A stretch of DNA of 50,604 nt from Candidatus Methanophagales archaeon (GTDB lineage: Archaea > Halobacteriota > Syntropharchaeia > Alkanophagales > Methanospirareceae). Both the position numbers and the translations under genes were made by a program. Under the pieces are notes generated by a model, which had not been told where the DNA came from, searched no databases, and saw nothing but the letters and a program-made list of their open reading frames with translations. Below are positions 1 to 50,604 of the stretch, piece by piece (within the stretch, counting starts at the first letter, position 1; the number at the start of each line of letters is the position of its first letter). Where the stretch lies: positions 1 to 50,604 of the forward strand of contig WSZT01000036.1 of assembly GCA_013139985.1 (NCBI GenBank), in the 5' to 3' direction.

Positions 1-1
1 A

Positions 2-643
2 AAAGATATAGAGGAAGCAGAGAATAAGAGGAAGATAAAAGCAGTAATATTCGAGATCAATTCTCCCGGTGGGACGCCATTTGCATCTAAAGAGATAGCA
101 ACGTGTATAGAGAATATGGATAAGCCCGCGATAGCATGGGTAAGAGAATATGCAGCTTCGGGCGCTTATTGGATCGCAAGCGCATGCGATGAAATTGTAG
201 CCGATGAACTGAGCACAGTGGGTAGTATAGGCGCTATGAGTATAAGACCGGACATCAGCGAGTTGATGAAGAAATTTGGCATAGATATTAAGACGCTAAG
301 GACAGGTAGCTATAAGGGGCTGGGCCTACCGTATGAGAAGCCGACAGAAGAAGAGAGAGAGTTGATGAAGAAGGAATTGGGCGAGATTCAGGATAATTTC
401 CTGAACGCTGTAGTAAAGAACAGGAAGTTAGATGATGCGAAAATGAAGGAGTTGTCCACGGCGAAGGTGTATTTAGGACGAGAAGCAAAAGAGATGGGCT
501 TGATTGATCACCTCGGTGGGAAAGAACTGGCAATAAGGATAGCGAAGGAGCGTAGCGGGATAAGAAAAGAGAAGATAGTAGATTATGGCGAGCGGAAGAG
601 GAAAGGGCTTTTGAGAAGAGTGATGGAAGAGATGATGAGGTGA
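2..643 (+). CDS. sppA: Signal peptide peptidase SppA-like serine protease (5' truncated by window edge)
   Basis: Frame is open from base 2: KDIEEAENKRKIKAVIFEINSPGGTPFASKEIA...REYAASGAYWIASACDEIVADELSTVGSIGAM; SppA/ClpP-fold motifs (SPGG, ASGAYW, GSIG). Confidence 0.9.
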   Translation, partial: KDIEEAENKRKIKAVIFEINSPGGTPFASKEIATCIENMDKPAIAWVREYAASGAYWIASACDEIVADELSTVGSIGAMSIRPDISELMKKFGIDIKTLRTGSYKGLGLPYEKPTEEERELMKKELGEIQDNFLNAVVKNRKLDDAKMKELSTAKVYLGREAKEMGLIDHLGGKELAIRIAKERSGIRKEKIVDYGERKRKGLLRRVMEEMMR

Positions 644-691
644 AATCTTTCTTAATTTTTTAACTATTAGATGATTATTATAGATTAAGAG

Positions 692-1303
692 ATGACAGAA
701 GAGGATCTAAAGAAGCAGGCAATGCAGTTCCGCGAATTGGTCGGTGATGACCTTTTCTGGTTCACCGTATCACAAAACGTCATGACGATGGAATCGGACA
801 GACAGAAATTTGAGCAGTTGGCACTCGCGATCTTAGAATATTTCGACTGCGATCGGTGCTGCAAGTGCTGTCGCGAGATGCCGATACATCTAAATGATGC
901 CGATTTAGAGCGTATATACCCGCTTGACGGTGCGGCCGTCTTTGATAAGATGGACGAGAACGAGGTAGACAACTACTTGAAGACACCATGCCCTTATTTA
1001 GACGGTGACGCATGCACAATTTACGATGCACGACCCACATCATGCCGAATGTTCCCCTTTGTCGTTATTCGCCCGGTTCCTACATTGCAATTATGCCCCC
1101 TGGGGAAGCGGATATTCGACTCTTTTAAAGCTTTAGCACGCAAGTATGGCAAAAAGGATTTGAAGGTGGAGTGGGAAGAAGGTGCTTCCGAAGCGACAGT
1201 GCATGATCACAAGGCAAACGCGGGAAAAAAAGCGGTCTATGTCGCGCTCCCTATACCTGTTCTGGAGAAGTTTTTAAAGTATCTGCGTGCGGAAAACAGG
1301 TAA
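692..1303 (+). CDS. YkgJ-type CxxCxxCC cysteine-cluster (Zn/Fe-chelating) protein
   Basis: CDRCCKCCREMPIHL...CPYLDGDACTIYDARPTSCRMFPF matches the YkgJ cysteine pattern. Confidence 0.75.
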   Translation: MTEEDLKKQAMQFRELVGDDLFWFTVSQNVMTMESDRQKFEQLALAILEYFDCDRCCKCCREMPIHLNDADLERIYPLDGAAVFDKMDENEVDNYLKTPCPYLDGDACTIYDARPTSCRMFPFVVIRPVPTLQLCPLGKRIFDSFKALARKYGKKDLKVEWEEGASEATVHDHKANAGKKAVYVALPIPVLEKFLKYLRAENR

Positions 1304-1311
1304 TTGAAAAA

Positions 1312-1506
1312 TTAATCAACCAATCTAATTGCTCCTCTGGGACATACATCCACACAAGCTCTACAATTACTCCCGTTAGAATTATAACACTTGTTATAGT
1401 CTATTCTTGCTTTCTCTCCTACTATTCTAATTGCACTCGCTTCGCACACCTCTACACATTCTCCACATCCTGTGCACAGTTTCTGTTCAACTACCGGAAT
1501 TGTCAT
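1312..1506 (-). CDS. Small 2[4Fe-4S] ferredoxin-like protein
   Basis: CTGCGECVEVCEASAI plus CYNSNGSNCRACVDVCPRGAI. Confidence 0.8.
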   Translation of the reverse strand: MTIPVVEQKLCTGCGECVEVCEASAIRIVGEKARIDYNKCYNSNGSNCRACVDVCPRGAIRLVD

Positions 1507-1622
1507 TATCTATAATCTTATCACACGGAATATATATTCATAATGCCTCCTATCCCTTTTGGGTAGCAAGAGAAAATCGAAAATCATTTATACGCTGCTA
1601 CTCGATAGTACTCTGATTACTT

Positions 1623-2084
1623 ATGTCGCTTAATGAAATATTGGACGATATAATATCTAAGGAAGTGTACAAAGCTGAGAAAGTAGAAGCTGAACTATAC
1701 TATGCTTTTTTTAAATTACCAAAGGACACTATAGCTAAGATAGAATCAGATAAAGAGTTTAGGGAGAAATATAAAGAAAAAATAGGTGACGAATTTCAAA
1801 AACAAGGTTACGATGATTTAGAAGTACTTGAGATCAACCCTTCATCAAATACCCTAAAAGTTAGATATACCGGATATTATAGTGGCACAAAACAATATCC
1901 CGAAATCCATTTAAAAACGCTTTTAGTCTTCTATGAAGAAAGGGGTGATGATATACGAGCTCCAGCGGTTTTCGATGAAATTGTAGAGATGGCAAGATTG
2001 GACTTAGACGAAAAGGATAAAAAAGATTTAAAGGAAGAGAGACTCTATCATTTCGCTACTCTGTTTAAAGAAGCTATTTATTAG
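1623..2084 (+). CDS. Hypothetical protein (153 aa)
   Basis: Open frame with a charged composition; no family recognised. Confidence 0.6.
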   Translation: MSLNEILDDIISKEVYKAEKVEAELYYAFFKLPKDTIAKIESDKEFREKYKEKIGDEFQKQGYDDLEVLEINPSSNTLKVRYTGYYSGTKQYPEIHLKTLLVFYEERGDDIRAPAVFDEIVEMARLDLDEKDKKDLKEERLYHFATLFKEAIY

Positions 2085-2251
2085 CTGTTCCTATAATCTG
2101 CCGACCATTTTTGCTCTCTCCTCGGTCCACGTCTCTCCCAGCTTCTCCCATTTTGTGGAAAGCAATAAACAAAGAACTGTTTTTCATAATCATCTTTATT
2201 TCACTACGAACTGGATAAATATATAATAGAACGTAATTATAGTATCTGTGT

Positions 2252-2704
2252 ATGAAAATGAACCGCAAGATTATGCCCCCTACCTATTTTATGGTTTTAT
2301 TAGTGTTATCCGTAGTATTGTATTTTGTTTTCCCAATTCAAAAATTAATTCCCTCGCCATACACTTATTTGGGCATTTTATTAATTCTTTTTGGATTCGT
2401 ATTGAATCTTAGGGCTGATGCGTTATTCAAAAAGAGTAAAACAACGGTAAAACCACATGAGACACCAACATCACTTGAAATTTCAGGTCCTTTTCGTATT
2501 AGTCGCCATCCCATGTATTTGGGTATGGCCGCAATTTTATTAGGTGTGGCGATTGTTGCGGGGTCTTTATTATCCTTCCTATTTCCTATAGTTTTTGTAC
2601 TTTTAATGGAATTACTCTTCATTCCGCTAGAGGAGAAGAACCTTGAGCAAGTATTTGGAACAGAATACCGGGATTATAAAAAGAAAGTCAGACGTTGGAT
2701 TTAA
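2252..2704 (+). CDS. Isoprenylcysteine carboxyl methyltransferase-like integral membrane methyltransferase
   Basis: Hydrophobic N-terminus and GPFRISRHPMYLGM...EEKNLEQVFGTEYRDYKKKVRRWI, typical of the ICMT/PEMT family. Confidence 0.8.
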   Translation: MKMNRKIMPPTYFMVLLVLSVVLYFVFPIQKLIPSPYTYLGILLILFGFVLNLRADALFKKSKTTVKPHETPTSLEISGPFRISRHPMYLGMAAILLGVAIVAGSLLSFLFPIVFVLLMELLFIPLEEKNLEQVFGTEYRDYKKKVRRWI

Positions 2705-2772
2705 TTTAGATATATTTATTTATTTTATAAAACAATTAATTAACAAAGTAGTTATAGATTAAGTGATAGAAA

Positions 2773-3786
2773 ATGCGATTAATACTTCCACACCCCGGGC
2801 ATTTCTCCGCTTTGAAAGAGATAATAGCAAGTAAAGAATCCAAGGGTCTGAAAGATGTAAGGGAGGTCTACATGGCCGGCTCGCCGGAAGTGATGGGGAG
2901 CGGAAGAGCGACACTATATGCACCGCTAATCGAGGATATAAAAGAGCAAACGGCATATGCGCATCAGCACAATGTAAAGCTAAATATCGCTATGAATGCC
3001 TCTTGCTTTGGTGGTTATCATCTAACGTTTGAAGGCTATAAAATGTTCAAATGGTATTTCAACGAGCTTAATAAGGCAGGCGTTGATGGCGTTACGGTGG
3101 CCGAGCCATATCTCGTAGAGCTTCTGCGTGATTCCCCGCTGGAAACGGTAATCTCATGCGTGGCGCATGTCGATTCGCCGCAACGTGCTGAATTCTTCGA
3201 GGATCTTGGCGCGGATGCGATCACCGTGGATACAAACATAAACCGGAACTTTGAGGTCTTAGAAGCAATAACGAAAGCGGTTAACTGCGACATCAGGGTA
3301 ATTGTGAATGAAGGCTGTCTTTATAAGTGCCCATTTCGGCATGCACATTTCAACCTCTTCTCGCACATAACCGCGTCATCCCTGAATGCTCGAACCCAGC
3401 CCCTGAACACTTTTGGCGACTACTATTTTGACAAGTGCATTTCTATCCGGGTAAGGGACCCCGCGCAGATTATAAGGTCGCCGTGGATAAGACCGGAAGA
3501 CATGAAGGAATATGAAGCGATAGGCATAGAAGATTTTAAGATTTCTGGTAGAGCGAATGCGGTGAACTGGATAATAAATTGCATGGCTGCATATTCGAAG
3601 GGCACGTTCGACGGTAACCTGCTTGAACTCCTCGATTGCCCATCGGAACTCCGTTATATGTTCCAGATAGATAATAAACTCCTGGACGGTAGTATAAAGC
3701 AATGGAAGAACTGCAAAAAGATATGTAATGAATGCCACTACTGCGATGAACTAACAAACAAGGTGTTGAGAGTGATAGAAAAATGA
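2773..3786 (+). CDS. Peptidase U32 family protein (paralog 1)
   Basis: U32-like core (EPYLVELLRD..., VNEGCLYKCPFRHAHFN) with CxxCxxC-type C-terminus (CKKICNECHYC); paralog at 19811-20812. Confidence 0.75.
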   Translation: MRLILPHPGHFSALKEIIASKESKGLKDVREVYMAGSPEVMGSGRATLYAPLIEDIKEQTAYAHQHNVKLNIAMNASCFGGYHLTFEGYKMFKWYFNELNKAGVDGVTVAEPYLVELLRDSPLETVISCVAHVDSPQRAEFFEDLGADAITVDTNINRNFEVLEAITKAVNCDIRVIVNEGCLYKCPFRHAHFNLFSHITASSLNARTQPLNTFGDYYFDKCISIRVRDPAQIIRSPWIRPEDMKEYEAIGIEDFKISGRANAVNWIINCMAAYSKGTFDGNLLELLDCPSELRYMFQIDNKLLDGSIKQWKNCKKICNECHYCDELTNKVLRVIEK

Positions 3787-4151
3787 AAGAAGAAATAAGT
3801 GAAGGCAGACGGAAGCTCGAGAAAGAACTGCGGGCTTTAGTGGGGAACATCTTCGTGCCGGAAGCGAAGGTATTTGGGATGGCTTGTGGCTGCGTAGGTT
3901 TCGCAGTGGATCTGAGAGGACTGCATGGCGATGATGTGGCGGTGTTCAAGGAGAAGATAAATGCGGTCCTGGAAGAGATAAGTCTCTCGGTTGGTGTAAA
4001 GCCGGAGTTCTTGTATGCGAGGAAGCTACCAGGTAGCGAAGAAGTGGTCACGCTTACTTCGCGTGAATTATGCGAGCGATGCAAAAGCGAGTTCGCAGGC
4101 TCAAAAGCAGCCCCAAGACCTGATATAGTAGTATTAAAGAAGAAGCGGTGA
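3783..4151 (+). CDS. Hypothetical protein, translationally coupled to the U32 gene
   Basis: 122-aa ORF overlapping the upstream stop by 4 nt (ATGA); no family recognised. Confidence 0.6.
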   Translation: MKEEISEGRRKLEKELRALVGNIFVPEAKVFGMACGCVGFAVDLRGLHGDDVAVFKEKINAVLEEISLSVGVKPEFLYARKLPGSEEVVTLTSRELCERCKSEFAGSKAAPRPDIVVLKKKR

Positions 4152-4307
4152 CAAACAAAATATAGAAAAGTTTTTAAAGGGGTAAAAAAGAACGTTTAAC
4201 TATAACAGCAAAAACTTCACTTTTATGTGCTAGGGACGCACAAATTATGTTGTTTGTCCATTACAAGGATATGGCTATAGGCAAAGAAGGAGGGGGAAAA
4301 GAGCGCG

Positions 4308-5909
4308 ATGGGAGAAGAGAAAGAGGTATTTATAAAAGTTAAAGGCGTGAATAAGCAATTCGAGGATAAAAAAGTATTGAAGGACATAAATCTGGATATA
4401 AAAGAGATGGAGCCTTTAGGTTTGCTCGGTAAGAGTGGCGCCGGGAAATCGGTCTTACTCCGTATGCTCCGAGGCACAGAAGAATATGCGCCGGATAGTG
4501 GTGAGATAATTTTTAGGTTGGCCTATTGCCCTTCCTGTACGTGGATAGAGGGCCCAAGCAGGGTAGGCGATAAGTGTCCGAAATGTGGTACCGAGTTTGA
4601 ATTTAAGGAAGTGAATTTCTGGCAGGATACGAGTATGAAGAGGACAATGAAGAGTGCGATTGCGATCATGCTCCAGCGCAGTTTCGCCTTGTATAGTGAC
4701 GAAGGCGTCATCTGGAATGTAATAGAAGCATTGGAGCGGGCACGATATCCAAAGAGTAAGAGGATGAAGAAGGCATATGAAATCCTGGAATCCGTAAAGA
4801 TGTTGCACCGTGTAAATATGCCTGATACAAGAGACCTCAGTGGTGGCGAGAAACAGAGAATGGTGCTTGCGAGGCAATTGGCGCTGGCTCCGATTCTGCT
4901 TTTAGCCGATGAGCCCACAGGTACGTTAGATCATGAGACAGCAAAGGTGGTGCATCGCGCACTGATAGAGACCACAAGAGGTGGAACAACATTCCTCGTC
5001 ACTTCTCATTGGCCGTATGTGATTAGGGAATTGACAGAGGAAACAGCATGGTTCGATAAGGGCGAAATAATTGAATATGGCCCGACGGATGAAGTGGTGA
5101 CTCATTTTGAGGCTCAAGTAGGCGAAATAGAGCGTGATGATTTTAAAAAGTTCGGCGACCCGATGATAAGGATAGAAAACCTAAAGAAGTATTACTTATC
5201 GGCATCGCGAGGCGTTGTGAAGGCGGTGGATGATGTCTCGTTCGAGATAAATGAGAATGAGATATTTGGTGTTGTCGGGCATAGCGGTGCGGGAAAGACG
5301 AGTTTAATGAGGATTGTAAGCCATTTAGACCCGGGGTCAGGTGGTTCTGCGTGGATAAGAGTCGGGGACAGATGGTATGAGGCATCAAAGGAGGATGCTG
5401 GTACATTCATAGAGAATGGCGTAATTGTGGGTGGTACGACCGAATGGAAATCCCATTTTGTGGGTGTCTTACATCAAGAATATAGTCTGATTCCGAAACT
5501 CACGGCCTGGGATAACCTTACGCACGGTATTGGTCTCGATATGCCAGAGGACTTAGCAACGATGAAGGTAAACTTCATGCTAAAAGGAGTGGGATTCGAA
5601 GAAGAAGAAATAGCGGAGATACTACCAAAAACGCATGATGAACTGAGCGTGGGCGAGAAACAGCGGATACTTATTGCGCAATTACTGATGAAAGAGCCTA
5701 ATATCGCGGTCCTTGATGAGCCAACCGGGACAATGGATCCGGTAACAAAGAAATACGTTGCCGAGACGATAATAAAGGCGAGGGAGAATCTGGGTACAAC
5801 TTTCGTTATTGTTACTCATGACCTTGATTTCGCAGAGAAGGTATGTGATCGAGTAGCGAAGATGGAGAATGGGAAAATCATAGAGATAGAAGATTTAAGG
5901 TCGGGTTAA
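4308..5909 (+). CDS. atwA: Methyl-coenzyme M reductase system component A2 (AtwA-like tandem ABC ATPase), copy 1
   Basis: Two ABC domains (GKSGAGKS / [22 protein letters not shown] / LSVGEKQRILIAQ) with a four-Cys insert CPSC...CPKC in the first; adjacent to mcrC. Confidence 0.9.
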   Translation: MGEEKEVFIKVKGVNKQFEDKKVLKDINLDIKEMEPLGLLGKSGAGKSVLLRMLRGTEEYAPDSGEIIFRLAYCPSCTWIEGPSRVGDKCPKCGTEFEFKEVNFWQDTSMKRTMKSAIAIMLQRSFALYSDEGVIWNVIEALERARYPKSKRMKKAYEILESVKMLHRVNMPDTRDLSGGEKQRMVLARQLALAPILLLADEPTGTLDHETAKVVHRALIETTRGGTTFLVTSHWPYVIRELTEETAWFDKGEIIEYGPTDEVVTHFEAQVGEIERDDFKKFGDPMIRIENLKKYYLSASRGVVKAVDDVSFEINENEIFGVVGHSGAGKTSLMRIVSHLDPGSGGSAWIRVGDRWYEASKEDAGTFIENGVIVGGTTEWKSHFVGVLHQEYSLIPKLTAWDNLTHGIGLDMPEDLATMKVNFMLKGVGFEEEEIAEILPKTHDELSVGEKQRILIAQLLMKEPNIAVLDEPTGTMDPVTKKYVAETIIKARENLGTTFVIVTHDLDFAEKVCDRVAKMENGKIIEIEDLRSG

Positions 5910-5959
5910 TTTCACACGGAAATTCTGTTTCCGTATATAGGAGCACAATAAAATATAAT

Positions 5960-7588
5960 ATGATGGGCGTGGAAGAAATGGGAGAAAAAGGGGTAATAGT
6001 AAAACTACAGGATATATGTAAGGAATTCGAGGGGAAAGAAGTTCTGAAGAATGTGAGTGTAGATATAAAGGAAGGGGAGTCATTGGGTCTACTTGGACGG
6101 AGTGGCTCAGGGAAATCAGCGTTGCTTCACATGCTGCGAGGTACTGAAGAATACGCACCCACAAGTGGCGAAATAATCTTCAGAGTGGCTATGTGCCCTT
6201 CATGCGACTGGGTGGATGCACCGAGTAAAGCAGGTGAGGCGTGTAATAAGTGCGGAGCAAAATTAGAATTGAAGGAAGTGAATTACTGGAAGGACAAAGA
6301 AGGAAAGAAGAAAGTGAAAAGGGCTGTTGCGATCATGCTCCAACGTACTTTTGGGTTATACAGTGATGATACAGTCATGTATAACGTAATACAGGCACTG
6401 GAGAGTAGGGATTACCCAGCAGAGAAGAAGTTTAAACGAGCTTATGATCTGTTGAAGTCGGTTAGAATGCTGCATCGTATTACCTTCCCCGCAGTTAACC
6501 TTAGTGGCGGTGAGAAACAGCGGGTAGTGCTCGCAAGGCAACTTGCATTAGATCCTATCTTACTTCTAGCAGACGAGCCCACGGGGACATTAGACTTTGA
6601 GACCGCAAAACTCGTACACAAAGCGCTGTTAGATAGTATAAAGGCGGGGATGACTATGGTTGTTACTTCCCACTGGCCTTACGTTATTAAAGAACTGTCA
6701 GAAAAGACGTTATGGCTTGAAAACGGCGAAATGGTGAAATATGGCGATTCAAAGGCGGTGGTGGAAGAGTTTGAGAGTCAGGTGGGCAAGATAGAACGTG
6801 AAGAATATACCAAAATAGGCGAGCCGAAGATAAAGATAGACCATTGTAAGAAGTATTATTATTCCATGTGGCGAGGAATGGTAAAAGCAGTGGATGATGT
6901 CACACTAACAATAAATGAGGGTGAAATATTTGGTCTCGTAGGCAAGAGTGGATCGGGAAAGACAAGCTTATCGCGGATTATAGCTCAAGTAGATCCGCTA
7001 ACGGATGGCTCTGTTCAGATACGGGTAGGCGATAGGTGGATAGAAGTGGGACGGGTGGCGGAAACGGGTGTCTGGCTTGCCTGGGGTGCGACTACGGAGG
7101 GAATGGGCGAGCAAGCGGCAGCACGGGTGGTTATGCTACATCAGGAATACTCATTATATCCGGAACACACAATATTAGCGAATCTAACCTCCTGTATCGG
7201 TTTGAAGATGCCAGAAGAGCTTGGGCGGATGAAAGCGAAGTTTGTTCTGCAAGGGGTGGGATTCAGCGAAGAAACAACGGAGGAAATACTGCCAAAAACG
7301 CATAGTGAACTGAGCGTTGGAGAAAGACAGCGTATTGCTCTTGCTCAGGTAATAATGAAGGAACCTGCAATAGCCGTGCTTGATGAGCCAACAGGCACAA
7401 TGGACCCGATAACAAAGAAATTCGTTGCCGATTCTATAAGGGCGGCACGTGAAAACCTTGGGGTGACACTCTTAATTGTCACTCACGACACGGATTTCGC
7501 TTACGATGTCTGTGATAAGATAGCGCAGATGCAGAATGGCAAGATAACGGAGATAGAAGACTTGAAATATGGTACCGAGCAAAAATAA
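5960..7588 (+). CDS. atwA: Methyl-coenzyme M reductase system component A2 (AtwA-like), copy 2
   Basis: Same architecture as copy 1 ([20 protein letters not shown]...[18 protein letters not shown]). Confidence 0.9.
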
Positions 7589-8208
7589 TGGCCGTTGGTA
7601 GAGAGACGCAGATGTTAGCCTGCAGGAAAGGGCAGGGGCTTGGGTTAGGTGGCGGTATTGCCCAGAGAGGTACATTTGCGAAAGCGTGGAAGAACGATGT
7701 AGTTGCGGTTGCGATGTCTCCGGGTACAAGGCACGTGCCAAAGCCGGTATGCGAGATAACCACGGAATTAAGGGGTAAAGGTGTATCTACCGGTGTACTA
7801 GTCTTGAATGCCGGTAATGGGACGCCGCGTGATGCACCAAGGACTGGTGGACATGGTTCAATTTTTGGATTGGAGCAAAAAGAGATAGATATAATCGGTG
7901 GGCATAAGCTTGCCGTATTACATCATGGCAACGTAAAAGAGCATTTCATCTATAAAGTGCGGCTCGAGTTGAGAAAGATCCCGATTTCTGCTATCATCCT
8001 TTGTCAAAGCCCGGTAACGTTTGAGGAGTTCGAGCAGGTAGGTGTAAGCACGAGGAATAAAGAGTGTGAAACGCCGGGTAAAGTCGTGGGTATTGTGAGT
8101 GACATTGTGAGGCGAGAGAGTGTTCCGCAAGATAAACTAGACGAAATCGTGAGCAAAGTGAGAATGTGCCTCAGGGAAATAGAAGAGAGTGAAGAAAAAA
8201 AAGCCTAA
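7588..8208 (+). CDS. mcrC: Methyl-coenzyme M reductase operon protein C (McrC)
   Basis: VGRETQMLACRKGQGLGLGGGIAQRGTFAKAW..VVAVAMSPGTRHVPKPVCEITTELRGKGVSTGVLVLNAGNGTPRDAP matches the McrC signature. Confidence 0.92.
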   Translation: MAVGRETQMLACRKGQGLGLGGGIAQRGTFAKAWKNDVVAVAMSPGTRHVPKPVCEITTELRGKGVSTGVLVLNAGNGTPRDAPRTGGHGSIFGLEQKEIDIIGGHKLAVLHHGNVKEHFIYKVRLELRKIPISAIILCQSPVTFEEFEQVGVSTRNKECETPGKVVGIVSDIVRRESVPQDKLDEIVSKVRMCLREIEESEEKKA

Positions 8209-8322
8209 ATTGATACTAACGTTCTTTACGCATTGTTTGAACTTGATACAACAGATCAAACCAAGGTGGCAAGACGTTCAATTAGTAATATATCAGAACA
8301 TTTAGCGTGAGATAAATGTTCC

Positions 8323-8886
8323 ATGGACGAAAAGGAAATAGCACTGTTGTGGGATGAAGACACAGCTTTTAAGCGGTATCTTGTGAATATGGGTTTTAAT
8401 TGTGAACTAGTAACACCGATAGTCTTAGTTGCTCCTTTCTTTTCCCTTACTGGTTATAAATTGTTAATTGTACCCGCGGGATTTGGGAATGAGACATATT
8501 CAAAGATATTGGTAGGGCTCAGAGCAAAAAGTGAACACATAAAAGATTTTGTAGAGGCGGGGGGGACACTCTTTATATTCGGTGCGCTTTCAAATAAGGA
8601 GGTATATAACTGGCTCCCGGTAAAACTCAAATATGTGATGGAGGAGAGGCGGGTAAGAATATTAGTGGTGAAGAAGCATAAAGCAGCGATGATAGTGGAA
8701 AAAGAAGAATGCATGTGTGATGGCTACTTTACGGAGGTAGGAGAAGAAGGCGAGATATTTTTAAAGGAAGAGGGAGGGAAAGCGATTTTGGCTCTCGCGG
8801 AATACGGAGCTGGTGCTATTATTGCTACAACAATCCATGAATATCCATCCAGGGAATTTATAGCGTATTGTGTGGGGAGAAGATAA
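8323..8886 (+). CDS. Hypothetical protein, possible class I glutamine amidotransferase-like fold
   Basis: YKLLIVPAGFGNETYSK...IKDFVEAGGTLFIFG resembles GATase1-like folds; family not firmly identified. Confidence 0.5.
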   Translation: MDEKEIALLWDEDTAFKRYLVNMGFNCELVTPIVLVAPFFSLTGYKLLIVPAGFGNETYSKILVGLRAKSEHIKDFVEAGGTLFIFGALSNKEVYNWLPVKLKYVMEERRVRILVVKKHKAAMIVEKEECMCDGYFTEVGEEGEIFLKEEGGKAILALAEYGAGAIIATTIHEYPSREFIAYCVGRR

Positions 8887-8963
8887 TTGTATCTAATACG
8901 AACATATATCCATAAGCAAACATAAAAGTTATAAAGTCGCTATGTATAAGGGGGGGAGATATT

Positions 8964-11216
8964 GTGTTCAAGAAGATAGAAAAAAGAGATGGTAGGGTAA
9001 AAAAATTCGAAGTAGAGAAGATTACAAATGCAATTGCAAAAGCAGGTGAGGTGACCGGCGAATTCGATTATGAGATAGCGCAGAAATTGACCCTCAAGGT
9101 TTTGAATTTAGCACAACAGGCGATTCCCCGTGATATACCGACAGTGGAAGAGATACAGGATGTAGTCGAAGAGATTTTATTATCCTCTCCATATCGCAAA
9201 ACGGCTAAGGCGTACATTATTTATCGAGAGCAGCATGCGGGCATAAGAGAGATTACTTCCAGAGCGAATGTTGACCTGGTTGACCAATATTTAGAGAAGA
9301 TTGACTGGCAGGTGAACGAAAATAGCAATATGTCGTTCTCTCTACAAGGGTTAAACAATTATGTATCGTCGGAAATAACTAAAATTTACTGGCTGGTTAA
9401 AATTTACCCGCCGGAAATCAGGCAAGCGCATTTAAATGGCGATTTCCATATACACGACTTAAATCTTCTCTCCGTTTATTGTGTTGGCTGGGACCTTTTT
9501 GACCTTTTGGTAGAGGGATTCAAGGGGGCACCGGGGAAGATAGAAAGCAAACCAGCTAAGCATCTCCATAGCGCTTTAGGGCAGGTAGTGAATTTCTTTT
9601 ATACGCTTCAGGGTGAGGCGGCGGGAGCGCAAGCGTTCTCCAATTTTGATACGCTTCTTGCGCCTTTCATACGATATGATCGCTTGAGCTACAAAGAAGT
9701 GAAGCAGGCATTGCAGGAGTTTATATTTAACATAAATGTCCCTACAAGGGTAGGATTCCAAACTCCGTTCACAAACATCACCTTAGATTTGACGGTTCCT
9801 AAATACTACGCCGACAAGGGCGTGATTATTGGTGGCAAGCTACAGCACGAGACGTATAATGAGTTCCAGGAGGAAATGGCGTTGTTCAATAGGGCCTTTT
9901 TAGAAGTGATGGCAGAGGGCGATGCAAAAGGCCGGGTATTTACTTTCCCTATCCCTACCTATAACATTTCCAGGGACTTTAACTGGGAGAATAGTAATTT
10001 GGAAGGTCTATGGGAACTTACAGCAAAATACGGGGTGCCGTATTTCAGTAATTTTATCAATTCTGATATGAACCCTGAAGATGCCAGAAGCATGTGCTGT
10101 CGGTTAAGAATAGATAATAGAGAGTTAGAAGTAAGAGGAGGCGGACTTTTCGGCTCCAATCCCTTAACCGGTTCTATTGGTGTGGTCACGATTAACATGG
10201 GAAGACTTGGATATTTAGCCAAAGACGAAGATGAGTTCCTCACCTCTTTAGAACGGTTAATGATTCTGGCAAAGGCGAGTTTGGAGATAAAGAGGGGCGT
10301 GTTAGAGAAGTTTACGGAAGAAAAACTTTATCCGTATACACAATTTTATTTGAGAGGCGTAAAAGAGCGTTTTGGCGAATACTGGAAGAACCATTTCTCT
10401 ACGATTGGTTTATTGGGTATGAATGAAGCCTGCTTGAATTTCTTGGGAGTGGATATTGCAGCGAAAAAATCCCGGGAGTTTACCGTAAGAGTTTTAGATT
10501 TTATGCGTGAAAAATTACTGGAGTTCCAGGAGGAGACGGGGAATAATTATAATCTCGAGGCTACGCCAGCGGAGGGAACTTCTTATAGATTGGCGAGGAT
10601 AGACAAGGAGAAGAATCCAGAAATAATCTGCGCTAACGAAGAGGAGTATAAGGCAGGAGCCGAGCCGTTTTATACTAATTCTACACAACTACCGGTGAAT
10701 TACACGGATGATGTCTTCGAGGCGTTAGATTTGCAGGACGCAATCCAGACAAAATATACGGGAGGAACGGTATTACATGTATTCGCAGGTGAGCGGGTTA
10801 AAGACCCTGATACCATTAAGGGGTTAATACGTAAAGTTTGTGAGTCATATCATTTGCCTTATTTCACGTTCACGCCTACGTTTAGTGTATGTCCCTCTCA
10901 TGGTTATATCGCGGGGGAACATAGTACTTGTCCAGAGTGCGGTGCGGAGACCGAGGTATATTCACGTGTAGTGGGTTATCTACGGCCGGTAAACCAGTGG
11001 AACAAAGGTAAGCGGGAAGAATTTAGAAAACGGAAGACCTTTGTCGTAGAACCAGTTCAACCACTTGAAATCGGTGGAAAAGGGAAGGTGAGTCGGGCGT
11101 TGGATTCAACTACAAAAACAAGCAAAGCTGTTGGTGTCAAGGGCAATTATGGGGCTGTTGAGTATAAACAGTTGGATTTGATTACTTTTGGTGATGATGT
11201 GGATGAGACGGAATGA
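8964..11216 (+). CDS. nrdD: Anaerobic ribonucleoside-triphosphate reductase
   Basis: N-terminal ATP-cone (KKIEKRDGRVKKFEVEKI), class III RNR core, C-terminal zinc ribbon CPSHGYIAGEHSTCPECG. Confidence 0.95.
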   Translation: MFKKIEKRDGRVKKFEVEKITNAIAKAGEVTGEFDYEIAQKLTLKVLNLAQQAIPRDIPTVEEIQDVVEEILLSSPYRKTAKAYIIYREQHAGIREITSRANVDLVDQYLEKIDWQVNENSNMSFSLQGLNNYVSSEITKIYWLVKIYPPEIRQAHLNGDFHIHDLNLLSVYCVGWDLFDLLVEGFKGAPGKIESKPAKHLHSALGQVVNFFYTLQGEAAGAQAFSNFDTLLAPFIRYDRLSYKEVKQALQEFIFNINVPTRVGFQTPFTNITLDLTVPKYYADKGVIIGGKLQHETYNEFQEEMALFNRAFLEVMAEGDAKGRVFTFPIPTYNISRDFNWENSNLEGLWELTAKYGVPYFSNFINSDMNPEDARSMCCRLRIDNRELEVRGGGLFGSNPLTGSIGVVTINMGRLGYLAKDEDEFLTSLERLMILAKASLEIKRGVLEKFTEEKLYPYTQFYLRGVKERFGEYWKNHFSTIGLLGMNEACLNFLGVDIAAKKSREFTVRVLDFMREKLLEFQEETGNNYNLEATPAEGTSYRLARIDKEKNPEIICANEEEYKAGAEPFYTNSTQLPVNYTDDVFEALDLQDAIQTKYTGGTVLHVFAGERVKDPDTIKGLIRKVCESYHLPYFTFTPTFSVCPSHGYIAGEHSTCPECGAETEVYSRVVGYLRPVNQWNKGKREEFRKRKTFVVEPVQPLEIGGKGKVSRALDSTTKTSKAVGVKGNYGAVEYKQLDLITFGDDVDETE

Positions 11217-11258
11217 CTGGCAAGAATATTTAAATGCTGATGCCAATATGTTAATAGC

Positions 11259-11951
11259 ATGTTAATTGGCGGTTTTCAGCGTTTCTCGCTAATAGACTAT
11301 CCCGGCAAGATATGTGCGATTGTGTTTACCCAGGGCTGCAATCTCAAGTGTCCGTACTGCCACAATCCGGAGCTGGTGGACCCGAAACTCTTCTCGCATC
11401 CCATCCCTGAGGCAGACATCTTTGCATTTTTGCAAACTCGGCGTGGAAAGCTGGATGCGGTGGAAATAACGGGTGGGGAACCAACACTGCAGCCCGACCT
11501 GATTGATTTTACCAAAAAGATAAAATCATTGAACTTCCTGGTTAAGCTGGATACAAACGGTAGCAATCCGGGAATATTAAGAGAACTGATTGAATTAAAT
11601 ATGGTGGACTATCTTGCGATGGATGTGAAAGCACCTCTGGAGCGTTACCAGGAGATTACTAATTCTAATGTTGACCAGGCGAAAATAAAAGATAGTATCG
11701 AGTTAATCATGCATGCGGGATTGGATTATGAATTTCGAACAACAGTGGTAAAATCGCAACTCGGTAAGACCGACATTTTGGCGATAGGTAAACTGATACG
11801 TGGTAGTAAACGCTATGTCTTGCAGAAATTCATGCCGGAAACGGTATTGGACCAAGAAATTCTTGATGGTGTGGTGATTTACACAGATGAAGATTTAGTA
11901 TGTTTTAGGGATGCGGTAAAGAGTTATGTGGCCGAATGTGTGGTGCGGTAG
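11259..11951 (+). CDS. nrdG: Anaerobic ribonucleoside-triphosphate reductase activating protein (radical SAM)
   Basis: TQGCNLKCPYCHNPELVDP, EITGGEPTLQPDL; directly downstream of nrdD. Confidence 0.92.
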   Translation: MLIGGFQRFSLIDYPGKICAIVFTQGCNLKCPYCHNPELVDPKLFSHPIPEADIFAFLQTRRGKLDAVEITGGEPTLQPDLIDFTKKIKSLNFLVKLDTNGSNPGILRELIELNMVDYLAMDVKAPLERYQEITNSNVDQAKIKDSIELIMHAGLDYEFRTTVVKSQLGKTDILAIGKLIRGSKRYVLQKFMPETVLDQEILDGVVIYTDEDLVCFRDAVKSYVAECVVR

Positions 11952-12046
11952 AATGACCACGAGATTACAGAGATTAACACAGTTTGTTCCGTTGGCGGAT
12001 GCAGCCCAAATATAAATAGTACCGCTGTTTGTTTATTAACTAAACG

Positions 12047-12961
12047 ATGGAACTAAACGAGCTATTGGGGATAGGCGATTTTATGCTGGTAGAAAAGAGC
12101 TATGCCGATCAAAAGTGGCTGGGCAGGACGCTCGAATACATGGCTAAGTTGAAAGGGGAAGATGTAGTAGAAGCGATAAGGATACTAGATAAGCAGCAAG
12201 AGCTGATAGGGCTTGCTATACGCGACAAAGATTTGGAGTTCTTGATTATCTTTACTGATGTCATCGCAGATAGCGGCAAGAAGGAAGAATTTGAGGCTCT
12301 TGCGAGCATGGTAAAAGGAGCAAAGACAAAAGAGGTGGAGAAGGCGGAATTTCATGAAGGGATGGTCGAGTTTTATTCCCTCGGGTTGGTGAACAGATTA
12401 TTTTGTGATTGTAATTTAAATTTAAAAGAGGATAGCTTTTATCCGCGAGAAAGGATAGAGGTATTAAAGAACGTATTGGGCGAATTCATAACTGAGAATG
12501 AGCTAAGCGGAAATAATAAAACACTTGAGATTGGATGTGGCGATGGTGGTGCGACGATAGCACTGCATGAGCTGGGTATTTACCCTCTCACTGTAGATAT
12601 AAACAAGTGTGAGATTTGTAAAGGCTTGGAGGAAGAGGCGTTAGAGCCCAAGAGGAGTATCATATTGGATTGTTCACTCCTTTCATCTTTCTTTGAAAAG
12701 GAATTTGATGTTGTGTTTGGATTCATGGTAGGAAAGCTAACTCATTTTGAGCAACTGAACTGGGAGAAGGTCTTACGAGAAGTCTCGAATGTATTAAGAA
12801 GCGAAGGTAAAGTGCTATTTACTGTCTCGAGTGAAGAAGAAGCGGTCATTATAACAGACCTATTGAATGATGATTTCGAAGGTGAGATAAAAGAGAATAA
12901 AGGAAGCAATGGGTATTTCGACCAGTGGCTGTATGTGGGTAAGCTGCGGGTGTCTGCTTAA
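12047..12961 (+). CDS. Class I SAM-dependent methyltransferase-like protein
   Basis: C-terminal LEIGCGDGGATIALHELG...VLREVSNVLRSEGKVLFTVSS. Confidence 0.65.
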   Translation: MELNELLGIGDFMLVEKSYADQKWLGRTLEYMAKLKGEDVVEAIRILDKQQELIGLAIRDKDLEFLIIFTDVIADSGKKEEFEALASMVKGAKTKEVEKAEFHEGMVEFYSLGLVNRLFCDCNLNLKEDSFYPRERIEVLKNVLGEFITENELSGNNKTLEIGCGDGGATIALHELGIYPLTVDINKCEICKGLEEEALEPKRSIILDCSLLSSFFEKEFDVVFGFMVGKLTHFEQLNWEKVLREVSNVLRSEGKVLFTVSSEEEAVIITDLLNDDFEGEIKENKGSNGYFDQWLYVGKLRVSA

Positions 12962-12985
12962 AAATCCACCGATTTTTAAGCAGAC
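12952..12985 (+). terminator. 15-bp perfect stem-loop overlapping the stop codon of the upstream gene
   Basis: GTCTGCTTAAAAATC-CACC-GATTTTTAAGCAGAC; followed by a 7-nt periodic A-rich tail. Function as terminator or 3' UTR element is inferred. Confidence 0.6.
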
Positions 12986-13064
12986 AAGGCAAAAGGCAAA
13001 ATGCAAAGGGCAAAAGTCAATAAGGGAACTCCCGGTAAATAGTTTACCCAAAAAGTTTTGATAA

Positions 13065-13526
13065 TTAATCTGTGTCTGTGGATATTCCCTTGGTTTCTTT
13101 AATTTGGCAGAGAAAAACTTCCAGTTCCTTGAGATTTTTTGCTATTCGATACTTCAAAGCTCCCAGAATCAGTGGGTTATCTGCGTCTGACATGAGTGTT
13201 CTTGGATCCGTTTTTAGACCAATACATTCTTTACCCCGAGCATATGCATATCCAATCTCAACGCATGCACCCTCATCCGGAACTCTACCATCCATAACAA
13301 AAATCACAACATCCGCTTTTTTAAGCTCATTAATATCGCGATCAAAAATTTTATTCATAGCGGCGGATTTAGTTGTCTCATTTGCTAATAAATCGGACAA
13401 CTTATGGCCATCACGTTGTGGCAGAAATGTTTCAAAGCCGAAATTCTCAAGAAAATCACTCAAATATCTGTTATACCGCCTCTCCGCTTCCGAGAATAAT
13501 GGACCTGCTATGTATATCCTTATCAT
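13065..13526 (-). CDS. Nucleoside 2-deoxyribosyltransferase family protein
   Basis: IYIAGPLFSEAERRYN...DADVVIF-like DVVIFVMDGRVPDEGACVEIGYAYARGK. Confidence 0.85.
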   Translation of the reverse strand: MIRIYIAGPLFSEAERRYNRYLSDFLENFGFETFLPQRDGHKLSDLLANETTKSAAMNKIFDRDINELKKADVVIFVMDGRVPDEGACVEIGYAYARGKECIGLKTDPRTLMSDADNPLILGALKYRIAKNLKELEVFLCQIKETKGISTDTD

Positions 13527-13646
13527 TGTGTATCCTCTACTCCATCAACACCACCTTTTATCAATCTTATCTTGATAGGAATCGATGAAAGTACTACCTT
13601 TTTCTTATTGTTTCTCTCTTATATATGTGTATTAGAGTTACCCGCG

Positions 13647-14846
13647 CTACACACTTGAATCTTCCCCCTTGCAAAATGTAGTAACTCTTTTGGGCAATAT
13701 AATCTCCTTGAACACTCTTTCAAAATATCTATCAGTCATACCTGCTATATAATCCCTCACCTTTTCTTTACTGGTCGAAATGTCAAGGTATTCTCTACTA
13801 ATCCAACTTACGTTCATGAAATGTTCATATATTCTAGAACTTTCATCTTTCTCTTCAAGGGCATTTAAAAACTTGTGAAAAAGTGTTTCGTACATCGCCT
13901 CAATTTTCCCCTGTTCCGCTTTGATCTTCGCATTTTCATATATATGCTCATAGTTGAATTGTTTATATTCCTCTACGGAGTCTGAAATTTCTTTTGAATA
14001 CGAGATGTAATTTTGACCATAACTATTTTCGATTATATCGATAATAAGTGTGTTTATTATCTCATCATTCTTTGTTCCAATATTTTCCCGACAACGCTCT
14101 GGGACTTCTAACTCGGGATTTATGAAGCATATTTCAATTGCATCTTGAAAATCTCTACCTAAATATGCTATTGTATCAGCGAATCTTACAACACATCCCT
14201 CTAAGGTCATGGGAACATAATCTTGTTTCCCCTTTTTAATATCCTCTATTTCTTTATCTAATTTTTCCCAGCCTTTATCCCAATTGGGCTCTAATAATTG
14301 ATTGTGGATCTCACCATTATGACATAAAATTCCATCGAGTACTTGTAGCGTTAGATCACAATCTTCGATCGTATCAAGGAATTGAACGCCTTGAACATTA
14401 TGCAAAAATCTACCGAGTCCATGTCTTTCACATAATCCTGACATAATAGACTCACCAAGATGACCAAATGGGACATGACCTATATCATGTCCCAGTGAAA
14501 CAGCCTCAATTAAGTCTTCGTTTAATTTAAGACACCTGCCTATAGTCCGGGCAATCTTTGAAACTAGTTGGACATGAAGAACACGATGTGTGATATGATC
14601 ATTATCCACTAAAGAAAATACTTGTGTTTTATCTATGTATCTTGAATAAGCATGTGTATGTGCGATCCGATCAGCGTCTCTCGAATATTTAGCCCGAATA
14701 TCATCGGTATATTTTTGCTTCCTTCTTAATCCATCATCACTTTTAGAAGCAAATTCTGACAGACATTTATCTTCCCTATCCCCAATATAAGACGTTATTT
14801 TTTCTTCTAAATCGCTCTTTATTGTCCTCTTATATTTATCCTTCAT
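13647..14846 (-). CDS. HD-domain dNTP triphosphohydrolase (dGTPase-like)
   Basis: RDADRIAHTHAYSRYIDKTQVFSL...ITHRVLHVQLVSKIAR..., EAVSLGHDIGHVPFGHLGE. Confidence 0.9.
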   Translation of the reverse strand: MKDKYKRTIKSDLEEKITSYIGDREDKCLSEFASKSDDGLRRKQKYTDDIRAKYSRDADRIAHTHAYSRYIDKTQVFSLVDNDHITHRVLHVQLVSKIARTIGRCLKLNEDLIEAVSLGHDIGHVPFGHLGESIMSGLCERHGLGRFLHNVQGVQFLDTIEDCDLTLQVLDGILCHNGEIHNQLLEPNWDKGWEKLDKEIEDIKKGKQDYVPMTLEGCVVRFADTIAYLGRDFQDAIEICFINPELEVPERCRENIGTKNDEIINTLIIDIIENSYGQNYISYSKEISDSVEEYKQFNYEHIYENAKIKAEQGKIEAMYETLFHKFLNALEEKDESSRIYEHFMNVSWISREYLDISTSKEKVRDYIAGMTDRYFERVFKEIILPKRVTTFCKGEDSSV

Positions 14847-14910
14847 TAGATCACTTCATTACAGAAAAATTGACTTCGCCCACGCCAATGAATCATGGCT
14901 AGGAAGTTAC

Positions 14911-15216
14911 TTACCGTTTTCGCATTTTTTTCATGATTTTATCCATACGCATCTTACGCCAATCCTCTAAACCATTTATCCATTCTTCATGCTTTTTGAA
15001 TATATATTCTTTTGCCTCCATCAATGTCTCCTGCGAATTACTCCATAGTACTATCCGAGGTACATAATCCTTGGTAGGTAAGTCGGTTCTTGGATCAAAG
15101 GCATCTTCTGATTGCTCCTCCTGGCCTATTTCCAATCCGAACTTTTCCACAGCCTCGAATACTATACCTGTAGTTATACCACGAGGTATAGCTAGTGCAT
15201 ATTTCTCATCTTCCAT
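14911..15216 (-). CDS. Hypothetical protein (about 101 aa)
   Basis: Internal ATG start (MEDEKYALAIPRGITTGIVFEAVEKFG...) preferred over the 15294 start, which overlaps the neighbouring gene. Confidence 0.6.
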   Translation of the reverse strand: MEDEKYALAIPRGITTGIVFEAVEKFGLEIGQEEQSEDAFDPRTDLPTKDYVPRIVLWSNSQETLMEAKEYIFKKHEEWINGLEDWRKMRMDKIMKKMRKR

Positions 15217-15227
15217 TTTTTCTCTCC

Positions 15228-15464
15228 TTATCCAGCACCAGCACCATCTACGGCACCCATATCCATACTCGCTTCCAGTTCCTGGGCATAACACTCAGCG
15301 CAAAGAATTCTTCCCTGTACTGCAATGAATTCACCTTCTTTCACCTCTTTACCACAACTTGAACAAATCGCTTCCTTTGGTCGCAGTTCATCAGCCCTTT
15401 CTGCCTCTCTCTCCTGCCACCTTTTCGTTCTCTCGAGTGGCGTCTCTTCTACTCCTTGGGTCAT
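15228..15464 (-). CDS. Small zinc-ribbon protein
   Basis: CSSCGKEVKEGEFIAVQGRILCAECY, CxxC...CxxC. Confidence 0.6.
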   Translation of the reverse strand: MTQGVEETPLERTKRWQEREAERADELRPKEAICSSCGKEVKEGEFIAVQGRILCAECYAQELEASMDMGAVDGAGAG

Positions 15465-15505
15465 TTTACTAACAACTAAAACTAATTAAGTCATTCTATA
15501 TAAAG

Positions 15506-16702
15506 GTGAAGATAAAGATGAAAATAGTGCTCAGACGGACGCCGAAAAGATACTTCTTCGATTCACATAGAGCTTTAACGCCTGAGGAGACGCTGAGCGA
15601 TGTCGAAGACCTAAAAGATAAGGTAGGAATAACGAAGGTAGAGGATATTACAGGGCGGGATAAGCTCGATATACCTATATGTTCTGCGAGCCGGCCGGGA
15701 GCAAAAGAAGGTGCAGTGTCGGTCCACGCCGGAAAAGGGCTTACAGATGAGCAATCGCGTGTATCGGTGCTCATGGAAGCAATAGAGCGATATTCCGCGG
15801 AAATAAAAGATGATGACCGGGCGGGATTCATGTTTGAATCATATAGTGAATGCGAAGGCGCAAAAGTGAACCCATCATCGCTAATATTGAGTGCTATTTC
15901 TAACGTTGGTCCGAAAACAAAGATAGAGTGGTGTGACGGCTATGACCTACTGCGAGAAGAGGAGATTCTAGTGCCGGCAAATGCGGTATTTCATCCCTAC
16001 ATGTCTAATCGAGGAGGAAGACTATTTAGAAGCGACAGTAACGGCATAGCGTCTGGTAACAATTACGAAGAAGCTATCTTTCATGGTATATCCGAAGTGA
16101 TAGAGCGCGACGCTTTAAGTTCGGTAGAGCTAAAGAAGGATGCAGGTGAGCGAATAGAACTCAGCGAAGAGGATGGCATGATCTACGAGTTAAAAGAGCG
16201 ATTTGAGTCGGTGGGTGCAGTACCTCGATTCTGGTATATCCCATCAGACACGGGATTTACAACGGTTGCATTAGCTTTAGATGACCTCTCCGAGGATCCT
16301 TCTTTACTCGTTTATGGCGCGGGGACACATAGCGATCCGAGAATAGCAACAATAAGAGCAATAACAGAAGCAGCGCAGTCGCGACTCATGCAGATAGTGA
16401 GTGGCGATGTAATGAAAACGCCATTTGTAATGAGTTATTCCGCAATGAAGCGATTGAATAAGCACTGGTATGAAGATAAGGGAGACGAAAAAGTGAAGTT
16501 GAACGAGCTTCCAGCTCTGGCGACTGATACAATAGATGGTGATATAATGGTTGCGCTTGATAAATTGAAGGAGCTTGTGGACCGAGTAATTGTGGTAGAT
16601 TTAACGCGGGCCGAGATAGGTATTCCAGTTGTCAGGGTGATTATTCCCGGATTTGAAGTGTATGCGCGGAACTCGGAGAGGATAGGGCATAGGTACAAGT
16701 GA
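15506..16702 (+). CDS. ycaO: YcaO-domain protein (methanogenesis marker 1 type; predicted McrA thioamidation)
   Basis: KLDIPICSASRPGAKEGAVSVHAGKGLTDEQSRVSVLMEAIERYSAE...GIASGNNYEEAIFHGISEVIERDAL. Confidence 0.88.
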   Translation: MKIKMKIVLRRTPKRYFFDSHRALTPEETLSDVEDLKDKVGITKVEDITGRDKLDIPICSASRPGAKEGAVSVHAGKGLTDEQSRVSVLMEAIERYSAEIKDDDRAGFMFESYSECEGAKVNPSSLILSAISNVGPKTKIEWCDGYDLLREEEILVPANAVFHPYMSNRGGRLFRSDSNGIASGNNYEEAIFHGISEVIERDALSSVELKKDAGERIELSEEDGMIYELKERFESVGAVPRFWYIPSDTGFTTVALALDDLSEDPSLLVYGAGTHSDPRIATIRAITEAAQSRLMQIVSGDVMKTPFVMSYSAMKRLNKHWYEDKGDEKVKLNELPALATDTIDGDIMVALDKLKELVDRVIVVDLTRAEIGIPVVRVIIPGFEVYARNSERIGHRYK

Positions 16703-16736
16703 GTCGGCACAAAAAACCATCGATTTTTGTGCAGAC
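16703..16736 (+). terminator. Imperfect stem-loop immediately after the ycaO stop codon
   Basis: GTCGGCACAAAAAACCATCGATTTTTGTGCAGAC; same length as the 12952-12985 hairpin with compensatory changes. Confidence 0.55.
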
Positions 16737-16771
16737 AATGCAAAGTGCAAAGTGCAAAAGTCAAAGATACT

Positions 16772-17725
16772 TCAACGGTGCTTTGTATTTAGGGGAGAAA
16801 ACTTCCTTATCGCCTCTTCCAGTTCCTGACGATATTCTAAATCGTCACGTTCGACCTCTCGAAGTATTTCTTCCCTTGTCTTCGATTTAGAAAGAGAAAG
16901 CCATGTGATTCTATCCTCTTCCTGGTCCTTTATGGTTCTTCTCCTGGAGCTGAGGTCAGGGTAAACGGTTATCCATGTTTCTTGTGGTGGTGGAGTAGGA
17001 TATTCACGATAGCAGCTCCTGCTAATTATAGCATTAGGAAGGTACTCAGCAGCGATTTTGTACGCTCGTTCCATATCTTCTATTGTTGGACGCTCTGTCA
17101 CACGCTCAAACGCGAAGGTAGGCGCAAATGGGTTTATCCTGAATTTTATGTTGCTATTCACGTCAGAAAGGAAAATAGCTATCTGTTCTATCTCCTCCAC
17201 GTCCACAATACCGGGCATATACACCGTTTGTATTAGCAGTTCCACCCCTGTATCGTTTAACATTCTCACGGCATTTAATACCGGTTTGTTCGACTTGCCG
17301 GTATACCATATATGGATTTCATCCGAGAAAGCTTTAATGTCTATATGGGCTTCTGTTAAACCCGCCTCCTTCAACTCGGCTGCATAATTACTATTTCCTT
17401 CCCGTCCTATCTCATAACCATTGGACATTAAAATAATCTCCTCAAATCCTTTTTCCTTCAAACCTTTTACGAGCGTCAGGAGAAATTCCTTGTCGAGTGT
17501 GGGTTCGCCACCGGTAATCATCGCTTTGGTAGGCAGCTTACCATAGTGTTTGAGGCATGCCTGTTCAGCGCGCTTTAGCGTCTCCTCCGGACTGAGCAAG
17601 GTCCCGCCGCCATCGCGTGCCGGTCGGAAACAGCCGCGGCAGCGGAAGTCACAGCCGGTGAGCATGAACCAGATGCGGGGTTCTATATCAGAAAGCGTAA
17701 AATATTGTATGTTCCTTTTGCCCAT
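16772..17725 (-). CDS. Radical SAM enzyme of unassigned function
   Basis: LTGCDFRCRGCFRPARDGGG (CxxxCxxC), MITGGEPTLDKEF. Confidence 0.85.
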   Translation of the reverse strand: MGKRNIQYFTLSDIEPRIWFMLTGCDFRCRGCFRPARDGGGTLLSPEETLKRAEQACLKHYGKLPTKAMITGGEPTLDKEFLLTLVKGLKEKGFEEIILMSNGYEIGREGNSNYAAELKEAGLTEAHIDIKAFSDEIHIWYTGKSNKPVLNAVRMLNDTGVELLIQTVYMPGIVDVEEIEQIAIFLSDVNSNIKFRINPFAPTFAFERVTERPTIEDMERAYKIAAEYLPNAIISRSCYREYPTPPPQETWITVYPDLSSRRRTIKDQEEDRITWLSLSKSKTREEILREVERDDLEYRQELEEAIRKFSPLNTKHR

Positions 17726-17849
17726 TTTTTCTCTTAATTATTATATTGGCTACTAATTAATATTAAAAGATTAGAAATCTCGTATTTGTGATGAAACTAT
17801 ACCTTTTTTATGCTTTGCACACAAACAAGAAATAGGTGAAAAAAAAAAT

Positions 17850-18254
17850 ATGGTAAAAATCACAGAAGAAGTGAAAGAGCTAGTAGGTAAATCAAAGGGT
17901 TTTGCTGTCGCTACCGCTACCAAAGAAGGAGAGCCAAATGTGGTGCCGCTTGCATTTGGGAAAGTTCTATCAGAGACGGAAGTGCTGCTGATGGATGTCT
18001 TTATGAAAAAGACGGAAGAGAATATAAAGACAAATCCCAGGGTGGCTATTTCTGTCTGGGATATGGAGACTTATACAGGCTATCAGTTTAAAGGTAGTGC
18101 TCGGATAGAAACGTCGGGAAGCGTCTTTGACGATGGCGTTAATATGGTGAAAGCAATGATGCCCTCGCTTAACCCAAAAGCTGCGGTTGTCGTTACGGTG
18201 GACTCCATCTATGTGACTTCTCCGGGACCCGATTTGGGTAAAAAGGTAGAATAG
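17850..18254 (+). CDS. Pyridoxamine 5'-phosphate oxidase-like (split-barrel flavin) protein
   Basis: KGFAVATATKEGEPNVVPLAFGK...NPRVAISVWD..GYQFKGSARIE. Confidence 0.75.
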   Translation: MVKITEEVKELVGKSKGFAVATATKEGEPNVVPLAFGKVLSETEVLLMDVFMKKTEENIKTNPRVAISVWDMETYTGYQFKGSARIETSGSVFDDGVNMVKAMMPSLNPKAAVVVTVDSIYVTSPGPDLGKKVE

Positions 18255-18312
18255 AAGAAATTGTAGTGAAACAGTTATTAATATTAATAGAATACAAAAA
18301 ATCGGTGACAAA

Positions 18313-19797
18313 ATGCAAAGAAAGGTAGAAGAAAAGAAGACATTTATGCTTTTAGTGGTGGCGGGTATAGTGCTATTAACCGTAACGATAGGAACAGTGG
18401 CAGGGGCTGGATCTTCGAGTGGGGGCAGCGAGTGTCCTACTTGCAATTTTGAGCCTACTTATGACTTCTTGATGGGTGACGATGGAACCACCTGCTCTTC
18501 CTGTGGTGGTCAACGCCTGTCTGATTCTTTGAATCTTTTTTCTGATGATATTCCTATTCATCCTACAAATTGTGACTATGAGAATCCAGGCCTCATTGTT
18601 TATATGGACGATCTTAGAAATAACAGTGATCCAAATGTTGTGATCGCGGATGTTCGCACTCCTGAGCAATATGCGGAGGGGCACATTCCGGGTGCAATAA
18701 ATTTGGATTGGGCTAATTTCAGAAAGGGAAAAGGCGTTTTTATCGGAGTTGAAAATGCAACGAGGATTTTAGGTGAGCAGGGAATAAATGAGGAGAATGA
18801 AATAATCGTGTATTGCAGTAGTGCTATGGGTACGCAATGCCCGGCATCTTATTATGTCTTCTGGATGCTCGAATACCTCGGGCATGAGCACGTTTCGGTC
18901 CTGGATGGTGGGTTCAATGCATGGAGCCCTGCGTATGGATACACGCAGAACGAGACGACACGAGCTCCTACTACGTATACAGCCACTGTGGTGGACGAGA
19001 GGTTTGCCGATACAGAGTGGGTTCAAAATAATCTTAATAACTCGGCGGTTCAGATAGTGGATGCAAGAACGACAGAAGACTACAAGGCGGGTCATATCGA
19101 AGGTGCAATAAACATAAACTACGAAAATCTGTTTAGAGATGGGGACCGGTTGAGAGGAGCGGATGGACTGAGGTTGTTTTTATCGCCTGTCGTGATCCCC
19201 GGATTGGATAAAAAGAAGGATACAGTTGTGTATTGCCAATCAGGAGCGAGCGCGTCATTCTTGTATCTCGCATTGCGAATGATGGGTTATCAAGTGCGGA
19301 ATTATGACGGGTCATGGAACGTATGGTGTGAAACACATCCTGAGCTAACGATACCGATTTCAAATGTGAGTGTAAATCCGAGTTCTGTATATAAAGGTGG
19401 TACAGTAAGCATATATGCAGATGTAAAAATCAATTCTACTGAAATGAAGGAAGAGGCAACGGGCACCTCGCTTAATCCAAGTGGACGTAATCTACCATAT
19501 ATTCCCGGTGCAGGTTGCGCTTATTGTAGTGGCGCATCTGCTGTCCCGACATCCTCTACATCCACCGGTACTTCTTTTGTCCGTGGATACATATATGATG
19601 GCAATGGAACCAATGTTAAGATTGTCATTATGCAGACTGATGATAGCGGTGATAGGCGATATCTGGGTGAATGGGAGACAGACTCCGCAGAAGAGGGAAT
19701 TTACCACGTGGATATTGTAGCATCGGATGGAGTATTAAGGGCAAAGGAAAAGGATGCGGCAACGTTTGAAGTGGTGTCAGATACTGCGGGTCCCTAA
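18313..19797 (+). CDS. Exported protein with two rhodanese (sulfurtransferase) domains
   Basis: N-terminal hydrophobic signal; VRTPEQYAEGHIPGAINLDW...VYCSSAMGTQCP and DARTTEDYKAGHIEGAININY...VYCQSGASASF. Confidence 0.85.
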   Translation: MQRKVEEKKTFMLLVVAGIVLLTVTIGTVAGAGSSSGGSECPTCNFEPTYDFLMGDDGTTCSSCGGQRLSDSLNLFSDDIPIHPTNCDYENPGLIVYMDDLRNNSDPNVVIADVRTPEQYAEGHIPGAINLDWANFRKGKGVFIGVENATRILGEQGINEENEIIVYCSSAMGTQCPASYYVFWMLEYLGHEHVSVLDGGFNAWSPAYGYTQNETTRAPTTYTATVVDERFADTEWVQNNLNNSAVQIVDARTTEDYKAGHIEGAININYENLFRDGDRLRGADGLRLFLSPVVIPGLDKKKDTVVYCQSGASASFLYLALRMMGYQVRNYDGSWNVWCETHPELTIPISNVSVNPSSVYKGGTVSIYADVKINSTEMKEEATGTSLNPSGRNLPYIPGAGCAYCSGASAVPTSSTSTGTSFVRGYIYDGNGTNVKIVIMQTDDSGDRRYLGEWETDSAEEGIYHVDIVASDGVLRAKEKDAATFEVVSDTAGP

Positions 19798-19810
19798 TAT
19801 TAGAAAGAAA

Positions 19811-20812
19811 ATGCGATTAATAGTTCCACATCCGGGGCATTTTGAAGCGTTGAAGGAGATAATAGCGGTCAAAGAGGCGGAGGGCTTGAAGGAAGTAGAC
19901 GAGGTTTTTATGGGCGGATCTCCGGATGTGATGGGTAGTGGACGAGGAGTGCTACATGCACCGCTTATTGAAGAGATAAAGGAACAGACCGAATATGCGC
20001 ATCAACATGGCATAAAGATGAATGTGGTGATGAACTCAACATGTACAGGCGGGCATCACCTGACGTTCGAGGGCTATAAGATGTTTGAGTGGTACTTTGG
20101 GGAACTGAACAAAGCGGGTGTTGATGCAGTTACGATGGCAGAGCCATACTTGGTGGAGTTACTTCGTGAATTCCCAATGAAGATAGTTGTATCAGTTTTA
20201 TCGTATGTTGATGCGCCACAGCGAGCGAAATTCTTTGAAGACCTCGGCGCTGATGTGATAACCGTGGACACGAACATAAACCGGCACTTTGATCTGTTAG
20301 AGGGGATAGTAAAGGCGGTGAACTGTGACGTACGGATAATAGTGAATGAAGGCTGCCTATATAAATGCCCGTTTAGATACTCGCATTACAATCTCGCCTC
20401 GCATCTTAGTAGTTTAAACCAGCCTCAGTCTCCGCTATTTGCGCCCGACTATTATTTTGACAAGTGCATAGCCATCCGTCTGAGGAATCCGACACAGATG
20501 ATAAAGTCCGGATGGATAAGACCAGAGGACGTAAAGGAATACGAAGCAATAGGTATTGCGGACATCAAGCTTTCCGGTAGGACAAAGGCAGTGAATTGGA
20601 TAATAAATTGTATGCGGGTATATTCCAAGAGGTCGTACAAGGGTAACCTGCTTGAACTTCTTGATTGTCCTCAGATGCTCAGGTACATGTTTTACATAGA
20701 CAATGAGAAGCTTGCGGGTGGTATAGAGCACTGGAAGAGCTGCAAGAAGATATGTAATGAATGTGGCTATTGTGATACACTAACAAAGGACGCAGTAACC
20801 ATTTTAAAATGA
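19811..20812 (+). CDS. Peptidase U32 family protein (paralog 2)
   Basis: MRLIVPHPGHFEALKEIIAVKEAEGLKEV... closely parallels the 2773-3786 product; internal start chosen by that alignment. Confidence 0.75.
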   Translation: MRLIVPHPGHFEALKEIIAVKEAEGLKEVDEVFMGGSPDVMGSGRGVLHAPLIEEIKEQTEYAHQHGIKMNVVMNSTCTGGHHLTFEGYKMFEWYFGELNKAGVDAVTMAEPYLVELLREFPMKIVVSVLSYVDAPQRAKFFEDLGADVITVDTNINRHFDLLEGIVKAVNCDVRIIVNEGCLYKCPFRYSHYNLASHLSSLNQPQSPLFAPDYYFDKCIAIRLRNPTQMIKSGWIRPEDVKEYEAIGIADIKLSGRTKAVNWIINCMRVYSKRSYKGNLLELLDCPQMLRYMFYIDNEKLAGGIEHWKSCKKICNECGYCDTLTKDAVTILK

Positions 20813-20869
20813 GAATCGAAGAAAACAATTATGCTTTCTTGAATCTGACATATATATGTCCACGAGGCA

Positions 20870-21433
20870 TTGAGTATTAACTATGCTATGACTTTATTGG
20901 AGAATGAAGCCAAACTGGTGAAGAGGTTGTGTGCGCGAATTTTAGAGGCAGAAGAAGAAAAGCGAAAGATACTGGATCTTGGGTGTGGCAGTGGAAAACT
21001 CGCAGTATATTTGAGTGAAGAGACGGGATATGATGTTACCGGGGTAGATCCCAGCCGCGAGCGAATAGAAAAAGCACGAGAGAAATCGTCTTCTGTCACC
21101 TTTGAGGTTCAGCCTGCGGATGAGACGGCTTTTGCGGATAGCACATTTGATGTAGTCGTATCGCTAAAGTCATGGCATGAAATGGTCAATCCAAAAGCGG
21201 CATTACGAGAATCCATGCGGCTACTTACAGAAGGCGGGAAGATATATATTATCGACTGGGTAGGCGGTGTCGGGCATACGAAGAAGTATTTCACAATGGA
21301 GACTAGAGCACATGCGAAGAAGTATTTCACGATGGAACGTCTAAGGGAAATGCTTTCAGAAGCAGGATTTACCTATATAAGAATTGAACTTAATATTGAG
21401 GGTGAATTGATGTTGGCGGAAGGACAGAAGTAA
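20870..21433 (+). CDS. Class I SAM-dependent methyltransferase
   Basis: ILDLGCGSGKLAVYLSEETGYDVTGVDPSRERIEKAR...VVSLKSWHEMVNP. Confidence 0.8.
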   Translation: MSINYAMTLLENEAKLVKRLCARILEAEEEKRKILDLGCGSGKLAVYLSEETGYDVTGVDPSRERIEKAREKSSSVTFEVQPADETAFADSTFDVVVSLKSWHEMVNPKAALRESMRLLTEGGKIYIIDWVGGVGHTKKYFTMETRAHAKKYFTMERLREMLSEAGFTYIRIELNIEGELMLAEGQK

Positions 21434-21940
21434 ATGCAAAATGCAAAATATCCATCTTATCGCGCGGCCAAAAATAGCGAGTCACAGGGTTTTCCTTTTG
21501 GCTCTTCGCTGCTTCGCCACATCCGCCCCTCATCTTGCTCGCCTTTTTATATTTTGTAATCTAAGTGCACAATGGAAGAGGTATTAGAGATGTATTTCGG
21601 GAGACCCAAACACGAGCAAAAAGTATCTTTTTGGATATATTTAGTGCAAGCATTATTTGTGCAGTTGAATAAAGCCCCATATAAAACTTTCGGAATTCAG
21701 CACCAAATTAACAAATTCGATGCCACGGGATATTAATCAATTACAAACTCCGCTATATGTGCCTCTATTAACTGATACGGGCTGCAGAATGCATGCACGT
21801 CCATTATTTGGGGCCATTACAATTAGATGTGAGTGTATACCACCCACACTTTTTATTAAATTGTCATAACAGGTATGAACAATCGTTAAGTCTGTACGAC
21901 TCCATTCCGGTGGGCATCTCAATTTTGGAAGCGCGAAAAA

Positions 21941-22033
21941 TATCGAAAAGCTTTTATGTATAGGTACAGTATGTACCCATGTGTACTCTATGATGTGTAG
22001 AGTAAACGAAATAAGTAAGGAGGAAAAAAAAAT
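21941..22033 (+). promoter_or_regulatory. Putative mcr operon promoter/leader with TATA-like box, two small inverted repeats and SD
   Basis: cgaaaagcttttatgtata (BRE/TATA-like), GGTACA-gta-TGTACC (21963-21977), TACTCTA-tgatgtg-TAGAGTA (21984-22004), aaggagg before mcrB. Confidence 0.45.
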
Positions 22034-23329
22034 ATGGCAGACGAGATAGATTTATATGATGACAGAGGTAGCGTATTAGCGAAGGGCGTACCACTAGATG
22101 CGATCAGTCCGTTGAAGAATGCTGCGATAAAGAAGATTATCAGCATGACCATTCGGACAGGTGCGGTTGACATGGCGGGCCTGGACAAGAAGTTGAAGAC
22201 AGGGGCAATAGCCGGAAGAGGTATGGTAATCCGGGGCGTAGGAAGAGACATCCCTGTACTAGACAAGGTGAACGAGATAGCGAAATCCGTAGAGGACATG
22301 CTGCGTGTTGAACCAGGCGATGACACGAAAGTCGAGTTAATCGCAGGTGGAAAGCGGATGTTGACGCAGGTGCCAACGGCAAGGATCCTATCCGATTACT
22401 CCGTAGGTCTAACAGCGGCAATGGGTGCGCTGACGCACGCGATAATAGACGTATGCGACGTGAGTATGTGGGATGCACCGTATGTGCATGCAGCAGTATG
22501 GGGAATGTACCCCCAGAATCCAGACCCGGCAGATGGAGCAGTAAAGATGCTCGTGGATATACCGATGAAGAATGAGGGTCCGGGATTTACGCTGAGGAAC
22601 ATACCTGTGAACCACTTAGCGGCGACAGTGCGGAAGAGAGCGATTCAGGGTTCTGCATTAACCATGATCCTGGAAGAGGCAGCGCAGTTTGAGATGGGTA
22701 ACTGCATGGGACCCCATGAGCGTGGGCATCTTCTGGACCTGGCGTATGAGGGACTGAATGCGAACAACCTATTGTACAACCTGATAAAGGATAACGGAAA
22801 GGGTACACTGGCCGATGTTGTGTATGGCCTGGTGGAGAAAGCAAAAGAAGACGGCGTGATAAAACCTAAGAAGAAGCTGGGATCCGGGTACATGGTTTAT
22901 GAGGCACCAGATCCACAGTTGTGGAATGCATATGCATCTGCGGGACTGCTTGCAGCGGTATGCGTGAATTGCGGTGCGATGCGTGCAGGTCAATCAGTAC
23001 CAGGATGTATCATGTATTTCAACGTGCTGCTGGAGCATGAGACCGGTATGCCTGGAGTGGATCATGGAATGGCACAAGGTGCTTCTGTATCGAGTTCGTT
23101 CTTTTCGCACTCGATCTATGGAGGCGGAGGACCAGGAGTGTTCTACGGGAACCACATCGTTACGAGGCATCCGAAAGGTCAGTTCATACCATGCTTCTGC
23201 GCTTCGATGTGCTTAGATGCGGACACGATGTACTTCTCACCAGCGAGGACATCTGCGCTGTATGGAGAGGTACTGGGAGCGATACCGGAGTTTGCGGAGC
23301 CGATGAAAGCGGTTGCAGGAGCCGTATAA
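22034..23329 (+). CDS. mcrB: Methyl-coenzyme M reductase beta subunit
   Basis: McrB sequence throughout (MADEIDLYDDRGSVLAKGVPL...ILSDYSVGLTAAMGALTHAIIDVCDVSMWDAPYVHAAVWG...). Confidence 0.97.
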   Translation: MADEIDLYDDRGSVLAKGVPLDAISPLKNAAIKKIISMTIRTGAVDMAGLDKKLKTGAIAGRGMVIRGVGRDIPVLDKVNEIAKSVEDMLRVEPGDDTKVELIAGGKRMLTQVPTARILSDYSVGLTAAMGALTHAIIDVCDVSMWDAPYVHAAVWGMYPQNPDPADGAVKMLVDIPMKNEGPGFTLRNIPVNHLAATVRKRAIQGSALTMILEEAAQFEMGNCMGPHERGHLLDLAYEGLNANNLLYNLIKDNGKGTLADVVYGLVEKAKEDGVIKPKKKLGSGYMVYEAPDPQLWNAYASAGLLAAVCVNCGAMRAGQSVPGCIMYFNVLLEHETGMPGVDHGMAQGASVSSSFFSHSIYGGGGPGVFYGNHIVTRHPKGQFIPCFCASMCLDADTMYFSPARTSALYGEVLGAIPEFAEPMKAVAGAV

Positions 23330-23349
23330 ATAAGGAGGAAAGAAAAAAA

Positions 23350-24192
23350 ATGCCACAATATTGTCAAGGAAAAACACATATAGCTGATACACGAAGAAGA
23401 TACATGAACCCAAACGTCAAGTTAGAGAAGCTGAGAGACATAGCGGAAGAGGACATTGTGAGATTACTTGCACACCGTGCTCCAGGAGAAGAGTACAAGA
23501 GTATTCATCCACCTCTGGAAGAGATGGAAGAGCCGGATTGCGCAGTTCGTCAGATGGTAGAGCCTACAGATGGTGCAAAAGCAGGTGACCGAATAAGATA
23601 CGTGCAGTACACCGATTCGATGTTCTTCTCACCGATAACGCCTTATCTACGTGCACAGTCTGCGTTTAACAGGTATAGAGGTATAGACCCAGGAGTGCTA
23701 TCAGGGAGAACGATCATAGAAGCGAGAGAGAGAGACGTAGAGAAGATAGCCAAGGAAACACTCGATAGTGAGCTCTACGATACTGCAAGGACCGGACTGA
23801 GAGGAAGGACAGTGCACGGGCATGCGGTTCGACTGGATGCGAACGGTATGATGTTCGATGCTCTGCGGAGATGGTCAGTAGATGAGCGCACAAAAGAGGT
23901 TACTTACGTGAAGGACATGATCGGCGGTGCGATGGACAAAGAGGTAGTAATGGGCAAGCCACTGTCAGAAGCAGACTTACTGAAGAGGACGTGCATGTAC
24001 AGGAACGCGCAAGGCGGAGTCTGGCAAGAGGAAGATGATCCGGAGTCAATGGATGTATGTGCAGAGATACACTGGAAGAGAACGGTAGGTGGATTCCAGC
24101 CCTGGAAGAATATATCAGACGTAAAAGGTGGAAAGAAGGACATAGGCGTGAAGAACCTGAAGTTGTTCGTACCAAGAGGAGGAGTATTATAA
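23350..24192 (+). CDS. mcrG: Methyl-coenzyme M reductase gamma subunit
   Basis: MPQYCQGKTHIADTRRRYMNPNVKLEKLRDIAEEDIVRLLAHRAPGEEYKSIHPPLEEM; start set to ATG after aaggaggaaagaaa. Confidence 0.96.
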   Translation: MPQYCQGKTHIADTRRRYMNPNVKLEKLRDIAEEDIVRLLAHRAPGEEYKSIHPPLEEMEEPDCAVRQMVEPTDGAKAGDRIRYVQYTDSMFFSPITPYLRAQSAFNRYRGIDPGVLSGRTIIEARERDVEKIAKETLDSELYDTARTGLRGRTVHGHAVRLDANGMMFDALRRWSVDERTKEVTYVKDMIGGAMDKEVVMGKPLSEADLLKRTCMYRNAQGGVWQEEDDPESMDVCAEIHWKRTVGGFQPWKNISDVKGGKKDIGVKNLKLFVPRGGVL

Positions 24193-24193
24193 A

Positions 24194-25933
24194 ATGCCAT
24201 ATAATGATATACAGCATAGTTTCATGAAGGCGATGTCAGATAAGTTCGATGAGAAGCCAGAGAGTACCGAGACAAAGTTCTACGTGTATGGTGGTATAGC
24301 GCAGAAAGGAGGGATGAGGAAGCGAGAGTTCATAGCTGAAGCGAAGAAGATCGTAGATAGCCGGGTATCTGGTACGCCAGCGTACAATCCTGATGTAGGG
24401 ATGCCGCAAGGGCAGAGATTCTTGATGCCTTACATGATGAACCACACGGACATCATGGTGAACGCGGACGATCTGCACTGGATAAACAATGCAGCAATGC
24501 AGCAGTGCTGGGACGACATGAAGAGAGGTATCGTCTTAGGACTAGACGATGCGCACGGCCTGTTAGAGGCGAGATTGGGTAAGGAAGTTACGCCTGATAC
24601 AATAAGCCACTACATGGAAGTTCTGAACCACGCATTACCTGGTGGTGCGGTCATTCAGGAGCACATGGTGGAGACGAAGCCAATGCTCGTAAATGACAGT
24701 TACGCGAAGATATTCACCGGTGATGACGACCTTGCAGATGCTGTAGACAGGAGGTTCCTGTTAGACATCAACAAGGAGTTCGCAGCAGGCTGGGAGAAAC
24801 CAGGCGAGCAGGCAGACCAGTTGAAAGATGCAATTGGGAAGAAGATCTGGCAGGTCCTGTGGATGCCCACAGTCGTAGGGAGGATGACCGATGGTGGAAC
24901 GATGTTCAGATGGGTAGGTATGCAGGTCGGAATGACAATGATAAGTGCATACAAGTTGTGCGCAGGGGAATCAGTTACGGGTGAATTCGCATACTATGCG
25001 AAGCATGCCGCAGTGGTTCAGTTGTCAAACTACATGCCGGTAAAGAGAGCAAGGGCACATAACGAGCCTGGTGGAATGCCATTAGGTATAAATGCAGACA
25101 GTGTGAGATCACCTGCATTGTTCCCGAACGACCCGATAAGGGATGAATTAGAGAGCATCGCAGTTGCAGCTATGGTTTACGACCAGTTGTGGTTCGGAAC
25201 GTACATGTCTGGAGGTGTAGGATTCACGCAGTATGCGAGTGCAACATACACGGACAACATCCTGGAGGACTTCTGCTACAAGGGCTGTGAGATAGGACTG
25301 GATTACGCAGGTGGCGAAATGGCTTCGGTAAAGGGCGACAAGCTCAACATGGACATCCTGGAACAGATAATAAGAGCAGAGAACGATTATGCACTGACGC
25401 AATACGAAGCATACCCGACAGTTGCGGAGTCGCACTTCGGTGGATCGGTTAGGGCATGCTGTGCAGCAGCGGGATGTGGTAGTGCAGTTGCATGTGCAAC
25501 AGGACTTGCACAGCCAACGCTGAGTGCGTGGTCATTGTCTATGCTGGGACACTACGAGCGTAAAGGAAGACTAGGATTCTTCGGATACGATCTGCAAGAC
25601 CAGTGTACAGCATGTGGTTCGTATTCATACCAGAGCGATGAGGGAATGCCATTCGAGATGAGAGGCGTGAACTATCCGAACTACGCGATGAATGTGGGCC
25701 ATCAGAGTGCGTACGCCGGTCTGGTAGCGGGAGCACACTGTGCGAACAAGGACGCATGGGTACTGTCACCATTGTGGAAGGTGGCGTTCTCAGATCGTGA
25801 CCTACCGTTCGACCGTGGATACGTAACCAAGGAGTACGGACTGGGAGCAAACAGGGAATACACCAAGGTTGCAGGAGAGAGAGACCTGATAATCGCGGGA
25901 CATTACGGCAGAGAACCTGGTGCAAGGTTGTAA
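24194..25933 (+). CDS. mcrA: Methyl-coenzyme M reductase alpha subunit (ANME-1-like)
   Basis: McrA core, GFFGYDLQDQC thioglycine region, and Cys-rich ACCAAAGCGSAVACATG / CTACGS. Confidence 0.97.
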   Translation: MPYNDIQHSFMKAMSDKFDEKPESTETKFYVYGGIAQKGGMRKREFIAEAKKIVDSRVSGTPAYNPDVGMPQGQRFLMPYMMNHTDIMVNADDLHWINNAAMQQCWDDMKRGIVLGLDDAHGLLEARLGKEVTPDTISHYMEVLNHALPGGAVIQEHMVETKPMLVNDSYAKIFTGDDDLADAVDRRFLLDINKEFAAGWEKPGEQADQLKDAIGKKIWQVLWMPTVVGRMTDGGTMFRWVGMQVGMTMISAYKLCAGESVTGEFAYYAKHAAVVQLSNYMPVKRARAHNEPGGMPLGINADSVRSPALFPNDPIRDELESIAVAAMVYDQLWFGTYMSGGVGFTQYASATYTDNILEDFCYKGCEIGLDYAGGEMASVKGDKLNMDILEQIIRAENDYALTQYEAYPTVAESHFGGSVRACCAAAGCGSAVACATGLAQPTLSAWSLSMLGHYERKGRLGFFGYDLQDQCTACGSYSYQSDEGMPFEMRGVNYPNYAMNVGHQSAYAGLVAGAHCANKDAWVLSPLWKVAFSDRDLPFDRGYVTKEYGLGANREYTKVAGERDLIIAGHYGREPGARL

Positions 25934-25966
25934 ATAACGCGAACGAACAAGAAAGGAAGTTTATTT

Positions 25967-26009
25967 AAGGAGGAAGGATATTTTTCCTCCTTCTTTATTT
26001 ATTTTTTCT
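25967..26009 (+). terminator. Putative mcr operon terminator
   Basis: AAGGAGGAA-ggatattt-TTCCTCCTT hairpin followed by ctttatttattttttc. Confidence 0.65.
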
Positions 26010-26204
26010 ACCGTATTTGATTTAACTCTAAGAGCAGTTTACCAAACCACAGGATTACAGGGATTTCCAAAATAAATATAAATTATTGACACAGATGAAA
26101 AGATATAGAGACGAGGAAAAAATACTATTATTTATTATCTATGTAATTTGTCTATTTATTGCGTAGCAATCGGAAGTTTTGAGAGTAAAAAGGGGTAAGA
26201 AAAG

Positions 26205-27020
26205 ATGAAAGTTAAGGATGTTATGAGCGGTCCGGTAATCACGGAGGATGAAGACACTTCTGTTACTATAATAGCGAGGGACATGGAACTGTCGGAGATA
26301 GGTAGTGTAGTGATAACAAGAGAAGACAAACCTGTTGGGATAGTTACTGACCGTGATATATCAATGAAGATTTGTGCTAAGATGGGAACACCAGGTGAGG
26401 TAACGGCAAAAGGGATAATGACCTCTCCTTTGATTACTATCGGACCAGAAGCACCGGTGGAAACGGCATGTGGGCTCCTGGCTGAGACTGACATAAGGCG
26501 GCTACCGGTGATGGAAAATGATAAGCTCGTGGGTATTATAAGCGTTAGAAATATATTGAGCGGTGCACCGGAGTATGTGCAAAGATTCTATCCCGCGGAA
26601 GGCGAACTGGTATCGGAGCAATTGGAAGTTGGGGATGTAATGACCTTGGACGTAATCACTGTGGATGAAGACACATTTGTCTCTGAAATATCTAAGGATA
26701 TGGAAGAAACAGGGATAGGGGGTGTAGTGATAACGAGGGGAGGTAAGCCTATAGGTATGGTTACAGATCGTGACATAGCATCAAAAGTCATAATGGCAGA
26801 TAAAAAGGCGAGCGAAATAAAAGCAAAGGAAATTATGTGCTCTCCTTTGATCACCATAGGGCCAGACGCATCGGTGGAGAAGGCATGCGGGATCATGGCT
26901 GCGAAAGGCATAAGAAGGATGCCGGTGATGGATGATGATAAGCTCGTGGGCATCATAAGCGTTAGAAATATATTGACACGATCACCCGGGCATGTATACA
27001 AATTCTATCCGGGGGAATGA
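26205..27020 (+). CDS. Four-CBS-domain protein (two internally duplicated CBS pairs)
   Basis: Repeated VGIVTDRDI / IGMVTDRDI and RRLPVMENDKLVGIISVRNIL / RRMPVMDDDKLVGIISVRNIL. Confidence 0.88.
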   Translation: MKVKDVMSGPVITEDEDTSVTIIARDMELSEIGSVVITREDKPVGIVTDRDISMKICAKMGTPGEVTAKGIMTSPLITIGPEAPVETACGLLAETDIRRLPVMENDKLVGIISVRNILSGAPEYVQRFYPAEGELVSEQLEVGDVMTLDVITVDEDTFVSEISKDMEETGIGGVVITRGGKPIGMVTDRDIASKVIMADKKASEIKAKEIMCSPLITIGPDASVEKACGIMAAKGIRRMPVMDDDKLVGIISVRNILTRSPGHVYKFYPGE

Positions 27021-27029
27021 AGGGATAGA

Positions 27030-27093
27030 AAGTTGTGGCGATATAATTTCGACAGTATTATTTTCAATTGTTAGAAGGTTATCGCCACAACTT
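27030..27093. terminator. 14-bp perfect inverted repeat between convergent genes
   Basis: AAGTTGTGGCGATA (27030-27043) and TATCGCCACAACTT (27080-27093), 36-nt loop; possible bidirectional terminator. Confidence 0.5.
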
Positions 27094-27104
27094 GAATATA
27101 CAAT

Positions 27105-28802
27105 TCATAAGAAAATAGCTACTATTTCTCGCTTCGCCACATCTACCAACCCCTTGTCTGTTATTTTTAACTTCGGTATCACAGGTAAAGCGAGAAAAGA
27201 GATTGCAATAAGAGGAGCAGGCAGTTTACAGCCCATCTCGGAAATATTATCATCCATCTCTTTTTGCTTTCGCATCACATAATCCAACCCTTTATCACTC
27301 ATGAGTCCAGCAATAGGCAGTTTTAACTCACTCGTTACTTCTTTGCCATTGCAAAGAACAATTCCTCCTCCTATATCCTTTAAACGGTTGCAAGCGAGAG
27401 CCATATCTTCTTCGTTTGTGCCTATAACGACAATATTATGCGAGTCATGAGCGATAGTGGACGCGATTGCACCTGTTTTCAATCCAAACCCTTTTACAAA
27501 ACCCAAGCCCATATTACCGGAGTAATGGTGCCGTTCGAGAACACCGATTTCTAATATATCACGAGCTATCTCTATGCCGCTTATCTCTTCCACGAGCTCT
27601 TCCGTCAGGAGTTCTCCCTCTATCAAACCTATTATCCTCGCTTTTATTGCGCCTTCTTGCTCTATCACGAACTCATCAGGTTTCACTCGCATTATCCTTA
27701 CACTTTCGCGATATTGTGGATAGTTAAAGCTATATTCAGCGCGCTGCGCAAAATCGGGCTTCCCATTTACTATCACTTTCTCGACTTCAAAAGTATCTAA
27801 ATTCTTTAACAGTACGATGTCCGCGATTTTACCAGGGGCAATACAGCCGATTTCGCCATCCAGTTTGAACCATTGTGCGGGATTTATCGTACACATCTGC
27901 ACCGCCTTCACGGGGTCTATTCCCTCCTCAATAGCTCTTCTCAAAACATAATCTAAATAACCCTCGTCCTTTAAATCGAGCGGTGTTCGGTCGCCGTCAG
28001 TGACAAGCATGCAATTCCTTGTATCTACGGTCCGCAACAGAGGAGCGATCTTTTTCAGGTTTTTAGCCACAGAACCTTCTCTCACCATCACACGCATACC
28101 CAGCCGGAGCTTTTCTCGCGATTCTTCATATGTGGTATTCTCGTGGTCCGAGCCTGCACCACTTACGACATAAGCGTTTAGATCTTTACCGCTGAGTAAT
28201 GGTGCATGACCATCAATTGGCATTTTTAGCGCCTTTGCGATCTCTATCTTCTTCAATACCTCTTCCTCTTTTGCTATGACACCAACGTAGTTCATCACCT
28301 CTGCTAGGCCGATGATCCCGTCCATTCGCAGTAGTTTCCTTATTTCTGTATGGTCTATCGTCGCACCAGAGGTCTCGAGCCCCAGCGAAAGGTCTGTAGA
28401 AGGCACACAAGAAGGAGCCATACAAAATACTTTTAGTGCGGTGGTTCTTGCATCATCTAAAAGCGCTCGTATTCCCGCGATACCTAAGACGTTAGCTATT
28501 TCATGCGGGTCCGCAACCACAGCAGTCGTACCTCGGGGCACTACGGCCTTTGCGAATTCGCGTACCGAAAGCATGCTCATTTCTATGTGCGTATGCCCGT
28601 CTATCAATCCTGGAACCGCATAGTTATTCTGGGCGTCTATCTCCAGCCTACCATCGTATCTCCCTAATCCTGCTATCAAGCCATGAGCGATTGCAATATC
28701 GGTCTCGTATATCTCACCACTGCATACGTTGACAAGGTTCGCGTTTTTCAGTACTAAATCCGCTTTTTTGTCGCCTGAGGCGATGTCAATTAAGGCATTC
28801 AT
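27105..28802 (-). CDS. ade: Adenine deaminase
   Basis: PGLIDGHTHIEMSMLSVREFAKAVVPRGTTAVVADPHEIANVLG... and VIGTNEEDMALACNRLKDIGGGIV. Confidence 0.93.
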   Translation of the reverse strand: MNALIDIASGDKKADLVLKNANLVNVCSGEIYETDIAIAHGLIAGLGRYDGRLEIDAQNNYAVPGLIDGHTHIEMSMLSVREFAKAVVPRGTTAVVADPHEIANVLGIAGIRALLDDARTTALKVFCMAPSCVPSTDLSLGLETSGATIDHTEIRKLLRMDGIIGLAEVMNYVGVIAKEEEVLKKIEIAKALKMPIDGHAPLLSGKDLNAYVVSGAGSDHENTTYEESREKLRLGMRVMVREGSVAKNLKKIAPLLRTVDTRNCMLVTDGDRTPLDLKDEGYLDYVLRRAIEEGIDPVKAVQMCTINPAQWFKLDGEIGCIAPGKIADIVLLKNLDTFEVEKVIVNGKPDFAQRAEYSFNYPQYRESVRIMRVKPDEFVIEQEGAIKARIIGLIEGELLTEELVEEISGIEIARDILEIGVLERHHYSGNMGLGFVKGFGLKTGAIASTIAHDSHNIVVIGTNEEDMALACNRLKDIGGGIVLCNGKEVTSELKLPIAGLMSDKGLDYVMRKQKEMDDNISEMGCKLPAPLIAISFLALPVIPKLKITDKGLVDVAKREIVAIFL

Positions 28803-28970
28803 TTTTTGGCATTTTAGGAAACTTTATAAGTAGATAGGGATCCATTTTTAAAAAGTTCGTTGACACCAATAGTGTTAAATATCAGGGAAAGGAAAAAGGT
28901 TTACAGGATGATATGGTAGGACAAGTGGAATAAAAACTGGGCTGATAGGTTAAATCAATAGAAAGAGACG

Positions 28971-29261
28971 ATGAACGAGGATATTAAAAAGAGGATAATG
29001 GAAAAAGTTGAGACGGTGATTGAGCGAGTAGAGTTCATCGAAGATGATTACAGCGATATTGATTTTTTAGTCGAACATGACATTTTGGAAGAAAAAAAGG
29101 CGGAGAAATTAAAAGAAGCAAATGGATTAAGAAATAGACTGGTTCATGGATATGATAGTCTAGATGATGAGACTGCATGTTATGCGATAATTGAATTGAT
29201 AGAGGATTTAAGAGATTTTTCTGTTGCGGTGTTAGAATGGAAAAGAGAGAACAGCTCTTAG
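28971..29261 (+). CDS. HEPN-domain toxin, HepT-like
   Basis: RX4HXY motif (RNRLVHGY) in a small helical protein, overlapping a MNT nucleotidyltransferase gene. Confidence 0.85.
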   Translation: MNEDIKKRIMEKVETVIERVEFIEDDYSDIDFLVEHDILEEKKAEKLKEANGLRNRLVHGYDSLDDETACYAIIELIEDLRDFSVAVLEWKRENSS

Positions 29262-29653
29262 ACGTATTGAAGGATATGATACCCTACGTTAAAGGGATAT
29301 TGGTCTATGGCTCATTTATTAAGGGCTATGCAGATGTGAAATCGGATATTGATATATGTGTGATAGAAAAGGAAGGTATAGAGTCGAAGGTTTTGTACGA
29401 GCGGGTTTTGAAAGTTTCGGCAGATGAAAGATACGATATTGTGATATTCAATAGGATACCCTGGTATCTGAGGGGTGAGATACTAGAAAATAACGCGGTT
29501 ATCTATGTAGAGGACGAGGATGACCTGGATTTTTGGTTATACAAGCAATTAAAGATCTGGAACGGGATGAAAAGGAGGCAACAGTTAGTGTCTGCCGATG
29601 ATTTAATCGCTAGAGCGGAAGAAGGGCGATTGAAAAAGGATCCACTCACTTGA
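29237..29653 (+). CDS. Minimal nucleotidyltransferase antitoxin, MntA-like
   Basis: GSFIKGYADVKSDID = GSX10DXD. Confidence 0.87.
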   Translation: MEKREQLLDVLKDMIPYVKGILVYGSFIKGYADVKSDIDICVIEKEGIESKVLYERVLKVSADERYDIVIFNRIPWYLRGEILENNAVIYVEDEDDLDFWLYKQLKIWNGMKRRQQLVSADDLIARAEEGRLKKDPLT

Positions 29654-30929
29654 ACTCGAATTCAACATCAATCTTCTTACCTGCAATCTCCTCTAGGGCA
29701 TCTAGCAAAAGCCGCTTCTTCGCTATAAGTTCCTCTTCCAGTGTAACTATACGTCTCTTTGATCGGTCTATACCTTCTTCAAATCGCGTGAGTTGCCCCT
29801 TGGTAGAAGCAATAGATTGCTCGATCTCTGCTTTATTTTCGAGGATCGTCATATCCGCAAGCTTACCTTTACGCTCTTTTATTCTTGACTGTAACAGATC
29901 CCTTTTTCCTTTTATCGTGGCTAGTTCAGCATTTAAGAGATGATCTATCCATTTCAATGTCGAGTCCCGCTTTCGATCTTTTAGAATAGAGGCTTCACCT
30001 TCTATGATTCTCTTAATAGCGAGGAGAGAGTCATTGATGTCCCCCTCGAGAGCTCGAATTGGGGACAGCAGGATAGAAGATACCGCTCTTCGCTCTTCAG
30101 GAGTAAGTGTATGCCGTCCACTCTCATCCTGTTTCTTTAATAAGTTGAGTGGTTTATTAATAGGGGCGAACAATTTGCTAACATCCGATTCAAGCACGTT
30201 TAAATCCGCCTCTAACTGTGATAACTCGGTTTCAAGCTCTTTGAGTTGCATCCATTCCGCGTCTTCTTCTATCTGCCGCAACCTCTCCCATTCTGTTTCT
30301 ATTTTACTTTCGAGTACAAAACAGTCTTCTTCTCGATCACGAACATTCGCCTTCTCCTTTTCTATCTCTGATTTTAGATCTTTTATGGCCTGTATAATCC
30401 CCGGCACTTCTTCTAACTTCATTATATGGCTTTCTTTTTCCCGTATTGGTCTAATAAGTAGGTTAAGAGCAGTTTTCAGGCGTTTGAGATCGGATACAAC
30501 CTCCTTAACTACATCAGGGAAAAGAGACCGAACATAGTAGATGCTCTTCGATGATTTGCCAAGAGTTGATTCTATGTTAGCGGATGTCAGTTTATAAAAG
30601 GACAGAACAGTTTTATAATCGGTTTGCGTGGGAACCGAAATTTTTTCAGTCAGCGTATTGAGCTGTTTCACCATTTTATCTCGGTTCACCAGCCCTAATT
30701 TGGTGAGATTGGCCGGCATATTCTCAATTGGTTCAGCGTCCTGAAGCTGGGTTGTATCCTGTTTGAGCAGATCACGTACATCTCCAATCTCACGATATAA
30801 CTTATCGGCAGTTGTACTCAGACTACGGAATAGCGAGTTCGACACCAGCTCCAGCCAGGTATCTAGCCCATCGAAGGCGACGGTGGACGGTATTTCATCC
30901 TTACCAAAGATACTACTTAGCCACTTCAC
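29646..30929 (-). CDS. Long coiled-coil protein of unknown function
   Basis: Extended charged heptad-rich region (IKDLKSEIEKEKANVRDREEDCFVLESKIETEWERLRQIEEDAEW...). Confidence 0.7.
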   Translation of the reverse strand: MKWLSSIFGKDEIPSTVAFDGLDTWLELVSNSLFRSLSTTADKLYREIGDVRDLLKQDTTQLQDAEPIENMPANLTKLGLVNRDKMVKQLNTLTEKISVPTQTDYKTVLSFYKLTSANIESTLGKSSKSIYYVRSLFPDVVKEVVSDLKRLKTALNLLIRPIREKESHIMKLEEVPGIIQAIKDLKSEIEKEKANVRDREEDCFVLESKIETEWERLRQIEEDAEWMQLKELETELSQLEADLNVLESDVSKLFAPINKPLNLLKKQDESGRHTLTPEERRAVSSILLSPIRALEGDINDSLLAIKRIIEGEASILKDRKRDSTLKWIDHLLNAELATIKGKRDLLQSRIKERKGKLADMTILENKAEIEQSIASTKGQLTRFEEGIDRSKRRIVTLEEELIAKKRLLLDALEEIAGKKIDVEFEFK

Positions 30930-31002
30930 ATGTTCCTGTAGGTGCTAGATATGTTTATAGTTTTGCTTCTGCTATGCAACTTCCCGTTATTCTCCGGTCA
31001 TG

Positions 31003-31683
31003 TTAAAAATATATGGCAGCACCTTTGACAAAGAACAAAATACCCAAAGAAACCATGAAGATGGCAATTACGAGCATCGTTAATTCGTATCTCCGCCCGA
31101 CAAAGAAATTCTTGCCTCGGGCGAAAGAGAAAGAGACGAAAGAGTACCACGCGAAATCAGAAAGGAAATGCCCTATGGTAACCAAAATTACTCCGGCTAG
31201 AGCAAGCCACTCAAATCCAGTTAATAAAATCGGGTATCCTATTGCCATCCACCAGGGTATAAAGGAGGGATTGAAAGCAGTGAGTAGAAAACCGCCAAAA
31301 ATCGAACTTTTATAATTATACTTTGTGCCCCCCATTTCATTGCTTATCAGTTCCTCCTGTGACCATGACTTCACAGCCTTCGCCTCTTTAATAACACTTA
31401 ATGACATTAAAATAAGTGCAATGCCTCCTATTAGATATATCCATGATTCTAATTGATTGAAATAGCTTTTCAATCCAAGTCCTAAAACAACAAGTGCTAA
31501 TATGATCACACATTCAACGAAAACGTGGCCTATTATAGTAAGAGGCCCTGATAATGCACCTTTCTTCAATGTGTCGGATATTACAAAAGCAAAAAGCGGT
31601 CCCGGTATCAAAGCTCCGCTCAGCCCAGTCAGAAACCCAATAGCTACCAGCGATGCACCGATTAAGAAAGGTGAAGCAGTCAT
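31003..31683 (-). CDS. LysE-family-like membrane transporter
   Basis: Multi-TM ORF: GFLTGLSGALIPGPLFAFVISDTLKKGALSGPLTIIGHVFVE; internal start MTASPF preferred. Confidence 0.7.
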   Translation of the reverse strand: MTASPFLIGASLVAIGFLTGLSGALIPGPLFAFVISDTLKKGALSGPLTIIGHVFVECVIILALVVLGLGLKSYFNQLESWIYLIGGIALILMSLSVIKEAKAVKSWSQEELISNEMGGTKYNYKSSIFGGFLLTAFNPSFIPWWMAIGYPILLTGFEWLALAGVILVTIGHFLSDFAWYSFVSFSFARGKNFFVGRRYELTMLVIAIFMVSLGILFFVKGAAIYF

Positions 31684-31836
31684 TTTACTACTATAAAAGA
31701 GAGAGTGGAAAATATAAGCTTTTTCTCTTGACAAAATCATTAAAACGCGAAACGTATTGATCTATTTGTTAGGCCCATATATTACTTAGTAACTATTATT
31801 ATTATTCAGTAACTCTTATGGAGAAACAAAAGGCGG

Positions 31837-31908
31837 GGGCTCGTAGCTCAGTGGAAGAGTGCCTCCTTCGCGAGGAGGAAGCCACGGGTTCAAATCCCGT
31901 CGAGTCCA
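31837..31908 (+). tRNA. tRNA-Ala (anticodon CGC)
   Basis: Full cloverleaf: GGGCTCG/CGAGTCC acceptor, GCTC/GAGT D-stem, CCTCC-TTCGCGA-GGAGG anticodon arm, ACGGG-TTCAAAT-CCCGT T-arm; no encoded CCA. Confidence 0.95.
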
Positions 31909-31964
31909 TAAGATAAGTAGAAGAAGAAATAAAAAAATGAACAAAAAAGGTGATGTGAGTACAG

Positions 31965-32702
31965 ATGATGCCACAAATGGGTTATGATCGGGCGATAACA
32001 GTATTCAGCCCTGATGGAAGATTGTTTCAAGTAGAATACGCAAGGGAAGCGGTGAAAAGAGGAACTACCGCCGTGGGGATAAAGGCACAGGACGGTGTTG
32101 CGCTGTTGGTGGACAAGAGATTAACTTCCCGACTATTGGAAGGTGGCTCCGTAGAGAAAATATTCCGGTTAGACACGCATATAGGCGCAGCAACTTCGGG
32201 ATTGGTAGCAGATGCGAGGATGCTGATAGATCGAGGTCGAATAGAATCACAAATAAATAAAGTCGTATATGACGAGCCAATAGCTGTGGAAACATTAGCG
32301 AAAAAGATATGCGATTATAAGCAAGCATTTACACAATATGGCGGGCTTAGACCTTTTGGTACCGCGTTGTTGATAGGTGGTGTGTACAATGGCGATACGT
32401 ACCTCTTTGAAACTGACCCCAGTGGTGCGTTACTGGAATATAAAGCAACTGCGATAGGTTCCGGGAGAAGCATAGTAACAGAGCTACTTGAGCAGCAGTA
32501 TAAAGAAGGCCTCAAACTTGAAGATGCCATCTTGCTCGGTTTGGAAGCGTTGTATAAAGTAACAGAAGGAAAGATAGACATAACAACCGTGGATGTAGGT
32601 CTCGCTGAGTTAGAGACGAAAACGTTCAGGATTTTAGAGGCAAAGGAGCTGGAACCGTACATAAAGAAGGTGCAAGAGAGGGGAAAGAAGGCAGAAGAGT
32701 AA
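31965..32702 (+). CDS. psmA: Proteasome alpha subunit
   Basis: [36 protein letters not shown]. Confidence 0.97.
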
Positions 32703-32706
32703 GGAA

Positions 32707-33399
32707 ATGGTAAGTCTAGACAAAGCGGTGGTGGCCAGGTATAAGCACGGCAAGAAGAATTTTGAGATACTCGTTGACCCTGAGCTGGCATATCAGATCA
32801 GGAGTGAGGGTAAAGGTGAAGTAGAACCCGCTTTGGCTGCTGATGAGATTTTTACAAATGCCTCAAAGGGCGAAAAAGCAACGGACGGGGATTTGATGAC
32901 CGCTTTTTCTAGCACCGATGTCGTGGAAATAGCGGAGAGGATAATAAAAGAAGGCGAGGTGCAACTGACTGCGGCACAAAGGAGAAAAAAGGTTGAGGAG
33001 AAAAGGAAGATGGTAATAGACCAGATTGCTCGTATCTCTATAAATCCGCAGACTAAAACACCTCATACGCCTACAAGAATAGAAATTGCTATGACCGAAG
33101 CTAAGGTGCACATTGACCCCTTTAAACGTGTAGACGAGTTAGTAAATGAGACTGTGAAGGCTATACGGCCAATAATTCCGATAAAGATAGAGGAGACCGA
33201 GATAGCGATAAAAATCCCTGCGGCATACACAGCTCGAGTATATGAACTAAAGGGTAATTATAGCGTGATAAAGGAGGAGTGGCAAGGAGATGGTTCATTC
33301 GTAGCGGTGGTGAAAATACCGGCGGGAATGAGAGATGAACTATTCTCTTTTTTGAACCATATAACAAAAGGAGATGTTCAAACAAAGATAGTAAAGTGA
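32707..33399 (+). CDS. SBDS/Sdo1 ribosome maturation protein
   Basis: VSLDKAVVARYKHGKKNFEILVDPELAYQIR...; operon position between psmA and rrp4. Confidence 0.95.
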   Translation: MVSLDKAVVARYKHGKKNFEILVDPELAYQIRSEGKGEVEPALAADEIFTNASKGEKATDGDLMTAFSSTDVVEIAERIIKEGEVQLTAAQRRKKVEEKRKMVIDQIARISINPQTKTPHTPTRIEIAMTEAKVHIDPFKRVDELVNETVKAIRPIIPIKIEETEIAIKIPAAYTARVYELKGNYSVIKEEWQGDGSFVAVVKIPAGMRDELFSFLNHITKGDVQTKIVK

Positions 33400-33405
33400 T
33401 GTACC

Positions 33406-34077
33406 ATGTATAAAGTAGTGGTTCCTGGGGATTGTATTTCGACTGAGGTAAATCGTGCAGGCGAGGGCACTTACGTTGAAGATGGCAATGTTTATGCACT
33501 GAAATATGGCGTAGTGGACGATAGAGGCACGATAAAAGTGGTAGCACTTTCTGGAAAGTATATGCCAGTGAACGGAGACGTAGTAGTAGGGAAAATAGCC
33601 GAGATTTCGTTCCCTTATTGGATTGTTGACATCGCATCGCCTTACGAAGCGCGATTACACAAATCCGAATTTGGAAGGGGCGAGAAGATAGATTTTGGTA
33701 ACATGTGTGAGTATCTTGATATTGATGATTTGATTGTAGCGAAGGTAATGAATGTGGATGTAATGATGAGGATAGATCTGGCATTGAAGAACGAATTCAA
33801 GATGGATGGCGTCGGTAGATTGATAGAAGTATCACCTACGAAGGTACCACGCATAATAGGACGGAGTGGTTCGATGATACGGCTGCTGAAGGATAAGTGT
33901 AATTGCTTTATCTTTGTCGCAAAGAATGGGCGTATCTGGATAAAGGGCAGTAGCGCAGATATGGATCTCGCTTCGCAGACGGTGATGAAAATTGCGAATG
34001 AGGCTCATACGTCTGGGTTAACAGATCGGATAGCACTTTTTTTAGATTCGTTTAAAAGTGAAAAAGGAGAGGGATAA
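33406..34077 (+). CDS. rrp4: Exosome RNA-binding subunit Rrp4
   Basis: VVPGDCI...GTYVEDGNVYAL..., KH region SPTKVPRIIGRSGSMIRLLK. Confidence 0.95.
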   Translation: MYKVVVPGDCISTEVNRAGEGTYVEDGNVYALKYGVVDDRGTIKVVALSGKYMPVNGDVVVGKIAEISFPYWIVDIASPYEARLHKSEFGRGEKIDFGNMCEYLDIDDLIVAKVMNVDVMMRIDLALKNEFKMDGVGRLIEVSPTKVPRIIGRSGSMIRLLKDKCNCFIFVAKNGRIWIKGSSADMDLASQTVMKIANEAHTSGLTDRIALFLDSFKSEKGEG

Positions 34078-34086
34078 GGGAGAAGA

Positions 34087-34815
34087 ATGAAAGAAGAAAA
34101 AATAGAGCTTATAAAAGATGGGAAGAGGTTGAGTGGTAGAGGTTTTGAAGAGCTCAGGCCTATAAAGATAGACGTGGGCGTGTTAAAAAGAGCAGACGGG
34201 TCATGTTACTTTGAGTTAGGGAATAATAAGGCGCTTGCTGCAGTATATGGTCCTAGGGAGATGCATCCAAGACATTTTCAAAATGCGAAAATGGCGGTAG
34301 TCAAATACCGGTATAACATGGCACCTTTTTCGGTAGATGATAGAAAGAGACCTGGGCCGGACAGAAGGAGTCAGGAGATTTCGATGGTTAGTAGGAAAGC
34401 GTTAGACCCTGTTATACTAAGAGAACTCTATCCAAAGACTGCGATAGAAGTGTATGTAGAGGTACTTCAGTCGGATGCAGGTACGAGGACAGCGGGCATA
34501 AATGCGGCTTCTGTCGCGCTTGCTGATGCCGGAATACCAATGAAAGATTTGGTTTCTTCTGTTGCCATTGGTAAAATAGATGGAGAAGTGGTATTGGACC
34601 TGGATGCAAAAGAGGACAATTTCGGTGAGGCGGATATGCCAGTAGCAATGATTGCAAGGACAAACACAATTACGCTGTTGCAGATGGATGGTCGACTAAA
34701 AAAGGAAGAATTTGAGCGTGGGTTGAAGATCGCGATGACTGGTTGTCGTAAGATATACGAGTTGCAAAGAGCCGCGTTAGTTGAGAAATATAGCAAGAGT
34801 GGAAATGAGGAGTGA
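34087..34815 (+). CDS. rrp41: Exosome RNase PH-like subunit Rrp41
   Basis: GKRLSGRGFEELRPIKIDVGVLKRADGSCYFELGNNKALAAVYGPREMHPRH. Confidence 0.96.
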   Translation: MKEEKIELIKDGKRLSGRGFEELRPIKIDVGVLKRADGSCYFELGNNKALAAVYGPREMHPRHFQNAKMAVVKYRYNMAPFSVDDRKRPGPDRRSQEISMVSRKALDPVILRELYPKTAIEVYVEVLQSDAGTRTAGINAASVALADAGIPMKDLVSSVAIGKIDGEVVLDLDAKEDNFGEADMPVAMIARTNTITLLQMDGRLKKEEFERGLKIAMTGCRKIYELQRAALVEKYSKSGNEE

Positions 34816-34824
34816 AAAATAGAA

Positions 34825-35607
34825 ATGGGACAGGAAGTTATAGAGGATATAAGGAAGGATTACGTGTATGACCTGATAGAACAGGGAAAGAGGGCAGATG
34901 GGCGCGGATTTCTCGATTTCCGTGATATCACCGTAGAACGGGACCTAATAAAGAAGGCGGATGGCTCAACACGGGTGCAGATAGGCGATACAGTAGTTTT
35001 AGTAGGTGTGAAGGTTGAACCAGGTGCGCCTTTCCCCGATACTCCTAACAAGGGGGTTTTAATGACCAATGCAGAGCTTGTACCACTGGCATCGCCGGAA
35101 TTTGAGTCGGGACCGCCGGGTGAAAACAGTATAGAACTAGCAAGAGTTGTAGATCGTGGTATTAGGGGCTCAGAAACGATAGATTTGGAGAAGTTGTGTA
35201 TAGAAGAAGGGGAGAAAGTATGGATGGTTTTTATAGATATACATACTTTGGACAACGATGGTAACTTGGTGGATGCCGCTGCATTGGGTGCTATTATGTC
35301 TCTTTTGAACGTTACTATACCCTATGAGCAATATGGCTTAACGGGGGAAGACACATTGCAGATACGGGACACACCTGTTGCGGTAACAGTGGTGGAAATT
35401 GGAGGGAACCTCTTAGTGGACCCAAATGTATATGAAGAGAGTGCAGCCACGAGCAAGTTGACAGTAATTTCAAATGCGGATGGGTCAATATCCGGACTGC
35501 AAAAGAGTGGCAGTAGTGGCTTAACGGAAGAAAAGATAGTAAAGATGATCGAAATAGGGATCGAAAAGGCGCGAGAAATAAGGGAGAAGTATTTACCTAA
35601 AATTTAG
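34825..35607 (+). CDS. rrp42: Exosome subunit Rrp42
   Basis: EQGKRADGRGFLDFRDITVERDLIKKADGSTRVQIGDTVVLVGVK. Confidence 0.96.
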   Translation: MGQEVIEDIRKDYVYDLIEQGKRADGRGFLDFRDITVERDLIKKADGSTRVQIGDTVVLVGVKVEPGAPFPDTPNKGVLMTNAELVPLASPEFESGPPGENSIELARVVDRGIRGSETIDLEKLCIEEGEKVWMVFIDIHTLDNDGNLVDAAALGAIMSLLNVTIPYEQYGLTGEDTLQIRDTPVAVTVVEIGGNLLVDPNVYEESAATSKLTVISNADGSISGLQKSGSSGLTEEKIVKMIEIGIEKAREIREKYLPKI

Positions 35608-35689
35608 AGTAATAATATGGATGTATAGTAATTTCACTGGAAAATTCGACAGTGCAGGGCTGAGCAAATACTTTTTCTCGTTTTTGATT

Positions 35690-36739
35690 TCAAGTGTGTG
35701 TCTGAGCCCGATTTTTTTTCGTCTTCAACTTCAGCCTATAATAGTTTAATGGATGAGAAATCTTCTCACATATGTCGTCACTTCCAACACAGTTACCATA
35801 AGTGCGCATTGTCGCACAGGACGGTGCGGTATAACGAACACTTCCCGTACCGCCTGCAATATGCCGCACCTGATACCTTGTTCGCTCTTCATCAAAATCC
35901 GGCGAGTTCTTGTAAATCTCTATTATCTCATCTTCACTCAGCCCTAAATTCAACAAGAAAGCAGTAACCGCAAATCGCGCACCGTGAGTGACATTTATAC
36001 CCTCTTTTAAGTTGCTCAGAATGTGGGCTATACAAGGCGGGAAACAGTTTGGGTCCTTCACGATGAAGCCTTCCGCATCGCCAAACTTCTTTCGGGTTTC
36101 CTCCAGCTCGCGCTTTATCTCCTCAGTATAGCCTCTTATCGCATTACATACATCTGCGGGAACGTTCAATGGCAGGTCTTTCATTATCCTTTCATAGATC
36201 GCTTCCTGGATAATGCGAATAAATTCGCCCTTTTCCAGTTTCACACCTCCCTTCTCCAATCCACGGTTCACCAGTTTCCATTTTTTATCATGTAGATTAA
36301 TTGTGAACCGCAAGTAATCAACGAAAGGCATCTGAACATGCTCACGGAAAAAATCCACGCGTATGCTAAACTCTTCGGCCATCTCGTAAATAATATCGGT
36401 GTCCGTGCGGGAATCGGCTAATAACTTTTCGTGTGCCGCTTTAGCTTCGGATAACACATATCTGCGGACAAGGTGCTCGTCATGGATGCATGAGACAAGA
36501 ATACGAGCAAAAGGATAAGCTAGTAATTCCATCTCCGCTTGCGCGTTGGTGATTACAGCAGGCTTTAGGATCATTCCATCCTTTATCGCTTCTAATATCC
36601 TCACCTTGCCTCTCAGTCTCGCACGTTCAAAAGCAGCAGAGCTTATTAAATTCTCCAGCGTGGCACCTAATTCGTCTACATATCCCGATGCCGAGGAAAG
36701 GAAAGGATAAAAGCATAAATGTGTGGAATTCCGTTCCAT
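35690..36739 (-). CDS. priL: DNA primase large subunit
   Basis: PriL fold with Fe-S cysteines (CFPPCIAHIL..., CATMRTYGNCVGSDDICEKISHPLNYY). Confidence 0.92.
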   Translation of the reverse strand: MERNSTHLCFYPFLSSASGYVDELGATLENLISSAAFERARLRGKVRILEAIKDGMILKPAVITNAQAEMELLAYPFARILVSCIHDEHLVRRYVLSEAKAAHEKLLADSRTDTDIIYEMAEEFSIRVDFFREHVQMPFVDYLRFTINLHDKKWKLVNRGLEKGGVKLEKGEFIRIIQEAIYERIMKDLPLNVPADVCNAIRGYTEEIKRELEETRKKFGDAEGFIVKDPNCFPPCIAHILSNLKEGINVTHGARFAVTAFLLNLGLSEDEIIEIYKNSPDFDEERTRYQVRHIAGGTGSVRYTAPSCATMRTYGNCVGSDDICEKISHPLNYYRLKLKTKKNRAQTHT

Positions 36740-36756
36740 CGTAATCGCCCTATTTT

Positions 36757-37665
36757 TCAGTTAATCAATCTAAATTTTGTAGCATCAATGGTATTTCTCT
36801 TATAGCTCAAAGTTACTTTTTCTTCTGCAAAGACTATCCAGATGTCTATTGTATCCTGTTCGTAGGCAGTTTTATCTAGAATCACTTTCTGAACTTCTGT
36901 AAGCGGTATTAGCAATACCCCATTCCGGGATACTAACAGATAGCCCTCTCCCTTTTGTAATGAATCAATGAAACTTCCGGGTTTACGCCCTCTAAAAGTA
37001 ATTTGCCAACCCTTTGGTTTTTTACTACCTGGACGGATAAACGCTTTTTTACCATCAATTATAGCCTCATATCTTCCCCATTCTCCAATTTTTCTGCCGC
37101 ATTTCTCAAGTATCTTCTTCAATTCATCACCAAATACTTCTTCTTGACCCTTCTCTTCGAGAACTTTTGTGATGACATTCTTCTTGAGCAAGAAGAAATT
37201 TAGCTCCTCTCTCAATGTGCGTACTAAAAATTTTTGGATGGCATTAAGCTTTTGTAGCTCTCCCTGCGCTACTACGGCATATTTGTTGGCTTTAAACAAT
37301 TTAATCAGGTATAATTCCAACGCCTTCCTGACGACGGTATCGTTAAAATCCGATTGCATGGCGGGACGACCATCATTGATTATAAGAGCTTTACTCCAAT
37401 TTTTTATTTTATCTTCAGGATTGCTCATGTGCGTTTTCAGTCGAATGTAAATGCTTTTAGCCTCGCCAATATATACCCTATTTTTACCTTCAAATAGTAT
37501 GTAAATACCGGGGAACTCTATCCTACCTAATTCGATGTTTAGCACTTCCAACGCCTTCATAGTCCGGGGTATCTCCCACGATCGAATCTGTTTTGTAGTT
37601 CGAGCTCTTATTATGCCCTCACTATTCTCAGGGTCTTCCTGATACCCGATATCACTATTAGACAT
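36757..37665 (-). CDS. GIY-YIG nuclease-domain protein (probable restriction endonuclease)
   Basis: FPGIYILFEGKNRVYIGEAKSIYIRLKTH; adjacent to a DNA methylase. Confidence 0.75.
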   Translation of the reverse strand: MSNSDIGYQEDPENSEGIIRARTTKQIRSWEIPRTMKALEVLNIELGRIEFPGIYILFEGKNRVYIGEAKSIYIRLKTHMSNPEDKIKNWSKALIINDGRPAMQSDFNDTVVRKALELYLIKLFKANKYAVVAQGELQKLNAIQKFLVRTLREELNFFLLKKNVITKVLEEKGQEEVFGDELKKILEKCGRKIGEWGRYEAIIDGKKAFIRPGSKKPKGWQITFRGRKPGSFIDSLQKGEGYLLVSRNGVLLIPLTEVQKVILDKTAYEQDTIDIWIVFAEEKVTLSYKRNTIDATKFRLIN

Positions 37666-37669
37666 GATT

Positions 37670-39037
37670 CTACCTCTTTACTAATGTAATAATCGATTCT
37701 CTCAATTTATAGCTTCTTATCTGTCCTGATCGCCTTTCTCTCGCTTTTTCTATCTTCTCGACATCAAGACCCAAATCCAATCCTATTTTAGCTATCAGTA
37801 AATCTGTAGGAACATACACATCCGCTATTAGACTATCACCAACTACTAAAATGAATCTCCCACCGGAATTTAGGGAAGGGATAACCTTCTTCATAACCTT
37901 ATACAAATCGTCGAAATACTTATGAACGATATATGGCATATCCGTTCTTCTATAACTCCCCCTCTTCTCAATGTTCCACACAATTTCGGTTTTTATCTTC
38001 TCTATCCAGTCATTTGAATAAGTCAAACCAGACCTACAAAACTCTTTTATTAATCCTTTAGAAACATTATCACAGACAACCATCTCATCCTTAATCCTCT
38101 TTAATTCCTTGTGATTTTTAGCAAATCCCAGCCACCCCATTTCTATCTTGTAGTTCATTACATAGTCTAAGCCGTTCATGTACGGCGGAGAAGTGATAAT
38201 CAAATCAAATTTATTGATGTGTTCAAAATCCATTGCGTTTGCCAGAATAACCTTGCTTTCGGTGTTTATAAAATTCTTATACTGCGATTGTATCAACTTC
38301 AAGTCATTAGCAATCTCACGTATCTTTTTATCTAATAGAACAAATGGGGCAGTATCATACACCCTTTTATTTTTGCAGTAGCCCAAACATGGAGTCCTTT
38401 TCAAATTGCTACTGTCGATAAGGATTGAAGAGAAAGCCAAATTAATCAAGTCTTTTACTTTCTTCTGCTTTTCATTTTTTTCTTCTAGGGACTCAATTCC
38501 ACCTTTAAGAACTTCTAAATTATGTAATATCTCCTTATTAAAATGCGAACTAGACTTTAGAAAAGAGGGTGCCGAAGAGCGGTTGTTTCTGGGCAAATTA
38601 TTATACACCCTCAGTAAATAATTGGGGGAAACATCCCAACAATTAAGTTTAGTATTGGCTATAAATTGTAGAAAAGGATTTAATTCAGTTCCAAAGGACA
38701 TGTACCCATTGAATTTTCCTTGGACCAAAACAGTACCACAACCAGCAAAAGGGTCTAGGACAACGGGATAATTATAATCTTCTTTATATTGGTCTAATAT
38801 TGACTGAACAAAGGAAGCTGAAAATCCCTGCACATATGGAGCCCAGCGATGGATATGTTCATTAATGTTGGGCGTAAACTGTATAGGCTGTATATTTCTA
38901 AAAATTTGAATGCCAAGCTCTTCTATGTATGGTATAGCGTCCATATCAGAAGAGCCACCCTTTTTAGGTGATCTTAGAACATTTATCTTTCTAACAGTGA
39001 GTTCACTCTGGGCGGGCTCTGCAAAGATACTCTTCAT
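37670..39037 (-). CDS. DNA (N4-cytosine/N6-adenine) methyltransferase
   Basis: Motif I LDPFAGCGTVLVQG, motif IV LIITSPPYMNGLDY. Confidence 0.9.
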   Translation of the reverse strand: MKSIFAEPAQSELTVRKINVLRSPKKGGSSDMDAIPYIEELGIQIFRNIQPIQFTPNINEHIHRWAPYVQGFSASFVQSILDQYKEDYNYPVVLDPFAGCGTVLVQGKFNGYMSFGTELNPFLQFIANTKLNCWDVSPNYLLRVYNNLPRNNRSSAPSFLKSSSHFNKEILHNLEVLKGGIESLEEKNEKQKKVKDLINLAFSSILIDSSNLKRTPCLGYCKNKRVYDTAPFVLLDKKIREIANDLKLIQSQYKNFINTESKVILANAMDFEHINKFDLIITSPPYMNGLDYVMNYKIEMGWLGFAKNHKELKRIKDEMVVCDNVSKGLIKEFCRSGLTYSNDWIEKIKTEIVWNIEKRGSYRRTDMPYIVHKYFDDLYKVMKKVIPSLNSGGRFILVVGDSLIADVYVPTDLLIAKIGLDLGLDVEKIEKARERRSGQIRSYKLRESIITLVKR

Positions 39038-39066
39038 TTCATTCCTTCAATCTCATCTTCCCTCAC

Positions 39067-39849
39067 TCACTCATTCTCTATTCTCGGTGCGAGCAAATAA
39101 CTGACTTTTCCTTTGCCTTCTGCGACTTCAAAATCCAGTCGTAGCGGATAATCCTTACCAAGATTGAGCGTTATATTCTCCACATGACTCATCCCTTTGC
39201 TCATAGCCGCGATGAAGTCCAGCGAGTATAAAGAATGAACTGTTCCGGGTGTCAGTAGAATTAATTGATCCTTCCTTAACCCCAGTCGCAATTTATCCAT
39301 CTCGCCCTCCGTCTCCATATAGAACACTTCCCCGTCTACGCCAAGCACTATGTGGTCGCCTATTCTCTCCGCAGCGCGTATTGTCCTTCTGAACACCTCT
39401 GTTTCTATAATCACCTGCACCGGGAACTCAAGCTCAGGCACCTTTGGCTCCTTTCTCAGCGAAGAGGGATCAAGCAATGAGATGGTATAGGCGAGACTGC
39501 CCATCCTTGTGAATAGCTTTTGTCCGTTCTCGTCCAGTTCCAGTTCAACCTCATCCCTTCCGCCTATTCCGAGGATAGCAAGAAATTTAACGAAATCCAT
39601 GCCTATTTCTATCTCTTTTTTGGATTCCGGCTCGGTTTCAGCTTCTGAACCGGATTCTTTCACGGCGAACTGAAAAAGGTCAAAAGCATCACGCTGCAAC
39701 TCAAAAGAGACCATAGCTACATTGGCAGGGTCAACCGCCCTCAGTTTTAAACCGCTCTCCGTCAACCTAAACTTACCCTCATCCACTATTGCTGTAAGCG
39801 ACTCTATACATTCTCTAAACACCGTTGAATCGATCTTAGCTTTAAACAT
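39067..39849 (-). CDS. pcn: DNA polymerase sliding clamp (PCNA)
   Basis: MFKAKIDSTVFRECIESLTAIVDEGKFRLTESGLKLRAVDPANVAMVSFEL. Confidence 0.96.
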   Translation of the reverse strand: MFKAKIDSTVFRECIESLTAIVDEGKFRLTESGLKLRAVDPANVAMVSFELQRDAFDLFQFAVKESGSEAETEPESKKEIEIGMDFVKFLAILGIGGRDEVELELDENGQKLFTRMGSLAYTISLLDPSSLRKEPKVPELEFPVQVIIETEVFRRTIRAAERIGDHIVLGVDGEVFYMETEGEMDKLRLGLRKDQLILLTPGTVHSLYSLDFIAAMSKGMSHVENITLNLGKDYPLRLDFEVAEGKGKVSYLLAPRIENE

Positions 39850-39968
39850 TTCTCTTTTTCCACTCCTAAGATAATATAATATAACATTAAAATGAAGTAT
39901 GATATATTTAAAGTATTTGTTTAACCAACCACAAGATTACAGAGATTTTCACGATTAAGACGATGTAA

Positions 39969-40844
39969 ATGATGTACATATATATGAGCAGAGCGGAAGA
40001 AAGCGAGGTAACGGGGAGCTCTTTTGCTAGAACAGCTACAATTAACGTTTCTGATTTAACGCAATATCTGTTATGTCCCCGTCTGGTTTATTTCCGTGCA
40101 AAGGGATATGAACAAGAGAGAATAGTAAAGGGAAAAGAGAGGGGTATGATTGAGCGAATCATACTGAAAGAATTGGCGTTCAATTTGGATACTCTTTCCG
40201 GTGTCGAAGATGAGGTAGGAGCGCGGGAGAGAGAAGAAGGAGAAGATGCAAAAAGCATAATTGAAGGTATAGTGGATGACATAGAATGGATTTATAAGGA
40301 AGAACTGAAAGGTGTGAAAAGGGACCTTTTTGATGCGGTAAAGAGTGATATTGTATGTGGTATGGGGACTGATGAATGGTTGAGTAAAGTGAGGAATGGG
40401 CTGTTAGAGTTAGAAGAAGCACAGGGATATGAACGGGAACATATAGTGGTATCGGAAAAGCTGGGTATGAGCGGGAGTGTGGACAAACTGATAAGGGCAG
40501 ATGAAGAGGTTATACCGTGCGTGATAAAAACGGGCAAATGCCCCGAGTTCAGTGTATGGCGAAGCGAGAGAGTGCAATTGGCGGCATATGCTATGCTCAT
40601 AGAAGAAGAGTTTGAAACAACAGTAACGCGTGGTTTTGTGGAATATATAAGAACTGCGGAGTTCCGCGAATCACGGATAAGAAAGAAGGATAGAGCGCTT
40701 GCATTGCAGATATTGAAACGAGTGAAGCGGATAAAACGCGGTGCTTTCCCGGAGAAAGGGGTGCATGCACCCTGTGATACATGTTCCTTTATTGATAGGT
40801 GTGAAACGCGAAAGACACTGCTTTCAAAGTTGTTAGGGAATTGA
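39969..40844 (+). CDS. Cas4-like RecB-family nuclease (solo, no CRISPR context)
   Basis: N-terminal LLCPRLVYFRAKGYE and C-terminal CDTCSFIDRC give the four-Cys pattern of Cas4-like proteins; ALQILKRVKRIKRGAFPEK. Confidence 0.75.
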   Translation: MMYIYMSRAEESEVTGSSFARTATINVSDLTQYLLCPRLVYFRAKGYEQERIVKGKERGMIERIILKELAFNLDTLSGVEDEVGAREREEGEDAKSIIEGIVDDIEWIYKEELKGVKRDLFDAVKSDIVCGMGTDEWLSKVRNGLLELEEAQGYEREHIVVSEKLGMSGSVDKLIRADEEVIPCVIKTGKCPEFSVWRSERVQLAAYAMLIEEEFETTVTRGFVEYIRTAEFRESRIRKKDRALALQILKRVKRIKRGAFPEKGVHAPCDTCSFIDRCETRKTLLSKLLGN

Positions 40845-40897
40845 GATTCTTCTGATCTTTTGTGTTTACTCGAAAATAAGTTCTTACAGAAAGACAA

Positions 40898-41572
40898 ATG
40901 CACAGAAAAGAACAGATAAGAGGAAATGTGAAAAGGTTATTGGCGGAATTACCGAAAGGGGTGATATTGGAGGCCGCGGCAAAGACACATACTACAGAAG
41001 AGATTATGGCGGCAATTGAAGCCGGGATAACGATAGTGGGAGAAAATTATATCCAGGAGGCAGAAAGGGCTTTTATGGTTATTGGTAGAGTAGTGAAGTG
41101 GCACTTTATTGGACATCTGCAAAGAAATAAAGTAAAGAAGGCGGTGGAGCTCTTCGACCTAATTGAGACGATAGATTCTTTTCCTATCGCAGAGGAGATT
41201 AATAGAGTCAGTAGTAAAATAGGAAAGATAATGCCTATCCTGATTGAGACAAACAGTGGAAGAGAACCGCAGAAATTTGGCGTTTTTCCGGAAGATGTAG
41301 AAGAGTTAGTGGTAAAAATATCCGCGCTCGCTTCGGTCAAAATAGTGGGGTTGATGACTATGGGACCCTACGAAGAAGATATAGAGAAATTACGCCCTTA
41401 TTTTAGAGCGACAAAAGAAATATTTATGAAGATAAAAAAATCGGGCATACCCTCTGTGGATTTGAGGTACCTTTCTATGGGGATGAGTGATTCCTATAAT
41501 GTCGCAATAGAAGAGGGCGCAAATATCGTCCGCGTTGGAACTGGAATATTTGGTCCTCGAAGACGTGTTTGA
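40898..41572 (+). CDS. YggS/PROSC-family PLP-binding protein
   Basis: AAAKTHTTEEIMAAIEAGITIVGENYIQEAE...WHFIGHLQRNKVKKAV...LSMGMSDSYNVAIEEGANIVRVGTGIFG. Confidence 0.92.
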   Translation: MHRKEQIRGNVKRLLAELPKGVILEAAAKTHTTEEIMAAIEAGITIVGENYIQEAERAFMVIGRVVKWHFIGHLQRNKVKKAVELFDLIETIDSFPIAEEINRVSSKIGKIMPILIETNSGREPQKFGVFPEDVEELVVKISALASVKIVGLMTMGPYEEDIEKLRPYFRATKEIFMKIKKSGIPSVDLRYLSMGMSDSYNVAIEEGANIVRVGTGIFGPRRRV

Positions 41573-41587
41573 ATACAAAGGATAAAA

Positions 41588-42718
41588 ATGGAAGAACGAG
41601 GCATAAGTAAAGAGGAGCTGAAATCGTTTCTCAAAGAGCAAAAGCAGAAGGATCTGACTTACCGGAAAGTTTTGAGTTCTATGTGCACGTATCCGCACGA
41701 AATAGCAGCATATGCGCATAATCTGTTCTTGGACTCGAATTTAGGTGATTCTGGGCTATTTCCAGGTACAAAAGCGATGGAAGACGAATTGATACGTATT
41801 ATCGGTGCGTTACTGGGCAATGAGAACGCACACGGCTATATCTCCACTGGTGGGACAGAATCGAATATACAGGCGATGAGAGCAATAAGAAACAGGAAAA
41901 GAAAGGAAGGACTGCAACAGATGAACATAATCGTGCCGAAAACAGCGCATTTCTCATTTGATAAAATCGAGGATCTTTTATGCCTGGAAGTAAAGAAAGC
42001 GGGATTAGACGATGAATTGAGAGTGGATGTGAATTTGGTAGAAGAATTGATAGATGATAATACAATAAGCATAGTGGGAATAGCGGGCACGACCGAATTT
42101 GGGCAGATAGATCCGATAAAGGAGCTTGCAGATATTGCCAATAATAGCGATATTTTTTTACACATTGATGCCGCTTTTGGTGGTTTTGTAATTCCGTTTT
42201 TAGATGCTGAATACCAGTTCGATTTCTCACTTGACGCGGTATCATCTATTTCCGTAGACCCGCATAAGATGGGGATGAGCACGATCCCTGCAGGATGCAT
42301 CTTGTTCCGGGACGAGTTGTATTTAGCGGATTTAGCGGTGGACACACCTTATCTGACGACAAATGAGCAGTGCTCGCTGATAGGGACGAGAAGCGGCGCA
42401 CCTGTCGCGGCTACGTACGCGGTACTCAAATATCTTGGTAGAGACGGCTTGAGGGCGATTGTAGATAACTGCATGCAGCTAACGAGGATGTTAGTGCACG
42501 GTGCAAAGGCGATGGGCATTTACCCGGTGATAGAACCGGTTATGAATGTGGTAACGTTGCGTTTTCCTGATGTTGATCGGGTGGCGAAAGCATTAGAAGC
42601 AAGAGGATGGCGAGTTTCTACGACAAGAGCGCCAAAGGCGCTTCGGTTAGTTATAATGCCGCATGTGACTGAAGATACGATAGAAATGTTTTTGAACGAT
42701 TTGGAAAATGTAAAATGA
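41588..42718 (+). CDS. mfnA: Tyrosine/aspartate decarboxylase (MfnA family)
   Basis: GYISTGGTESNIQAMRAIRN..., SISVDPHKMGMSTIPAGCILFRD. Confidence 0.93.
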   Translation: MEERGISKEELKSFLKEQKQKDLTYRKVLSSMCTYPHEIAAYAHNLFLDSNLGDSGLFPGTKAMEDELIRIIGALLGNENAHGYISTGGTESNIQAMRAIRNRKRKEGLQQMNIIVPKTAHFSFDKIEDLLCLEVKKAGLDDELRVDVNLVEELIDDNTISIVGIAGTTEFGQIDPIKELADIANNSDIFLHIDAAFGGFVIPFLDAEYQFDFSLDAVSSISVDPHKMGMSTIPAGCILFRDELYLADLAVDTPYLTTNEQCSLIGTRSGAPVAATYAVLKYLGRDGLRAIVDNCMQLTRMLVHGAKAMGIYPVIEPVMNVVTLRFPDVDRVAKALEARGWRVSTTRAPKALRLVIMPHVTEDTIEMFLNDLENVK

Positions 42719-42832
42719 AAAGTGCAAAAGTCAAAATTCAATGGATGGGTCAAGAAAAACCCTTCACTAATTAACAACGGGTTTTGGTAACACCCTTTTA
42801 TCTTTTAAGGAAACGTCTCGAAATGAAGTATC

Positions 42833-42982
42833 TTATAGTGTAAAATCTAAGTCTTCAACTGTTCTTTCAGGGGAAATAGGGATTGTAGTAGTTTTTATTT
42901 TTCTTCTAATAATTCCTACTTCTCTTTCTTCTACGATTGATTGAAAGATAATTTCAATATATTCATCTCTGAAAAACACCAT
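42833..42982 (-). CDS. Possible small protein (49 aa), unassigned
   Basis: ATG-TAA frame MVFFRDEYIEIIFQSIVEEREVGIIRRKIKTTTIPISPERTVEDLDFTL; below the ORF-track cutoff. Confidence 0.3.
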   Translation of the reverse strand: MVFFRDEYIEIIFQSIVEEREVGIIRRKIKTTTIPISPERTVEDLDFTL

Positions 42983-43457
42983 CTATATAGTTATGATGTT
43001 TTTTTTAATGTAAATGTCAGGTCGTGTAGAAACACCGGTTTGTATGAAAAATAGACCCAATATAGCATTCAAATGGAAATTTAAAGCAAGAAAATCATTA
43101 ATCTTTGCGTTTTCTCACTGTCTGACGTCATCACACAATATCCTGTATAAATAAGCGGTTATTAATAGAAATAATAGAAAACTTCTGCCCCGCTATCGCC
43201 GATATTCGTCCCCTTTCGTAAAGTAGCCTATATTATCTCCTTTCCCTTCCTTATTACTGCGAGCTTCTTCTATTTGGGTGGCGTAATCTTTTTTGGTCTA
43301 TGATTTGGGCCTGTTAATTAAACCTTCCTTTTTCGACATTCATCTCTTCGCACCTCTGTGGGTACATGGTTACGCGTCTTTAGTATTTGGCGGCATCCAC
43401 TCATTTTGGCGATCCTCTAGGGGATCATGAAAAATACGAGGCTCTTATTGCCTTCTT

Positions 43458-44459
43458 TCATTCTTTGTAAGATTCCTTCTTTGTTAGTACCCAATAGACC
43501 GACTCTGCCATGTGACGAGCTGTTGCAACAATTGCCACCTTTTCGTCCCTTCTTGCTTTTAGCCGATTGTAGATTCTCTGGAAGCGATTTGGTGTTGCTG
43601 AATGAACTGCCGCTCTTGTACTCTGTATTAAGGCCCATCTTAGAAATCCGTTGCTATGCTTGTTTATGTGCCCGTACCTTGTATAGTCTCTGGATTGTTC
43701 GACCTTTGGTGCAAATCCTGCGTAACTAACGAAACTTTTCGGTTTGTTGAATCTCTCTATTTCTCCTAGCTCACTCAGGGCAAGTAATGCATTGTGGAAT
43801 CCTATACCGACTATACTCATCAACCCCATTGCCTCTTCTGTTACTTCAGCCTTCTCGCGTAGGACTACCTCTACCTCATTGATCTTCTTACCTAGAATTC
43901 CCCGCACTTCCAGGTAAACATCTAAAGCGGTCCTCCTTGCTTCTTGCAGTTCCACTTCTTTCAGAAACACCATCCCTTTCCTTCCAAATAGGTCGCTTAC
44001 CTTTGGCGGTTGAACACCCTCTATCGCTAGCAGTGCATGTACTTTATTCTTTATTGAAGTTCTTAAACGAACAAAGCTGGCTCTATGTCGCACTATCGTT
44101 CTTAGATCCCTTATATCTTCCCCTGGAACGTAGCTCTCCGGTAAGTAATCCATCCTCAACAATTGTGCTAACACCCTCGCATCCACTTTGTCCGTCTTCA
44201 CATGCTTCTTCGCAAACGGCTTGACATAAACTGGGTGTGCCAAATGCACCTCTATCCTCTTGCCATCCAGGTACTCATATACAAAGATACCGGACGTCAA
44301 AGCCTCGATCGCCACTTTTGCTCCTTCTGGCAGAGTGCTTGCAAATTCGTTCAAACCTTATCGTGTCGTTGCAAATCTGCATTTCTTCACTTCTGTTCCC
44401 TGACGGTCTACCATCGAATAGTAGCTCATCTTTTTATGTACCTCCAATCCTATATCCAT
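43458..44459 (-). pseudogene. IS110-family transposase interrupted by an in-frame TAA
   Basis: N-terminus MDIGLEVHKKMSYYSMVDRQGTEVKKCRFATTR, then TAA (44358-44360), then same frame GLNEFASTLPEGAKVAIEALTSG...KTDKVDARVLAQLL...IVGIGFHNALLAL...FVSYAGFAPKVEQS. Confidence 0.85.
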
Positions 44460-44482
44460 ATTGCACCTCCTTCTTCTCCGAT

Positions 44483-44863
44483 TTATAAGGAGGTGTTTTT
44501 CATGTAGTCATCTTCCACTTTTCTAAAAGCTAAAATTACTTTGTCATCCTCAGGTATGTAGTTATCTGTGTTGGTCTTTGGTATTTTTACTACTTTTCTA
44601 TATTTGATTAAACTTTCCTCATCCATCAAACTAAAAGCCTCATAGTATTTCAGTAAATCCCTAATTCCCATGCAAAAATGCCTTTTGCCTTTCTCAGTGC
44701 TTTCTATTAATGAAAATAATTCTGTTGGATTTGAAATACGTATAGTTAGATATTTATTAAGGTAAGATACCATGTCCTCTACATCTTCAATTGAACATTT
44801 TGATTTCATCCAAGCGGTAAATCCTTCTTTAGTGCTTTCATAATTGATTTCTTTTAATTCCAA
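44483..44863 (-). pseudogene. N-terminal fragment of an archaeal SSV-type tyrosine recombinase/integrase
   Basis: ELKEINYESTKEGFTAWMKSK...YLNKYLTIRISNPTELF..KVVKIPKTNTDNYIPEDDKVILAFRKVED resembles archaeal integrase N-domains; catalytic domain absent; frame continues open upstream through the tRNA-Gln segment. Confidence 0.65.
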
Positions 44864-44907
44864 GGCCTTTGGAGCCTGTGACAGGGGTTTGAATCCTCTC
44901 GGGACTA
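44863..44907 (+). other. tRNA-Gln(TTG) 3'-half fragment (attachment-site scar)
   Basis: AGGC-CTTTGGA-GCCT anticodon arm with TTG, TGAC-type variable region, AGGGG-TTTGAAT-CCTCT T-arm, CGGGACT-A 3' acceptor; no 5' half. Confidence 0.75.
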
Positions 44908-44935
44908 TCTCATGACCTTTGACTTCGGAATTCTA

Positions 44936-47764
44936 TCACGTCCGAAATAGAGCTGTTAAGTAATTCTGCCAGGGCACCATCAGCGGATGTTTATCTTTAT
45001 CTGAATCTATGCGGTAAGGGGAATCACCAAGTCCATCGCCATTCCCGTCTGTTCCTGTGTAGTCGCCCCAGTAGTTGCCCGTGTAGTTTGTGTACGTGTT
45101 GCCGTTGTAGCTGTACGTTATTTCTGATGTTGAGTTCCAGACATTGGTTGATTCGTTAGAATAAGCGTTATTAGCGTTATCTATGAAATTGTTAAGGTAT
45201 ATTTCATTATTGTTTGAATTCTTGAGGTAGATGCCCTTGTTTTCATTGTTCTTAGCCGTGTTATTTGCTATTATATTCTCGTTTGAACTCCTAAGTTCAA
45301 TACCTTTGTCTTTATTAGAGTTTGCAATGTTATCTCGTATCTCATTGTTGTAGGACTGCGAGAGATAAATACCCGACTCCTTCAAGCTATTTGAGGCATT
45401 ATTCATTAATATTTTATTGTATGTGGAACTACCTGTTAATATAATCCCATAATTCTTATTTGCTAACACGCTGTTATAACAAATAGTGTTTCGACTCGAT
45501 TTAGACAGAAATATGCCATGATAGTTGCCGGAAACAATATTGTTAGAGATATTACAGTTTGTTGCACCCGAGATAAGAATGCCACACTTTTTTGATGCCT
45601 CTTCTATTGTGAACCCGGTTATGTTCACGTAGTCTGCGGTTATATTGAATATATGACTATTGGCAGCACGAACAATCGTTGAATCCGCTCCAGTCTCCGA
45701 TTGAATTGTTAATCGCTTGTATACGTTTATGTTCTCGGTGTAAGTTCCGGGCTCTACTGTTACTGTATCACCGTCCTTAGTATCCGAATCGTCTATTGCA
45801 GCTTGAATAGTGTAGAAGTGCTTGCCTGTGTTGATGTTATGAACACGGAATTCTGTTAGTGGCGTGAAGTAAATCTCCCAGGGCACAATCAGAGGATAAT
45901 CGTCTTTATCTGTATCTATGCTGTAAGGGGAATCGCCGAGTCCATCGCCATTCCCGTCTGTTCCGGTATAGTCGCTCCAATAGTTCCCCATGTAATGTGA
46001 GTATGTGTTGCCGTTGTAGAAGTAGGTTATTTCTGATGGGGAGTTCCAGTCGTTGGTGGATTCGTTAGAATAAGCGTTATTAGCGTTATTTATGAAATTG
46101 TTAAGATATATTTTGTTGTTGTTTGAATTCTCGAGGTAGATGCCTTTTTTTTCATTGTTCTTAGCAGTGTTGTTTGTTATTGTGTTCTCGTTTGAAGTCC
46201 AAAGGCCAATACCCTGGTAATGGTTAGAATTTGCAATGTTATTTTGTATCTCGTTATTGTTAGATGAGCTTAATGATATCCCATGATACTTAACATTATT
46301 TGAAACATCGTTATCAATTATCCTGTTGTCACTCGAATTCTTGAGGTAGATACCAGAGTTTGTATTATTTTTAGCACTATTATTTGCTATTATGTTCTCG
46401 TTTGAACTCCTAAGTTCAATACCTTCGTCTTTATTAGAGTTTGCAATGTTATTTCGTATCTCATTGTTGTTAGCGGAGTTTAAATATATGCCATCGTAGT
46501 TAGTACTGTTTGAGGCGTTATTACCAATTACCCTGTTGTAGTCTGACGCATTGAGGCGGATACCTCTGTATCCATTGCCATTAGCCATATTGTATGCTAT
46601 CGTGTTGCTGTCACTTGAAATCCAGAGTACAATACCATTGTAATGGTTATAGTTTGCGGTGTTATTTCGTAGCTCGTTATTGCTTGAGGCGATTAACTCT
46701 ATCCCATTGTAGTTAGCACTGTTTGAGGCATCGTTATCCATTATTCTATTGTCGCGTGAATTCTTGAGGTAGATACCAGAGTTTGTATTATTTTTAGCAG
46801 TGTTATTTGCTATTATGTTCTCGTTTGAACTCCTAAGTTCAATACCTTTGTCTTTATTAGAGTTTGCAATGTTATCTTGTATCTCATTGTTGTTAGCGAA
46901 GTTTAAATATATTCCATCGTAGTTAGTACTGTTTGAGGCGTTATTACCAATTATCCTGTTGTTGTCTGAAGCATTGATGCGGATACCTCTGTTTCCATTG
47001 CCATTGGCCGTGTTGTATGCAATAGTGTTGTTGTCACTTGAAGTCCAGAGTCCAATACCCTGGTAATGGTTATAGTTTGCAACGTTATTACGAATCTCGT
47101 TATTGTTTGATTCGCTTAAGTATATACCCTGGTAGTTAAGATTGTTTGAGGCGTCATTACCAATTATCCTGTTGTCGTTTGAGTCTTGAAGGAAGATGCC
47201 AGTATTTCCATTGTACATAACCTTGTTATTTATGAGCATACTATTGCTCGAAGAAGACAGACGAATGCCTTGGTCGTTGTTGCCTTTTACCACGTTGTTC
47301 GTGAGCGAGTTGTTGCTCGAATGATACAGGTAGATACCACGGTAGTTGTTCGATGCGTTGTTATCAGAGATGATGCAATGTTCCGCTCTGTAGAGGTATA
47401 TTCCACCTTTATAGTCTCCTGTTGCACCTGTTACAGTAAATTCAGTTATATTCACATAATCTGCAGTTACCGCAAAAACGTGGTCGCTTGTGTTTGCTGC
47501 CTGAACAATCGTGGAATCATAGCCGTTCTCTGATTTTATGGTCAAATGATTCACGTTTACATCAACGTTTTCGTTGTAAGTTCCATCTCTCACAATGATA
47601 GTGTCGCCTGCGTTCGCGTTATCTATCGCCTCCTGGATTGATTCGCCGGGATTAACATAATGCTGTTGTGCTGCGGATATGGCTCCAAAATTCAGGAATG
47701 CCAGCGTAGCGATTAGAACTGCAAATAGCAATGCTGTCCCAATTTTTCCTCTTTCGTGTTTCAT
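44936..47764 (-). CDS. Large exported right-handed beta-helix (NosD/PbH1-repeat) protein
   Basis: Signal peptide; many NNxI..N..A..N..GIYL repeats; two NNFINNANNAYSNESTN.WNS..EITY.YNGNTY...GNYW.DYTGTDGNGDGLGDSPY modules. Confidence 0.9.
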   Translation of the reverse strand: MKHERGKIGTALLFAVLIATLAFLNFGAISAAQQHYVNPGESIQEAIDNANAGDTIIVRDGTYNENVDVNVNHLTIKSENGYDSTIVQAANTSDHVFAVTADYVNITEFTVTGATGDYKGGIYLYRAEHCIISDNNASNNYRGIYLYHSSNNSLTNNVVKGNNDQGIRLSSSSNSMLINNKVMYNGNTGIFLQDSNDNRIIGNDASNNLNYQGIYLSESNNNEIRNNVANYNHYQGIGLWTSSDNNTIAYNTANGNGNRGIRINASDNNRIIGNNASNSTNYDGIYLNFANNNEIQDNIANSNKDKGIELRSSNENIIANNTAKNNTNSGIYLKNSRDNRIMDNDASNSANYNGIELIASSNNELRNNTANYNHYNGIVLWISSDSNTIAYNMANGNGYRGIRLNASDYNRVIGNNASNSTNYDGIYLNSANNNEIRNNIANSNKDEGIELRSSNENIIANNSAKNNTNSGIYLKNSSDNRIIDNDVSNNVKYHGISLSSSNNNEIQNNIANSNHYQGIGLWTSNENTITNNTAKNNEKKGIYLENSNNNKIYLNNFINNANNAYSNESTNDWNSPSEITYFYNGNTYSHYMGNYWSDYTGTDGNGDGLGDSPYSIDTDKDDYPLIVPWEIYFTPLTEFRVHNINTGKHFYTIQAAIDDSDTKDGDTVTVEPGTYTENINVYKRLTIQSETGADSTIVRAANSHIFNITADYVNITGFTIEEASKKCGILISGATNCNISNNIVSGNYHGIFLSKSSRNTICYNSVLANKNYGIILTGSSTYNKILMNNASNSLKESGIYLSQSYNNEIRDNIANSNKDKGIELRSSNENIIANNTAKNNENKGIYLKNSNNNEIYLNNFIDNANNAYSNESTNVWNSTSEITYSYNGNTYTNYTGNYWGDYTGTDGNGDGLGDSPYRIDSDKDKHPLMVPWQNYLTALFRT

Positions 47765-47819
47765 TTCTTCTTTTCAGCTCCTAGAATATAAGCTCAATCA
47801 TTTTGCCTGGTTCTTTATA

Positions 47820-47944
47820 AGACTTGTTGCGGAATAATTCAGCAAAGCCCTAAGAAGGAAGATCCATAAAAAGGAGCAATATGCGGGGTGGAATGGACGC
47901 CTTAGAAGGTCTCATTTCATATAATTTTATAATGCAACAAGTCT
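47820..47944. mobile_element. MITE-like element (noncoding, 11-bp perfect terminal inverted repeats)
   Basis: AGACTTGTTGC (47820-47830) and GCAACAAGTCT (47934-47944). Confidence 0.5.
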
Positions 47945-48174
47945 ATTATTTCAGATAGTTTCTTTTTATATATAAATACTTACCAACGTGTAATATTTGA
48001 TGGCTTTTCGTATGCTTCCAGAACTATTGGTTATCCATCAGCAGATAAAACGTATAAATCAGCTTAAAGAATCAAGCGCCAGATGAAATCAGCATGCAGA
48101 AAGATTCAATCGTACAAAGTATTTAGTAATTTCCTTCAAGATGCTTAGGTGCCGCCGTAAAATAAATTCCGGTT

Positions 48175-50229
48175 TTATGCTTTTTGAGGTTTGATTGTGT
48201 AGTTCCAATTCGGATGTTTTTTGTGTCGTTCCAAATATAATTTTGACATATCTTTTTCTGAAAAAGTTTTACCTTTTTCATAAATACCATCATCCAATTG
48301 AGCATCTATGCTAAGACCCTTTGTAGTTGTTGTTCCTTTGATTAAATTAATAACGGTTTCATAAGACGTTAATGGTCTTCCTTTCCAGTTCATGCTTATG
48401 AATGAAAACATTCGATGCTCTATTTTATTCCATTTACTTGTTCCTGGTGGGAAATGGCAAACGACAATTTCAAGATTGGTTTCATTTGCAAAGTTTTGCA
48501 AATATTGTTTCCAACCCTTATTACGACTACCATTACTACCACATCCATCTGCAGTAATCATTAATTTCGTGGCGTTAGGGTATCTTTTTCTCCCGAGTAA
48601 ATTCCACCATCTTCTTATGCTTTCAACGGCAAATTCTGCTGTATCATAACTTATACCAACATTCACAAAACATTCATTTCTTGCAGGATCATAAGCCCCA
48701 TAAGGAGTTATTCTTCCCTCTGCTAAAGATAAGAAATCGTAGACGTCTACTTCATCAGCTTCTCCTTTTTTCGTAATAGGTTCTTCAGGTAGTAGATATT
48801 CCAATTTTTCTATAAGTTTTCTTGATTTTTTTGGTATTTCAGCGAATTGTGTTTTCCCCATTATCTTCAATAAGTGTACTCTTTTGAGATATTCGATAAC
48901 GTCTGGAACTGAATAGTAATTTAGAAGCTCTTTTTCGATTAGTTTTCCGTATATCCGGTAGTAGAATTGTAGAGCGATGAAACTGACGAACAGGAAACTT
49001 TCCAATTGTTTGTCATCACGCATATAGTTTTTATCGGATTCAAGGATGTTTTTGAATATATCGAACGCTTTTTCTATATCCATTCGACTTTTTAACAGCC
49101 CATAGACCTCTTGAGCGGACTTGCCACAGGTAGTTCTTACAGCTATTGTCCCCAACAGGTAGTCTTTTTCGTATACCAGAGACTGGTAGCCCTCGATTTT
49201 TTTCGTGTTCTCGGCTGTTTCGTCATTTTTTTGAAGCTGATTTATGGCATAGATGAGCGTAGAAGTCTCCTCTGCCTTCAGTTTCTCATCAAGGAAGGAG
49301 ATTATCTGCTCTTTCCCCCTTTTTTGCGTGTAATGCCATATGTGTCTCTTATCAAACTGGAATACGCCGTCAAATTCTTTTAGGCTGCCTTTTTTGAGTA
49401 TGCCGTAGTCTATTAGTGTGCTGTTTCTTTTGAGCGGTAGTATGTACTTTAGCTTTCCAGCAGAGAAAGCTTTAGCGTTTTTTTCAGAGTTAAAGCCTTT
49501 ATCTCCAATGAACACGATTTCTTTCAGGTTTAACTCCAGAACTGTGGCAACTACTGAGGAAACATCCCGTATACTTCCAGGAATCATTCTAAAGAACCCG
49601 GGCTGCGTTTTATCAAGCGAAAATACCAGTGCCAGATTGATTTGTGGTATGTATTCGCCTTTGTGGTTATGACCAAGCATGGCGGCATTTACGCCCTCAG
49701 AGTACGTGAATATCTCGCTCAAATCTATCGCTGCGAACTCACTGCCCACCAAAAATTCCTTCATATACGCAGTCATTACCTTCCTGCGTGAGCCAATATC
49801 CCGCAAAAAAGGGCCTAGAAATTTGGTAGATGTCCTTACATCCGGCAGAACTTCCGAGAGATGGGAATTCTGATAATAGAACCCAAATCGTTTCAAAGGA
49901 GTCTGTTCAAGAAGTCGGAGGGCAGAAAGCACAAAAAGTTCCTTATACTCCTGCGGATAATGCCTTTTTAGGCTCTCTTCTATATCTGCTGCGATTGCCC
50001 TCAGATAACTTGACGCCCCGTACTCCTTAACAGTCACCTGCTTAAAAGCCGCAAGGAGCTGCTTTTGCTTCGGTGGAGCGATACCTTCCTTTGTTATCTT
50101 GCCCAGATACTCGCCTGTAATCTTCCGCGATCTCTTAAGCTTCTTATCCCAAACGCTACTGACCTTGCAGAGATAGAAATTATCACCTCGCCGGTGAATC
50201 TTTGTACCCTTCTTCCTTTGCACCAACAC
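48175..50229 (-). CDS. Chimeric transposase: IS4-superfamily DDE transposase fused in frame to the ISAzo13-type C-terminal half
   Basis: N-part with IS4-type catalytic motifs (AIDLSEIF, VFIGDKGFNS, YGLLKSRMDIEKAFDIFK); C-part ITPYGAYDPARNECFVNVGISYDTAEFAVESIRRWWNLLGRKRYPNATKLMITADGCGSNGSRNKGWK...CHFPPGTSKWNKIEHRMFSFISMNWKGRPL is ISAzo13-like. Confidence 0.8.
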   Translation of the reverse strand: MLVQRKKGTKIHRRGDNFYLCKVSSVWDKKLKRSRKITGEYLGKITKEGIAPPKQKQLLAAFKQVTVKEYGASSYLRAIAADIEESLKRHYPQEYKELFVLSALRLLEQTPLKRFGFYYQNSHLSEVLPDVRTSTKFLGPFLRDIGSRRKVMTAYMKEFLVGSEFAAIDLSEIFTYSEGVNAAMLGHNHKGEYIPQINLALVFSLDKTQPGFFRMIPGSIRDVSSVVATVLELNLKEIVFIGDKGFNSEKNAKAFSAGKLKYILPLKRNSTLIDYGILKKGSLKEFDGVFQFDKRHIWHYTQKRGKEQIISFLDEKLKAEETSTLIYAINQLQKNDETAENTKKIEGYQSLVYEKDYLLGTIAVRTTCGKSAQEVYGLLKSRMDIEKAFDIFKNILESDKNYMRDDKQLESFLFVSFIALQFYYRIYGKLIEKELLNYYSVPDVIEYLKRVHLLKIMGKTQFAEIPKKSRKLIEKLEYLLPEEPITKKGEADEVDVYDFLSLAEGRITPYGAYDPARNECFVNVGISYDTAEFAVESIRRWWNLLGRKRYPNATKLMITADGCGSNGSRNKGWKQYLQNFANETNLEIVVCHFPPGTSKWNKIEHRMFSFISMNWKGRPLTSYETVINLIKGTTTTKGLSIDAQLDDGIYEKGKTFSEKDMSKLYLERHKKHPNWNYTIKPQKA

Positions 50230-50446
50230 CCAATCGGGAATTTTTTTACGACTATCAATATTACTAAAATTAGTAATATGTATACAAATAAAAATAGGCG
50301 CAATATAGCTATGAATACTTGGACTAAGTCCTATCCCAGATCTGTTCTAAAACATATTACTCAAAATGGTTAAAGTTACAGATTTATTTGCGGGACAGCC
50401 TGTTTAACCTATAACCTAGCAAATCGAATTAATGTTCGAACGTAAA

Positions 50447-50604
50447 TTAAAGCCTCAATTCCCCGGCTACACGTACTCCCATATTTATCGTTACTTCTGC
50501 TATATCCTCACAATACTTTGCCATCCTGCCTAAACTCACCAGGATAGAAAGGGTGTGTATTTTGTCGTTGACACTCCATTCTTCTGCCAGGATTCGCTCA
50601 TTTA
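50447..50604 (-). CDS. C-terminal piece of a PhoU-like domain protein (truncated by window edge)
   Basis: NERILAEEWSVNDKIHTLSILVSLGRMAKYCEDIAEVTINMGVRVAGELRL-stop. Confidence 0.45.
   Translation of the reverse strand, partial: NERILAEEWSVNDKIHTLSILVSLGRMAKYCEDIAEVTINMGVRVAGELRL

What the first reader, a model, noticed from the sequence alone, without database searches (positions are those of the whole stretch)
44483..44907. Scar of an SSV-type integrated element in tRNA-Gln(TTG)
The plus strand holds only the 3' half of a tRNA-Gln gene (anticodon arm through discriminator). On the opposite strand the integrase frame runs open through it, as EVKGHEIVPRGFKPLSQAPKALELKEINY..., with no start codon upstream before a TAG. 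In SSV-type integrases the attP core lies inside the 5' part of int and matches a tRNA 3' half, and integration splits int. This geometry fits an int(C)-side junction whose catalytic part has since been lost. The element should have extended to lower coordinates, where an IS110 copy now sits.
Basis: partly seen in the sequence, partly recalled or inferred. Interest (0 to 1): 0.68.

Follow-up and report, generated by a model that had tools for sequence, protein, structure and literature searches.

The report
Integration scar splitting an archaeal integrase gene
This is the right-hand scar left where a virus- or plasmid-like element inserted into a glutamine tRNA gene of a methane-oxidising archaeon, cutting its own integrase gene in two; the two halves now sit at two places in the genome that were rearranged afterwards, which is a known kind of event in a new host group.

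Summary
Window 44864-44907 (+) is the 3' half of tRNA-Gln(TTG). On the other strand an open frame runs through it into a 120-aa integrase core-binding fragment (44503-44863), cut by an IS110-family insertion at about 42970-44502. The host is a Methanophagales (ANME-1) MAG. Its intact tRNA-Gln lies on contig C237, followed by the matching int(N) half in the same frame. Two same-genus genomes (G003, G004) keep the empty site mre11-tRNA-Gln-NosD. The window is therefore the int(C)-side junction (attR) of an SSV-type ("suicidal", type I) integrase, closest to the pT26-2/Archaeoglobaceae branch: 66 bits against that family, at most 11 in 2000 shuffles.

One addition: the element body is gone, and its two ends now join formerly separate loci (mfnA|NosD on C124, mre11-tRNA-Gln|lhr on C237). 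In relatives mfnA lies next to lhr, and mre11 next to NosD. So a reciprocal chromosomal rearrangement ran through the element. Sister scars exist at tRNA-Glu and tRNA-Val in the genus; no intact copy was found in 53 genomes of the order. How the rearrangement happened (IS, homologous, or integrase-driven) is unresolved. A known kind in a new host group, with a modest twist.

The parts
44864..44907 (+). 3' half of tRNA-Gln(TTG): anticodon stem 3' of the crossover, anticodon loop, T arm, acceptor 3' strand, discriminator; the attR copy of the att core
   Evidence: Identical to the intact gene on C237 except T-loop C to T; not called by ARAGORN; Rfam 18.3 bits, below the cutoff of 29
44503..44863 (-). 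int(C) remnant: about 120 aa, core-binding (SAM-like) region of an SSV-type integrase; the catalytic part is missing
   Evidence: PHROG 5127 E=1.5e-5; 66 bits against a pT26-2-like HMM versus at most 11 in 2000 shuffles; 65% aa identity to a sister remnant at a tRNA-Glu half on own C29
44483..44932 (-). Whole open frame through the tRNA half; no start codon between the upstream TAG (44933-44935) and the tRNA
42970..44502 (-). IS110/IS1111-type insertion cutting the int(C) remnant; ends TGAAAAACACC / GGTGTTTTTCA; transposase ORF 43458-44354 lacks its first ~50 profile positions
   Evidence: Pfam DEDD_Tnp_IS110 and Transposase_20; inverted ends; left end shared with other copies in the genus
42719..42969 (.). 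251 bp between mfnA and the IS, unassigned; holds most of a 49-aa ORF (42836-42982, -) seen only in G000 and G002; starts with a dispersed ~40-bp motif
41588..42718 (+). mfnA (tyrosine/aspartate decarboxylase-like host gene); in relatives it borders the attH-like, MQRNVI and lhr genes, not NosD
44908..44935 (.). Host flank directly 3' of the tRNA; matches the G004 empty site, unlike the C237 attL flank
   Evidence: alignment A4
44936..47764 (-). NosD-like beta-helix surface protein gene; original downstream neighbour of tRNA-Gln in G003 and G004
   Evidence: G004:C39 matches window 44864-45748 at 90% over 885 bp; G003:C126 matches at 85%

Best explanation
The site is attR, the int(C)-side junction of a mobile element that carried a self-splitting (SSV-type, type I, 'suicidal') tyrosine integrase. 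Step 1 (shown by comparison): the element recombined with tRNA-Gln(TTG) in the anticodon arm. The host's 5' half kept a complete tRNA using the element's 3' half, and int(N) followed it (now on contig C237). The host's own 3' half was left next to int(C) (the window). Step 2 (shown): int is split. Both halves lie antisense to the tRNA and in the same frame through it; int(N) carries a ribbon-helix-helix-like domain and int(C) the core-binding region. Step 3 (shown as an end state, order inferred): the element body and the catalytic part of int were lost, an IS110-family element cut int(C), and the unconstrained tRNA half decayed (C56 to T). Step 4 (end state shown, mechanism inferred): a reciprocal rearrangement through the element joined mfnA to the attR side and lhr to the attL side. 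It was probably an inversion by IS-mediated or homologous recombination, as described between integrated pT26-2-type plasmids in Thermococcus.
For: Intact tRNA-Gln in own C237. Empty sites in G003 and G004 with mre11-tRNA-Gln-NosD contiguous. Beyond the tRNA the window follows the host flank, while C237 follows a different, element-derived flank. The int(N) ORF on C237 is in frame with the tRNA peptide and homologous to int(N) remnants next to tRNA-Glu in G003, G001 and G004 and next to tRNA-Val in G003. The fragment fits the SSV/pT26-2 integrase family. A full-length relative in an Archaeoglobaceae MAG has PF16795 (E=1e-44), an RHH-like N-terminus, and matches the SSV1 Int catalytic structures. 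At tRNA-Glu in G004 both scars lie 3.8 kb apart on one contig. Junction replicated in G002:C84. Reciprocal exchange seen against G001, G003 and G002:C112.
Against: No element body survives, so its nature (virus or plasmid) is unknown. The int(N) ORF on C237 ends at an in-frame TGA four codons before the tRNA half, so the reading through is not perfect there; the G003 tRNA-Glu copy does read through at that point but has a stop further up. RHH profile hits of int(N) are weak (HicB 0.024, Arc-like 0.011). The C237 junction (int(N)-lhr) has no second genome to confirm it. The catalytic residues are absent from the window copy.
Confidence: 0.92

Rival explanations
1. Integrase-driven chromosomal exchange. 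An intact copy of the integrase gene (attP inside it) sat between mfnA and lhr and recombined directly with tRNA-Gln far away, so that one site-specific event both split int and swapped the chromosome arms.
For: The two junctions are exactly the reciprocal products such an event would give, with almost nothing of an element left on either side (int(N) plus at most 180 bp on C237). A related integrase, Int-pTN3, catalyses chromosomal inversions (PMC5495485).
Against: No genome shows an intact int, or any att, between mfnA and lhr (G001, G003, G002:C112). Integration at the tRNA followed by a second recombination gives the same end state, so the sequence does not favour this reading.
Confidence: 0.2
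2. A stray tRNA fragment: partial duplication of tRNA-Gln moved by the IS110 or by illegitimate recombination, with the open antisense frame a coincidence.
For: An IS110 lies close by, and tRNA fragments do occur (general knowledge).
Against: The antisense frame encodes a significant integrase domain. Empty sites show the tRNA half is the original copy in its original place, contiguous with NosD. The same arrangement recurs at tRNA-Glu in three genomes.
Confidence: 0.03
3. Assembly chimera: the contig joins unrelated pieces at the integrase or the IS.
For: MAG of 248 contigs with signs of strain variants: C29 and C118 carry alternative versions of one locus, and G002:C112 carries the un-rearranged mfnA neighbourhood.
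Against: G002:C84, from another MAG (CSMAG_2623), carries mfnA-IS110-int(C)-tRNA half-NosD at 97% identity over 11 kb. The att join itself matches the empty-site logic base by base.
Confidence: 0.04
4. A functional split tRNA gene half (trans-spliced archaeal tRNA) rather than a scar.
For: Archaea with split tRNAs exist, and a model of tRNA gene disruption from an archaeal population has been published (PMC3293823, listed; title and abstract only).
Against: A complete tRNA-Gln(TTG) exists in the genome, and the half has lost invariant C56 in both genomes that carry it.
Confidence: 0.01

Closest known systems
pT26-2-type suicidal integrases (plasmids pT26-2 and pGE2; Archaeoglobaceae relatives, provirus ApPV1)
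   Same: Same core-binding domain (HMM of these gives 66 bits to the fragment). RHH-like N-terminus, then a tRNA-coded peptide, then core and PF16795 catalytic domain in full-length members. Type I: gene split on integration (PMC6972569, PMC8371274).
   Different: The window copy is a remnant without catalytic part or element body. The host is Methanophagales (ANME-1). Identity to the full-length Archaeoglobaceae integrase is 28% over the fragment.
SSV1 integrase and its scars in Sulfolobales (type I int(N)/int(C) remnants)
   Same: Integration site inside the 5' part of int (annotated at SSV1 int codons ~64-78); int(C) left at the tRNA half.
   Different: The SSV1 N-terminal part does not look like the RHH-type int(N) here; SSV1 Int scores 98.7 bits against the pT26-2-like HMM, so a distant relative only.
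TKV2/TKV3 of Thermococcus kodakarensis (mixed att sites after inversion)
   Same: Integrated type I elements whose att junctions were separated from each other by a chromosomal inversion (PMC6972569, PMC8371274).
   Different: There both integrated elements are still present and the inversion lies between two related elements. Here the bodies are gone and the other breakpoint (mfnA-lhr) shows no element.
pTN3 integrase of Thermococcus nautili
   Same: Type I integrase; its activity can invert chromosomes (PMC5495485).
   Different: Uses the tRNA 5' half as attB (PMC8371274); only distantly similar in sequence (28% to the full-length relative).

Membership tests
SSV-type / type I (suicidal) archaeal integrase, as a remnant | att core is a tRNA 3' half lying inside the integrase reading frame | tested here: met
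   44-nt tRNA-Gln 3' half inside the open int frame
SSV-type / type I (suicidal) archaeal integrase, as a remnant | Integration splits int: int(N) at the intact tRNA, int(C) at the tRNA half, same frame | tested here: met
   C237 int(N) next to intact tRNA-Gln; G003 tRNA-Glu int(N) and int(C) in the same frame. C237 has one in-frame TGA before the tRNA.
SSV-type / type I (suicidal) archaeal integrase, as a remnant | Empty site in a relative: intact tRNA contiguous with the right flank | tested here: met
   G004:C39 and G003:C126
SSV-type / type I (suicidal) archaeal integrase, as a remnant | Sequence similarity of the fragment to the N-terminal/core-binding region of the family | tested here: met
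   66 bits vs at most 11 in 2000 shuffles; PHROG 5127
SSV-type / type I (suicidal) archaeal integrase, as a remnant | Catalytic domain PF16795 with R..HxxR..Y | tested here: inconclusive
   Lost in the window copy (IS110 cuts before it). A variant on own C118 still reads LLAFSGIRLREA, the first catalytic Arg box. Full-length relative: PF16795 E=1e-44.
SSV-type / type I (suicidal) archaeal integrase, as a remnant | Recombinase activity on the tRNA | not testable with these tools
   Needs biochemistry on an intact relative
pT26-2 plasmid family (element type) | Conserved core genes of the pT26-2 plasmids in the element | tested here: not met
   No element body remains on C124 or C237; only the integrase resembles this family, so the element is not filed as a pT26-2 plasmid
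Integrase-mediated chromosomal inversion (pTN3-like) | Reciprocal exchange of chromosomal flanks at the recombination sites | tested here: inconclusive
   Reciprocal flanks shown, but whether the integrase, an IS or homologous recombination did it cannot be told, nor whether it is an inversion, because the contigs are not ordered

The most novel reading that the evidence does not exclude
A self-splitting integrase acted as a chromosome rearranger in ANME-1. One site-specific crossover between an integrase gene lying between mfnA and lhr and the tRNA-Gln gene swapped chromosome arms and destroyed the enzyme in the same step. int(N)/int(C) scars at several tRNAs would then be marks of repeated rearrangements in this genus.
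Probability: 0.18. Interest if true: 0.6.

Novelty: new member of a known kind. Interest (0 to 1): 0.42.

Why it matters
It documents type I (self-splitting) integrase scars in Methanophagales (ANME-1). No paper in the searched library combines the words Methanophagales, integrase and tRNA. It shows that these scars can mark breakpoints of chromosomal rearrangements, as in Thermococcus. The near-identical int(N) halves beside tRNA-Gln and tRNA-Val, and the related int(C) halves at Gln and Glu, also give natural material for the question of how such integrases change their tRNA target.

Tried and rejected
Viral contig collection with the fragment and with the alignment: no relative. Phage records with the fragment alone: no match; the full-length Archaeoglobaceae relative was needed to reach pT26-2, SSV and provirus integrases. 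Pfam on the fragment: nothing. Looked for the missing catalytic part on the far side of the IS110 (42690-43300, six frames, tblastn with G046 and C118 pieces): not there. Looked for an intact integrase between mfnA and lhr in G001, G003 and G002:C112: none. Searched 53 genomes of the order for an intact copy: only remnants. Tried to learn the relative orientation of the two loci from more contiguous family members: in G012, G013 and G029 they lie on different contigs (the mre11 match in G013 is weak), so inversion versus excision stays open.

Full report
Observation. The window is the whole contig C124 of a MAG of 2.13 Mb in 248 contigs. Named relatives place it in Methanophagales, i.e. ANME-1 (G002 = CSMAG_2623, G003 = CONS3730B06UFb1). 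At 44864-44907 (+) lies the 3' half of a tRNA-Gln(TTG). ARAGORN finds no gene there, and Rfam's tRNA model reaches only 18.3 bits, below its cutoff. On the minus strand the frame is open from a TAG at 44933-44935, through the tRNA half, to the end of a fragment that continues LELKEINYESTKEGFTAWMKSK.... There is no start codon before the tRNA.

It is an integrase. The fragment hits PHROG 5127 'integrase', E = 1.5e-5. I built an HMM from seven pT26-2-like/Archaeoglobaceae integrases and scored the fragment without its tRNA-coded residues. It gives 66 bits over model positions 44-155; SSV1 and pTN3 integrases, as positive controls, give 99 and 97; the best of 2000 shuffles gives 11. The full-length relative in an Archaeoglobaceae MAG (330 aa) carries PF16795 (E = 1e-44) and an RHH-like N-terminus (CcdA, 2e-4), and finds the SSV1 integrase structures 3uxu, 3vcf and 4dks. 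The window copy ends before the first catalytic arginine.

The partner and the empty sites. The only intact tRNA-Gln(TTG) found in the genome is on contig C237. Directly downstream of it, antisense and in the same frame as the tRNA-coded peptide, is a 99-aa ORF. It is homologous to ORFs in the same position next to tRNA-Glu in G003, G001 and G004 and next to tRNA-Val in G003. This is int(N). In G003 and G004 tRNA-Gln is followed directly by the NosD-like gene that stands at 44936 of the window, and preceded by mre11, which stands before tRNA-Gln on C237. The five-way alignment shows where the pieces part. Left of the anticodon stem the window is integrase while the others are tRNA. Right of the tRNA the window follows the host flank as in G004, whereas C237 has a different flank. 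This is what a crossover in the anticodon arm gives. The tRNA half in the window and in G002 carries T in place of the invariant C56, as expected of a copy no longer used (established tRNA knowledge).

The IS110-family element spans about 42970-44502. Past it, and past 251 unassigned bases, stands mfnA, a host gene. In G001, G003 and G002:C112 mfnA is followed by (an attH-like gene, intact in G002:C112, decayed in G003, absent in G001, then) the MQRNVI gene and lhr. The name MQRNVI is a label for an unnamed secreted-protein-like gene, after its first residues. On C237 it is int(N) that is followed by the MQRNVI gene and lhr. So the two ends of the element join four flanks crosswise: mfnA with NosD, and mre11-tRNA-Gln with lhr. 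The attH-like gene that lay between is not found in the own genome. The C124 junction recurs in G002:C84 at 97% over 11 kb, so it is not an assembly artefact; the C237 junction has only one witness. Integration at the tRNA followed by a rearrangement through the element, or an integrase gene at mfnA recombining with the tRNA, give the same end state. Inversions between integrated type I elements (TKV2/TKV3; PMC6972569, PMC8371274) and by a type I integrase itself (pTN3; PMC5495485) are both on record. I hold the first order more likely, because no relative has an integrase at mfnA and an IS sits at one junction.

A family of scars. The same integrase left int(C) at a tRNA-Glu half in own C29, G002:C35 and G003:C12. 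In G004 the tRNA-Glu with its int(N) trace and a 19-bp remnant of the other tRNA end lie about 3.8 kb apart, with the element remnant between them. Own contig C118 holds a variant in which the tRNA 3' end runs directly into the catalytic region. int(N) next to tRNA-Val in G003 is 90% identical in DNA over 113 bp to int(N) next to tRNA-Gln here, so nearly the same int(N) has used two different tRNAs. Among 53 genomes of the order no intact copy was found; MAG incompleteness limits that statement.

Verdict. The finding is right, and the thing is of a known kind: an attR scar of an SSV-type (suicidal) integrase. New are the host group, the set of scars at three tRNAs, and their link to a chromosomal rearrangement. 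The element itself is lost and its type unknown.

Noticed in passing
L080 (G002:C112) 8150-8509 versus L021 (G002:C84) 6967-7323: G002 holds two continuations of mfnA: the ancestral one (attH-like, MQRNVI, lhr) and the rearranged one. The last 136 bp of C112 are identical to C84, with 7 differences after that; this may be a strain mixture, i.e. a segregating rearrangement.
   Followed up: partly
L092 (own C118) 1-206: A tRNA-Glu 3' end runs straight into the integrase catalytic region (KIILAFEKVSDTRYRTLFKLLAFSGIRLREA...): int(C) with an internal deletion, a variant of the locus on C29.
   Followed up: partly
L086 (G003:C1) 6107-6264: int(N) remnant beside tRNA-Val(TAC), 90% identical in DNA over 113 bp to the int(N) beside tRNA-Gln on own C237: the same int(N) with a different tRNA target.
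   Followed up: partly
L088 (G004:C31) 2807-6750: About 3.8-kb remnant of an element between tRNA-Glu with an int(N) trace and a 19-bp remnant of the other tRNA end, next to a DUF488-like gene; contains a methyltransferase-like and two secreted-protein-like ORFs.
   Followed up: partly
L087 (own C109) 3039-3460: Own tRNA-Glu has lost int(N) and is followed by unrelated DNA, while the int(C) side is on C29/C118: perhaps a second rearranged scar.
   Followed up: no
L011 (G036:C149) 260-824: Integrase relic with three stops close to a tRNA-Gly(GCC) in another family of the order.
   Followed up: no
L024 (G007:C146) 4073-4345: tRNA-Glu half, 50 aa of integrase core, then a 41-aa tail that is 73% identical to the Archaeoglobaceae integrase C-terminus: int(C) with its middle deleted.
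   Followed up: no
window 42704-42760: A ~40-bp motif right after mfnA (AAAGTGCAAAAGTCAAAATTCAA...) is dispersed in many contigs of all five genomes of the genus, also after mfnA in G001.
   Followed up: no
window 42836-42982 (-): 49-aa ORF between mfnA and the IS110, found only in G000 and G002 among the 59 genomes searched.
   Followed up: partly
L083 (G004:C75) 3040-3588: A NosD-like paralogue (about 67% DNA identity) lies close to the MQRNVI remnant in G004.
   Followed up: no
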